Below the pieces are notes generated by a model that saw nothing but the letters and a program-made list of their open reading frames with translations, ran no database searches and was not told the DNA's origin. 64,000 nucleotides of DNA from Terfezia claveryi (lineage: Eukaryota > Ascomycota > Pezizomycetes > Pezizales > Pezizaceae): positions 310,001 to 374,000 of the forward strand of contig WHUX01000042.1 in NCBI GenBank assembly GCA_015179025.1, read 5' to 3'. This document shows, piece by piece, positions 1-64,000 of the stretch; position 1 is the first letter of the stretch; every line of letters begins with the position of its first letter. Position numbers and translations under genes: made by a program.

Positions 1-570
1 ATGGTTTGGGAGCATTGAGCTGGAAGCGAGCGAGCGGGTGCGGTCGCACACGGGACGGAAAGTGAAAACTGTGGCGGCGTGGCTCAGACAGCTCTGTGGC
101 TCCCAAGGTCGGCTGAGAGCAAGCAGCAGTGACGCAACGATACAGACGACCCCAGATCAATGTTTTGCCAGGCCACTGGGCTGGGAGCTGAAGGAATATT
201 TTATACTCTGACATCTGTAGAGGAGCTGGGGGTCCACGACCCTTTTTGCGGGGCATACAGCGCATTGGGAGCTGTGTTTGCTGGCGTCATTCAACGAAGT
301 CTATTGATCTACGCATGCTAACGGAGCCTGTTCTTCCAAGATGTCTCTCTATCAAGGTCCCCTTAACGCCCGCTTGTCGATTGGTGAGCTCATATATAAA
401 GGCAACCAGACTAATATAAAGGCAGCTATCATTTGAGTTTTCGCCCTGTATCTCGCTCGTTTTCAGGGCCATATCTAGGCCTAGCATCATACTAGGCACC
501 AAAGCAGAACACCAGCCCCCGTCGAATTGCCCTCTCAATCTCTCGAGTCCTCGAACACGAGAGTATCAAG
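1..570 (+). promoter_or_regulatory. 5' flank and promoter of the DUF4112 gene
   Basis: No coding region is supported here. A TATA-box-like TATATAAA lies at 393-400, about 170 bp before the ATG at 571, and an inverted CCAAT (ATTGG) lies at 380-384. A second ATATAAAG is at about 415-422. These are motif matches only; the transcription start is not known. The first 300 bp show nothing else I can name. Confidence 0.4.
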
Positions 571-1438
571 ATGTCCAACCTAATAGGCAGATTCGTCCTC
601 AAAAAGATTCTCAAGGAAACGGCCGATAACAAATACGGCAAGCAAGATGACCTCTTCGAGCGGACCCCCGCCAGAAAAATGAAGCATACAAACATCAAAT
701 TCACTTCCAACAAAAAAAGCTCCGCAAGGCCTTGCCCCCAGGCCTCACCGAGGCCGAACAAGAGATCCTCGTCAAGGTCAAACGGCGGGCATACATGCTC
801 GACATGTCCCTCTTCAGCCTGTGTGGGCTCCGCTTCGGTTGGTCGAGTGTTATTGGTTTGGTTCCTGCGTAAAGCCTCCAACACACAAAATTCAATATCC
901 AGAATCTAATATGACCACTAACAGCATCGGTGACGTCCTCGACCTCTTCCTCGCGCTCATGGTCGTCCGCGCCGCTTCCGAAGCATCCCTTCCCTCCTCA
1001 ATCCGCACAAAAATGCTTTTCAACATCATCCTCGACTTCCTGATTGGCCTCGTCCCCTTCCTCGGCGACCTCGCCGACGCCGCCTACAAATGCAACACTC
1101 GCAACGCCATCGCCCTTGAGAACTACCTCCGCAAGCGCGGTCAAGAGACTATCCGTAAATCTGGAATCCCGCCGCCGCCAGACCTCTCCCTACCAGAGGA
1201 ATACGACCAACAACCAGAACTATATGGCCCCATTGGAGGAGCTTCCTCGCAGCCGAGTGGACCACTACCCCGATATCAGGGAGCAGGAGGACCAGGAGGG
1301 TCAGCACATCACTCCCCGCCGACCATGAAGGGTGCGAATAATGAAGCATATGGTACTGATTTGGAAGCCCAGATACCACACGCGAAGTCGAAGTCGGCAG
1401 GTAAATCAAGCAAAAGAGGGTCGTCATCAAAAAGATGA
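571..1438 (+). CDS. DUF4112 domain protein (two exons, apparent frameshift)
   Basis: The N-terminus MSNLIGRFVLKK, the middle block RRAYMLDMSLFSLCG, the motif GLVPAIGDVLD and the block LVPFLGDLADAAYKCNTRN match the fungal DUF4112 family, whose biochemical role is unknown. Two hydrophobic helical stretches around the two GLVP motifs suggest membrane association. A 56-bp intron (869-924, GT-AG) is needed to join GLVPA to IGDVLD. Near 711-717, in a run of seven A, the frame starting at 571 must shift by one base to reach the conserved middle block, so one base is missing from the gene or from the assembly. With that base restored the protein would be about 270 aa, with a low-complexity Pro/Gly/Ser/Lys tail. 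Everything except the homopolymer region looks conserved, so an assembly error is as likely as a real null allele. Confidence 0.75.
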
Positions 1439-2260
1439 TGATGAGATTTGGTCGTTTTGATCCTATTTGACGTCATTTCCGGGATTTTCTTGAGGATTTT
1501 TTCCATGCTATGTACAGAGTCTTAGTTATCCTAGGGGTTTATTGTTTGTTGGATCTATGATCTATGAGAATATCAAGCGAATTTTTTTCCTTGTTCCCGG
1601 GGCTGTGTAGTAAGTAGTTTTAGTTTTAGCTGGAAACCTTTGGGCGTGAATCATAATGCCAGTGTCAATCCAATTCCCATGCCCCTTGATGAGTCTTTAC
1701 AAGGGTGACATTTCAGCTTCCTGTAATTTCTAGTTCAGGGTAGGCACATTTATGTAGTTACCCTGATGTACCATTACCGCAAACCCACCTGCCAAGAATG
1801 CAGATTCCTATTTGCTTGTATATTATAACTTAGCCAATGAGAAGATTACGCGGAAAGCAAGGAATCCGGTATTGATTTGCATGATTAATGACCTAAAGAG
1901 TCCTCGGTGGTTAATCTGACTGGGATTGATTCCAGCCACATTGGTATGAGATAAGACGGCTATGATCTTGTGAAAATCACGGATAGGTCTCCTATCTTCT
2001 GACGAGCCACCACAGACAAATAAGATCTGTACCCGACCCTCAAGGCAGAGGGTCGGATCGAGCGCAGGATTAGTAGTCTCTGAACTGCTATCTTGTAACT
2101 AGGTTATCGAAGAAACACATACTGCGAAAACCGCCCATATTGCGAAACGCGGATCTACGGAACAAATGACAACCGGCCATAGAGCAACCTTTATCTATAC
2201 CCAAATGAAAGCCCACCACCCAGACACACAAATAAATGTAAGAACAAGAGCCATCTGCAC
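1439..2260. other. Intergenic spacer
   Basis: This is the 3' side of both flanking genes, which converge (DUF4112 plus, CTU2 minus). I see no gene, RNA or repeat that I can support. It presumably holds both terminators. Confidence 0.4.
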
Positions 2261-3623
2261 CTACAGTGGCCACCTTGCCCCCATCCCCTCCTTTGCCCCC
2301 TCTAAACTCCGCCTACACCCTCCACATAACTCCTCAACCCCAACCCCCAACTCAGTTAACACCCCGACACTCAACTTTTTCACATCCCGATCTTCTTCCT
2401 CCCAAACATCTGCTTCGTCTATATCAATTGGAAACCCGCAGACCGCGCAGTTGGGCACGGATTGTTCCACCACAGCGGCTACCTCCGATGATGCAACTAG
2501 GTGAGTGGGAGGAGGGACACGCCCAATGGTTTTGACTACGTTGGCGACAATACTGGGGTATGTCTGCTCCATTTGTGAAAAGTATTTGTGCATGAGAGAG
2601 TCGATTGAGGTATCTTTTGCTGTAGAGGTCGGGATTAGGGTTTGTGGGGATGGTGTGGCAGAGGATGAAGAGGAGGAGGGAATATGGAAGAGTTGGAGGG
2701 AAGGAGTGAGGGAGAGGTAGGTGTGGAGTTCTTTTTTGAGGAGATCTCGAAGGGGGTAGATTGTTTGGAGGTTTCGGTGGGGGGAGAGGGATGGGGGAAG
2801 AGGGATGGGGCAGTCGGATGTAGACCAGGGAACGGAGTAGCCTCTTCCTTTGGCGGTTTCAGAGAGGGTTTTTTCAGCAAGGCGAGTGGTGCTGTGGGAG
2901 AAGAGGATTGCGGGGGACGAGTGTTGGATGGCGAGGCGGATGAAGAGGCGCGTGAGGAGGGTGGTGAGAATGTCTTGTTTGCTGGAGAGAGAGCTGAGGG
3001 AGGAGATTAGGGCTCGGAGCTTTTCGAGATTTGTGCCTTCAGCGGATGAAGTGGGGGTGTCCTGGGGTTGGCTGTAGGTGTAGATATCTTCTAATCGGAC
3101 GGACTCGACCGTAATCCCTGACCCCTCACCGCCAAAATGGGATTCGAGGCCCATAAATATTTCCTTCTTTCGTACACTCCCAGGGCCATCCCCACTAATC
3201 CCACTGTCGTCAACCCAGACCACCAATAGCTCATATCCAGTTCTTCCGACCCTTGTCCGCTGGGAGATCATGTGCTCCTTGAGGATGTGGAGTAAAGTCA
3301 GGGAGCTTACTCCGAATGAGAACGGAAGGAGGAGGAGTGGTGGTGGGGCATTGGTGGGGTTGTTGCGGACCCGGAAAGGGTCCATTCGCTTGATGGGCTT
3401 GGAGCGGGCATAGGAGAGGAAGCAAGTGCTGTGGAGGGGCAATGTTAGTGGCAGGCGGGGAAGGCAGCGGGGGAGGCAGACGGGGGTAGGGAAAGGGGGC
3501 CCGGGAAGGAATGGGTGGAGGACAGCACCTGCAGAGGGGGTCGTTTCGCCCAGTCACGGTGCCGGGGGAGCATTTACAGCGTGCACACGGGGGTACAGGT
3601 CCGGCGGGCTGGGGACCGGTCAT
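2261..3623 (-). CDS. CTU2: Cytoplasmic tRNA 2-thiolation protein 2 (Ctu2/Ncs2)
   Basis: The family acts with Ctu1/Ncs6 in the cytosol to thiolate U34 of tRNA Lys, Glu and Gln, using sulfur delivered by Urm1. There are two exons: 3529-3623 and 2261-3428, joined across a 100-bp GT-AG intron (3429-3528). The splice restores the N-terminal zinc motif: CARC in exon 1, and a second CxxC (CSTC) built across the junction, followed by KPIKRMDPFRVRNN. The PP-loop-like block LLPFSFGVSSLTLLHIL lies just downstream; the catalytic SGGxDS is degenerate, as is usual for Ctu2. The C-terminus keeps paired Cys motifs (CAVCGFP and LCGGC). Spliced length is about 420 aa, in the normal range. The start at 3623 is the only Met upstream of the first CxxC in this frame that I can see. 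The 5' end faces TSR4, so the two share the 3.6-4.4 kb intergenic region. Confidence 0.9.
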
Positions 3624-4390
3624 TTTTGGTTCTCTACGTTCACGAGCTCCGGGGGGGGATACTCAAGCATCAGTATGTTGCCACAGTAGCCACAGTAGAG
3701 CCACAGTAGCCACTAGTAAGGATAATAGCTTGGCACGTAAGTTCACAGCTATGGACGAACCAGACTAAGTTCACAGAATTCAAATGTAAGTGTGTATGCT
3801 CGCGGGCGGCATACCCTCTGTGCCGGTCGCGGGCAATTGATATAATTCCTCAATTTGGTAATTGTGAATCAAAGAAAACTCAAAAAACACCCCGGAGGCT
3901 CTCCTACCTTAATATTCCTTCAACCTTCAGAAACTCCATCCAAGCTAAGATCACACCTGCCTAGGAACTGCTGCACTATCCACCTTATTTGCACATTTGG
4001 CACATCCACACCCCGCAGCCTCCTTTTTTTCTTCCTTTTCTCCCCCATACTTCTGACATGGTACTTTTGCTCTCTTTCAGTCATCCTACCTAGAAAGAAA
4101 TACTACATTTGTTAAATAAAAGAATTCGCAGGGACTACGTATACTAAGTCTCAATGGACGACATACATTACCCTATTACGGAGTAAAGTAGCTGTAATTG
4201 AAATTTGCCGTAGAGTTACCCTGAGACTTCTCCAGACACCCCAAAAAAAAGTTTAGTACATCAGCAGTCTTAGTACCATTCACTAAAGCTACTTATTTTA
4301 ATAACTAGATATTCACTTCCTGACAGATAAGCAGCCGAAGGCCACTCTTGGATTCCAAACAACTCCAAAGCTTTAGCCTTCGTATGAATC
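3624..4390. promoter_or_regulatory. Divergent intergenic region CTU2 / TSR4
   Basis: This is the shared upstream region of two divergently read genes. It holds a short imperfect direct repeat of GCCACAGTA (three copies, 3679-3712) and otherwise AT-rich sequence. No convincing TATA box. Several start-stop ORFs of 80-90 codons here lack any family signature. Confidence 0.35.
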
Positions 4391-4790
4391 ATGTCAGGCA
4401 ACTACTCTGACTCCGAAGATGAAGACTACGGCGACCAATGTTACACTCGGCATTGCGGTGACCGAAGCAACCAGCGACAAGATCAGCCACCTCGGTGGTG
4501 AACCTGTACTTCCCTCCCCTTCCTTCCTCCTCCAACTTACCCCCCTTCTCTAACTTCGCCCGGTTGTTTTATCTTAGACCTGGGTAAAGCTCACTTCCCC
4601 CTCTGGCACCCGCCTGGCAAAATGCCTTTCTTGCAATTCCCTCATGAACCTCCTCCTCCAACTCGATGGCGAAGTCCCTGAATCCCCCCACCAGCGAATC
4701 TTTCACGTCTTCGCCTGCGCGCAGAAACAATGCCGACGGAAGCAGGGCGGGGTTAGAGCTATTCGGGGTCTTTGGATACGTAAAGCGGCT
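4391..4790 (+). pseudogene. TSR4: TSR4/PDCD2-like protein, N-terminal fragment cut off by a transposon
   Basis: Tsr4 (PDCD2 family) is a chaperone for ribosomal protein uS5 in yeast. The ATG at 4391 opens an acidic start (SDSEDEDYG). The family blocks follow in another frame: TNVTLGIAVTEATSDKISHLGGEP, then a 72-bp GT-AG intron (4506-4577), then TWVKLTSPSGTRLAKCLSCNSLM with a CxxC zinc motif, LLLQLDGEVPES, and FHVFACAQKQCRRKQGGVRAIRG. One frame change is needed near 4430. After about 4785 the similarity stops and pogo-like transposase sequence begins; the C-terminal PDCD2 domain is not found anywhere in the window. I read this as a broken gene. It could instead be a partial duplicate, with an intact copy elsewhere, since the yeast gene is essential. 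Confidence 0.75.
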
Positions 4791-4794
4791 TTAG

Positions 4795-5290
4795 CGACTT
4801 ATATCTATTTGCTGATGGAGTATCTCGCATTTAATCTAAGCTCATTTTTCATGGATCAAATGGTCCCAGTGCCAAAATCAAAAGTCGGGAGAGCAATCGA
4901 TATCATGGTGGTGTTACGGTTGAATTTAACAAGACAGCCTATAATAACGAAAAGCTCTTCCTACAGTTCATTGAGAAAGAGCTCATTCCGGCACTCAATC
5001 CTAGCAAATCCGAATCCACCTCAAGTCTGCTTGTTTTAGATGCTGCTGCCTTCCACCCTACCGATGATGTTCTAGCATGTCTAAGAGATGCAAAAATCAG
5101 TTGTGCCGGCCTAATTCAACCACTTGACACCGCTGTAAATAAACCATTTAAGGAATATTTACCTAATTTTACCGACCAGTATGTTGCAAAGCAAGAAAAG
5201 CAACAACCTTCCTTAATAACCAAGGGATGGGCATTAAGTGACAAGCGGATTATGACAACGCATGTTGTTTGAGATGCGTGGGTCCAATGT
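4795..5290 (+). pseudogene. Pogo-like DDE transposase fragment, inverted copy
   Basis: The plus strand, read with frame changes, contains blocks of a fungal pogo/Fot1-type DDE_1 transposase: ISANGVSRI, RYHGGVTVAFNKTAYNNEKL, FIEKELIPALNPSKS, LLVLDAAAFHPTDDVLACLRDA with the second catalytic Asp, and IQPLDTAVNKPFKEYL. About six residues of the usual PGGCT turn are missing. Nearly the same sequence lies on the minus strand at about 5340-5640, so the two form an inverted repeat. There is no single open frame, so it cannot be active. Confidence 0.75.
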
Positions 5291-6580
5291 GTTGACTTAG
5301 GCCGGTACAACCACCTGGAATTAGAGAAGGCATGATTTTTGCATCTCTTAGACATGCTAGAACATCATCGGTAGGGTGGAAGGCAGAAGCATCTAAAGCA
5401 AGCAGACCTGAGGTGGATTCGGATTTGCTAGGATGGAGTGCCGGAATGAGCTCTTTCTCAATGAACTGTAGGAAGAGCTTTTCGTTATTATATGCTGTCT
5501 TGTTAAATGCAACCGTGACACCACCATGATATCGATTGCTGTCCCGACTTTTGATTTGGTATTGACACCTTGATCCATGAAAAATGAGTTTAGGTTTAAT
5601 GCGAGATACCCCATTAGCAAATAGATATAGGATAAGTGTTGCTTGTCGTTTATCCCAACTACTTTGCTGGGTCTTAACAGAAATAGATTTATTTCCAATA
5701 AAATCGAAGGTTCATCCATCCAAGTATTCGAAGGAGATTGGTGTTTTATCTAGGTTAAGGATATTGTTTCGGGCGTAGCGTCCTCTATGGTAACAATCTG
5801 ATCCCGTTCAAGAGAGTTACGAGGCTGAGAGTTTCGGCGGTTAAATCGAAGCCACTCTTGAATAAGTTGACGATATTCTTCTGGAACTTTAGATGCTTTC
5901 CGAGTTATAGATAAAGAGCTAATACTCCATCTTCGTTGGAAGTTGCCAAACCAAGCAACACAAAGATTCGAGGTGCATTAGGATATAGCTCTGAGAACAG
6001 CTTCTTGGCCGGTCTTCGAAACCAACCTCGTCGTACCGGTCTACCAGCTTCACGCTCTTTAACAAAACGCTCAAATGAACTGTGGCCACAAACACAACCA
6101 TGATGCATTTGGTTGATGTCGAGAGCCAATTTTCTGATCCACAATCTGTACTCGATTTAGCCACCACTCCGCAATTGTTCTTTGGGGAATCTTAAACTAT
6201 TGACTAACTTCAGTTTGTGTAAGACAACGATATTCTATTCCATCATTCTCATCATCGACTTCCAAATTCTCATCACCATCCTGTGGAAGTCGATGATGTA
6301 TAAGAATCATTAAGACTTCTATCTTTTTCTCTCTTGAGTAACTGCGTTTTACTTTTTGAATAGGCTCCCAAATCTTATATACTCGATTTTCCAAACTCTT
6401 AGGCTTAGGTCCAGGTCGCTGTTTCGCTTTTGCTCGTGGCGTAGAAGGGTTCGACTTCCAAGTACCAGGTAGGTGCTGTAGGATATTGGCATCAGATACT
6501 GATATAGGCTGCAAAACTCGTCTGTCTTGGTGGTGCCCTAGTCTGGTTGGCACGTGGTGGACCCCAAACATAATATACAA
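5285..6580 (-). pseudogene. Pogo-like transposase pseudogene
   Basis: Reading the minus strand downward from 6580 there is an N-terminal basic region (RPGPKPKSLENRVYK), then a helix-turn-helix-like stretch (KRSYSREKKIEVL, LTQTEVSQ), then the DDE domain (ISANGVSRIKPKLIFHG, HGGVTVAFNKTAYNNEKL, LLALDASAFHPTDDVLACL), ending near 5285 with LIPGGCTGLSQ. Several stops and frame changes interrupt it. Gene order is normal for Tc1/mariner-superfamily pogo elements. It abuts the inverted fragment to its left, so the left end is rearranged; terminal repeats were not resolved. Confidence 0.7.
6539..6558 (+). repeat. Terminal-motif copy TAGTCTGGTTGGCAC
   Basis: One of several dispersed copies of TAGTCTGGTTGGCAC, always beginning at a TA. 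It lies inside the 5' part of the minus-strand transposase frame. No opposite end was found nearby. Confidence 0.5.
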
Positions 6581-6857
6581 ATAGGCTTAAGCATAAAATT
6601 AAATGGATGAACTTTATTGTGGTATTTGAGTTTGCTATCTACATCTTCTTCCTTCGATGAGGTTGAAAATTGTGTTTGCTCAATATGTCGGTATGCGGAC
6701 CTTTGCCTTCTTGAGCATACATAACCGCCTAGGTACTCTGCATGCTTTAGCTCCTGTGTTCGCGCTAACGAATTTTCTCGAGATAATACGGTACGGTAGC
6801 TTAACGGATTTTCAATTTTGTGGCCATGTATTGCTTACGAGGCTCTTACCCGAACAT

Positions 6858-6882
6858 TAGTCTGGTTGCACAACCTCTCGTA
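6858..6882 (+). repeat. Terminal-motif copy (TAGTCTGGTTGCACAACCTC)
   Basis: It matches the motif at 10405-10430 almost base for base over about 25 bp, lacking one G of the GG in the consensus TAGTCTGGTTGGCACA. Both are in direct orientation. They flank a 3.5-kb interval that contains the whole Harbinger element. Confidence 0.5.
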
Positions 6883-7246
6883 GTACATATGATATTATAT
6901 TGGTTACTGATGCGTTTGGATATAAATATCAGGTACTAGTTAGTACTCCGTAATATATTAGCAGCCGCTCTATCAAGGACTCACGGTTTCCCGCATTTGC
7001 TTTCTTTGTCATTACAACGCGGAGGAAGTAGCATAGGATATAGGTAATTCATAGAAGGTAGGTTATTTTATACTTCCAGTGGATAGAGCTGAACTATGCT
7101 ACAGACCCCAATAGATATGTCTGATCAAGCGAAACTACGGCAAATCCTGATGTGTTGTATTTTGCTGATGGAACAGGGAAGAGGTCCACCAGAGTCATAT
7201 CGAGAGGCATTTGTTCAATGAATGACGAATAGGCCCGCTGGTTAAT

Positions 7247-7381
7247 ATGGCTGGGGTACTTTATGACGTGGGCAGAAAGGTCGATAAGCTAGAGGTGAAG
7301 GTTGACAAGTTAGAGGAGAAGGTCGATAGGAACTATCAAGAACCGATGAAATTGCTGAGGGGGTTTATGACAGAAGTTTGA
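7247..7381 (+). CDS. Small coiled-coil ORF (44 aa), unassigned
   Basis: The translation starts MAGVLYDVGRKVDK and runs through a seven-residue repeat (KVDKLEVKVDKLEEKVD), a textbook short coiled coil, to a TGA at 7379. I do not recognise a family. It may be a real micro-protein, the last exon of a decayed gene, or chance. The upstream frame contains stops, so no longer exon is visible. Low confidence. Confidence 0.2.
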   Translation: MAGVLYDVGRKVDKLEVKVDKLEEKVDRNYQEPMKLLRGFMTEV

Positions 7382-7763
7382 GGTTACAATCATCAGTTGT
7401 AAGATGGGTTTAAAAAATCATCCATCTGTTAGGTTGATGTGGGACTCACGTAATGGAGGGAAATAGAGGGCTTGCCAACAGCGTTTGTGGGATTTTTTTC
7501 TTGTGAGGAGCAAGCCTCATATGATTTGCATTTAATACGGTTTTGCACCCGTGCAAAAACGAACGTACATATGTACAGATGTCCAGCAATCCAATTAGCT
7601 AATATTAGAGAGGTTTTGGACCCCTGCACGCTAGATATCTTACAACCCATGTAGCGCACTTTTAGCCCTGTAAGTAAAAAGATGCGAAAAAAGAGGTTTT
7701 GGTCTCAGTGGATATCTCTCGTCTTATCTCCCATTAGTAATCATTAGCAAGCAACGACATATC

Positions 7764-9050
7764 ATGACGACCTCAGATAACATGCTTATGTTGGCGGCAA
7801 CCCTGACAGTGCGGTACATCAATGCACTTACAATGGATTTATCCGATGACGATAATGATGGGGACAATAATGATACACCCCAATACCGTCCTCCGATCAG
7901 CTATGAGAAGAAGAACTGGTCATTGATGGATTCAGGATGGGGTGATACAGAGTGCCTGGAATATCTGCGTTTCTCAAAGAGAGAGATTGCAGAACTTATC
8001 AGGGAATTGAGGCTTGCAGAATGGGTTGATTTGCCAGTCAGGATGACTGGCGAGTATGCGAGGTGTGCAGAGCAAGGGCTTTGTATGTTGCTTTATCGAC
8101 TTGCATCACCGGGGCGCCTGAAGGATATGATGCAAATATTTGGCGTATCTCGGAGTCAAATCTCTTGTGTGGTGACTGATCTTGCGGACTTTCTATATAA
8201 GAAGTATCACAGGAAGCTGATATGGGATCATGGACGACTGTCACTACAACAATTACATAAGTATGTGAATGCTATTGATGAGACTGTGGGGGAGTCGATG
8301 GAGACTTGGGGATTTATTGATGGGACTGTTCGTCCAATTGCAAGACCTACAATAGATCAACAGCGATACTATTCAGGTCATAAGGGCTATCACGGGATTA
8401 AGTTCCAAAGTATTGTTACTCCAGATGGCCTCATTAGCAGCCTATATGGACCAGAATTCAGCCCAAAAGGTGATTGGAAGCTATGGCAGGAATCAGGCTT
8501 AGAAGACATATTACGGCGGGTATTTGGTGGCGGCAATCCAGCGAATCCAGCGAATCCAGCGAATCCAGCGAATCCAGCGAATCCAGCGAATCCAGCGAAT
8601 CCAGCGAATCCAGCGAATCCAGCGAATCCAGCGAACTTGAATCCAGCGGACCCAGCGAACTTGAATTCAGCGGACCCAGCGGACCCAGCGGACCCAGCGG
8701 ACCCAGCGGACCCAGCGGACCCAGCGGACCCAGCGGACCCAGCGGACCGAGGCAATCCTAGACATGAGCGGGTATATCTCTATGGTGACCCAGCATATGT
8801 ACCTGCCTTTGGAATTAGAGGCCCATATCGAGCTGGAAGAGGTATTTTGAGTCCTGAGCAGGAAGCTTTCAATGTTGTCATGTCTAAATATCGCATTGTT
8901 GTGGAATGGGGATTTGCAAATGTGCTGAATCAATTTACATCCGGCGAATGGAATAACCATCGACATAACCTTCTTGCGAACATCCGCTCCTTGATGGCTA
9001 GTGATCTCTTTGAAGAGTATAGTAATATACTGCCAAAACGTGGTCTCTAG
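7764..9050 (+). CDS. Harbinger (HARBI1-like, DDE_Tnp_4) transposase with expanded NPA/DPA repeat
   Basis: An uninterrupted 428-codon frame. The acidic N-terminus (about residues 25-40) precedes a helical region with a helix-turn-helix-like stretch (IFGVSRSQISCVVTDLADFL, about 130-150). The catalytic triad can be placed: first Asp in WGFIDGTVRPIARP (about 180), second in YLYGDPAY (about 345), Glu in VVEWGFANV (about 383). The block YYSGHKGYHGIKFQSIVTPDG is typical of the superfamily. Between the first and second Asp, residues about 258-328 are a pure tripeptide repeat (NPA, then DPA). Family members normally have only a short loop here, so an expanded minisatellite has been inserted in frame. 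Whether the enzyme tolerates it is unknown. Confidence 0.9.
   Translation: MTTSDNMLMLAATLTVRYINALTMDLSDDDNDGDNNDTPQYRPPISYEKKNWSLMDSGWGDTECLEYLRFSKREIAELIRELRLAEWVDLPVRMTGEYARCAEQGLCMLLYRLASPGRLKDMMQIFGVSRSQISCVVTDLADFLYKKYHRKLIWDHGRLSLQQLHKYVNAIDETVGESMETWGFIDGTVRPIARPTIDQQRYYSGHKGYHGIKFQSIVTPDGLISSLYGPEFSPKGDWKLWQESGLEDILRRVFGGGNPANPANPANPANPANPANPANPANPANPANPANLNPADPANLNSADPADPADPADPADPADPADPADPADRGNPRHERVYLYGDPAYVPAFGIRGPYRAGRGILSPEQEAFNVVMSKYRIVVEWGFANVLNQFTSGEWNNHRHNLLANIRSLMASDLFEEYSNILPKRGL
8535..8748 (+). repeat. 9-bp coding minisatellite (AATCCAGCG / GACCCAGCG)
   Basis: About ten or eleven tandem AATCCAGCG units are followed by two AACTTGAAT-containing spacer units and then about nine GACCCAGCG units. 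In the transposase frame they encode NPA and DPA tripeptides. Several other frames on both strands also stay open (SES, SAG and RWV tripeptide runs), which creates artefactual ORFs. The unit change from AAT to GAC marks two separate expansions. Confidence 0.95.
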
Positions 9051-9407
9051 AGATTCCTCGATATACCGCTCTCCATTATTTGTACATAAGCGTATAAGCT
9101 GTAGTTTCAGCTGTGGAGTATAGTGTAGTCGTTTTGTTGTCTTAGAAGTCTCTGCTTGTGACTGCTCTGGGGTAGGATGTTCTGATATGGAGGTTGATTG
9201 AGACATAACTATATGATTTATGTAAATTTTGACGGTAGAGAGACAGAGTTGTGAAGAGATTTTGATGCCAAGACATGAGTCTAACTCTCTTAAGATGTTT
9301 GTTATTGAAGATAGGGCCAAGAAATCCATAAAAGATGTCTGGATATCGTTGTCATCTGGATATCTTTTAATCCCTGCCATCCTTAAGCACGAACCCAGAA
9401 GGTGCAT
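8667..9407 (-). CDS. Convergent Harbinger accessory ORF, possibly Myb/SANT-like
   Basis: A 246-codon minus-strand frame enters the element from its right end and overlaps the transposase 3' end. The segment KRLHYTPQLKLQLIRLCTNN...ESLETTFWQYITILFKE (about residues 92-133) has the spacing of aromatic and hydrophobic residues expected of a Myb/SANT or trihelix DNA-binding domain. Harbinger elements usually carry such a second protein. The part beyond about residue 135 is antisense to the transposase and ends in a (RWV)n run from the minisatellite, so the true protein may be shorter or spliced. The domain call is by eye. Confidence 0.4.
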   Translation of the reverse strand: MHLLGSCLRMAGIKRYPDDNDIQTSFMDFLALSSITNILRELDSCLGIKISSQLCLSTVKIYINHIVMSQSTSISEHPTPEQSQAETSKTTKRLHYTPQLKLQLIRLCTNNGERYIEESLETTFWQYITILFKEITSHQGADVRKKVMSMVIPFAGCKLIQHICKSPFHNNAIFRHDNIESFLLRTQNTSSSSIWASNSKGRYICWVTIEIYPLMSRIASVRWVRWVRWVRWVRWVRWVRWVRWVR

Positions 9408-9465
9408 TAGTTAGTCGCGTTACTGTGGTTACAAGCTATTCTACAGGGGTCCAAAACCTCTCTAA

Positions 9466-11064
9466 TGCACCTGCAAGGTTGTGCTTAAGACCGACAGCAA
9501 TGTCGTTCTCGATCGATGTTATCGTCTGGTAAAACAAACATCTAAAGACGGTTAGGCTCTACACGTGGTGTCAGAATGACGTTACGAGTAACGAATTCAA
9601 ACATCACATCAAGCTCGTAAAAATCCTATCAAACAAAATATATCATGACCGCTCCTTCCTCTCATATGTGATTGGAGCTCGATAACGGTGTCTTGTCATC
9701 GGAGGAGGAGGATTTGCAGCCCAATCATCAACATCCCCACATAAGCATGTCGTCTGCCATCGTTTGTTGTTGCACGATTAAAGAGGCGAAACTTGCAAAA
9801 CTTCTGTTTCTACACTTTCGTACTCACAGAGGTCTAAGTGCGCTAGCTGGGTTGTGAGATATCTGGTGCAAAACTCCTCTAGACACCGAGCCTGAATATC
9901 AGCTCGCTGCTTAGATTATGGTGGACCTCAGTTACAAGTTTAGCTGATGTCATTAGTAGCCAGTTAGTTCCTTTACCTTACGTAGATGGGCTAATGCTCG
10001 TGCCTTCAATTTGATGAGATTGATTGGACATTCTTATTTGTTGAAAAAATTCTTATCTCCAATGATAGTTATGTTACCTGTGGACACAGATGGACGAGGC
10101 ATTATTCCGGGCAACCGTGCTGATACCATATTCCAAAATACAAATATACTAGAGCCAGACGATGAGGTAGTTACTAAAGCATATATCACCTTTCTCAGAT
10201 AGAGAACCAAATACCTCGACGGCTGGAATACCCATCAGACCCATGAGATCGACTTTCCAATAATTTTCTGGAGGTCACCTTCCCAAAATTTAATTCAAAG
10301 ATAACATCTACCAAAGCATTTACTCTTATCTCATCTTTGGGTCAAGTGATTACTGTTTTTGTGCTGAATATTGGGATTTTCAGACGGTGGATCGTGTCCT
10401 GTGGTAGTCTGGTTGCACAAACCTCTCGTATGGTTCCTCGCTCGATAGGCACTTGCTTCTCACGATAGCCTATTAAAAGACTGACTGACTGCTGACCAGA
10501 GTAAGTGGCAACACGTGATCTCTTATTCTGCGCGTACCTATTTCGATCCTAATCAAACGAAACCTATCTAGGTCCACAAAAGGGTCCTCTAGCCTGAACT
10601 GAAGTTCTATGTCGGGTAAGCCTAAGCACATATACAGTAATGGGACATGCTCGATGTGCTTAAGCGATTGGCTAGGTCCAATTTTTACATAATTAGACCC
10701 TCATTGGCCCTCATCAGCAGCCAACGAATGGAGTGCCGAAGAGCATTACAGTTTTCCCGCTTCTGCACAAAGCACCCTGCCAGACGCGCTGATCCTCCAG
10801 TAGTTGACGAGCATTCGGTTGTGCGGTATTGGATTTAGGTGAAGGAAGCCGGTTCATCAGTAGTACATTACACCATCAAACTCCAAAGGAAAAAACAAAA
10901 TAATACCGTGCACAAGTATAACAAACGGGGGCAACATCGCATTCGCAATTTAGATATTGCACAACTCTCATCTCCAATGTCAGGCACTTGGCAATCCTGT
11001 CCTTGCCTAGTATGTATCACAGGCTGAAACGTCCTAAGTTGATAGAGACGAGCCTATGAGGGCC
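9466..11064. other. Gene-free spacer between Harbinger element and VPS29
   Basis: 1.6 kb without a supported gene. It contains the terminal motif TAGTCTGGTTGCACAAACC at 10405. Start-stop ORFs at 10011-10202, 10647-10838 and 10839-11027 have no recognisable features and are probably chance. Confidence 0.4.
10405..10430 (+). repeat. Terminal-motif copy (TAGTCTGGTTGCACAAACC)
   Basis: The direct-orientation partner of the copy at 6858; the following bases CTCTCGTA are also shared. See the finding on the dispersed terminal family. Confidence 0.5.
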
Positions 11065-11995
11065 TTATATAGACTTGTCCGTTATGGGTGGTGCCGGCAA
11101 CTCTTTCCTAAATGTAACTTTCTCTACCGATACAGATTCTGCACCCTTCTCGTCTGCCCGCAACTGGTAGACGTATAGAACCAGCACTGAACCTTGTACC
11201 TGGATTTCAGAAGATACGTATCAGCATTACAGTCCAGTTCACGTGAATTTCCAACCTGGGGTAATTTCCCCAAATTTACCGGTGGCGACAGGAACCTCTC
11301 TGTGAATAATAATAGTAATGATTGCTGTTCATTTGAAAGATACTTACATCCATTAAGCAGAAGCTAGGGATGGGTTCTTCTCCCTCGGCCCACCATCCAC
11401 TTGAGATCGCGCCAGTTGCTGTACCTGGGTTTACAAATAACTTTCCTTCCAACTCATAGGCCTCGAACCTGTGCGTGCCTCCCCAAACTAGGACATCCAC
11501 GTCCATTTGTCGTGCAGCAATCAATAAACTGTCGCTATCACCTTGCGGAATAATGGTATGGCCATGTGTGAATCCAATACGTAAGCTTCCATGGGTGACA
11601 ACTTTGGAGAGAGGTAGATTCGCGGCCTCGACATCGAATTCGCCCTTGACTATCTGAAGATCTGGTGCTACACTGCGGAGGAAGTCGTAGGTCTCCTTGT
11701 CTGTGAGATTGCCTAAGCAGAGGATTTGGCCGATTTTTCCCGGGGCGAGTAGCTTGCGGAACTAGGGTGATGTAGTGTGAGTATTGTGGACTGCCGTACC
11801 GAATGGAGGTGTGCGGAGTATTGATTTCTTACTTTAGCGGGTATGGCCTTATGTATGGTCAGTTAGTTATTACTGTCTGAAGAAGATTCGAGGGTGCAGC
11901 GGGAGGTAGGTGATATGTGGGGTGGAGGAGGAACATACAGCGGCTCTGTCCGGAATGTGGAGGTCACCAATCGCTAAAACTAACCGTGAAGTCAT
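11065..11995 (-). CDS. VPS29: Vacuolar protein sorting-associated protein 29 (retromer)
   Basis: Vps29 is the calcineurin-like phosphoesterase-fold subunit of the retromer cargo-recognition trimer at endosomes; it acts as a scaffold. There are four exons: 11939-11995, 11833-11847, 11348-11761 and 11065-11199, all with GT-AG borders. Translation starts MTSRLVLAIGDLHIPDRAA, then a 15-nt micro-exon gives AIPAK, then FRKLLAPGKIGQILCLGNLTDKETY, VAPDLQIVKGEFD, IGFTHGHTIIPQGDSDSL, MDVDVLVWGGTHRFEAY, LFVNPGTATGA and PSFCLMD. The last exon gives VQGSVLVLYVYQLRADE and ends PITDKSI. The spliced length is 206 aa, normal for the family. The metal-site motifs GDLH and GNL are present; GTHRFE corresponds to the usual GTHKFE. 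The gene is complete and divergent from the aminotransferase. Confidence 0.93.
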
Positions 11996-12759
11996 GGCTG
12001 GTTCACCCTTCCCCAATCTTCCAGTGGTGTAGGGGTGGAGAAATGGAGAAGTGAGGGTATCGAGGCTGAAACGGCCAAGGACTGGGAGTGAATGATTGAT
12101 CTGTGATGTGATATAATTATGTGCTTTGAGTTTTGTGGATCAATCTGAAGCTTAGGGAGATTGCACTGCCAAGGTGGGTGCCATGCTGAGCTCATGAACT
12201 GACAGAACGAAAGTTCAACAAAAAATGCTTGACTATATGAAAATAAGTATTTGTCCGATGAGCCTGCACATTGATTACCCCACATGGCCTGCCCCACCGT
12301 GGGCGGTGGCAGGGTAGCCCCACCCAAAAATATGAATCCCAAGCTCTCTATTGAACTGTGTTTTGGGTTTTAATGCTACGATAATTAGAAAGCGGGAACT
12401 GAGGTTATTGGAGCTTGTCTTCTCGGTGTTGACTGGTTAATGGGCAGTCGTGCCAGACAACGGGCGGGCCTCCGAAATTTCCGCAGAGTGGAGCTCCCAC
12501 CTGGTATCTTTGCTATTTCTACTTGTTGGCTGTTCAAAGAGTCTCTGTAATTTATATCCGTCCTCACGCAACCCCCCATCCCTTATAACCCGGTTTGTTA
12601 GTCGCAAGAGCCCAAGAACGGGACTTAACTCTTAGAGGCCAGAGCCAATCTAATCAGATGCATACGCCGGTTTGCCGTCGGCTCTCCCAGATAGATGCAC
12701 ATCTATCCGCTTCTAACACAACTTGCAACTCACCATCCAACATACAAAAGCCCGGGAAA
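11996..12759. promoter_or_regulatory. Divergent promoter region VPS29 / aminotransferase
   Basis: The 764 bp separate the start codons of two divergent genes, so both promoters must lie here. I see no unambiguous TATA box. Two direct copies of a short segment (CCGGTTTG / GCCGGTTTGCCG at 12590 and 12667) are present but of no known meaning. Confidence 0.4.
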
Positions 12760-14141
12760 ATGTCAACCCAAGCAGATCATCCGATTATCTTAATCCCAGG
12801 GCCAGTCGAGTTCGACGATGCTGTCCTGCAGGCCATGGCACATCCGAGGTTGGTCACACCATGTAAATCGGTCCTCATACGATATTTATCCACCGACCTA
12901 CATCTTATCGGTGATGTCAGGCAGCTTGCTAATTGGAAATAATTGCTTAGTGAGAGCCATGTCGGAGCTCCCTTCGTGAGTGTCTTTGGAGAAACACTCT
13001 CTCTACTTCGTCAACTCTTCATCACCAGCGACCCTGCTTCGCAGCCTCTTGTGCTCAGTGGATCTGGGACGTTGGGATGGGACGTTGTTGCATCAAACTT
13101 GACTGAGCCAGGTGACGATGTTCTAGTTCTCCATACCGGTGTGTTTCCTTTTAATCATACTCAAGAAGAGGCACGGACGCTTATGATGCACAGGATACTT
13201 CGCCGACTCATTCGCCGACTGTTTCAAAACCTATGGTGTCAATGCTTCTCAGCTGAAGGCCCCAATTGGCTCTGGACCATCTCTCTCAAAGATTGAGGAG
13301 GAATTGAGGTCAAAGAAGTATAGAATCATCACCATTACCCACACAGACACTTCGACTGGAGTTTTGAGTGATGTCAAGGCTGTCTCAGAGGTAGTACACC
13401 GGGTATCCCCGGATACACTTGTTGTTGTAGATGGTGTCTGCTCTGTTGGATGCGAGGAGATCCAGTTCGATGCATGGGGCATCGATGTTGTCTTGACTGC
13501 ATCTCAGAAGGCAATTGGCGCCCCGGCAGGGTTATGCATAATGATGTTGAGTGGAAGGGCTGTGAAGACCTTCGAGGCTAGGAAAGCCCCTCCCGGGTCG
13601 TATTTCGCCTCTCTGAAGAACTGGCTCCCAAGTATGTAGTCCTGCAGCCCCAGAATTAGGAAGGAACTAGGACTAATGTATCTTGAATGCAGTCATGAGG
13701 AACTACGAAGCTAAGAAGCCGTCGTACTTTGCAACTCCTTCCCCGCAGTTAGTGCGTGCCCTACATACATCCCTCCAGCAGATCTTTAGGGTACCGTTAT
13801 CCGTCCGATTTGAGGCCCACAAGGCTGTATCAAGGAAAGTCAAGTCTGCAATTGAGTCTCTCGGCTTACGCCAATTAGCGAACACACCAGCGGATCAAGC
13901 CAATGGCATGACTGCGATATACCTTCCGGAAGGAGTAACTTCTCCGGATATCCTCCCGAAGCTGCTTGCTAAGGGTGTGGTAATGGCTGGTGGTCTACAT
14001 AGGGAAATTGCTACGAAGTACTTCAGGTTCGGGCACATGGGTGTGAGTGTGATGAATGAGGGTCTGGGACATATTGATAAGGCTATAGCAGCACTTAAGG
14101 AAGCCCTAGCAGAAGCCGGGTACCAGAAGGCTCAGGCATAG
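12760..14141 (+). CDS. AGX1: Alanine-glyoxylate aminotransferase (class V, PLP)
   Basis: Converts glyoxylate and alanine to glycine and pyruvate with pyridoxal phosphate. Four exons: 12760-12848, 12951-13138, 13194-13631 and 13693-14141; the three GT-AG introns (102, 55 and 61 bp) restore the conserved blocks. Translation: IILIPGPVEFDDAVLQAMAHPS, then ESHVGAPFVSVFGETL, LVLSGSGTLGWDVVASNL, VLHTGYFADSFADCFKTYG, APIGSGPSLSKIEEEL, ITITHTDTSTGVLSDVKAV, VVVDGVCSVGCEEI, then the PLP-binding Lys in LTASQKAIGAPAG, then SYFASLKNWLPIMRNYEAKKPSYFATP. The spliced protein is 387 aa, a full-length family member. It ends EALAEAGYQKAQA, without an obvious C-terminal SKL signal, so peroxisomal location is not indicated. 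Related serine-pyruvate activity is possible. Confidence 0.93.
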
Positions 14142-15064
14142 AGGTGGTGTGGTGTAGGCGTTGATACTATCGTCCAGACTGTTTAGAAGCGGAAATATTT
14201 GTAGAGCTGCATTATGCGAATTACCCAGAAATTGGCAAGAGGTGTATACTACATATATATATGAATAAAAACACATGAATAACGCACTAGCTCGAGCACC
14301 TACAAGTATCACCCAGACCACGCCATGAAAAATATTAGATGTATTGAGTTGAACTTTTGGACTTAAAAAATCAAAGTTACCCTGACCATCCATTGATCTA
14401 CAACTTCATTGCAGATACCCACTTTATTCACCTCCCCTCGAACCCCATTCCCCCACCACCGATCTATCATGCTGCCTCTGCAATGCATGCTCTAGCGTAC
14501 CGTTCACCAGCGTAAGTGCCTCTATTGACGAAACCGTGGCCTCAGCTTTCTGTCTCAACTTATTTGATGCGAGAAATAACGACTGGAGACTCTAAACACC
14601 AGATATATACCATTCAAATTAGTCATCAGTCTAGAACTGCTTATTCCGCACACCGGGAAAAGAAGTCTCTATGTATTTATCCTTACCTTTATGGTAGAGT
14701 TCACGATCGGGGTACCCGAGGTCGCTGTTTCCGCCGCGAGGGAGATGATGGACTTTTCCGAGAAAGGGGCAAAATCAGCACCAGGTAATCACTCGTTGAA
14801 AGTGAAGATATACATACATTGTCCCCAAGTTGAATATTTACTCTGGACATGATGCTCTCATTTGCTGGTGATGTTTTTTAGGATAATATACTTAATCTTG
14901 TGTTCATATAGGAATAGGCAGGTTAGTGCTGACCACTTGGCAACCTCTACGGGGACATGATTTCCATGGTAGAAGAAGCACATGACCCCTCTTTCCGTGT
15001 CGTTTCACTCATAAAAATACTTGCTTAGTGAGTATGCCCCTTAACGAAGGACTAGGACTAGGGC
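14142..15064. other. Spacer between aminotransferase and Copia element
   Basis: No supported gene. ORFs at 14106-14393 (minus) and 14516-14788 (plus) lack family features. The last five bases, AGGGC (15060-15064), are the left copy of the Copia target-site duplication. Confidence 0.4.
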
Positions 15065-15216
15065 TGAAAGCTCTGCAGTCCTCTCGATGTATGTGTGTTC
15101 GTTATTCCTCTCATGTACATGTCAAGTGGGTCTATCTCCCCAGTATCTCTGTGCCAAGCTTATCCCCCTTCTAGTCTAGCGTGTCGCCTAACCATGAAGG
15201 AACGTAGTTCCTTCCA
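15065..15216 (-). repeat. Copia 3' LTR
   Basis: 152 bp; in element orientation it starts TGGAAGGAAC and ends CTTTCA. It matches the right LTR at 151 of 152 positions by eye. Confidence 0.93.
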
Positions 15217-15301
15217 CCTCCCCCCGACACGCGAGAGTTTTCTAATATAACAGAATAACAATAATAATCTAAGTGTCTGTTTCTCCCTCCTGCTTCCATG
15301 G

Positions 15302-15395
15302 ATTCCTCCCCCATTTCCTCATACCCTTATTCCCATATATTCCTCCCCCGTTTCCTCATACCCTTATTCCCATATATTCCTCCCCCGTTTCCTCG
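15302..15395. repeat. 37-bp tandem repeat, about 2.5 copies
   Basis: The unit starts ATTCCTCCCCC and ends TTCCCATAT, repeated in the untranslated 3' part of the Copia element between RNase H and the purine tract. The second copy differs by one base (A to G). Confidence 0.85.
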
Positions 15396-15492
15396 TACTA
15401 ATGCTCCTACGATTTGGTTCCTTTATCTCCATGTCCTTCTCTGCTTCAATTCTCGTTTGATCTTTGTCTTTTTGCCAATTTGGTAGGTTCAT

Positions 15493-16470
15493 CTATTTTG
15501 CACAAAGTGTGAGTATAAGGTAGTATTTCTTTTTCATAATTATTAGAAATAGAAGTAGAAGTAGAAATAGAAGTAGAAGTTGACGTTGAAGTTGAAATAG
15601 AAATAGACTTTTAGTAGAAGTAGAATCTCTCATACCTATTCCCTTTCCTATGTGGCACGTCTTAATGTGTCTGTGTAATTTGTTCCCGCTTTCATGATCG
15701 ATGAGACAAATCTGACACATGTGCTTGGGGAATACCAGACCCAGTGTTATTGCATGTCTTACTAAAATGTCCCGAGGTAGTGGTTTGGTAAATATATCAG
15801 TAGCTTCGTCTGCTGTTGGTATCCATGTGACTTTGATATCTCCAATTAATGTTTTCTCGGTCATGTAGCATTCTCGTAGGGCAATGTGCCTTGTCCTATT
15901 ATTTGCCGTTGTGCTGTTTGCTATTCCATTGGCATTTTCATTGTCCCCAAATAGCTCCACAAGTTTCTTCATATATAGGCTTAGGCCTTCAAATAAGGTT
16001 TCAATCCAAGATATATCTCTTGTTACTTTAGTTGCTGCTATATATTCCACGTCTGTGGTTGATAGATTGATTGTTTTGTGCTTTTTGGACTTCCACAAAA
16101 CTGTCGAACTACCGTATAAAATCGCATAGCCATATGTGGAGTGACTGTTATCTCGGTCATCTGCGAAGGATGAATCAAAATATCCTATGACAATTGCATC
16201 ATCTTTACCTTGGATTCTTAGTTTTGCGTTAACTGTTTCTTTTAGGTATCTGAAAACGTGTTTGATGGCTGCCTGGTGTAATGTTGTGGGAGAAGCTGCG
16301 AACTGAGCTACTCGAGACATAACGAAAGCTAGATCCGGTCTTGTGCAGTTCATTAAATATCCTAGTGCGCCTACCATTGCCTGATAACTTCGTTTTTCTG
16401 TATGCCCCAATAGGTCACCTTTTTTTGCAATATATCCCCTGGTGAAATGGGTATTGTGACCAGGTTGCAA
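15493..16470 (-). pseudogene. Copia RNase H domain
   Basis: Begins in a different frame from the upstream RT, which overlaps it by about 100 bp, so one frameshift separates them. Recognisable blocks: SYQAMVGALGYLMNCTRPDLAF, HVFRYLKETVNAKL, GYFDSSFADDRDNSHSTYGY, LWKSKKHKTINLSTTDVEYIA and RTRHIALRECYMTEK, with the D..E..D RNase H acidic residues placed normally. The last 40 codons are a low-complexity Leu-rich run from GAAGTAGAA-type repeats. Confidence 0.85.
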
Positions 16471-18371
16471 TCTTGCATTCCGTAGGTTTCTAGTATCTCC
16501 TTTGCATAATGGGTTTGGTCGATATATATTATGCGGTTTTCTCTATCTCGTCGTATGTTCAATCCGACGAACAAGTTTGCGGGACCGAGGTCTTTTATCT
16601 TGAATTTTGTTGCCAGGAATGCTTTTGTCGTATTCACTTGGTCTCTTTTCCCACCATTTAACAGATCATCCACATGAGCAACAACATAGCGGCCATCTGG
16701 GTGAGCCCAGCAAGCAAGATCGCCTTTGCAATGAATAAAACCCAGTTCCTGTAGTGCATTATCTAGAACTTCGTACCAAACCCTAGCTGCTTGACATAAG
16801 CCATAAATGCTTTTGTGGACGAGACAGAAACCTTGTGCTATTGTAAAACCTTCTGCTTGGATCAGGAATACCAGAGTATCGATTTCACCATTTAGGAACA
16901 CTGATATAACGTCGGATTGATCCAGTTCATCATCGTTTGTTGCTACTTTTGCTAGAACTATTCTGAGAGTTACTAGATTTACAACTGGTGCAAAGGTTTC
17001 CTTATAGTCTATTCCTTTCTTTTGTAGGTCCCCTCGAGCTACCCAGTGCCCTTTGAACTTTGTGATATTCCCAGCGGTATCTCTCTTTGTAGCAAATACC
17101 CATTTCGTTGGTAGAGCTTTTCTTCCGGGAGGCAATGATGGAGTAAGTGTGAATACCCCCATTTTTGCAATTTGTATCATCTCATCATATGCCGCTTTTA
17201 ACCAGAAAGCCTTGTTTTTGCTCTTCATCGCTTGTTTCCAGCTCTTTGGATCAGGTTCATCTGTCGCTGTAGTGATATCCAGGTTGGCGTTTTCGACCTC
17301 ATACTCTTTCTGTAGTTTCTTGTATGTCTTGTTATACATCTCTATTAGTTCATCCGATCCTTGCCTTATACTATCCTCATCCTTGTTTACTGAGTTTTCT
17401 TGATGATTGGTGGGCTTTGTCCTTTGGGTTCCAGTGTCATTTGTAGTGGAGGCTCTTGTTATATCTCTTTTTCTTTGCCAATCTATTGACATAGTCCTTG
17501 TATAGCCCAACATCTTTGGTGCAACCATATCTTTTATTATTATATCATTCGATGTACTCTTTTCTTCGTCCATGTGTATGTCATCTAAGGTGTCGTCATT
17601 GATCTTTAATGCTGCTAGCGATAGGTGCAGTATTTCGTCGGTAGTTGGGCGGAGTGCTGGAACATTTATTTCTATCCCACCCTCATCTCCTTCTTCCAAT
17701 AGTTCCGGTACTTCTCCGTCAATAATCTGTACTGATTCTCCTAATATGTTGTGGCCTGGGGCGAGTCCCCAATCTGTCATTATTGGGTGTCCTAGAATCT
17801 CTTCATGAAATACTACATCTCTCTTTTTTAGCAGGATTCTTCTCGTCACGTCATATACTTCGTAGAGTCCTTCTTCTGAGTAGTATCCCATTAATACTGC
17901 TTCAATTATATGTAAGTCGAATTTTTTCCTCTTTGCCTCTTCCAAATGTGCGTAGCATCGAGATCCGAATATTCGAAGATATGACAGGTTTGGTTTTCGT
18001 TCAAACTATAATTCGTATAGGGTACAACCTAACATTTTGTGTGGTGAACGGTTCTTTAGGAAACCGGCCATTCGTATAGCCTCCGGCCAAAACCCAATCG
18101 GTATTTTCGGGGCCCACATCATGGAAGAAGCTTTCTGTACCAGTTGTTTGATCACATTCTCGGCTATACCATTCATTTTTGGAGAGTGTGTTTGGGTCGT
18201 TAGATGGGTAATTCCATCTGTCAATAATTCTGCTTGGAATTCCTTATTCATTAGAGCTTTTTCACCATCCGTAAATAAGGTCAGTAGCTTAAGGCCTGTA
18301 TAGTTTTGCTGTAAGGCTTTGAGCTCTTTGAAAGCTTGCCTGATCTCGTCTTTTGTTTTTAAACAATAGAC
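16371..18371 (-). pseudogene. Copia integrase C-part and reverse transcriptase
   Basis: The integrase core continues at 18371-18006 after a TAG: LTLFTDGEKALMNKEFQAEL, THSPKMNGIAENVIKQLV with the catalytic Glu, WPEAIRMAGFLKNRSPHKML. A second TAG, replacing a likely Trp codon, precedes FERKPNLSYLRIFGSRCYAHLEEAKRKKFDLH. The reverse transcriptase follows: KWVFATKRDTAGNI, ARGDLQKKGIDYKETFAPVVNL, DVISVFLNGEIDTLVF, KSIYGLCQAARVWYEVL and the active site VAHVDDLL (canonical YVDDLL with one substitution). Both stops are explained by single C-to-T or G-to-A changes. Confidence 0.85.
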
Positions 18372-19898
18372 CTATAGAAATCTAGTATGTCCATCAACAA
18401 ACACACAGAAATATCGATAAGCACCCACATATCCTGGGTATTGAATTGGTCCACAAATATCAGCATGGATCATTTCTAGTTTTCGAGTTGGACGTCTTCT
18501 GGGTACTCTCGAAATGTTCCTGTATTGTTTTCCAACTAGACAGCCTGTGCATTGCATTTTGTTTGGTGTTTGAGGATTGCCGATTTCCATTCCGTGTGAC
18601 ATAGAGGGTAGTTTGGTGAGGTCTGCTTTGTTCAGGTGTCCTAATCTTTGGTGCCAGGTTTGTAACGTCTCCGGCCTTATGTTTTTCCCGTCATCTCTAA
18701 TCGCCATGCAAATCTCATGAGATCTCATATCATAATCGAACCACCAGCTGTTTCCTATCTTAGTACCTATTGCTAGTGTTTCCCCATTTAACTGGAATTT
18801 GACCCCTTCATAGTTAAAGTCAATGTTGTAGCCTCGATCAGCCACTACTATTACTGAAAATAGGTTTACTCTGGTTTGTAGGGTTGGTACATATAGTACA
18901 TTCTCGAGATGTACCTGCATTAGTGTTCCATGTACGTTTATGATTAGTGGGATTGTACCATAATGATGAGCGTATATCCATCCATTTCCAGTTAACACTT
19001 CCACTGGTTTTTCACATTCGATAAGGCTAAGGAATATGTGCTTGAAAGGACTGTAGTGATTCAAGGCTCCTGTGTCAACTAGCCATTTTCCTGGTTCATC
19101 CAATGGTCCTACACTTCCTTCCTCTTTCTTTTGCACTTCGTTTGACTCTTGCTTTACCGAGTGGGCAAATTCCTTTCCGAATGAGCTTTTCCCATTTAGA
19201 TGAGCTAATACTACATACCCTGTCGCATGTTGGTCCACACCTGAACTCGAGGGGCTAACATAACCTTGTATATCTGTTAACTTGGTATTTCCCAGGAAAG
19301 TATTGTTCTGGTATGCTGTTTGGTATGGTGTTGCTCGTGTTGGCATATTCGGAGATGCTGGTACTTGGGTTGTCATTGCCGTTGAAGATGGTGCTGTTGA
19401 AGATTGGCTATTCTGTTGGTTTCCTCCTCGTTGGTCGTTCTTTTGTCTCCTCCATTCGTCTGCATCCTTCATCCATTGTGGTTTCAAGTTTGGGTACTTT
19501 ATCCAACAAGTGTTTGATGTGTGACCGTAGTTACTGCAATGGTAACATTGTAGGGAGGAATCCTGTGATGGGCCTCTTGTTGATCGAGTATATGGTGTTC
19601 TTCGTGAACCTGGTTGTGCTGGAGACCTATGTGGACCTGGATAGTGGTCATTTGTGTCTGGTATTCCACATTGACAAATCGTTGTTGGGCACGGTAGGCA
19701 ATTTTGTAAGATTGTTGACATTGCTATAGAGTGGGTATTGTGTTGTTGAAATGGTGGATGTTGATAGTGATGTATTGTGGGTTGTTGTTGATATGATGGT
19801 GCTACTTGTCCTCCATCTGGGTTGATCAGAGCTGAATCAGTTGTCTTTTGATTTATCATAGTCCCCATCATTGTTTCTTTTTCTTCATTTAACTCCAT
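18372..19898 (-). pseudogene. Copia gag C-part, protease and integrase N-part
   Basis: A 508-codon frame. CCHC zinc knuckle CYHCSNYGHTSNTCW, protease KWLVDTGALNHYSPF (active DTGA), GAG-pre-integrase block LQTWHQRLGHLNKADLTKLP with the zinc site CTGCLVGKQ, and the integrase start LEMIHADICGPIQYPGYVGAYRYFCVFVDGHTRF with two catalytic Asp positions. It ends at a TAG where a CAG is expected. Confidence 0.88.
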
Positions 19899-19916
19899 TT
19901 CCGCGTTAAGTAGATG

Positions 19917-20456
19917 TTACGTGACCACATCCACTTTTAATACTCCAGCTCTTGTTTTCAGGCCATACTTTACGCCTTGATATTCCTTCCCTAGACCGTT
20001 CAGAATTCGATTTGCAATATGGTCTGCTCTAACCTCCTGTCCTACTTCCCTGAGCTGATTTGCGAGACTTTTTACATGAGCAATCCATTGTCTCATGGAT
20101 TGTTCAGTTGTCTTTTTAGCTTTGCCAAACAGTTCTTCGATTCGCATTATATTGGTGATGTCGTTCGAAGCATAGGTGTCGGCCAGAATTTGCCATGCAT
20201 CGTATTCTGTCTCAGCTTCGGATATAAGATGTTTTTAGTCTCGCTTATAGGATAGGTGTATAACTGCAAGGCACTGTTCTTGAATCTCCAACCACTGTTG
20301 CAAAGCTTCCTCCTCCGCACGAGGGGGACGTTCATTTTGTAATACTCGCCAGTATCCTTTAATGATCATGATCATCTTTATGTCATCCTTCCACTCATGA
20401 TAGTTCGATCCATTTAGTTTTGCCACCTTTGAGAAGTTGTCTTTTTCGGAAAACAT
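19917..20456 (-). pseudogene. Copia gag N-part (UBN2-type)
   Basis: Starts MFSEKDNFSKVAKLNGSNYHEWKDDIKM, the usual Copia gag N-terminus, and continues after a TAG and a frame change into MRQWIAHVKSLANQLREVGQEVRADHIANRILNGLGKEY, a UBN2/gag-polypeptide block. At least two interruptions separate it from the downstream frame. Confidence 0.8.
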
Positions 20457-20533
20457 ATTGGTAGAGTGATGAGAGAGCTACAGAGAGAGGTAAAAGAAAA
20501 ATTTGAGATGAAACGCTATACCGGGCTCAAACC

Positions 20534-20685
20534 TGAAAGCTCTGCAGTCCTCTCGATGTATGTGTGTTCATTATTCCTCTCATGTACATGTCAAGTGGGT
20601 CTATCTCCCCAGTATCTCTGTGCCAAGCTTATCCCCCTTCTAGTCTAGCGTGTCGCCTAACCATGAAGGAACGTAGTTCCTTCCA
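20534..20685 (-). repeat. Copia 5' LTR
   Basis: 152 bp; the partner of the LTR at 15065. Just inside it on the minus strand the sequence reads GGTTTGAGCCCGGTATAGCG, the expected place of a primer-binding site; I cannot match it to a tRNA 3' end. Confidence 0.93.
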
Positions 20686-20690
20686 AGGGC

Positions 20691-21090
20691 AAAGGCTCCT
20701 ATACACAAAATAAACATTGTACCTCTTTGCCTTCAGCGCCCAAGAGGAAGTCGGCTAATAACTAAAACAGCAATAACTATACAACGGACCTGAAAAGTAA
20801 ATAAATAATCGAAGGGTGATAGCGTATAGATTGACTAACCTTTAGTTAAATAAATAAAGATTCATAGAGAAGCGTAGAATCTTTGAGAGATAACTTATCC
20901 GACTGGAAATTTAAAAAAAAAGAAAAAAAAAAAAAAGAAGAAGCAATTATGTAGTCCACTGCAATAACTCTCTATGGATCAGCCTACGAAACGAACATAG
21001 ATAAACAAGCCCCTACCAATATCCTAAACTAGAAACCCATGACTACTATTAGCGAGAGTCCAAAATCCCGATGTTCTTAGCAGGGAACTC
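20691..21090. other. AT-rich spacer
   Basis: No gene seen. There is a poly-A-rich stretch around 20911-20942. The sequence looks decayed, similar to the palindrome that follows. Confidence 0.4.
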
Positions 21091-21286
21091 GTACTATCAC
21101 TAACTGGGTAATGATCGACTACATGTAATGATCGATATTGTGACCCTTACTTCACCCGACTACGTTCAGCGACTATACAACGAGATCAAGGAATAACCAT
21201 GCCCATAGCTTAATTACAGTCGCTGAACTTGATTTTTGCATCGACAGCCCGATCAGAGTTGCCCTGACCTTACTATAGTACTTACC

Positions 21287-22523
21287 ACCTCAGCAGCATC
21301 TACAACCCCCTCTCTACTGTAAATCCCTTCTACCGCAACTACCGTCACCCGTATATGGCTGTTCATAGCATGAATAGACGCTTCATGAGTGCTCTCCTTA
21401 ACCTACATGAGATTGAAGCAACAATTTAACTCTAATACATATACTGCATGCCTACAAAAATCAAAAATATTAACTTCCTGCAATTAGCTTCTTCAGCATA
21501 GTATTTTCTATATTGTAAGCACTCTAATCAAGCTATTCTTATACAATAACTTTCTTGAGGCTGCTTAATACCTCTTCTGATATTTTCCGATACTTGAATA
21601 GGCTCTAACAGGCTCTATAATCCTCAGCTCTTTAGCAAACTTCTGTAATACCCCCCTGGCCTTCAGTAGCCTTAGTATCTGCAATTCAACCTTTCATATA
21701 GCAGGACTAGTATTAGTCAAGAGCTTAATGTATTTTTAAAAGAGTAAGCAATCGTAGTTTACTAGTATTTATGGATATCCTTACTTTGAACCCCTTCTCT
21801 TCTCTTAAAATCCTGCTAAATACCCTTCCTATTCACCTACTAACTAAGTTCAAGTAAACAGATTAAAGGAGCTTTACCATACCCTGAGATGCAGGAGCCT
21901 TGCCACTATACTTTGAGGTAGCTCTACCATACTTCACTATGCTCAAAATCCTTCACTAACTACTTATATATTAAGGCTTGGAGGAGATTTTGATGGAGAG
22001 GGGGCGGTTGAAATAGAGAAATTCCACTGGCACTAGTAAACCGCAATTATAGAGCTTGCTAAGGATACATCAGACTCTCAATTAAGTGTATTTGACTATA
22101 AGGAAGCCTGAAGTATAGAGGTTGATATGGCTGAAGAGGGGGTAAGGGATTATAATCAACGTTGGCCAAGGAATTGAGGGCTGTAGAGCCTGTTAGAGCC
22201 TATTCAAATATCAGAAATATGAGAAGAGGTATTAAGCAGCCTCAAGAATATTATTATATGAGGATAGCTTGATTAAGTCTCTTACAAATTAATATAGTAA
22301 ATACTATACCAAATAAGCTAATTGTTAGAAGTTTAATATTTTTGATATTCATAGTACATACATTACATACATAAGAGTTAAATTGTTGCTTCAATCTTAT
22401 GTAGGTTTAAGAGAGTACATATGAAGTATCTATTCAAACTATCAATAGCTATATATGGAGGAAGGTAGTTGAGATGGAGAGAATTTACAGTAGAGAGGGG
22501 ATTGTAGGTGCTGCTGACTAGTA
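21287..22523. mobile_element. Nested 1.2-kb foldback element
   Basis: Arms of about 350-370 bp (21287-21640 and 22150-22523) are inverted copies: the left end reads CTCAGCAGCATCTACAAC and the right end, reversed, GTCAGCAGCACCTACAAT. The differences are mostly transitions. The 510-bp centre has no gene. It splits the left arm of the larger palindrome; comparing with the intact right arm places the junction between TAGTACTTAC and CTATTAA. A clean target duplication is not resolved. Confidence 0.75.
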
Positions 22524-22723
22524 CCTATTAATGAACAGGAATGGGCTAACGAACACCCCTGTAGCCAAGTGTCTCCAGCCACAATTTATGATATAGTAGG
22601 AGCTATGATGAGAATCTTGTTCTGGCTGAATACATAACTATGAAAACAACTACGCTTTATAAGACAGTTACCCTCATATCTTGGCAAAATTTACTCTATG
22701 CCAAATAACATACCTTCTAATAT

Positions 22724-23366
22724 TGTAAAGTAAGGCGGCGTGCTTCATAACCAACTCTCTACTGCCAGGCGACAGTACTAGAGTTTTACCATAGCAAACT
22801 ATAGGTGCACGGAACCTATAGCTTCTATTTAAGTATATCTTGCTGGCATATATTCTATTGTCGCTCTAGTTGTAAAAGGTAGGCCCGACCGGCCTATAAC
22901 TTGTTATTGGAACATAGAGGGAGATGGGCCCAAACATGCCCAGAATATAATAGCTCAATACTTTATTATTGGTAGATATCTACTACTGTGTTTCTGTCTC
23001 TATCTCTAGCTTGAACTGACTTGAACGCTCCTCCAACTGAGGGGAATTCAGGGGACTATATACTGTCCAGAGTGGGGCAGTGCTGGGGCAGTGCTGGGGC
23101 AGTGCGCCATTATCTGACCCATTACATGATTTGAAATCAACATGATAGAAACTGCTAGAAACTACTAGGAAATAGAACTACAAGTATCGCGTGACCCTTC
23201 CAATGAGTCACGCTCATTACTATAATGAAATACATGAGTTACTATACCTTTATTATCATCTGCCGGCCGACGCTAGCGGCCTGATAATATCCTATTCCAC
23301 TAGGTTAAAAGTTGGTATGTAACGGGAGTTACATTTCATTGGGAAATGGAATATGACTTCCTTACA
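22724..23366. repeat. Solo LTR (643 bp) with 5-bp TSD AATAT
   Basis: Begins TGTAAAGTAAGG and ends CTTCCTTACA, so it has TG..CA ends and a short terminal inversion. It is flanked by AATAT on both sides (22719-22723 and 23367-23371). The empty site is visible in the opposite arm of the palindrome, where CCTTCTAATATGACCTCC runs without interruption near 24745-24762. No internal coding region is left, so it is a solo LTR formed by LTR-LTR recombination. It contains three tandem copies of TGGGGCAGTGC at 23073-23105. Confidence 0.85.
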
Positions 23367-25292
23367 AATATGACCTCCCCGATGACTCCCCCTTTCCCTC
23401 TCTACCCTACCCTTTGGCTGAGCAACCTACTAACAAGTGAATAGATACTATGGAGAGCTTAACAAAAGGTCTATATCTATATTAAAATAGCTCTTGTAGC
23501 AGAAGCCTAATATATAGTGCCAGTATATGGTCGAAATGATAGGCACCTATCTCTGAAAAATAAGTAATTCTAAGAATTCTTATTTAATTAACAAAATCCT
23601 CTCCACTTATGCTCCACTGGAACTACCTCCCTCCGACGCCCCTTCCTGGTATCTTCAACCACCATGGTGAAGTCTCTAATAGAACTAGAAGTACTGATAC
23701 CTCCCCTCTTGGGTTTCAATAGTCCCTTCGGTGGGAGGGGTATCCCAGCCTCCTCAAAGGGCATACAACCATAGATATTAATACAAGCTAATTTCCATAT
23801 ATGAGGACTAACTAGGCACTGTGAGGGCTTCTTGGTTAGGTGTTCAGGCATCTGCTGGGAGAGCTTCGGGGTCCGATATTAGGTTGGAAATTTCAGTTAA
23901 TTTCTAAGTTAAAATCTGAGAGAGCAGTAGGGTTAGATAGTGAACTGTGATATCTGGTTGATGGTAGATGAGTCCCAATGGTAGAGACTATATTAGATAC
24001 TAGGTTCGATATGTATTCAATGCTGGCTGGGTTCAATGGTGAGTTCAACACTAGGTTTAATACTAAGTTCATCTCTATAAGGGGTTGTGCTAATCAGACT
24101 AGTTTAATACTTAGAACTCTAGTTTAGATACTTAGATTGAATACCAGGTTGGATATTAGGTTTGGCTTTGGGTTGGTTACTAAGTTGGATAGTAGGTTCA
24201 AGTTAGAAGCCAGAAAAGCAATTTAGGAAGATGCTAAGACAATCTCTAGGTTGAATACTGATTTAGGTACTAGTAAAGCTTCTAAGTTAGAGGTGAGTGC
24301 AGCAAGGTTTTACTTTGGATTAACTATAAACATATGGTTGCTTTGAGGAACTGAAACACCCCTTAAGGAAGCTAGGATACCCCCCTACTGAAGGGACTAT
24401 TGAAGCCCAAGAGGGGGAGTATCAGTGCTTCTAGTTCTATTGGAGACCTTACCATAGTGGTTAAGGATGCCAGAAAGGTGGCTTTGGAAGGAGGTAGTTT
24501 GAGTGGGGTATAAGTGGGAATGATTTTGTTGGCAACGAAGTTGCCAATTTCAATTAGTACGAAGTTGTTATTTATAGATGTACCTCTCGTTCTAACCATA
24601 CCCTAGTACCATATATTAGGCTTCTGCTATAACAGCTATTTTAACATAAATATAGACCTTTAGTTAAGCTCTCTATAGTATCTATTTACTTGTTAGCAAG
24701 TTGCTCGGCCTAAGAGTAGGGTAGAAGGGGAAGAGGGGAGTTATCAGGGAGGTCATATTAGAAGGTATATTATTTGGCATAGAGTAAATTTTGCCAAGAT
24801 GTGAGGGCAACCACCTTGTAGAGCGTAGTTGTTTCTATAGTTACGTATCAAGCCGTAACAAGCTTCTCATCATAGCTCCTGCTATATCATAAATTGTGGC
24901 TGGAGACACTTGGCTACAGGGGTGTTCGTTAGCCCATCCCTGTTCGTTAATAGGCGCTAGAGGGTAAGTACTATAGCAAGCTCAGGACAACTCTGATCGG
25001 GCTGTCGATGCAAAATTCAGATTCAGCGACTGTAATTAAGCTATGGGCATGGTTATTCCTTGATCTCGTTGCATAGTCGCTGAACGTAGTCGGGTAAAGA
25101 AAGGGTCACGATATCGATCATTACTATGTAGTTGATCATTACCCAGTTAGTGATAGTAACTCTGGTGTTGCCAAGCTGCGACTCACTCTGAGGCTCATGG
25201 AAGCTCTGAGAAATGTTTCACTTGAGTTTTTACAACTTTTCCAGATCACCTCAACTGCCCGGCTTTTATTGGTACGAAACGACGACCCTACC

Positions 25293-25880
25293 ATGACCGC
25301 AAGCAGCAAAAAGAAAAGAGAGACAAGACAGAAAGACTTTCAGGCGCGACTACACATACCTCACCATCAAGTTAACCAAAAACCAAAGCTGAAAGTTGGA
25401 AAAGCCAAAGCTAAACCCTCAAATTTCACCGATACTGCCTTCAAATCTAAGATTCTTGGATTACAATCCAATCTCTGCACCAAACAGCTCCCAGTCAGGC
25501 TCATCTGCTGACCCATCACTTTTCACTCCTCACTCACCACTCTGACACAACTCGTCGCGAATCGTTATCGTATCTCACTACACACTTGCCGCTTTCCTTC
25601 AAAATCACTAGATAATGGGTGATCCACACTTCCTGCATCTGTGCTAATCCCAGCTCTGGCACCCATGATCCTCGACGCCTCCAACAGCGTTCGATCTCAA
25701 CTGTTAACCCTACTGAAATCATTACCCAAGGGTATGTGGAGATGTATGTTCCGAAGCTCATGCTCTTCATTACCTCAGCTATGACACACTTGTTGCCAGA
25801 ACTCAGAGGAGATAGCACCAAGTACATTATATGGCTCCTAGGCATCAATACAGACTCGGTCCTTCGTAATGGGCGGTCGG
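25293..25880 (+). pseudogene. IPI1: IPI1-like (pre-rRNA processing, Tex10/Rix1 complex) gene relic
   Basis: Ipi1 is part of the Rix1 complex in 60S ribosome maturation. The plus strand shows MTASSKKKRETRQKDFQ, then QKPKLKVGKAKAKPSNFTDTAFKSKI, the family's N-terminal signature. In another frame it continues LTHHFSLLTHHSDTTRRESLSYLTTHLPL, then PALAPMILDASNSVRSQLLTLLKSLPK, then MLFITSAMTHLLPELRGDSTKYIIWLL in a third frame. At least two frame changes and an in-frame TAG interrupt it, and similarity stops about 160 codons in. A short intron with a GC donor near 25344 is possible but does not remove the later breaks. I read it as a decayed or truncated copy next to the 4.1-kb palindrome. Confidence 0.65.
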
Positions 25881-27018
25881 CTAAAGGCTTAACAGGGTTG
25901 ATATGTGTTCACGGGTGGGGTGCAGCACAAGATAATTGATGCATAAGTGGTAATGGGACGGCAGCGAGGGGAAAAATTCGAATGCAGCATAGAGGCGTCC
26001 TCCGCAAGTTACTACAGGCGGCGTTACTCGATGATCATGTGATGAATCCATGCAATGATGGTCCCGAAGATGGCCTTTGTGAATCCGGCTCCCCGCATCG
26101 GACAACTCATCTTCATATGCTCCCAAACAACCCAGTAAATCGAATGCATTTTCATAAGGAGGGTGCGCTGGGGAGTCTAAGGTTGGGGTTGAAGGTACGA
26201 GAAAGGAGGGAGGTGAGATGGGAAGGTTAGGGGCACGAATAGGGTCTCGGTCAAAAATTCGGACCGGGCAAGACATATTTTGCCTCGCGAGTCACGGCTT
26301 AAAGCGTTCAGGGTGATTCGGCCATTACAACCTTCAAAATCAGGCAACAGGCTGTAGCATACATGCAACAACCATGAATCTCTGGTTGCTATACCAAGTA
26401 TGGATGTGAGCATGACTATTTTGTATTGGAATTGCGAGGTGCCTAGCGGTTATATGCATATATAACCAGCTGAGGCGCAAGAATTCGCACGTGTTAATGC
26501 GCTTCAGATAGTATCATCGGTGGTATGCTGTAGCGAGTGCGGAACTATTATTATTGTACATTTAAGTTACATTGACCCTGGTACGTTAAACTAGTGACTT
26601 AGTGTCAAACCAAAATCATGTAGCCCCTGATGACCCCGTCAGTTATTCTACTACCTACTGGACCTCTCACCGTGCCGCCACTGTCAGACCGACGAGCCAC
26701 AAGTATGGCTCATGTTTACAGTATTCTACATGCAATGGTTTACTTAGAAATGAGCCCTCACTTCCCAGAATCCGTTTTTGCTTATAGCTGTAAAAGTTTG
26801 CTTTGTAATACCGGGAACCGTTGATCATGAAGATTAAAATTAAGTAAAATGTCTGTATCTGAATCAGTGCCAACCAGACTATCTGAATCATAACTCTAGA
26901 ATAAGTCAAAATTCGAGTCAAAGGACGCTAATCTGCCCACAAATAGTAACGCTCCTACCACAAAAAGGAAGGAGCAAAGAGACAGACAAGGAGTATTCAC
27001 CAGTTTTCCCGGGTACTG
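25881..27018. other. Gene-free spacer
   Basis: Contains a minus-strand 131-codon ORF (25881-26276) that I cannot assign and that overlaps the end of the IPI1 relic in antisense. No other structure was recognised. AT-rich towards 26500-26900. Confidence 0.35.
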
Positions 27019-27184
27019 TAGTCTGGTTGGCACATAAAATGTGGGGCATTTAGCTAGTCTGGTTGGCACATAAGGTTTCAGATAATTACAGTAGGATGAA
27101 TCAGCTCGCATCCGACGGTGTCAGACGGTGGAACCGGTCAGCTAACCTAGTACGGTCAACTTTCCGTATCTAGCAACCAGACTA
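27019..27184. mobile_element. Short terminal-motif element (about 166 bp)
   Basis: Two direct copies of TAGTCTGGTTGGCACATAA start at 27019 and 27055. An inverted partial copy (GCAACCAGACTA) ends at 27184. This looks like a MITE with one duplicated end, or two overlapping ends, and has no coding capacity. Confidence 0.5.
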
Positions 27185-27962
27185 CTAGACTACTGTATAC
27201 GTCACCTCGCTAAAACGTTTAACCGCTCAATTTCGCTACCGGACTACCTAGTATGATGCGTCACCCCGACTGCAATTTTCTGAGGCCCATGGTACCGGGA
27301 AACATTACTTCGGCAAATATAAGAGCCGGATTACATATGCCTTTTTCGCACAATGGGTATCCCGATTCGGGCAAATTCCGGGCGAGCCCTGGAATCCTTT
27401 GCGGAGTTCCGGACAGAGGTCAATTTAAGATCCCCAGATCATACCTTGCAATTTTTAGACGTTTATCGCTATGTATATCAATCCAGCCAGAACAACTAAA
27501 AGCCCGAGTTTGAGCGTGATAGAGCTAGTACCGCCCCACAGAAAATCAGTCAGCTAGTATTGAACTGTTTGGCTTGTTTCAAAATCATTGTATAACCGAT
27601 GGAGATATCCATATGCTCTCTACTGCAGTGTACTTCACAAGACCACACTGAATTATGCCCTATTCTGCAAGAACAAGGGTCCATTAATATTCCAACATTC
27701 CGGGACTTCGTTGCTAGAGAAAGAGAAGGTGTACATCTACCTCGAGCTCGGGCGTACGTGCGTATATGTGCAGTTTCTTTTGCTGTCTGGAATATCCTAC
27801 ACTATGTGTCCGGAATATATCCGGAGTTACATCGGGATAGTTTTTTTTCCAATGGTGTGGTCTTGCAACATATATAAGAACACTGGTCTGCCTTGGTTCA
27901 CTGATTGTTCACAGTTGTGTGCCGACCTGTTCTCCTAGAAGCCTTCTTGAATCCACTCTGCA
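27185..27962 (+). promoter_or_regulatory. 5' flank of the GH12 gene with TATA box
   Basis: TATATAAG at 27871-27878 lies 85 bp before the start codon, and a CCAAT is at 27849-27853, a plausible core promoter. ORFs at 27253-27513 and 27588-27938 have no family features and run through this promoter. Confidence 0.5.
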
Positions 27963-29357
27963 ATGCACGGCTATAAATTTCTCAGTGCCCTTCTTGGGCT
28001 TGTGAGTGTTCCTGCTGCCAGCGTCATGGCACAGGCGAGTGCTTATGGACAATGCGGTGGTATGTAGTGAAGACTTTTGATTCCTCAGTTGCTATGGAAT
28101 AGGGTTGACATATCTGAATAGGTAGCGGTTGGACAGGTACATTATAATATTACGTCGAAATCACTTACTGCTTTCCAGAGTTGACCAATCTTGATAGGGT
28201 CAACTACTTGCGTTAGTGGGTACACCTGCACATACTTTAATGATTGTATGCCCCCTCTATCTGACTCATATTCCACGGCAGAAGATAGATGCTGATTTCA
28301 TGTAGGGTACAGCCAATGTGTCCCCGGCACAGCGGTCACCACGGCCGCCTCTACCGCTGCCTCCAAGCCTACTTCGACTGCCGCCTCCACAACCACCTCT
28401 ACCGCCGCCTCCATACCCACTGGGGCGTCTGCAATGTGTGGTCAATGGGACAATGTGCAGACCGCCAACAACTACATTCTATACAACAACCTTTGGGGAA
28501 CGAGTGCGGCCACATCTGGATCCCAATGCACCACATTGCTTTCCACCAGCGGTGCTACTATTTCTTGGAAGACAGCCTGGAGTTGGGCTGGTGGACCATA
28601 GTGAGCCCCACTAGTTGCTACCTATATTAAGGTTGAGTGGCGTAAGATACTGATAACTCATTCTTAAATAACAGCAACGTCAAAAGTTTTGCAAATGTAA
28701 ATCTTATGTTCACTCCTAAGAAGATCTCAGACATCTCAACAATCCCCTCTACGATGATGTTTACGTACGCTTGCCCTTAAATTCAGTTACCCTGAAGTCG
28801 AGTTCTTACTATTCTTGTCAACAGCTATACTGGCGACAGCATGGTCGCTGATGTAGCCTATGATATCTTCACCGCCTCCACTTCTGGCGGCACTGCTGAG
28901 TATGAGGTTATGATTTGGGTATGAAACATTCTCGTATTCCACTACGACTGTGGCCCACTAACTCGGATTCACAGCTCGCTTCAATTGGTGGTGCAGGGCC
29001 AATCTCCAGCACTGGATCCCCGGTCGCATCTGGAATCAGGCTTGCTGGCCAAACCTGGAACCTCTACAAGGGCCCAAACGGATCTATGACCGTGTTCTCG
29101 TTCGTTGCCACCTCCAATCGCGGCATTGTGTCCAACTTCACTGGTGATGCTAAGACTTTCTTGACCTACTTGATTGCCAACCAGGGCATGCCAACCAGTC
29201 AATATGTTAATAGTAAGAGCCCCGTTTGTCTTCTATTATGATTTTGTCGCTATAGCTAACATTTGTGCGAAATCCAGCTATCCAATGCGGTACTGAGCCC
29301 TTCCTTGGGTCTAACGCGGTTTTTACCGTATCTGGCTTCTCTGTTGCCGTGAACTAA
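27963..29357 (+). CDS. Secreted GH12 endoglucanase / xyloglucanase with N-terminal CBM1
   Basis: Hydrolyses beta-1,4-glucan or xyloglucan outside the cell. Eight exons: 27963-28059, 28122-28136, 28198-28245, 28306-28600, 28675-28764, 28825-28918, 28975-29212, 29278-29357; about 318 aa spliced. Signal peptide [23 protein letters not shown], then a cellulose-binding CBM1 ([28 protein letters not shown]) spread over the first four exons, then a Thr/Ala/Ser linker, then the GH12 domain: [77 protein letters not shown], the nucleophile Glu in [20 protein letters not shown], and the acid/base Glu in [23 protein letters not shown]. All borders are GT-AG and join conserved blocks. The exact substrate cannot be told from sequence. 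Confidence 0.92.
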
Positions 29358-29584
29358 GGGTTTGATTGTGATACTGTATGGCCTGGCATGGATGATCCGC
29401 GAACGAACACTAGTGGAACAGAATTGTGGCGAGACGTGATATCAATTGAATTAGTTTCAAGCTAGAGGGAGGGAGATTGAAGTCCCTAGTTTCTGGCATT
29501 TGTATTCTACATTATATACATAGTGAATAAAACTGTAAATGCAGCCAAAACCTGAAGTTAGGGCCTTGATAAGTTGATATACAG
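29358..29584. other. 3' flank of the GH12 gene
   Basis: The transcript end presumably lies here; ATACATAGTGAATAAAACTG at about 29515-29534 contains an AATAAA that could serve as a polyadenylation signal. Confidence 0.4.
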
Positions 29585-30440
29585 TAATAAGAATATGACC
29601 CAGCCGCCCTCATACAAATTAAGAATATATGATATAAGAATATACTTGATATAAGAATATACCCCCCCCACCACACACACATACAAAATAAGAATATATT
29701 TAATAGAAGAATATTCTTATTTTCTCAAGGTTGTTTACTAATAGCAAGAGTACCTGATTAGGTAATGTATAAACAGCCTAGCCAGAATAGGAAGGCTTAT
29801 CAATAAGAAATACCTGCACAACCAACAATGCTAGATCCTGAAGATCCTGAGGAGGAGATCTTTGATTGTATTCGAATTCTGATGCCTCAAAGTCTTCCAA
29901 CATTGGCTATGGTTCAAGCATTTGTTGCTCCAGAAGACGAAGAGGTTATTGACAATGAGGAAGATTTAAAATTCGTGCAACATATCAAACAGTTCCAGAT
30001 GAGGATTCAGATGAGATGGAATACCTGAACAACCTGCCTCCATTCCGCATCACCAAGCCCTAGAAGCTCTTGAGACTCTTACCTTATATGGACTACTATC
30101 AGGCCCCGCGGAACAGTTCTATTATCGCGAACGCTGGCGCATTGAGGCTGCACAACTGGTAGACAAAAGGAAAGGCAAGCAAACAGTCATTACTGCCTTC
30201 TTCACTTCATACGGGGCTGTTCTTGGTCCTCCTGTACCTGGTTCTTCCTCTAGCTCACGTTAATTCTCTTATTTGATGTACACCTTTCATAGTTACCCTG
30301 ACATTTGACATAAAAATATATTTGGTATAAGATATTACCCCTTCCCCCCCGCCACACGATATTCTTGTATTGAGAGTATAATGTAGAGGAATTTCTTGTT
30401 TTATGATGCTTTTTTTCTAGGATATTCTTATAACAAAGGT
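29585..30440 (+). mobile_element. Decayed pogo-family element
   Basis: AT-rich, C-run-rich borders (ATAAGAATAT repeated at 29586-29700; inverted ATATTCTTAT copies at 29710 and 30421) surround the 3' end of a transposase gene. The inverted borders suggest terminal repeats of one element, but exact ends and a TA duplication could not be fixed. Confidence 0.45.
29828..30262 (+). pseudogene. Pogo-like transposase C-terminus with a PCNA-binding (PIP-box) motif
   Basis: An acidic stretch LDPEDPEEEIFDCI and APEDEEVIDNEED is followed, after two frame changes, by HHQALEALETLTLYGLLSGPAEQFYYRERWRIEAAQL and KGKQTVITAFFTSYGA. The layout (acidic linker, helical ALEAL..L block, C-terminal tail) fits the C-terminus of fungal pogo/tigger transposases. 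QTVITAFF (30180-30203) satisfies the PIP-box pattern Qxx(I/L)xxFF, a motif known in Drosophila pogo transposase. The DDE core is missing. Confidence 0.5.
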
Positions 30441-30843
30441 ATCTGACATCCTCGCATGGCAGGTTTACTCTGATCTGCTAAACAAAGCTAGATTACTTAA
30501 TCTGGTTGGCACAACCTTTCGTGCTATAGATTACTGCCTTTTTCACCACTGCCGCTGCATCTGCGCCTGTTAATTTGCCTACCTAGGTCCTCCGTTTCTC
30601 CTGCACCTAGTTCTTCTTCTATGTCCCTTTGATTTTCTTTCTCCATGTATTAGGCTCACAGTTAGGTACCCTCACAACATTCATACACACAGTTTCAATA
30701 CAAATCCGGAGCTTCAAGTTTGCTTGCCAGCTATGTAGGTCCGCATTGATGGGGCAGTCGCCAGAGTAGTCTCGGCTTGCTATTGCACTGACCTTCTTAT
30801 GGAAAGCTTCTAGATATAGTCAGGAGCGACCACTGTGTCAATA

Positions 30844-30933
30844 CGCCTGGGCACGAGCCGGCTTATCGTTTTCCAAGGAGGCTCGAGCCTTTCCCCTGTC
30901 GGGCTCGAGTCGGCTCAGCTCGTGCCCAGGCCT
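30844..30933. repeat. GC-rich 90-bp foldback
   Basis: GCCTGGGCACGAGCCGGCT at the left matches, inverted, AGTCGGCTCAGCTCGTGCCCAGGC at the right, with a further inner pair (GAGGCTCGAGCC / GGGCTCGAG). It can form a long hairpin. It stands out as GC-rich in an AT-rich spacer; a MITE or a structured RNA are possible readings. Confidence 0.6.
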
Positions 30934-31495
30934 ACGACCACACTTATGTAGGTAGTACATAGGTATCTTAATAGGCCCAGGGAAATTTCTGCCTCTGATG
31001 TGTCAGTGTAATAAAATCACATGCCAGTGCTATATAAATGTATCCAGATCTAAAGGTTTGTAGCATGCTCTGATATTGGTGCAGCTTTCAGGGAGGGTAA
31101 GTTCAATAGACATTTGTGTGTGCTCCCATTCCAGCGTGGATCAAGGGCCATGGCCACCAGCTACTACTTCTGCTTCTGCTTCTCACATCGTTACATGCTT
31201 ATTTACGTAGCTGCTCGACCGGCCACAATAGAGGAAGCTGAAGGGAGGAGCTCGAGCTGAGGCAGGCGCATGATGCCGGCCTGAAGGGGTAATAAGTAGC
31301 CCGATATGCAGGTCCCCCACTTTTTACTCTGAGTAGTCTCGATCACTCTGAGTACTTAATTAAGTAACATATACAGTAGGTAGTCAGCTGCCTGCTGACC
31401 CTCCCATTGATTTTTTTAATTTTTTTTTAAAGACTTAGTACTCCTATGCAGCCCCAAACCCTCCCATTGAGAAGTAGGTATATCTAGTTCCATAC

Positions 31496-31633
31496 TAGTC
31501 TGGTTGGCACAACACCTATAACTATGGGGGATACACATTTCAATAGCTACATGTCACGTGCCAACTCACCCGGCCCACGGGGGCCGGGTGGGTACTCATA
31601 CATGTACAACGTTATTCATAGCAAGCCAGACTA
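31496..31633. mobile_element. 138-bp terminal-motif element
   Basis: Starts TAGTCTGGTTGGCACAAC at 31496 and ends in an inverted, diverged CAAGCCAGACTA at 31633. It holds an internal GC hairpin (CACCCGGCCC / GGGCCGGGTG at 31568-31592). The size and termini suggest a MITE. Confidence 0.45.
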
Positions 31634-31925
31634 GGGCCATGGTGCCTACATGTTTCAAGCCATTAGTCTACATTCATCGTCATTTTTAAAATTCATCAAG
31701 CCAAGAATTGCGTGCCGCTCTTAAGATTATAAAGATATTATCTAGCTTATCCCACCCAGCCAAAAATTCTTGTACCGTTTCATTTAATCTCATTATTCCT
31801 CTCAATCTGTTACCATCTATTTAATCTCTTCCCTATATTTCCCGGCCCATCCATGCTTCACAACTAATCTCTTGGCCTCTAGTCATTCTCAGCGGAGGAA
31901 CCAGCAAACGTGCTCTACGCACAAC

Positions 31926-32735
31926 CTACAAAGCCCTAGCCTTAATATAAGCTGCCGCCTGTGGAGTAGTCTTCGCGTAGTCGAAGTGAGGGCCGAATGG
32001 AGCTGGGAGGCCAAGGCAGATCAAGTCACCGGGGTTACAGATAGTGAGGACATTATTGTTGAGGGTGCCTGGGAAGGCATCACCCTCATCTGGATCACCG
32101 AAGACGACAATGCCAGCAACAATCCTGCGTTGGGAAGCTGGAATCAGAGCAGCAGCCTTGTGAGTGACCTGAGCGCCCTGGCTATACCCAGAGAGGAATA
32201 CTCGGCTGCCCGGGCACTGAATTGCAGCGCGATTGACTTGACCAGCCATGTTTTTGGCACCAATGTCAGAGCCCCCATTCAAGTATCCAGCAACAATAGC
32301 AGGGTAGCTGTTTAGGTGGATCAGTTACTACGTTACCGTATCTCGGGAAAATTTACAGCTAGAGTACTGTACTTACTTGTTGACACCCTGATAGATCACC
32401 CTTCCCGGAAGAACAGCATCCACAGCGTTCTGGAGTGGAACACCAACTCCGCTGCCCATGTTTCCGATCTCAGAAGTACCCCTCGCAAAGATTATGATGT
32501 TTGGCGCACATTTGCCTTGCTCAAGGTCGTTGCGGATGGTATCTGCTCGCTTGGATACTACAGGTTGTTTGTTGACTTGCGCAAAAGCTTCCCCTAGTGC
32601 AACATACACAGGCGAATCCACAGCCTCTGCACGAATTTTGTCCTCTGTGGAAGCAGAGATGGGGGGGTAAGGGACTCCAGAGACGGCTGGGAAAGCTGTG
32701 ACGAGGAAAAGAAGGTAGGCAGCACTGGCCTTCAT
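31926..32735 (-). CDS. Cutinase (secreted alpha/beta hydrolase)
   Basis: Hydrolyses cutin or other polyesters and acts outside the cell. Two exons, 32377-32735 and 31926-32307, with a 69-bp GT-AG intron, joining QGVN to NYPAIVAGYLNGGSDIG; 246 aa spliced. Signal peptide MKASAAYLLFLVTAFPAVSG, a pro-region, then CAPNIIIFARGTSEIGNMGSGVGVPL, the catalytic Ser in VFLSGYSQGAQV, the FGDPDEGDAFPG block, the catalytic Asp in ICNPGDLICLG and the His in GPHFDYAKT. Cysteines expected for the two disulfides are present (GKCAPN, IQCPG, TICNPGDLIC). A TATA-like GCTATAAACC on the minus strand (32805-32814) lies 70 bp upstream of the ATG. Complete by all criteria visible. Confidence 0.93.
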
Positions 32736-35700
32736 CGTTTGGTATATAGATCCAATTGGGCCAGGAAGCGGCCATGGTGGTCTCAAGATCGGGGCGCTGG
32801 TGGGGGTTTATAGCTCGGCCACGAAGCTTAAGCTTAATTACAATTTGCCCTTAATCATGGAGGACCGCATAACGTAATGGAGGCGCTTTGACATATGAAC
32901 TGCGCCAACGTTGGTAAACTCAACCACGAGTTACCACATAACCTAAAATTCAGATGAGCTAGGTATATCACTTTCCATAATCGCGTTAGGTATCGCGTTG
33001 TTGTGTCTTGAGGTCAAAGCGCCTCACAACCCCATCTCGCAACCCTATCCATTACGTTAGGAGTAACCAGTATAAAAATAAAAAAAATAAAAAAGGGGGG
33101 ACATGATCAAGTGCCACCAAGACACTAAGTGCCATGACCATTAGAATTCCATTTTTTTTCTAAGCAACGCAGTACTCGTATTCAGGTTGATCTAACATAT
33201 GACGAGAGGTTAACCCGGCCGGTCCCTGCCCTTGCATATGCCATTTTACCCCGCGTTCGTCTAATCACGGCGCCTGCAGATACATACGATGTCAATTCCT
33301 GCAATACCTATACTCTATTAATCAATCATGCAATAGCCTCATAGGTAGACGCCTGGCTGGACGGAGTACACGTGTACGCGACGTGCTAATCAATGTCACG
33401 GTATATACCGTAGGACCCTAGATAGTCTTAGTTCCCGCATTGGGTCTATGGCCACCGAATCCAAGCCGTCATTTGGCATTTGCAGTGGTTTGCTGTTGTT
33501 GAATTTATGGCACGAGACTACATATTTTGAATTCTGAAGAACAATAAGAATAACCTAGGTACTCGTATCTATGATTACAAGCTAAAGCCGTATCCACTAT
33601 TGATCTGACTTTGTTTTTCCTCTCTGAGCTAAGCCGTGGGGTCAGAAATCTTAGTCTCGATCAGACCCACTCCGAGGGTCTGATGGAGACTAAGAAATCT
33701 AAGAGCCTGATGGAATTTGTTCCTAAGACATATTAATGAATTGATTTTGATGTCAGGTCAAGTTCACCGTGTAGATCCGCTCTTTACCCACTGCTTTACA
33801 AAATTCAAATTGTGAACTCATTCCATCCCAGCCGACATTCCACTCTCACCTTTCGGTATGCCATTTGACAATTGTCTTTAGCAAACTCACTCTTTTTCTC
33901 CATTTACTATTTACCAGCAGTGCCAACTTTGATTTGTCCTGATTAAATATACAACCTTTGTTGGAACATCACTCAAGTTCAAGTAACATCTGGCCGCCGT
34001 CGTTGTCTTACCCAGCTGCATGTCTCATACTCAGCTGGCACTGCATACTACGCAGTGGTGATGCCGCCCACACACTGTAGGTACCTTGAATCAACATGAA
34101 CTTCGATTTTCAATAGTTTTCCCTAGAACTTCACACCAACGGACTGCTGTTAATGGAATCTTCATGATCATACCTTGGGCATGCTTGTTCATATAGTTGC
34201 AGTAGATAACTCTCGTTAGGGTTATCCGGGGTAGTCAGTCAATTTGTAGATTGAGCCCACCCCAGCAAATATATACCTCTCTAGAGTGTTTGAAGTGATT
34301 CAGACCCTTATTAGAGATAAATTTACATATATGTTACAAAGTACTGGGAGAAAAATGCAAATGTGTGCCCCTGACATCACCGGGAGGTATACCGTACTTA
34401 TCACTACAACAAAAAAATAAAAATCGACTACCTTTGTCTCCCGACAACCTCCACACTACCGTAATGCTCCTATCCCACAACCACATCTTTCTCGCAATAC
34501 CTCTATCACTCAGGACTGGATACAATTTCGATCTACCTCTTCTTATCCTTATCGATACCCATAAGCAAGTCTCTTCTAAGCCTTTCAGCTACATGCGATA
34601 GCGCAGTGGAGAGAGTCAATTGCGAAAATCACACAAAAGTGATTCTAAAATGTATGGTATTTCTCCAACTTTTAAGTCTCTATGAACTTACAAAAATTCC
34701 CTCTAGGTCTATACTTGGAATTAGGAACTCTATATCAAGTCAAACCCATCCAAAAAAATTCCTTCAAATTCACAAGATTAATGTAAGCAGGTGTCCAAAT
34801 AGGGTACTTTGGTGTGATTCAGGTGGATTGCGAAAGAATGTATCTTCCGTTAATGTAGGATGGTTCTCTCAGGGTACAAAACCGTCAACTGAGGTAGTTC
34901 AATGGAGCTGTGTCTAACTAGTTGGCGGACTGGTGTAACAGCGAATAGACGTTTGATTGAGTCGCATTTGGTCGTCGATGTGAAATTCACTATGAGATAA
35001 TGGGCGTAGCAACTACAGGTGTGTAGATGTTGAGGAAGTTTGGTTTCGACAATTGTAGGTGGTGTGGTTTAAATTGTAAGCATAGAACAGGATAGTCATT
35101 GTTTTGCCGAATCGGAGTATTTGGTCGGAGGTGTTGGCATGTAAGTAACCATAATCTACCTGCGCATCATACCCTAATACCCCCAGTCAAGCAAGAAAAA
35201 CAAACTCGACCACCCCTCCTCCTTTACTAATAGGCATGATCTGCTGGTATTTGAGCCAATCTCGCCCTGGACTTGCCCTTGGTGTGTATGTTCCTGCTAA
35301 TAAAAGTGGTTTTGGGTAGGTACATGTACATATGTTCCCACCTGTATTTGGTTACCCTGAATGGGAACAGGTGGGGGAAAAAAGAAAAAAAAAAATAGCA
35401 GATAAGGGCACGTGCCCATACTTGGAGTAACCAAAGAAGACTCGCTCAGGAATAAATCCTCTCCCTACCGATAACGCTCCTGTCTCCTGAACAAATACGC
35501 TCGGGGAAACAGTCTGGTGCAATAATGTCCCGAAATGGTGTTCCGCTTCCTATCCAGTAGCCACCTTGATTTCATACTCATAAGGCTTTCAGAGAGGACG
35601 TATGGAGGTAGGTACTCGTAATTGTTCTTAGAGATATCGAAAGGGTTTTGGTAGATTATATACATACATACGACGGGGTCGATCGATCGTGACGCAGTAT

Positions 35701-35967
35701 GTGAGAGTTGTAAGATTATGAGGTTACATATGAGTGGGGGAATATTGCAAAATAAACAAAGGCTTGTATTGAGAACTATCGTAGAGATCGCTGGTTCGAG
35801 GTTAATGGTGCTATTGTTCTATGTCCTCCAAATACATTTACATGAGTACGGTCTAGCCCCTTTTATAGAAGCTCCATTTCCCTCACTTGCCGAACTTGGA
35901 ATCTCTGTTATTCCATGTTCACCATCACTTGCCATTTCTGGCCAGCGAGAGTAATCCTTACAATAGT
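32736..35967. other. 3.2-kb gene-free region
   Basis: Upstream flank of the cutinase, then AT-rich sequence with no supported gene. Notable items: the TATA-like site at 32805-32814, a strong hairpin at 33649-33695, an inverted pair TTCCCACCTGT / GGGAACAGGTGGG at 35336-35377, and start-stop ORFs (34334, 34365, 34606, 35465, 35718) without family features. Confidence 0.4.
33649..33695. repeat. Perfect-stem hairpin, about 20 bp
   Basis: TCTTAGTCTC then ATCAGACCC on the left pairs with GGGTCTGAT then GAGACTAAGA on the right around a loop of about 8 bases, with one interior mismatch. There is no adjacent gene end for it to terminate. Could be a miniature foldback remnant or a structured RNA. Confidence 0.6.
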
Positions 35968-36584
35968 TAGTCTGGTTGGCACACCGTAGTAACCCATTTT
36001 ATTACCCGATTCAAATCCTTTCCCGGACTAAAAAATATCTACAGAAAAAGCCGTAGAGAACTAACCATCCATTTTTCCAGAAGTTTTGTTTCCGTAGCCG
36101 TCAATCTCGCTGTTAAGGGCATGGTTTCGGTCGATGACAACAATGTTTCCCTCAGCCAGCTGCAAGGAGAACTGCATTTGGTTGTAGAGCCAGTAGTGGT
36201 GCCGACAGGGCTTGTATATACATATATAATTATAGCAAACATGTTCGTTCATATAAGTGTAACAATATCTTACGCCAGCAATATGTCAACGTAGAGCCAG
36301 CCAGTCATTCTTTGTGCAAGTAACTGGCCGCGATCGATTAAAAATTCGAGACTAAGTGGCCAAGCCACCCACAATAACCTATGGTCAGAAGCTACCAGTG
36401 TGGTGCTGTTGCCATTGCTGATGCTTTCCAAGCGCTCATTGGCTGGGTTCCATTACTTGTCCCACTAAGTTAGTAATAAGTGACTAATTCGCATATCACA
36501 CGCTCAAACAGGAACTTCCTCGCGACCTAACTATCTAGTCTGGCACTATCGATATTAGGCGGGGCTGTTGTGCCAACCAGACTA
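35968..36584. mobile_element. 617-bp non-autonomous element with pogo-type TAGTCTGG termini
   Basis: Starts TAGTCTGGTTGGCACACC at 35968 and ends with the inverted TGTGCCAACCAGACTA at 36584: a perfect 16-bp terminal inverted repeat. If the outermost TA is the target duplication, the element fits the TA preference of the Tc1/mariner/pogo superfamily. No coding frame longer than about 65 codons. It is the clearest complete copy of the dispersed family and lies 140 bp upstream of SWI5. Confidence 0.75.
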
Positions 36585-36725
36585 CTATCGATACTTACTT
36601 TGTATTTCCATATCTAGCTCCTGTGGCGTTTATTGTAGATAATTTATAATTACAAATAATCTTCAAGTGATATCGATATTTCTAACATCACTACTTTTAC
36701 CCTCTACAAGTAAATATCTGGCAGT

Positions 36726-37966
36726 ATGGGTAGCACAGACCACCCATCATCATCAGGACCCATTATTTTTCCCACACAGGACAATCTGTCTAACTCAGCA
36801 CCACCAAGTCCCATCTCGAGCTCCAGAGGACCCACAGTCACACCATCTTCATCCATACCGATCTCGAGCTCCACAGCATCCACAGTCACACCATCTTCAT
36901 CTATACCGTCAGCCTCGGACCCTGAGAAGAAGCACGCCCGTGATCAACGTGTGGTGAGTTTTATTTCAGTTAAAATCAAGAATCAGCCGGGCCTAAACGA
37001 CGTTTCCTCAAGGCAAAACTAGCCCTACTATTCACCTCAGCAGCTGTCTGTCATAGCTGTCAATATCCTGCAAAAGTTTTATTTCGTGTACAACCCTCTC
37101 CAACGCGGTAGGAAGAGAAATTAGGCTCACATAATCCCCCATCCCTTGACATTTCTCTTGATCGCTATCTTTTGCAGATCCAAAAGACCTGGTTTGTTTT
37201 TTTTTTTTTTTTTAATTTTTACTAAAAAATGTGTGGCGCACAGGCTTCGCTAAAATCCCAGGTGGAAAACCTGCAGAAACAACTCGATGAGGTTATTGTG
37301 AACCAAGATGAGGTGAATTCAAAACTCAAGTACGTTTTGAAAAATTGCATTGCTTCATTTATACAGTTTCGGGGGTTCCTTGCAATCTTGACAAATACCC
37401 CATATCTTTCAGGTAGCTCTTTTTTAACTTTCTTTGTTTAGCGAATTTGCTTATACATGAATTATATTATCTCCTGCATATGCTCCCTCCCCACACCTTC
37501 CGGTAAATTAAACCTAACAAATAAAACCCTATTCTAGGGATCCCACCAATCCCGAAGCCACAGTCAAGCGGCACATCAAATCGCTCCACGAGTTCAACGA
37601 GATTCGAGATGTTGCACAAGGACTAATTGGCTTGGTACGTAACATAATCTACAGAATCGCCTTTTTTCTATAATTGCCATGTTTCCATTTTAAAATTCGT
37701 TGGGTTATGCATTTAAAAATTTTCATTTCTATCTGTTTCTCCCCCTCCCCCCCAAAAAAAAAGCCAATTACCAATCATCCTTGGATATTCCTTTTCAAAA
37801 CTGACGACCCAGGGGGTGGGGGGAGGTATTAGATTGCTGAAAGCCGGGGTGTGAGGGTACATGACGTCTATCCTGGTAGGTATACCGAATCCATTCACCT
37901 TTGAGAGGCTAATGCCAATTATTTTGCCAACTGGAAACAGAATTTGGACTGGATTCCGATGACTAG
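36726..37966 (+). CDS. SWI5: Swi5/Sae3-like DNA repair protein
   Basis: Swi5 with Sfr1 (Sae3 with Mei5) stimulates Rad51/Dmc1 strand exchange in the nucleus. Best model: five exons 36726-36953, 37244-37329, 37538-37634, 37833-37875 and 37941-37966 (160 codons), all GT-AG. The conserved C-terminal half is assembled across four exons: ASLKSQVENLQKQLDEV, NQDEVNSKLKDPTNPEATVKRHIKSLHEFNEIRDVAQGLIGL, IAESRGVRVHDVYPEFGLDSDD. The family motif TVKRHIKLLHEYNEIKD is nearly exact. The N-terminal 75 residues are Ser/Pro-rich and less certain; exon 1 joins exon 2 in phase 0 across a 290-bp intron, long for this window. A small extra exon near 37178 cannot be excluded. Confidence 0.82.
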
Positions 37967-38367
37967 AGCACTAGGGTACCCATAAGTTTATATATTATTT
38001 GCAACTTCTATTTCAGGAGCCATATTGATGCATCCTATCATGAAAGACGGGAAGCAGATTTTGTTTCTAAACTGATACATGGAGTACAATAATTGCCACT
38101 TCTAAACACAGCTCATCTTCATCTTAATCGAGCTGACAGATAACATTAATAACATAAAAATGCTTTGGTATTACTTACTTACAAGGTACAAACACAGCCG
38201 TCCATTTCCCGATCCCATATTAAATCCCAATTAGTAAGACTTATAATCTCAAAATCCCATTACCCTGATTTCAACCGCCTCCACCCAATTTCCTAAAAGA
38301 AAAGTCACCTTGCCATCTCTGATTGCTTCCGACCAACACATGCCCTATTCTCAGGTAATTTCCTCTC
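37967..38367. other. Spacer between SWI5 and GABA aminotransferase fragment
   Basis: The convergent 3' ends of the two genes. No gene or repeat recognised. Confidence 0.4.
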
Positions 38368-38630
38368 TTAACGAGCCTCGATCTCCCCACTAAGCACCTG
38401 GTCAATCGCCTTAACTAAGATATCCGCTATCGCCCCGAGACAAGTCAGCCCAATCTCCAAACCCCACATTGGCCCCCACCTCAAAAAAACAATAAGAAAC
38501 TCACCATGTCTCTCGCCAAATATCAACATAGGCCTCAACCTAACTGCATGTTCTCCACTCCCCCCAATATTTACCCTCGCAAACTTCATTTTCCTCAAAA
38601 AATCATCTGTGCGTGGAGAATCCCACGCAA
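38368..38630 (-). pseudogene. 4-aminobutyrate aminotransferase, C-terminal fragment
   Basis: Reading the minus strand: IAWDSPRTDDFLRKMKFARVNIGGSGEHAVRLRPMLIFGERH, then a 78-bp GT-AG intron (38427-38504), then ADILVKAIDQVLSGEIEAR and a stop. This matches the end of class III PLP aminotransferases of the GABA transaminase (UGA1/GatA) type, including the RLRPML block. The similarity ends precisely where a Harbinger-type terminus begins (38631), and the remaining 400 or so residues, with the PLP lysine, are not found in the window. Only the tail of the gene survives here. Confidence 0.8.
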
Positions 38631-38786
38631 TAGAGAGGTTTTGCACCCTTGCGCGCTAGCTATCTTATAACCCAGCAAGCGCACCTGGACCCCTGTGAGC
38701 ACAAAAGAGTGGAAACAGAGGTTTTGCAGTCCTGAGAATATCTCCCGTCTATCTCTCCTTAGTAATCATCAATATGCAACCAACTT
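38631..38786 (+). mobile_element. Second Harbinger-family terminus
   Basis: TAGAGAGGTTTTGCACCCTTG and the following 150 bp align with the left end of the element at 7606-7760, including the second AGAGGTTTTG repeat and the ATATCTC..CCTTAGTAATCAT stretch before the transposase start. No right terminus or transposase follows, so this is a truncated or rearranged relative. It marks the break in the GABA aminotransferase gene. Confidence 0.75.
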
Positions 38787-39340
38787 AGAGACCCACATAA
38801 GTACGTTGCTACGCTAAATGCAATACCGATTTTGGTACTTTAATAGTGGCGCACCATACAAACGTTGTAGTTGTAAAAAAGCGTACCGATTTTGGGCATG
38901 TGGCGTTATCAATGCATAAGAAGATGTGCAAATGTGAGACAACTTTAGGTCGCATTTTCCGTGAGACATCAAGAATGTCAACGAGGGTGTGATAATAAGA
39001 AATGATGAGTTCTGGGTTGCGTGAAAGTTGCGTGATGACACTGGCCAATCAGCGTGAAGGCCAAGTTGCCAAGGCAGTGCCAAGATGTTGCATAACTGCA
39101 GTAACCATCACGCAGTTTAAGAATTGACCACCACTAGTATTCCAGACAATGCGTACTATGTGCTACGCGACGCCACTAAAATAAAGTTGTCTTGTGTATA
39201 CGGAAATAAATAGGAGTTGCCGACTAACATTAAAGTATCCACAATGACATAGGAACGCGACAGCGCTGCTCGTGCGATAACATCCCCTTTTTGGTACAGT
39301 ATATACAAACAGCGATAGATAGATAACAAAGAGATAGCGC
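38787..39340. other. Spacer without recognised features
   Basis: No gene, terminal repeat or RNA recognised. Minus-strand ORFs at 38809-39048 and 38814-39083 overlap in different frames and look fortuitous. Confidence 0.35.
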
Positions 39341-39360
39341 TACGTCGTAGGCTGCCTTAA

Positions 39361-40235
39361 GTGACTGTCATGGCAACCTTGGCCCACAAAACGTTGGCCC
39401 ACAAATCCTTGGCCCACAAAACGCTCCTTGTTTCCTCCTCTACCTTCGATCCTAACCTCCGCATCCTTCGTTACTTCCCTCTAACAGAGACTGCCCTCTT
39501 CCCTAAGGTCGGGAGAGCCCTTACCTTTATCTTGTTGCATCTAAATTCAATGCCGCGATCAGCCAACTGAAGCCACTGCGATCACGCTGGCAAGAACAAC
39601 CAGATGAGGCTGGGGTTCTTCATATCCTTGGTTAAGGGTTGCCCCGCACCTGTACCTGCAAGTTACCTCCCTCTACCACGGAGACTGCCCTTAGGCCTTT
39701 CTAGCTCTCAGATTAAAGGTATGACCGCTTATTCCATGCTCCTCCAATTCCACGGCTAATCCACAGCTTCCAGCTCTAGCTACTGTACCTACGTGCTCCC
39801 GGCGATAATCCACAGCTTCCAGCTCTTGGATCATGACCTGGTTCTGCCGCTCTGGCTACAGTATCTACACGCTCCCGGTGATGGTGTTTGCCTTTCCAGC
39901 TCAGCAATGGAAGGATAGATTTTTATATACCCAGCACAAGGTGGGGAGTGGAGGTACTGAGGGATGGCGAGGATCTTGGGGGGCATGTGGAAAGATTTGC
40001 GCCGGGCGGGAGGTACGCTGAATGGATTAGGAAAGGTCTAATGCACAATTTCATTCTACTTGACTTTCGGGGGAAAGCGGTTAAAGGTCCGTTAAGTCAA
40101 ATAGCAACCCCAGACAGGTTATGGCGCATTATATTCGAAGATGGCTTTCGCTGCTGCAGCATACTGGATGGGTCTAGAACGGAAGTTTTACCACAGGTAC
40201 GGTTGTTGGAGTCGGAAATGGACGGCGGATCGTAG
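39361..40235 (+). pseudogene. Possible Crinkler-type C-terminal domain relic
   Basis: The best block is WGVEVLRDGEDLGGHVERFAPGGRYAEWIRKGLMHNFILLDFR followed by LWRIIFEDGFRCCSILD (39939-40170). It resembles the domain (WG.ELLRDG..L..H..RF..GG.Y..W...., ILLDFR, LYHVVF) that I associate with fungal Crinkler/CRN-like proteins. The part upstream (LKPLRSRWQEQPDEAGVLHILG, near 39570-39630) is in another frame, and several stops intervene. A direct repeat of TTGGCCCACAAA occurs three times at 39377-39422. The family assignment is from memory of the pattern and needs a profile search; the copy is broken. Confidence 0.3.
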
Positions 40236-41154
40236 AGGTCACGACTTAGAACATCTATGCTGTGAGGAGTAAGCACAATGGATGTACATAGACTTTAGAC
40301 TGGGCGTTGGATCTGTGTTATACTGCGTGGGCGGGAAATTATCTAATGAAATGGTGGCCGATTGAGTGGGCCGGGTACTGCCGTCAGTTCTGTGAGTTGA
40401 GAAATCAAGACCAAGAAGACTCGGCCTTGGAAGAACAAAGTGGGGAAATACATACTGGTAGATGCGGTTAAGGTGTTGGATAGATGCTGTTAATTCAAGT
40501 TCAGAGAAAACCTCCCCTATTCTCATTCCCACACCGTGAACTTGTTACCTGTCCGGCTGGGGACAGGTAGAAAGTTTCTCCGGCCTGGGACAGGTACTTC
40601 CTACCTGTCCGGTGATTATATAAGCCCCGTCGGACTGACTCGGGGTGGGTAGAAAGTTTCTCCAGCCTGGGATAGGTAGTTTCTCGTCACCAGCGCATGA
40701 AGAGTAATATGGCCGAAGAGGTTGTTTCCGAAATAGAGCAAAGCAAACGATATCTAATGACCTCTAGCTACTAATTTACATGGGAGTAGTAGAAGGAATT
40801 ACAGAAATAAGGTCCTATCTTGATGGCTGACCTTTGTGACATCATACATGCATTAAGCATTGGTCGAATGGTTAATGAACATGCCAGCATTATTGCTCCG
40901 CGGTTTACCGGAATTTGACCCAGTAACATCCAATTGTTCGGTTTCGTGAGTAATTACACTATTATTGGTGGGGATACGACCGAGCAGTGGGAAGCGACCG
41001 GCATGAATAACCCTGTCCGCCAAGGCCACCCCTCCTCTTTCTCCTCCAATATTACCAACTTCCGCGCAATTATAGTACCTAATAGCTATATTATCCGAAT
41101 CGCTGAATTCAGACCTATCTATCGCAACATACTAGAAACTCGTCCGCTTACAAT
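40236..41154. other. Spacer with two direct repeats
   Basis: GGTAGAAAGTTTCTCC followed by GCCTGGGA occurs at about 40566-40591 and again at 40648-40673, with an inverted ACCTGTCC / GGACAGGT pair and a TATATAAG (40617-40624) between. It may be a promoter or a miniature repeat. No gene downstream fits. The ORF 40934-41263 is unassigned. Confidence 0.35.
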
Positions 41155-41795
41155 ATGGATGCAGATTTGGAAGCAAGACTGTAGACAGCAATTGAATACT
41201 ACCGAAGACACCCCCGTGAGAAGGTGGCTCATATTGCAGTCAAATATGGGGTTAACCAAGTAACACTGCGCCGTAGGGTTAAGGGTACACAAGTTAATCG
41301 GAGGGTGGCGCATCAAGATCAGCAGCTGTTTAGTTCAGGAGAGGAGAGTGCAATAGTGGAGCTCTGTGAGTTGATGGTAGATTGCGGATTTCCGTTATCA
41401 TAGGATTTACTTCATCGGATAGCACAAGATGTGCTAAATGAACGCAACAACACCAGCAGTAAGCAGCCGCATCAGGTAGGTATGCAATGGGTAGATAGAT
41501 TCCTTACTCGCCATCCCTCAATAAATAAGCGGTATATTACCTACCAGAAGAGAGTACGCAAACAGGCTGCTAAAGAGGAGATATGAAAGGAGTTGCTTCG
41601 GGACTTGGCTAATCTTGCCCGTGGGAAGAAGGTTACACTAGATAATATATGGAATTACAATGAGAAGGGGATCACTATGGGTAGAGGTGGTCAATGAGAG
41701 AAGGCAATTGTTTGTGCAGGCCAAAAGGAAGCCATGGCATTAAGTAAAGGATCACGAGAATTTATTAGTGTCTTGGAAACAATCTCCACAGCTTA
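41155..41795 (+). pseudogene. Pogo-like (DDE_1) transposase 5' part
   Basis: In frame from ATG 41155, with TAG or TGA stops: AIEYYRRHPREKVAHIAVKYGVNQVTLRRRVKG (helix-turn-helix), FSSGEESAIVELCELMVDCGFPLS, LLHRIAQDVLNERN, VGMQWVDRFLTRHPSI (CENP-B-type DNA-binding region), LDNIWNYNEKGITMGRGGQ (first catalytic acidic residue region), GQKEAMALSKGSREFISVLETIS. It stops at about 41795 where Gypsy LTR-like sequence starts. Most stops can be read as CAG or CGA to TAG/TGA transitions. Confidence 0.7.
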
Positions 41796-42420
41796 TTATG
41801 GCTCAGGTAAGAGACCTACCCTCTTTAGGAGATATTCTAATACCTAGTTATGGCTGCTAACTAATATGGTCTGATCAACCATACAGATGCAGGTAATATG
41901 TCCGAAATGGACAGGTATTGGCTCAAGGAAGCATGTGACCTCTGAATGTATTCTTATATATATATTCTCTTCTATAGATATCCATTAAGTTCTTATATTC
42001 ATTATTCATATATTGTTATTCGTTGTATTTAAGTTCAGCTTATATATATCAACCTAACTATAATGCATTGTAGTTCAGGCTGCCTAATCAATATATGTCA
42101 GACTGCAAGGTTCCTAAATAGGAAGTGTCTTCCTATTTTAGACAACTATCTGATGTCAGTGCTACTAAGCCATTATGGGAAGTATCATCAGATCTGATAA
42201 TGAGTTATCAGATCAATGCTTCTATATAAGCTATTGCTTTTATATACTAGTTAATACAAATAAAACTCAAGCAGTGTTCTAAGTCTATATAAAGCTTTAC
42301 TCTTATCGAGTCTACTTTATACCTAAGTTATTACTACATTTATACTTATACTTATCATGGATAACCTCTTCTTACCTTTCCACCAATTTGTATATTTGTA
42401 GTTATAATCTACTTGTAATA
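41795..42420 (+). repeat. Gypsy LTR copy, inverted relative to 59909-60631
   Basis: From ATTATGGCTCAGGTAAGAG to CTACTTGTAATA this matches the reverse complement of 59909-60540 along its whole length, with mostly transition differences (the TGTAACA end has become TGTAATA). It is the 5' LTR of the same Gypsy family in plus orientation, lacking about the first 90 bp. The joint with the pogo relic is abrupt. Confidence 0.7.
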
Positions 42421-43421
42421 TTATACTACTTGTCTATAATACCTTATAGATACTACTTCTGATACTAATATATCCATGCTTAGAAGACACCTTAGTACTA
42501 GGTTTGATGACTATATAGTTGATGATGATAATAATAGTATTGCTCAAGCCCAACAGCAAGCTAAGGATTTTATCTAATGCCAGTACTTATCTATTCAGAG
42601 TCCTCTCCTACTACAAGATGCATGGGGACCTTACCAGATTGAGCTACTAGTCTCCATATTTACTTCCTTGAGGGAACCTATCATCTGATCAGTTGTACCA
42701 TTAGTACTACCACTACTATTGTTAAGTCCCGTATAGGCAGGACCCTCCAAAAAAGGCTTTCAGCCAGTATTTCATTACCGAATACCAGTACCAGATTCCT
42801 TCATAACTATAAAGCTCCTCAAGTAACTAGAGAAAGAGAAAGAAGCAGCTTTACAAGAAGTTTATAAACTCCAGGTAGTACAACAATCTAATTCTGCCTT
42901 TATTTAGCAAACAGTAGCTAATATTCAAAATACAGCCAATGATGCTACTGCTAGACAAGCTAAGTTGTTAAATAATACTAGTACTATACTCACTCAAATA
43001 TAGGATTTAATTCTAAAAGGACAAAATACTCAAGCTGATGAATTTCATATTATCTACTACAATATTGGATGGTTAAGAAACCAAGCTAAACAATACTATC
43101 TCTACTATGACCAATGATTTGGAACAATAGAAAACTAGTTTAATAGGATAGAGAACTAACTTACCCAGCTAGAAGGATGAGTATTAGCACTATGACCCAT
43201 TCCACTACTCAATAGCCTTATACAATGATTGGAACAAGTGGCAGGGAACCCACCACCACCTCCACCGATAGTTGCACCTATAGGACTACTACAGAATCCT
43301 ACTCTACTATAACCACTAATGCCACCAGTATTACTAATACCACCAGTGCAGGTTGTAGAAAAAGTACTCCTCTAATGAAGTTTAAGAGTTAAGGAGTACA
43401 ATTAGAAGGCTGGATCCTTCA
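42421..43421 (+). pseudogene. Decayed gag-like region downstream of the LTR
   Basis: No open frame, but one frame reads continuously through TAG stops: STRFDDYIVDDDNNSIAQAQQQAKDFI, LLKxLEKEKEAALQEVYKLQVVQQSNSAFI, NIQNTANDATARQAKLLNN. Almost all stops are TAG where Gln (CAG) would fit the Gln-rich context. It ends in a Pro-rich tail. The position right after an LTR suggests gag; the family is not certain. It is cut off at 43422 by the next LTR. Confidence 0.45.
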
Positions 43422-43792
43422 TGTAATGTAGGCTTTGGGAACAAAGCGACTAAGGAGTACACCAGGGCAGTGGCAAGAGGGAATCGCATATATAAGAGTG
43501 CTACATGTGTGATTTGGGGAAAGGATAAGGTAAGACATACATAGAAATGCTATGTGTGTGACTAGAGGAAGGCTGAGATGGGAGGTAAGGACAAGAGGCA
43601 AGAGAGGCAGAGGGAAAGGGACACAAAACATATGGAGGCAGTTGTCATATGTACTAAGGAGGAAGCTATGCTGCAGAGTTGTTCACAGGACGAGGTAAGA
43701 TAAGGGGGGTGTATAAGGAGAACACCTTTGTGGAGAGAGGCAAAGTTTATATTAGGATATAAGATGTTGGATAGAGATCCAAGGGAGAGGGC
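43422..43792 (-). repeat. Left half of an older Gypsy LTR, split by a younger insertion
   Basis: Starts TGTAATGTAGGC and tracks the younger LTR (43793-44337) through GGAACAAAGCGACTAAGGAGTAC, TGCTACATGTGTGAT, GGATATAAGATGTTGGATAGAGATCC, then is interrupted at AGGGC. The other half resumes at 55120. The two pieces together make one LTR of about 610 bp. Confidence 0.8.
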
Positions 43793-44337
43793 TGTAACGA
43801 CGGCTCTAGGGATAAGGCGATCAAGGGGTACGCCGGAGCGAGGACAAAAACGAGGTGAAACATACGTAGGAACGCTACATGTGATCAGAGGAAAGGCTAG
43901 GGGCAAGGCAAGGGCAGGGCTAGGGTAACACACACGTAGGAACGCTATGTGTGTGATCGGGGAAGGCTGGGACGGGGGACAAGGGTAAGAGGTAAGAGAC
44001 ATGTGGAAGTGGTTGCCGCGTGTGTCGGAAGGGGACAGCTGTTGCTGCAGAGCTGTTTTACAAGACAAGGAGGTGCACAAGGGAGGTGCACGAGTGCTGG
44101 GAGAAGCAAGGTCCTGTATTGGGTATACAAGACGTTGGATGGGGATCCAACGAGAGGGTGGAGAGAGCAAGCTATATATATAGGCTTCCTTCCTAGCCAA
44201 GGCCACTGGAAGGAATAAGGTTCCCGAGACCCCTTATCTCGGGAACAGAGATAACAATGATATCAATCAACAATAACGAGAGTCGGACGGAATTCCGTCT
44301 GACTCTCAAACCCGGCTAGGAAAGGACGGTTGTGACA
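43793..44337 (-). repeat. Gypsy 3' LTR (545 bp)
   Basis: Plus-strand start TGTAACGACGGC, end GGTTGTGACA. The direct partner is at 54570-55114. Confidence 0.92.
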
Positions 44338-44463
44338 CTATCCCCCTTTTAGGCTTGGAGCCCCAGCGACGAAAAGCAAGGCAAAAAGGCAAGACAAAAA
44401 CAAACAAACAAACAAACAAGGTGGACGAGTAACCAATAACCAATTCCAGGATGACAAGAACAT

Positions 44464-45822
44464 CATGGGGCAGGGCGGGGCTTCCGGGGGTAACGCTGGT
44501 AGAACAGGGTGACCAAGTCCTATGCGTTTTCCAGATCTTCGGTGGGTTGCCAGGTCGACTCTTCATCCCCTAACCACTTGACCTTATACTGAACTCGCCC
44601 ATAGCGCTTCTTGGAATCCAGTACCTCCTCAACCTCCCACTCCTCTTCACCTACAATCACTACGGGAGGGGGTGGGGGGTGCCTTTGCCCGGGGAGGGGA
44701 TCGTTGGCGGCTGGCTCGATCTCCGAGATGTGAACGACCGTGTGGTATTTGATGTCTTTAGGGAACTTCAACCGGTAGGTGTAAGTGCCCACATTCCCCA
44801 ATATCTCATACGGCCCCAGGAACTTATGATCTAACTTATGAGAAGGTCGTTCTGTCCGGAAGTGCCGGTTGGAGAGCTACACCTTATCTCCTGGCTGATA
44901 CCTGGGGGCTGGCAACTGTGATCCGTTGGCATACTCCACTTGCCTGGCTTGAGCATATACTAGTTCGGCTCTTAAGGTAGAGTGCAACTCAGCAATCTCC
45001 GTGGCAAACTCCTTAGCTGGGGTGTTCTCCCTAGCCTTGTGCAGAGGTGCTAGGGAGTCCACGAAATGAGGGTGCCAGCCATAATTGGCCAGAAACAGGG
45101 AGGTTTTTAGAGTCTCTGAGAAATGGTTGTTAGCGGCGAACTCACAGGTTGCCAGCAGCGAAACCCAGTTGTTTTGCTAGTAATTGACGTATGCTCTCAG
45201 GTACTGCTCCATGATTGCATTTATTCGCTCGGACTGACCATCTGTTTGAGGGTGATATGCCGTGGAGAGGTGTACGTTGATTCCTAGAAGCTCGCAGAAT
45301 ACCTTCCAGAAGTCCGAGATGAATTGGGGGCCGCGGTCTGAGATGACTGACTTGGGGAGACCATGGTAGTGGAATACATGGTTGAGGTAGAGGCCGGTGA
45401 GGTCCCGGGCCGAACAGGTATTATAGCAAGGTATAACATACCTCATTTTGGTCAATCGGTCTACTACCATAAGAATAGTATTAAACCCCGAATCCTCCGG
45501 CAACCCAGTCACAAAGTCCATGGTTAGGTGTTGCCAAGGTTGATCTGAGATCTCCAGGGGCTTTAGGGTCCCATAAGGAGCATGACGGGTAGGCTTAGCA
45601 CGCTTGCAAACATGGCAGTTCCATATGTACCGCTCCACCTCCTTCCGTTGGTCAAACCACATATATTGCCTAGCTAGCAGCTTCAACGTTTTAGCTACCT
45701 CAGGATGACCCGCAGCCAGGGTTTCATGGTGTTCCTTGATCAGCTGCATCCACAGCTCCCCTTCCGGTATATAGAGCCGATCTAGGTGGTATAGGAGGCC
45801 GTCCTGAGTGGTGCACTCGGCT
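44464..45822 (-). pseudogene. Gypsy integrase with C-terminal chromodomain
   Basis: Minus-strand order: DVAECTTQDGLLYHLDRLYIPEGEL, H2C2 zinc site (HHETLAAGHPEVAKTLKLL ... CHVCKRAKP), DDE core (LTMDFVTGLPEDSG, VVDRLTKMRYVIPC, VISDRGPQFISDFWKVF, STAYHPQTDGQSERINAIMEQYLRAYVNY), then GPYEILGNVGTYTYRLKFP, then a chromodomain EEEWEVEEVLDSKKRYGRVQYKVKWLGDEESTWQPTEDLENA. Interrupted by TAG at 45177 (expected Gln), near 44880 (expected Trp) and at 44520 (expected Gln). The chromodomain places it among the chromoviruses, whose chromodomain directs integration to marked chromatin. Confidence 0.9.
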
Positions 45823-46512
45823 ACATCAGAAACGATTGCAGTTTGCCTTTGCGGCCCCTGACGCCCGCGATGTTCTAAAGACAAACTAACAGTTAATGGC
45901 GCAGCGCGAAAGACAGTTGTCGCTCGGGCGCTGCTCCCTCGCAGCGCGTGCCCCACAGCCAGTTGTTAACGCAATCCATGCCATGACGCTGTACTCTAGG
46001 GCTTTGCACCCTAGGGTTCAGCGTTGTGGAACAGCGCCCTGGCGCTCTATCTTGTGTGTCCCCGCCCTCAAGCCGTATACTGTTTCTGCCCCCAGGTGCC
46101 AATCCATGGTCATGCAACGTCCAGGTGCTACAAGAGCACAGTATGCCTCAGTAACGCAGGTGTGCACCCTGGTACAACTACCTGACAGACAATATTTCCA
46201 CTCTACTTAGCGTACGTGGAGAATAATGGTAATAGTAGCCAGGCAAATGCAGCCAGGCAGAGAGGGGCGGTCAGGCAAAGGCAACCAGGTATAAGCAATA
46301 CATTGCATGCACTAGGTGAACTTGAGCTTCTATATACACTGATGAGCCATATTTGATTTCCACCGAACCATTCTATCATAGATCCCACTAGGACTCTGTC
46401 CTGCGCATATGCCTCCCAAAATCTAGCTGTTCCCAGACCTCAGCAGTCTCCAAAGTAGTAACCGCCCTCGCTGATGTAGTTATCCACTGCCATGAGTAAC
46501 TCCTAGTAGTAG

Positions 46513-47332
46513 AGCAATTAGCTAGGCAGTCCCACAAAGTCCACGGATTTGCTGGCGAGTCCACGTACCTAGCTATATCTGTGCATATTGATAGGGGATA
46601 TCTCAGGAATGCACTTGTGGAGTCCTAAGAGCAATTAGCAATGCCCTCACATAGAGTCCGCTGGTTTTCTGGCGAGTTCACTTACCAAGTTATGTCTGTA
46701 ATTGATAGGGGATACCTCGGGAGGGCACTTGTGGAGTCCTAAGAGCAATTAGCAATGCCTCTACATAGAGTCCGCTAGTTTTCTAGCGAGTTCACATACC
46801 TAGCTATGTCTATGAATATTGATAGGGGATATCTCAGCGGAGTCCTAAGAGAAATTAGCAATGCCCTCACATGGAGTACGCAGGTTTTCTAGCGAGTTCA
46901 CGTACCTAGCTATACCTGTGTCTGCGCACATAGATTGGTGATATCTCGTAACTGCACTTTGGGCATCCTAAGAGCAATTAGCAATGCCTTCACATAGAGT
47001 CCGCTGCTTTCTGGCGAGTTCACGTACCTAGCCATGCCTGTGTCTTCGCACATAGATTGGGGATATCTCGCAACTGCACTTTGGGTGTCCTAAGAGCAAT
47101 TAGCAATGCCTTCACATAGAGTCCGCTGGTTTCTGGTGAGTTCATTACCTAGCTATGCCTGTCTTTGCGCACATTGATTGGGGATATCTCGCAACCGCAC
47201 TTTGGGCGTCCTAAGAGCAATTAGCTAGGCCTTTACATAGAGTCCGCGGGTTGTCTGGCGAGTTCACGCACCTGGCTATGTCTACGCATATAGATGGGGG
47301 ATATCTCGAGAGTGCACTGGGGGAGTCCTAAC
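46513..47332. repeat. About 117-bp satellite array, 7 units (left arm)
   Basis: Units begin GAGCAATTAGCAATGCC and contain AGAGTCCGCTGG, GCGAGTTCACGTACCTAGC and GGGGATATCTC. Starts near 46513, 46630, 46742, 46851, 46971, 47094 and 47215. Unit length varies (about 108-123 bp). Confidence 0.9.
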
Positions 47333-47639
47333 CTCAGCGCTGGCTGCTTGACCTTCCGCCGACTACTGGCTGCCTACGTTATGTGTCATACCTGTGAAAA
47401 GTAGGGGTGCACGTGCTCTCGTGTTCTGTTGGTTCGCGCAGCCCTGGAAATATGTGTAGGCTGACGTGGCCGGGAAATATGTGTTGATTGGTCGGAAGGC
47501 AGATTTGTGCATGATAGTGTGACAGATCAGCACATGCATGTTTCAGGCTACATATGCTCGCCAGCCGTGGGTTTACCGAAGTGGGTAATAGGAGCACTGA
47601 TGGCGGGCTTGTTCATATGGACCTGTGCATGTGAGCAAC

Positions 47640-48037
47640 TCATACTTTTGGAGACTTATATATATATGCGAGAAACTTATGCTTTTGGAGATATATATAT
47701 ATATATATATATGCGAGAAACTCATGCTTTTGGAGGCTTATATATATATATACGAGAATCTCGTGCTTTGGAGACTTATATATATATATGCGCGAATCTC
47801 GTGCTTTGGAGACTTATATATATATGCGAGAAACTCATGCTTTTGGAGACTTATATATATATGCGAGAAACTCATGCTTTTGGAGACTTATATATATATG
47901 CGAGAAACTCATGCTTTTAGAGACTTATATATATATGCAAGAAACTCATGCTTTTGGAGACTTATATATATATATGCGAGAAACTCATGCTTTTGGAGAT
48001 ATATATATATATATAATATGCGAGACACTCGTGCTTT

Positions 48038-48072
<35 letters not shown>

Positions 48073-48420
48073 AGAAACTCATGCTTTTGGAGGCTTATAT
48101 ATATATATGCGAGAATCTCGTGCTTTGGAAACTTATATATATATATGCGCGAATCTCGTGCTTTAGAGACTTATATATATATGCGAGAAACTCATGCTTT
48201 TGGAGACTTATATATATATATATGCGAGAAACTCATGCTTTTGAGGCTTATTAGTATATATGCGAGAAACTCATGCTTTTGGAGGCTTATATATATATAT
48301 GCGAGAAACTCGTCCTTTTGGAGACATATAGAGAAATGTATGCATTCACGGGCATATATATATATGTGTGAGAAACTCGTGGTTTTGGAGACATAGAGAA
48401 ATGCATGCATTCGCAGGCAA
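47640..48420. repeat. (TA)n plus 38-bp minisatellite array (left arm)
   Basis: The unit is a TATATATA run, then TGCGAGAAACTCATGC, then TTTTGGAGACT, repeated about 18-20 times with variants (CTCGTGCTTTGG). Variable (TA)n length shifts the frame between units, so long ORFs in several frames translate the same repeat. Confidence 0.92.
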
Positions 48421-48494
48421 GATAAATATATATGCAGAGGCGAGAAACTTATGCATTAGCAGCCTCTAGATCTACATGGAATCAATCTATAAGC

Positions 48495-48705
48495 CTCAAA
48501 AGCACAAGATTCTTGCATATATACTAATAAGCCTCAAAAGTATGAGTTTCTTGCATATATATATATATAAGTCTCCAAAAGCATGAGTTTCTCGCATATA
48601 TATATAAGTCTCCAAAGCACGAGATTCGTGCATATATATATATAAGTCTCCAAAGCACGAGATTCTCGCATATATATATATAAGCCTCCAAAAGCATGAG
48701 TTTCT

Positions 48706-48740
<35 letters not shown>

Positions 48741-49120
48741 AAAGCACCAGTGTCTTGCATATATATATATATATCTCCAAAAGCATGAGTTTCTCGCATA
48801 TATATATATAAGTCTCCAAAAGCATGAGTTTCTCGCATATATATATAAGTCTCCAAAAGCATGAGTTTCTCGCATATATATATAAGTCTCCAAAAGCATG
48901 AGTTTTTTGTATATATATATAAGTCTCCAAAGCACGAGATTCGCGCATATATATATATAAGTCTCCAAAGCACGAGATTCTCGTATATATATATATAAGC
49001 CTCCAAAAGCATGAGTTTCTCGCATATATATATATATATATATATATCTCCTAAAGCATGAGTTTCTTGCATATATATATAAGTCTCCAAAAGCATGAGT
49101 TGCTTGCATGCACAGGTCCA
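48495..49120. repeat. (TA)n plus 38-bp minisatellite array (right arm, inverted)
   Basis: The reverse complement of the left array (AAAAGCATGAGTTTCTCGCA followed by TA runs and AGTCTCC), about 15 units. The inner edge at 48522 pairs with 48230-48260. Confidence 0.92.
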
Positions 49121-49419
49121 TATGAACAAACCCGCCATCAGTGCTCCTATTACCCACTTCGGTAAACCCACGGCTGGCGGGCATATGTAGCCTGAAACAT
49201 GCATGTGCTGATCTGTCACACCAGCGTGCACAAATCTGCCTTCCGACCAATCAACACATATTTCCCAGCCACGTTAGCCGACACATATTTCCAGGACTGC
49301 GCGAACCAACAGAACACGAGAGCACGTGCACCCCCACTTTTCATAGGTATGACACATAACACAGGCAGCCAGTAGTCGGCAGAAGGTCAAGCAGCTAGCT
49401 CTGAGGTTCGGACTCCCCC

Positions 49420-50360
49420 AGTACACTCTCGAGATATCCCCCATCTATATGCGCAGACATAGCCAGGTGCGTGAACTCGCCAGACAACCCGCGGACTCCA
49501 TGTGAAGGCCTAGCTAATTGCTCTTAGGATGCCCAAAGTGCGGTTGCGAGATATCCCCAATCGATATGCGCAGAGACAGGCATAGCTAGGTAATAAACTT
49601 GCCAGAAACCAGCGGACTCTATGTGAAGGCATTGCTAATTGCTCTTAAGATGCCCAAAGTGCAGTTACGAGATATCCCCAATCTATATGCGAGGACACAG
49701 GCATAGCTAGATATGTGAACTCACCAGAAAGCAGCGGACTTTATGTGAAGGCATTGCTAATTGCTCTTAGGACGCCCAAAGTGCAGTTGCGAGATATCCC
49801 CAATCTATGTGCAAAGACACAGGTATAGCTAGGTACGTGAACTCGCCAAAAACCAGCGGACTCTATGTGAATGCATTGCTAATTGCTCTTAGGATGCCCA
49901 AAGTGCAGTTGCGAGATATCCCCAATCTATGTGCACAGATACAGGCATAGCTAGGTACGTGAACTCGCCAGAAACCAGCGGACTTTATGTGAAGGCATTG
50001 CTAATTGCGCTTAGGACGCCCAAAGTACAGTTGCGAGATATCCCCCAGCTATATGGGCAGACACAGGCATAGCCAGGTATGTGAACTCACCAGAAAACCA
50101 GCGGACTCCATGTAAGGGCGTTGCTAATTTCTCTTAGGACTCCGCTGAGATATCCCCTATCAATATTCACAAATATAGCTAGGTATGTGAACTCACTAGA
50201 AAGCCGGCAGACTCTATGTGGAGGCATTGCTAATTGCTCTTAGGACTCTGCAAGTGCACTCCCGAGATATCCCCTATCAATATGCACAAACATAGCTAGG
50301 TACGTGGACTCGCCAGCAAATCCGTAGACTTCGTGGGACTGCCTAGCTAATTGCTCTACT
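49420..50360. repeat. About 117-bp satellite array, 8 units (right arm, inverted)
   Basis: The reverse complement of the left-arm array; the unit-end marker CTAATTGCTCTTAGGA recurs near 49517, 49638, 49759, 49883, 50006, 50127, 50235 and 50350. One unit more than the left arm, so copy number has changed independently after the palindrome formed. Confidence 0.9.
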
Positions 50361-51008
50361 ACTAGGGGTTGCTCGTGGCAGTGGATAACTACATCAGTGA
50401 GGGCGGTTACTACTTTAGAGACTGCTGAGGTTTGGGAAGGGCTGGATTGTGGGAGGCATATGTGCAGGACAGAGTTCTAGTGGGATCTATGATGGCATGG
50501 TTCGGTGGAAGTTCAAATATGGCTCATCAGTGTATATCGAAGCTCAAGTTCACCCAGTACATGCAATGTATTGCTTATACCTGGCTGCCTTTGCCTGACT
50601 GCCCCTCTCTACCTGGCTGCGTTTGCCTGGCTGCTATTACCATTATTCTCCGTGTGCACTAAGTAGAGTGGACATGTTGCCTGTCAGGTTGTTGAGCTAG
50701 GGCGCACACCTGCGTTACAGAGGCATACTGCGGTCCTATAGCACCTGGACGTTGGATGACTATGGATTGTCGCCTAGGGGCAGAAACAGTATACGGCTTG
50801 CAGGCGCGGATGTACAAGATAGGGTGCTAGGGCGCTGTTGCATAATACTGAACCGTAGGTCGCCAACCTTCTGAGTACAATGTCAGGACGTGGATTACAT
50901 TAACAGGTGGCCGTTACGGCGCATGGGGCGACCAGGCATCCAAGCAGTTGGTATAGTCCGTCAGGAGGCCTAGAGGGGCGTTGAGGTGTGGAAAAATCTT
51001 TCGTGATG

Positions 51009-52658
51009 TAGGGAAATCTTGGTATGATGGCGCTGTCCAGACTCCACTGCGGCGATTATATCCTTAACCAGGTCATCCTCCGCATATGCCCATCGTATCT
51101 GCAGAAGGAGATCTGCTCCGGGGTTCGCTTCAGCTTTAGCATCAGCCTCAGCATCAGCATCAGTATCAGCATCAGCATCAGCATCAGCCATAGTAAGGCT
51201 ATTGGCTGCTAGGTCGAGATTTTCAGGTTTCAGTACCACCTGATTTTGGTACTTCAGCCTTTCATCCCCACCCTTAGGGAGATCTCCTGATCTCTGGGTT
51301 AACGCATCAGGCTTGCCACCAGCTTTTCCGGGTCGGTACTTGATCTTAAAGTTGAACCAAGAGAGGAATTCCAACCACCTAGCCTGCCGTCGATTGAGCA
51401 GCTTGGTAGTTGTAAAATACTCAACGTTTTTGTGATCAGATAATACTTCGATAATCCCCTTGGCTGACTCCAGATACGGCCTCCACTCCTCGAACACCCT
51501 CACAATGGCCATCAGCTCCTTGTCATAGATCTCGTAGTTGCACTTAGCCGAGGAGTGCTTTTTCGAGAAGTAGGCCACTGGGTGGAGGATGCCGTTGACA
51601 TACTGGGAGAGGATTTCCGCGGAGACATAATCGGAGGCATCGGTTTCGACGACACATTCCTGGTCAGGGTCGAAATGTGCTAGGATCGATACTGAGCAGA
51701 AGGCTTCCTTGAGGTTCTGGAAGGCAGATTGGGCTTCTGGATTCCAGTCGAAGCGCCGGTCTTTTTTGGTCAGGGCGGTGAGGGGGGCTACGATCTTCGA
51801 ATACCCTAGAATGAACCGTTGGTAGAAGTTAGCAAATCCCAGGAAGGCTTGGACATCCTTGAGATTTGCTGGGATTTGCCATTCCTGGATAGCGGTAACC
51901 TTGGCAGGGTCTATCCTGAGGCTCTCCGTGGTGATGATCAGTCCCAGATACTTGACCTCCTGCATATGAAACTCGCATTTCTCGGGCTTGAGGTACAATC
52001 CGGCTTGCTCCAGTTTTTCCAACACCTGCTGGACATGAATCTTGTGTTCTGCTAGAGTATCCGAATAAATCAAGATATCGTCAAGGTAAGCCGTGCAGAA
52101 CACATCCAAGAAGTCTCGCAGGGTGTCATTAATAAAGTGTTGGAAAGAGGCCGAGGCGTTGGTTAAGCCGAAGGGCATGACATTGTACTCGAAATGGCCA
52201 TATTGTGTCTGGAAGGCGGTTTTCCACTCCTCCCCCTCAACAATCCATACCAGGTTGTATGCCCCTCTGAAATCCAATTTGGTGAACCATTTCGCCTTGG
52301 AAAGCCTAGCTAATGTCTCCTGGATTAGAGGCAAGGGATACCTGTTCTTTACCGTTATCTCGTTCAGGCTACGATAATCAACATATAACTAGAGGGAGCC
52401 ATCCGATTTCTTGACGAACAGCACAGGGGCACCCGCTAGGGAAGAGCTGTGCTGAATGAAGCTCTTATTGAGATTCTCCTCCAAGTACTTCTTCAGAGCC
52501 TCCAGTTCCAGCCGAGACATTCCATAGAGCGGGCCGTATGGGGGCGTCTTTCCTTCCACCAGGAGGATTGTATGATCGTAAGGTCGATGTGGTGCCAGCT
52601 TCTCTGCGGCTTTCTCAGAGAACAAGTCAATGAATTCGTGGTATTCACCTGGCACCAT
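51009..52658 (-). pseudogene. Gypsy reverse transcriptase / RNase H
   Basis: Starts in [31 protein letters not shown] and reads [37 protein letters not shown], a TAG where Gln is expected (52389), then [50 protein letters not shown], the catalytic [34 protein letters not shown], and RNase [60 protein letters not shown] short Asp-Ala repeat run (from GCATCA repeats, 51123-51188) follows. The frame is cut at 51008 by the palindromic insertion. Confidence 0.9.
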
Positions 52659-52679
52659 GGACTTCCATTTTTCCTTAGA

Positions 52680-54560
52680 CTACAGCTTATTGATTTCCAG
52701 GTTAACTTCGCAGATTGATAGAGTATGGGCTTTCAGCTTGTGCCTTCTGGTAAGGTAAGCAAAGGCCCCTACTCCAATGAAGTTGATATCGAGGGGTTTT
52801 AGTAGGGGGGTTTCTGCTATCACCTGGCTAGGATCCTCTATCAGGGGTGGTAGGGCACATAATCCTTTAACGGCAGTCTGTGGGGCACCGTAGTGCTTCT
52901 CGCAATACCCGCTGTTAAAGTTCAAGGTGTAAGAGCCAAAGTTAACGGAGACATTATGCATTCGGAGCCAGGGGATCTCCAGGACAATGGGGTATTTGAG
53001 CTTGGTTACAAACATGGGGAGGCTTTCCGAATGGTCTCCAATGGTACTAGGTAGACATGCGAGGTCGGTAATAGCCCCGGAAGAGATAGGTCGGCCATCA
53101 ATAACATCAAGAAGGCGGGGGTCTTTAGCTTGGCTGTTGGTATCGAATTTTTACTGACAAAGGTTTGATCAATGAAGGCTATTCCTGAAGCACCACAATC
53201 TATGAGAGCTGATGTTACCAATGTTTTACCATTGAATTTAACAGTTATTGGTACTACAAAATGCTCGCCAAACAAGCGAGATTCGTCAACAGACATAGAT
53301 GCAGGAACAGAGAAAGACGACAAAGACAAATGACCCAGGATAGGTCCCTTGCTAGTGTCAGCAACTAGGCAAGGGACTCCACTTTTCCTGACTCTTCCAG
53401 GGTCTCGGATATCACATGTATGGCCAGGGAGCGGTTTTTGTGGAGGGGACAGGCCGCAATAAAATGGTCCTCTTTTCCATATGCAATGCATAACCCATTA
53501 GTGCGGCAGCGGTCCCTTTCCTCCTGGGTTAGCTGAGGTCTTCCCGAGGACAGGTCCATAGGGGCAGGCCCCCCTGCCACCAACGACGGATGTGTGGGTT
53601 TGTTGGCCGAGCCCGGAACTTGGGCAGGCTTGGGGGTCGGTTGCTGTTATTGGTGTTGCTGTGGTTGCTGAGGTGAGCGGGTGGCAGGGTGGAAGGTAAG
53701 GCGGTGTCTCAACCTAGCTATCCGTTGTTCCACCCTGGATGCCTGGTCGATTAATTCGTCGAGACTCTTAGTCTCTGAGAGGGTAACCATAGCTTGTTGA
53801 AGCTCGTCATTCAGTCCCTCCTGGAACTGCTTGAGCTTTGACTGGTCGTTCCATAATACTTCTGCTGCCAGCCTGGAGAACTCTGCCACATATGTAGACA
53901 GATCCGAATTACGTTGTTTCAGGGCTCGGAGGGCTCGACTAGCTGTGCTCACGGCATCGGGGTCCCCAAAAGCCCTGTCTAGAATAGCAAAGAGTGTCGG
54001 GATGCCATCCAGCTTAATCCCAGTCTCAAGGACATATGGCTAGATTTGATCTACTGCCTTACCCTCTAGCAGGGCAAAGACATAAGCCAATCGGTGTTGC
54101 TCGGATGGGAATCTGGCTGAGTCCCCTTTGAGTTTGAGGTTTACCGAGTTCTTCCAGGCTTGGAGGCGAGCCCTATCCCCATTAAATTTGGGGGGGTTGG
54201 AATACTTTCGATTTTAGCGGTTGGTACGGAGGGTGGGGTTGCCGACATAGCGGCCATAGCTCGGTTGAGGGTCTGGATCGTGGTTCGCTTGTTGGCCAGA
54301 GCAATGGTGGCATTGTCAAGGTCGTTTTGGAGTACTGTGATTTCTTCATCGGCGGATCTCAGTTTTCATTCAGCCATAGCCAAGCTATTGCCGAGTTCGG
54401 CCCCGATGGCATCCATGGCCTCGAAGATGTCGATGACCTCTTGACGATAGGCATTTAATTCGTTCGGGCCTGAGGGTATAGGGGAGTTCCTCCAGGTTTG
54501 AAACCTGACAGCGGGTGGAGGGGTTCCGGACATGACAGCATACCAGTTGGTCGAGAAGAT
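52680..54560 (-). pseudogene. Gypsy gag and protease
   Basis: Minus-strand order: MSGTPPPAVRFQTWRNSPIP and a coiled-coil-like stretch (54535-54250), capsid block ALRALKQRNSDLSTYVAEFSRLAAEVLWND and FQEGLNDELQQAMV (53952-53650), a degenerate zinc knuckle CIAYGKEDHFIAACP with one Cys changed (53480), and the retropepsin ALIDCGASGIAFIDQTF (53195) with YPIVLEIPWLRMHNVSVNF (52980). Multiple TAG stops and frame changes. Confidence 0.85.
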
Positions 54561-54569
54561 CCAACATAG

Positions 54570-55114
54570 TGTAATGATGGCTCTGGGGACAAGGCGACCA
54601 AGGGGTACGCTAGGGCGAGAACAGAAACGAGGTGAAACACACATAGGAATGCTACATATGATCAGGGGAAAGGCTAGGGGCAAAGCAAGGGCAGGGCTAG
54701 GGTAACACACACGTAGGAACGCTACGTATGTGATCGGGGAAGGCTGGGATGGGGGACAAGGGCAAGGGGCAAGAGACACGCAGAAGCGGTTGCCGCGTGT
54801 GTCGGAAGGGGACAGCTGTTGCTGCAGAGCTGTTTCACAAGACAAGGAGGTACACAAGGGAGGTGCACGAGCGTTGGGAGAAGCAAGGTCCTGTATTGGG
54901 TATACAAGACGTTGGATGGGGATCCAACGAGAGGGCGGAGAGAGCAAGCTATATATACAGGCTTCCTTCCTGGCCAAGGCCACCGGAAGGAATAAGGTTC
55001 CCGAGACTCCTTATCTCGGGAATAGAGATAACAATGATATCAATCAACAATAACAAGAGTCGGACGGAATTCCGTCTGACTCTCAAACCCGGCTAGGAAA
55101 GGACGGTTGTGACA
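54570..55114 (-). repeat. Gypsy 5' LTR (545 bp)
   Basis: Plus-strand start TGTAATGATGGC, end GGTTGTGACA; followed by the right TSD copy AGGGC at 55115-55119. Confidence 0.92.
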
Positions 55115-55119
55115 AGGGC

Positions 55120-55356
55120 GGAGAAACAAAGATATATATACATGATTCCAAGCTAAGGCCGTAGAAGAAATAAGCTTCCCGAGATTCCTATCTTGGAAGC
55201 TAAGATAACAATTACCTATTGACGATACCTAAATAAGCCTGTTCGAGTGTCAGAATAGTACGACACCCAAACAAGCCTGTTCGAGTGTCAGAACAGCACA
55301 ACACCCAAACAAGCCTGTTCAAGTATCAAATCAAGACAAAGAATACGGTTGTGACA
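55120..55356 (-). repeat. Right half of the older Gypsy LTR
   Basis: Continues the half at 43422-43792: GGAGAAACAAAGATATATATA, then TTCCAAGCTAAGGCCG, CTTCCCGAGATTCC, and the LTR end CGGTTGTGACA at 55356. It contains three copies of CAAGCCTGTTCRAGT (55236-55325) absent from the younger LTR. Confidence 0.82.
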
Positions 55357-58300
55357 CTATTTCCCCTTTAGGCTGGAGTTCCAATGACAGAGGTTTAGGT
55401 ACAACAACTGGCAAATCACTATAGGGAACAACAACACAGGAAAACAACAACAAGAACAAGAACAACAACAAGAATGCAAAGTCATGACCTCAGTCGACTG
55501 GGCAAGGCTTCCTGAGGTATCACTAGTGAAACAGAGTGACCAAATCCTGTGCATTCTCTAAGTCCTCTATAGGTTGCTAGGTAGCCTCCTTGTCCTCTAA
55601 TCATTTGACCTTGTACTGAACTTACCTATAGCGCTTCCTGAAGTCCAGTGCTTCCTTAATCTCCCACTTCTCTTCACCTGCAATTACTATAGGAGGAGGT
55701 GGGGGGTGCTTTTGCCCTAGAAGGGGATCATCGGCGGCTGACTCAATCTCCGAGATATGAACGACCAGATGGTGCTTAATTTTCCTGAGAAACCCTAGAT
55801 GGTAAGCATGAGTGCCCACAGCCGCTAACACCTCATAGGGGCCTAGGAACTTATGATCCAGCTTACGGAAGGGCCGTTCTATCTGGAAGTGTCTACTAGA
55901 AAGCCACACCTTATCTCTAGGCTGGTATCTTAGGGCTAGCAAACATAATCTATTGGCATATTCTACCTACTTGGCTTGGGCATATCCTAGCTCAGCCTTT
56001 AGGGTACAGTTTGTTCAGCGATTCTAGCTATGAATTCCTTAGCCAGAGGATGGGCTTTCTGTGGAGGTGCTAAGGTATTCACGAATCGGGAGTGCCAACT
56101 GTAATTAGCTAGGAAGGGAGAGGTTTTCGAGGACTCTGAGAACTAGTTGTTGGCAATGAATTCACAGGTTGCTAGCAATGAAACCCCATTGTCCTGCTAG
56201 TAATTAACAAAAGCCCTCAAATATTACTCTATAGTGGCATTCATTCTCTCTAATTGGCTATCCATCTGGGAGTAGTAAGCTATTGACAGATGAACTTTGA
56301 TCTCTAGAAGTTTGCAGAAGGCTTGCCAGAATTCTAAGGTAAACTAGGGGCCATGGTCAGACATGATTAATTTAGGGAGGCTATAGTACTAGAATACATT
56401 ATTGAGGTAGAGGTTAGCTAACTCCAGAGTGGAGCAGGTATTTCGGCAAGGTATAACATGCCTCATCTTCATCAACCGGTCTACCACCATCAGGATGGTA
56501 TTGAACCCTACATCTTCTGGCAATCCCATTACGAAGTCTATGGTCAGGTGTAGCCAGGGTCGATCCGGGATATCTAGAGGTTTCAGGGTCCCATATGGGG
56601 TGTGGTGGACAGGCTTAGAATGTTTGCAAACTTGGTAATTCTATACATACTATTCCACATCTTTCCACTGGTCAATCTATGTATATTCCCTAGCTAGCAG
56701 CTCTAACATTTTAGCCACCCCAGAGTGACCTGCAATTAGGCTGTTGTGGTGTTCCTTGATCAATTGCAGGTACAGTTCTCCTTCCAGTATATAAAGCTGT
56801 TCGAGGTAGTAGAGGATGCCCTCCTAGATAGTACACTTAGCTAGGGAAATCTTGGGGTAGTGGCACTGGCCAAAATCCACTGCGGCGATAATGTCTTTAG
56901 CCAGTGGGTTATCCACATATGCCCTTTTTACCTATTATCAGAGATCACATCTAGCATCTGCATTGGCCTCAACATCTACGATCTCAGCTTCAGTCTCAGC
57001 TTCAGCCAGAACATTGGTGGCCAGGTCAAGATTTTCCAGCTTCAGTACCACTTGGTTCTAATATTTTAGCCTTTTATCCCCTCCCTTAGGGAGATCTCCT
57101 GATCTCCTAGTCAGTGTGTTTGGTTTCCCACTAGCCTTTTCTAGCTGGTACTTAATTTTGAAATTGAACTAAGATAGGAATTCTAACTACCTAGCATGCC
57201 GGCAATTCAGCAGCTTGGTAGTTGTGCAGTATTCCAGGTTCTTGTAGTTGGAAAGGACCTCGATAACCCCCTTCGCTGACTCTAGGTAGGGCCTTCATTT
57301 TTCAAAAGCCCGCACAATGGCTATTAATTCTTTATCATAGATCTCATAAATATATTTCACTAGGGAGTGCTTTTTTGAAAAGTATGCCACTGAGTGGAGG
57401 ATACTATTATCATCATTCTGGGACAAGATTCTTGCAGAGACATAGTCAGAGGCATTGGTTTCGACGACACACTCCTGTTAGGGGTTGAAATGGGCCAGGA
57501 TCGGTGCTGAGTAGAAGGCTTCCTTGAGGTTCTGGAAGGCCCTTTTCCTCAAGTATGAGCCAGCTTCTACCTTCGTTTTTGTTAAAGCTATTAGAGATGC
57601 TGCGATCCTTAAGTATCCCAGGATAAACCAGTGGTAGATGTTGGTAAATCCTAGGAAGGCTTGCATATCCTTCAAATTGGCCAGGGTTTCCCACTCCTGG
57701 ATTATGGCAACTTTGGTAGAGTCCATCCTGATGCCTTCAGTGGTAATAATCAACCCCAGATACTTAACCTCCTACATATGGAACTTGCACTTTTCTAGCT
57801 TCAGGTATAACCTAGCCTATTCCAGCTTTTCCAGCACTTGTCAGATGTGGATCTTGTATTCTGCTAGGGTATTCAAGTATATAAGGATATCATCCAGGTA
57901 AGCAGTGCAGAACACATCCAAGAAATCCCACAAGGTGTCATTAATAAAGTGCTGGAAGGAGGCTGGAGTGTTAGTTAGGCTGAAGGGCATTATATTGTAT
58001 TCGAAATAACTATATTGTATCTGGAAGGCAGTTTTCTACTCCTCTTCCTTGGTGATCTATACCAGGTTGTACGCCCCCCTCAGATCCAATTTGGTGAACT
58101 ACTTTGCTTTAGAGAGTCTAGCTAATGTCTTCTGGATCAGAGGTAGGGGGTACCTGTTTTTGACCATTATCTCATTCAGGCCCCGATAATCAATACACAA
58201 CTAGAGAGAGCTATCTGATTTCTTTACGAAGAGTACTGGAGCGCCCGCTGGGGAGGAGCTATGGCGAATGAAGCTCTTATTGAGGTTTTTCTCCAAGTAT

Positions 58301-59908
58301 TTCTTCAAAGCTTCTAGCTCTGACCGAGATATTCTATAGAGGGGCCTATAGAGGGGGGTCTTACCCTCTATTAGCGAAATTGTATAGTCATAAGGCCGGT
58401 AGGGTACGAGCTTTTCTGCGGCCTTCTCCGAGAATAGGTCAATGAATTCGTAGTATTTGTTCAGGACTATGGACTTTCACTCCTTCTTAGACTATGTCTT
58501 ATTAATCTCCATGTTCACTTCATATATGGATAGGGTATGAGCCTTCAGCTTGTACCTCCGGGTGAGGTAAGTGAAAGCCCCTGCCCCGATAAAGCTAACA
58601 TTCAGAGGTTTTGGAGGCGGTAAGACAGGAGGAATAGGGGGCACAGGGGCAGAAGTAGGGAAGACAGGGGAATTGGCATTGATATGCGCAGGTGGGTGTA
58701 CTACTTGAGTTAGGTGGATTATTAGAGGCAGCAATGCACACAGCCCCGTAATGGTAGCCTTCGGGTTTTTGCAGTGTTTTCTGCAGTAAGGGCTATTGAA
58801 CTGCAGGGTGTAAGAGCTGAAGCTGACCGATACATTATGCATTCAGAGCCACAGGATTCTAAGGACAATTGAATATTTTAGCTTAGTGACAAATATCGGG
58901 AGGTTTGCCTTGGAGTGATCCCCAACAAGGGCAGACATGCATACAATATCAGTAATGTCTCTGGAGGAGATAGATCGACTGTCGATGACATCCAGAACAT
59001 GGAAGGTTTTGAGCTTAGATATGAGTATGGAGAATTTACTAACAAAGGCCTAGTCAATAAATGCAATTCCTAAAGCTCCGTAATCTATAAGTGCTGACAT
59101 ATTGATTGTTTTATCATTGATTCTGAGGGAGATAGATACAATAAAATACTCACTAAACAGGTGAGATTTGTCAATAACAGAAGTGGAAGAAACAGAAAAG
59201 GCAGACAAAGACAAAGATAAATGGCCTGGGGCAGGTCCCTTGCTAGTGTCAGTAACTAAGCAAGGGACAGGGCTTTTCCCAACTCTTCAACTTCCTTGAT
59301 CTATGATTTAGATATAGTATGAGCAGCTAGGGAGCAGTTCTTACAGAGGGGACATGCTGCAATGAAGTGATCCCCTTTCTTATAGGTAATACACGACTTA
59401 TTGTTATGGCAATGTTTCCTCTCTTCTTGTGTCAGGTGGGGCCTTCCTGATAATAAATCTATAGAGGTAGTACTGCTAGCCACAAGGAATGGGTGGGCTG
59501 GCTTATTGGCCATAGCTTAGATCTGAGGGCTCGGGTTCTGAGGTCATGGTTATTATGTTTAGCTCTAGGGGTGCTGTACTCTCACAGGCCGATAGGTACT
59601 GGAGGCGCTAGTCTGGGCTCTCAACCTAGCCAATTTTTACTCCATCCTCGATACCTGATCAATGTATGTGTTGAGAGTTTTAACATCTGGAAATTGTAGG
59701 AGAGCCCTTTTGAGCTCAATATTGAGGCCTTCCTCAAATTGTTCCTGCTTCACACGATCGTTCTACTCCACCTCTACTACTAACCTTAAGAATTCAGCCA
59801 TATACGCTAAGAGGTCATGATCTTTTTGTTTTAGTTCTCGGAGAGCACGAGTAGCTGTATCTATAGGATCTGGGTCTCTAAAAGTGCAGTCAAGGATTGT
59901 AAATAAAG
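55357..59908 (-). pseudogene. Older, heavily mutated Gypsy element (pol and part of gag)
   Basis: Collinear with the younger element on the minus strand: the chromodomain region (VVHISEIESAADDPLLGQKHPPPPP, 55690-55760), integrase (56000-56800), RT/RNase H (56860-58490, including DPLxGFTNIYHWFILGYL-like blocks), protease (MHNVSVSFSSYTLQFNS at 58842; degenerate DYGALGIAFID near 59060-59080), and zinc knuckle/gag (59300-59900). Nearly every block is broken by TAG stops or transitions. The 5' part of gag and the 5' LTR are missing because a different Gypsy LTR starts at 59909. This copy preserves the empty TA site used by the palindromic insertion in its younger relative. Confidence 0.85.
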
Positions 59909-60631
59909 TGTTACAGGCGGGCTGTAACTACGAATATACAAGTCAGTGGTGATAGTATAAAGAGGTTATTGGTAATAGATCACAAGTATAAATGCAGTAA
60001 CAACTCGGGTGTAAGCGGACTCGATAAGAGTAAAGCTATATGAGACTTAGAACACCGCTTGGGTCTTATTGTATTAACTATGTAAAAGCGGTAGCTTATA
60101 TAGAAGCATTGATCTGATAAGTTGTTATCAGATCTGACAACACTTCCTATAACGGCTTAGTAGCACTGACGTCAGGTGGTTGCCTAGAATAGGAAGACGC
60201 TTCCTATTTAGGAACCCTGCAGTCTGACATACATTGATTAGGCAGCCTGAACTTCAATGCATTGCAGTCAGGCTATCATACAGAAGATAAGCTTGCATGC
60301 AATGAATAACAACATAAGAATAACGAACATAAGAACTTAATGGATATCTATAGAAGAGAGTACATGTATGAGAACGCATTCAGAGGTCACACACTTCCTT
60401 GCTCCAATACCCGTCCATCCTGGACACATTACCCGCATCTGTATAGTTGATCAGGCCATAACAGTTAGCAGCCATAATTAGGTATTGGGATATTCCCAGT
60501 TTGTGGGTAGGCCTCTTACCTGAGCTATAATATTACTCCCCGTTCCAAGGCAGCTGTCCGCAGCTGAATACAAGTCTTTCCGACCCTGGAGAAGACAAGT
60601 ATTAGTAATAACTCAGGTAACCATGGTGACA
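59909..60631 (-). repeat. 3' LTR of a third Gypsy element
   Basis: Plus-strand start TGTTACAGGCGGGCTGTAAC at 59909. The right end is most likely CCATGGTGACA at 60631, next to a purine-rich stretch on the minus strand; this border is uncertain by tens of bases. Its body matches 41795-42420 in inverted orientation. It truncates the older Gypsy gag. Confidence 0.65.
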
Positions 60632-60716
60632 TAGGTACTAACCATCCCGACCAATACCCCTATCCCATTCAAGGGTGCCACAAGACCGGTGTGCCTACAC
60701 ATACATGCCATGGCCG

Positions 60717-62328
60717 TTAAAAACCAAACCTCTCACCAAAAAACCCACAGGGAAAAGGCAACGAGTAGGAGGGTAAAAGGTACCATGTCTTCATCCATGA
60801 AACACTGGACCTAAGTCCAAACTTAGAGGTCTCTTTCATCACGTGGCTTATTGGGGAACTTCTCTCGATACTCTCTGAGCTTCTCTGGGCAGTTATCCAA
60901 CTTATCAAAAGTCTCCCAAGTGTCTTCAAACTCTGTATATCCTTCCCAACGCACCCTGTACTTGACTATTCCTCTATTCTTACGGGAGTCCATGATGGAT
61001 TCGACTTCAAAGATATCTGGTTCATCTTCATCCATATCTTGTGGCTCGTCTCGTTGTCTGAATGGCTTCAGGAGGGTAACATGAACAACATTGTGCCATC
61101 GTGTGCCTTGTGGAACTTCAAGCCTATATGCATGTGAACCAATAGCTTCAATGACCTTGTAGGGCCCTATCCACTTGCTGGTAAGGGAACGGTTGTTCCA
61201 GCTTGTATCTGTAGGTTCCGGCGGTCAACCAATACCCAGTCATCAATAGCAAACCTTCGTGCCTTCTCGAGGTGTATAGCACTTCTTTTGTGGTTGATTT
61301 GCTTGAGGGTATCATAAATTTGGTTGTGCACAGTTGTCATTCAGTCTAGCTATTCTTCTGCAGCGGGAGAGGAGAATTCATAGTCATCTGAAAGGTGAAT
61401 GGTGTGAGGTTCGAAGCCATATAGACTTCGGTAAGGGGAGTACTTATGGGTAGAGTGGGCGGCAGTATTATAGGCAAACTCGGCTAAGGGTAGCCATCGT
61501 TTCCAACGAGCTTGCCTATCGTGACAGTAGATGCAGAGGTACTGCTTAAGTGTTTGGACTGCCTGTTCAGCAAGTCCATCGGTCTGAGGGTGATAGGCAG
61601 TAGAGAGGCGGAGGGTTATGTTGAGCTTTTGGTTAAGCTCTTGAGGAATTTGGAAGCAAACTGTGGACCGCGGTCGGAGGTGATATGTCGGGGAAGGCCA
61701 TAGAGTCTCCATATCTCGTTAATATAGGTATCAGCAACATCGGATGCTGTCTATATGGTCTTTGCCGGAATATAGTGTTGTACTTTCGTAAACCAGTCCG
61801 TGATAACAAGTATTGCATTGAAACCTTCTGACTCTGGTAGCTCACCAACGAAGTCTATAGCTATTTCCTCAAATGGTCATTCTCCAGTTGGCATCGGTAC
61901 CAACTTTGTTTGTCTGCTATGCCTATCTGCCTTTGCTTTTGACACTTAGTACATCCTGCCACATAGTTCGCTATATCTTCTTGCCACTTATCCCATGTAA
62001 AGTTCCTTGACACTAGCTCTTGAGTATGATGTCTTCCCCAATGTCCTGCCACTTGACTATCATGGTGCTGTCTTAGCACTTCCAACTTAAACTCGGAAGG
62101 TACTACCCATAGTCCATCCTTCTTCTGCCATCCGGCCACATCTATTCCTTCCACTTTAATATCTTCGGCTTCCTCTTCATCCTCTTCCTCTAGTACCATT
62201 AGTTGTCCTTCTTCGAAAAATCTAGCATCCATGCCTGATTTCTCTTCCCCTGAACGTCTAGACAGGCCATCAGGCTTGCCCATCTTCGAACCGGGTCTGT
62301 AGTGAATATTGTAGATGAACTCGGACAT
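60717..62328 (-). pseudogene. Third Gypsy element: integrase and chromodomain
   Basis: Minus-strand blocks: KPDGLSRRSGEEKSG, then the H2C2 zinc region (HHDSQVAGHWGRHHTQELV, CTKCQKQRQ), then the integrase core in two frames (SDNGPQF-equivalent region at about 61690; LNITLRLSTAYHPQTDGLAEQAVQTLKQYL; WLPLAEFAYNTAAHSTHKYSPY), and a C-terminal chromodomain PDIFEVESIMDSRKNRGIVKYRVRWEGYTEFEDTWETFDKLDNC (60900-61020). Frame changes near 61860 and 61650. Confidence 0.88.
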
Positions 62329-63500
62329 GCGGAGGTACCAGGTAGCTTGACGGGAGTTGAGCTTCTGCTTGGTATTGAAATATTGTAACCCTTAGTGGTC
62401 TGTATAGACGTTCACTGGAACGCCAACCAACCAATCTCGCCACTTCCGGAAGCAATCCACGATTGCAAACAACTCTTTATCGTAGATGGGCCAGTTGCAT
62501 TGAGCTGCAGAGAGGGTTTTTGCATGGTATTCAATGGGATAAAGCTGCTTTCCTCCATTGACAATATGATATTGAGAGAGGATACCAGCAATAGCTTGGT
62601 TGCTAGCATCAGTCTCTATGATTGTCTCGAGTTGTCTGTCAAACTGTGTAAGGATGGGGCAGTGAGGAATCGTTCTCGGAGGTCATCAAAGGCTTGCTGT
62701 TGTTCGTGTCCCCAGCTGAAAGGAACATCCTTTGTCAAGTCGATCAAGGGGCATACCTTTGCACTATAGTTGGTGATAAATCGACGGTAGTAGTTAGCGA
62801 AGTCTAGGAATGCTTGAACCTCTTTCTTCTTGGTAGGAATAGGCCACTTGGATATGGTTTCGAGCTTGGAGGGGTCTATTTGGACATGTTGACCATTGAT
62901 AATATGACCAGGAATAAGGTCTCCTGGACATGGAACTCGGACTTCATAAGGTTAATGGCTAACCCATGTTGGATGCATTGCTGAAGAACTTTTTCGACTA
63001 TTTGTTGATGTTCTTCCTCTGTCTCACCTCCATAGATGAGTATGTCGTCCAAGTACTAGATACATCCTTCCATATTCTTAAAGATCGTATTCATCATTTC
63101 TTAAAGGTAGCGGGGGTATTGGTCAACCCAAATGGCATTACAGTATACTCGAATAGTCCCTTCTTTGTCCTGAATGCTATCTTCCATTCATCTCCTAGTG
63201 CAATCCTAATAAGGTTATACCCTTCTTAAGGTCCAATCGTGTGAACCATTTACCTCCACGAGTTCTATCAAGCAACTCGGAGATGAGAGGGAGTGGGTAT
63301 TTGTTTGGTACTGTAAGATGGTTAAGGGCTCAGTAATCGACACATAGCCTTAAAGATCCGTCTTTCTTTCGAACAAATAGGATGGGAGCACCAGCGGAGA
63401 AGCGTGAGTGTCGAACTTTGGTAGTGGGAAGGTTCTCATCAAGGTACTTCTGAAGGGCTTCGTCTTCCTCCCATGTGGTCTTGTAGATAGCCTCGAATGG
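62329..63500 (-). pseudogene. Third Gypsy element: reverse transcriptase / RNase H
   Basis: RT motif YLDDILIY is visible at about 63030-63055, preceded by TAG where Gln is expected. Also [22 protein letters not shown] sequence at 63220-63270, the RNase H block QTIIETDASNQAIAGILSQYHI (62560-62625) and the QLYPIEYHAKTLSAAQCNWPIYDKEL region (62470-62550). Many interruptions. Confidence 0.8.
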
Positions 63501-64000
63501 TATCTTTGCGGTTGGGTCTTAGAGGGGGATTTCGTGGTCCCATGGCTTGTGTTCAGGGAGTCTAGCTGCCTGTTCTGCGGTAAAGCAATGTGCGTAACGA
63601 GAGTATCGTTCACTTGCGTCAATAATAAGTACGATTTCACCATCCTCTAGTGGCTCTTTAACTTCAAGAACAGAAACAGTAGGAATCCATCTAACGGAAT
63701 ATGGAATAATCAAACCTGTAGAGACCTGTCTCAGGCACCTGTCCTGAGTATCCACCAAAAATCCATTTTCTTCCAACCAAGACAAACCCAAAATAACATC
63801 CTTCTTTCCAATATCCAAAACTTCGGCATCCATCTTGAACTTACCCAAAAAACGAGAAGAGGAATCCAACATATCAAACCTAGTATTAACCACATATTTT
63901 CCTCCAGAAATTCGAGATCCATCTCCCTACCTAACCCTAACTTCCCTAGCTCTCTTCCAAATTCCCAACTTAACTGCCAATCTTTTCCCAACAACTGGAG
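63501..64000 (-). pseudogene. Third Gypsy element: protease region, running off the window
   Basis: MDAEVLDIGKKDVILGLSWLEENGFLVDTQDRCL matches the C-terminal half of a Gypsy retropepsin (ILGLSWLEE). It is followed by EHKPWDHEIPL, which leads into RT. The element's gag and 5' LTR lie beyond 64000. Confidence 0.75.

Follow-up and report, generated by a model that had tools for sequence, protein, structure and literature searches.

A palindromic, gene-less element with satellite-array arms in Terfezia claveryi as a probable foldback-like derivative of PlavakaB-type transposons

FB elements of Drosophila melanogaster are palindromes, the arms of which carry tandem arrays; they are Mutator-related, with a Mutator-type transposase and a 9-bp target duplication. 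Tc1/mariner elements have the 2-bp target duplication TA. In Galileo of Drosophila (P superfamily), non-coding copies consist of a pair of long inverted repeats, which in some cases contain tandem repeats; the unit numbers are unequal between the sides, and recombination between the repeats is discussed (PMC3573991). Tetris of Drosophila virilis is described, in the available portion of its account, as apparently non-autonomous and foldback-like, with tandem repeats of about 220 bp inside the inverted repeats and a link to satellite DNA (PMC4079207). For PlavakaB, of the CMCT clade, the part of the source used here gives the termini CATCA..TGATG and a 2- or 3-bp target duplication (PMC12730594). 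A Plavaka element combining foldback design with tandem arrays was not found in the literature searched.

We analyzed a near-palindromic insertion of 5.2 kb with tandem arrays in both arms (45824–51008) in Terfezia claveryi; all coordinates refer to the window—the whole analyzed stretch of 64,000 nucleotides. The inverted arm copies occupied 45955–48281 and 48497–50914; the longest ungapped blocks of their alignment were 827 nt at 94%, 444 nt at 91%, 402 nt at 85%, and 342 nt at 90%, and a gap of 215 nt separated the innermost blocks. The left arm (plus strand) comprised an outer unique part, U (45955–46500, from arm comparison), an array of seven 117/122-bp units (46501–47330), a junction unique part, J (47331–47640, from the dissection of copies), and 37–39-bp units with (TA)n (47629–48330), both arrays being delimited by array analysis. 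An asymmetric central spacer (48339–48487, plus strand) followed. The right arm, defined by the same analyses, contained on the minus strand 37–39-bp units with (TA)n (48488–49109), J (49105–49412), eight 117/122-bp units (49413–50371), and U (50372–50914). The ends of the element were CATCAGAAACGATT / CATCACGAAAGATT. The outer 131 bp on the left (45824–45954, plus strand, starting with CATCAGAAACGATTGCAG) and 94 bp on the right (50915–51008, plus strand, ending with GGAAAAATCTTTCGTGATG) were non-palindromic except for about 14 bp, and each was side-specific.

The element was flanked by TA on both sides (45822–45823, from flank comparison among copies, and 51009–51010) and split a Gypsy pol gene encoded on the minus strand: the integrase part (H2C2, rve; 45177–45821, ORF 45177–45956) was found on one side, and the RT and RNase H part (51011–52334, ORF 50970–52334) on the other. 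The empty site was kept as a single TA (56842–56843) in a diverged Gypsy copy. No gene was found in the element: its five inside ORFs of at least 150 aa were repeat read-through, and the sole Pfam match was below the cutoff (21.7 vs. 25 bits, 15 residues). These data agree with the preliminary description, made from the sequence of the window, of a palindromic gene-less insertion with satellite arrays (7 versus 8 units of 117 bp, (TA)n/38-bp arrays, a spacer of about 0.2 kb), flanked by TA within a split Gypsy pol and with an empty site near 56842.

The terminal pattern with three mismatches matched six times in the window versus 6.06 expected, which is not above chance; the reality of the ends was therefore established from other copies sharing them. 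At least 34 left ends in the genome broke at the same bases (34 of 40 scored matches to the left 697 bp started at base 1 or 2), as did at least 38 right ends (38 of 41 matches to the right 449 bp reached base 448–449). In the family, the termini were CATCA..TGATG, with single-base departures in some copies, e.g., TATCA or TGATA. Copies with the same termini, which the preliminary description had proposed to count, were present. Among the 150 transposase matches listed, a Plavaka-like transposase match lay 1.18–1.48 kb inward of a same-type right terminus, on the same strand, at 16 of 67 termini; the control classes (inward on the opposite strand, outward on the same strand, and outward on the opposite strand) each yielded zero among the same 150 matches. 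Fourteen of the 67 right termini were neither satellite-type nor close to any listed transposase match.

Left ends of the window family were homologous to those of the coding copies C784 and C223 over approximately 126–128 bp (E 4.7e-20 and 1.7e-19 for the left end in the window), and the right-end homology to Plavaka-coding elements spanned 95–103 bp. The PF18759 transposase, absent from the gene-less window element, was present in coding relatives with homologous ends: in C143 (E 3.8e-15), one of the 16 right termini with a transposase match, and in a 9.93-kb element, where two frames matched (E 2.8e-22 and 1.3e-14). The Plavaka family identity is based on these matches, which in C143 lie upstream of a 602-aa frame and in the 9.93-kb element upstream of a 549-aa frame. 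The 602-aa and 549-aa frames themselves and the 241-aa transposase fragment of C784 had no PF18759 match; the C784 fragment matched nothing in Pfam or NCBIfam, and other tested frames of the coding relatives had no above-cutoff Pfam match. Two 9.93-kb elements, 99.97% identical, had CATCA..TGATG ends and 2-bp duplications (AA and TA). C784 and C223, the coding copies with fully comparable ends, were flanked by AA/TT and TT/TA, without a matching duplication; therefore, old or rearranged copies are all that is seen of the coding subfamily with the closest ends. Clean duplications were found in elements of a sister subfamily, the transposase of which was 68% identical to the C784 fragment.

Two large copies were considered as larger autonomous versions and rejected. 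In C512 (13.5 kb), the extra 8.66 kb represented another transposon with ends GTTCTGGTCCGTTC/GAACGGACCAGAAC, located in an ATAT stretch of the 38-bp array and containing an integrase-core frame (rve, E 6.6e-8); this integrase was also searched for genome-wide as a transposition partner and then dropped. In C50 (25.5 kb), the extra DNA contained retrotransposon-like frames, named by eye. C209 was an ordinary copy, interrupted by retrotransposon-like DNA at about base 120.

Eighteen full elements (fetched or in the window) were sampled, compared with at least 34 left ends in the genome, and 17 of them were dissected, the interrupted C745out being left out. A single palindromic copy could come from a false inverted duplication during assembly; this explanation has next to no probability, because all 17 dissected copies, located on 16 contigs, had the same palindromic architecture with different numbers of 117/122-bp units (6–13 left, 6–10 right) and diverged arms (77–95% identity by position). 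The segment 45824–51008 is a transposon with many copies at different sites, and the earlier proposals of a non-autonomous foldback-type element and of array turnover, judged by its inverted gene-less arms and variable unit numbers, hold. Exact 2-bp duplications, represented by eight different dinucleotides, were found in 15 of the 18 copies; in the remaining three, the flanks differed by one transition each. The TA flanks of the window copy had suggested a Tc1/mariner-like target, and would suit a non-autonomous foldback family that is specific for TA and either Tc1/mariner-like or otherwise unrelated. However, TA was found at just two of 14 independent matched sites, the others being AA, TT, TG, TC, AT, CT, and CA: the duplication is any 2 bp, and this variety refutes TA specificity. 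The long end homologies to Plavaka-coding elements also contradict such a family, which is very improbable. The suggestion of a possibly new family is not supported, since the termini, the 2-bp duplication, and the coding relatives place the element with Plavaka. We conclude, with a probability of about 0.9, that this foldback-like element is non-autonomous, derives from a cut-and-paste DNA transposon of the PlavakaB type, and is moved in trans. It is claimed solely as a non-autonomous derivative because it contains no gene itself, and its probable placement as PlavakaB-type draws on the termini, the duplication, and the coding relatives.

Exchange between the arms was analyzed without C187b, which had the same flanks as C187a and was excluded from the arm statistics and the tree. 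Side-diagnostic columns numbered 16, 6, 5, 0, and 1 along U and 0, 0, and 0 in J. In the inner parts, the arms of one copy resembled each other above permutation (0/10000 permutations); the outermost 112 columns, with 16 fixed side differences, had no within-copy excess (6139/10000 permutations). Junction arms were 99–100% identical in C784, C286, and C177. The core, its orientation read with the central spacer as a probe, was inverted in three of 16 copies, with at least two changes on the tree; C50 had no readable central probe, and C745in had a 94% probe match in the inverted orientation and a second, weaker forward match (69% identity). This pattern indicates that the two arms of each copy recombine with each other. 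The new results are that the inner arm regions, unlike the outermost ones, have been homogenized within copies, and that the core has been inverted in at least two events. The gradient could alternatively reflect constraint and history within a genuine transposon, the outer parts having been different initially or held different as side-specific binding sites. The fixed differences and the lack of within-copy excess in the outermost columns are as expected if these parts were initially different, but the inner within-copy excess, the nearly identical junction arms, and the inverted cores are left unexplained, and we consider this alternative unlikely.

Under the derivation from PlavakaB-type elements, all genes would have been lost, while both distinct ends (131 bp left, about 95 bp right) would have been kept for recognition by the Plavaka transposase. 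The element is most likely moved in trans by transposase from the coding relatives, which would cut at CATCA..TGATG and insert it with a 2-bp duplication. Crossovers between the arms may flip the core, and gene conversion may keep the inner arms alike, the outer parts remaining side-specific; slippage or unequal exchange would account for the shifts in unit number. An inverted duplicate of the right subterminal region of a coding relative probably gave rise to the palindrome, because two of the three copies compared had an outer right arm resembling that region (C784, E 1.3e-10; C177, E 2.6e-11); the third, the window copy, had no such resemblance. Two left arms also weakly matched the left side of the 9.93-kb element (E ~0.009). 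We lean towards regarding the element as a self-palindromizing mobile satellite: a CMCT-clade derivative, the satellite arms of which repeatedly exchange and flip the core, so that the interior would evolve in concert in each copy and the side-specific ends would be preserved for the transposase.

A gene-less palindromic repeat is now assigned to a transposase, and foldback architecture is suggested beyond the P and Mutator superfamilies. If the self-palindromizing reading is true, this design has had a separate origin in a transposase superfamily other than these two, and in fungi, and transposition is a route by which satellite DNA is seeded across a genome. With dozens of copies serving as natural replicates within a single genome, the arm exchange of palindromes becomes measurable against the distance from the center, which bears on the persistence and spread of long palindromes and satellite arrays. 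For the annotation of Pezizomycete genomes, CATCA..TGATG with 2 bp is diagnostic of such repeats.

The foldback design with tandem arrays is already known from Galileo, Tetris, and FB. The earlier comparison with Drosophila FB stands for the design only—long inverted repeats with tandem arrays—and fails for the 2-bp duplications and the Plavaka relatives. With Tc1/mariner, the family shares the length of the duplication (2 bp) and, in the window copy, its sequence (TA), and differs by targets beyond TA. Galileo has a P superfamily transposase, other ends, and a target duplication of 7 bp, unlike the 2 bp found here. Its long inverted repeats, internal tandem repeats, and unequal unit numbers are the same as in the window element (PMC3573991). 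Tetris, an insect element, is similar in its foldback-like design with tandem repeats inside inverted repeats; its repeats also form long free arrays (PMC4079207). Of the 259 unit matches in the present genome, 100 were listed, and 98 of these were on contigs with known element ends, the other two being on C91; long free arrays may thus occur here as well. PlavakaB agrees in the CATCA..TGATG termini, the 2-bp duplications, and the Plavaka transposase, found here in coding relatives of the same genome; the families in the described portion are coding, whereas the window element is gene-less with a palindromic tandem-array interior (PMC12730594).

The insertion at 45824–51008 of the window consists of an inverted pair of arms separated by a short spacer and carrying 117/122-bp arrays (7 and 8 units) and 37–39-bp arrays with (TA)n. 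Its termini are CATCAGAAACGATT / CATCACGAAAGATT, with TA flanking either side; it interrupts a Gypsy pol, and the empty site retains one TA at 56842–56843. The structure given in the preliminary description is thereby confirmed. The inverted arms are real, and the palindrome starts inside an outer stretch peculiar to each side, 131 bp long on the left and 94 bp on the right.

The window is C357:310001–374000 of a 72.6-Mb genome with 794 contigs, and its host is a Pezizaceae-like fungus: a CTU2-like protein encoded in the window shares 90% identity, across 74% of its length, with one from Terfezia claveryi. The genome was searched with the arm ends, and many copies ending at the same bases were found. 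With the left 697 bp, 40 matches were scored among 197 candidates, and 34 of them started at the first or second query base; the remaining 6 started at base 119–151, five at right arms and one in a copy (C209) that is cut where its match starts. The right 449 bp gave at least 41 matches, at least 38 of them extending to base 448–449; the scored numbers for both ends are minimum values. The 18-bp left terminus, allowing up to 2 mismatches, had 48 occurrences genome-wide (reversed control pattern, 1); for the 19-bp right terminus there were 67 (control, 1). There were 18 full copies, that of the window and 17 others, and the order U-array-J-array-core-array-J-array-U, where U is the outer unique part of the arm and J the unique part between the two arrays, was present in all 17 copies dissected. 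Copy length was 4.2–5.8 kb in 13 of the 18, with other insertions inside the five longer ones; in C745, one satellite (gene-less) copy was nested within another. Array units varied from 6 to 13 on the left and from 6 to 10 on the right. The window element thus belongs to a transposon family.

Exact 2-bp duplications flanked 15 of the 18 copies (chance of at least 15 at 1/16, 5.9e-16), counted as 14 of 17 sites because C187a and C187b have common flanks. The matched sites comprised eight different dinucleotides (AA 3, TT 3, TA 2, TC 2, TG 1, AT 1, CT 1, CA 1), and the three non-matching pairs were TG/TA twice and TA/TG once. Since the duplications vary, the TA of the window is no target rule, contrary to the initial proposal.

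Arms were compared in 16 copies, leaving out C187b and the outer copy of the C745 pair. For U, 31/32 arms had their nearest relative on the same side of a different copy; for J, 8/32 had it on the same side, and 9/32 in the other arm of their own copy. Side identity is lost in J. Side-diagnostic columns numbered 16, 6, 5, 0, and 1 in five U windows from outside to inside and 0, 0, and 0 in J, while left–right identity within copies climbed inward from 77% to 94–95%. Compared with random copy pairing, this identity was in excess for J and the inner two fifths of U (0/10000 permutations), as well as for the middle two fifths of U (34/10000), with no excess in the outermost 112 columns of U (6139/10000). 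An asymmetric probe from the palindrome centre was forward in 13 of 16 copies (a set including C187b; C50 lacked the probe) and inverted in C286, C152, and the inner C745 copy, the last with a second, weaker forward match (69%). On the tree of outer parts, core orientation changed at least twice (16 copies, with C50 as unknown and weak support for several branches). Arm-to-arm crossovers together with gene conversion would explain both the similarity gradient and the inverted cores.

In U, departures from the majority base of each side were C>T or G>A in 478/715 cases (16 copies), affecting 13% of CpG sites, 6% of CpA, and about 2% of CpC and CpT, a pattern resembling methylation-driven decay plus some RIP.

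Coding elements at C223:320890 and C784:30123 also begin with the left terminus (no more than 1 mismatch), and their left ends are homologous to satellite elements over about 126–128 bp. Among the 67 right termini, 37 were satellite-type arms, 16 others had a transposase-like match inward, ending 1.18–1.48 kb away on the same strand, and 14 fell in neither group. A recount with all 150 listed transposase matches again gave 16, and 0 in each control placement (inward opposite strand, outward same strand, outward opposite strand). One of the 16, on C143, carries a 602-aa frame and, upstream of it, a frame matching Pfam Plavaka (PF18759, E 3.8e-15); PF18759 was present in 15/34 database relatives of the 602-aa frame, and the organisms named among transposase relatives were Tirmania nivea, Terfezia claveryi, and Kalaharituber pfeilii. 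A pair of 9.93-kb elements, with PF18759 frames in the one scanned, shares 99.97% identity. Both start with CATCAGGAACGA and finish with TCCTGATG, and their duplications are AA and TA; PlavakaB families have CATCA..TGATG termini and 2 or 3 bp duplications, according to the available text of PMC12730594. As no matching duplication flanks the coding copies on C784 and C223, we can only infer that satellite elements are moved in trans by coding relatives. Near their left end, coding Plavaka-like elements also have minus-strand frames in common, which run against the transposase; where tested they had no Pfam match, and they perhaps represent a second gene.

Right arms of the C784 and C177 satellite copies match the right subterminal region of the coding C223 element (233 and 214 bp, E 1.3e-10 and 2.6e-11), running about 120–140 bp past the side-specific end; their left arms give weak matches (E ~0.009) to the left side of the 9.93-kb element. 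The window copy matches the coding elements of C784, C223, and C143 only in its last 95–103 bases; its match to the 9.93-kb element is weak and spans 148 bases (E 0.007). Coding elements too have subterminal tandem repeats (111-bp units near the C143 right end, 30-bp in C784). The palindrome would most simply have originated when the right subterminal region was copied in inverted orientation.

Other elements lie nearby or nested. The core of the C286 copy carries an insertion (element positions ~3234–5853) with its own inverted 40-bp arrays and similar inverted ends, CAGACTCTT / AAGAGTCTG; it is a second array-bearing palindromic element of a different kind. At C512:281329-294866, a transposon of 8.66 kb that contains an rve integrase-core frame is inserted in ATAT of the 38-bp array, and its integrase has at least 26 other matches (82–98% identity, at least 93 residues; best 150 of 986 candidates). 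The window also contains a palindromic element of about 4 kb (~21090–25160) in which several inverted arms are nested and the inverted ends are long, an inverted-repeat element of about 0.75 kb (~4840–5595) with 225-nt arms that are 96% complementary and inverted ends reaching further, and a 428-aa DDE_Tnp_4 transposase frame (7764–9050) with about 24 in-frame 9-bp repeats directly behind the part of the domain, its first half, that was matched.

In the accessible parts of the literature on Plavaka, foldback elements with tandem repeats, and CACTA foldback elements, no Plavaka element of this palindromic, array-bearing design was found, nor did the literature yield anything on EnSpm with foldback. 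Tandem arrays in the arms of foldback-like elements are already known from FB, Galileo, and Tetris. Galileo, of the P superfamily, and Tetris are both described in this way in the available text of PMC3573991 and PMC4079207, respectively.
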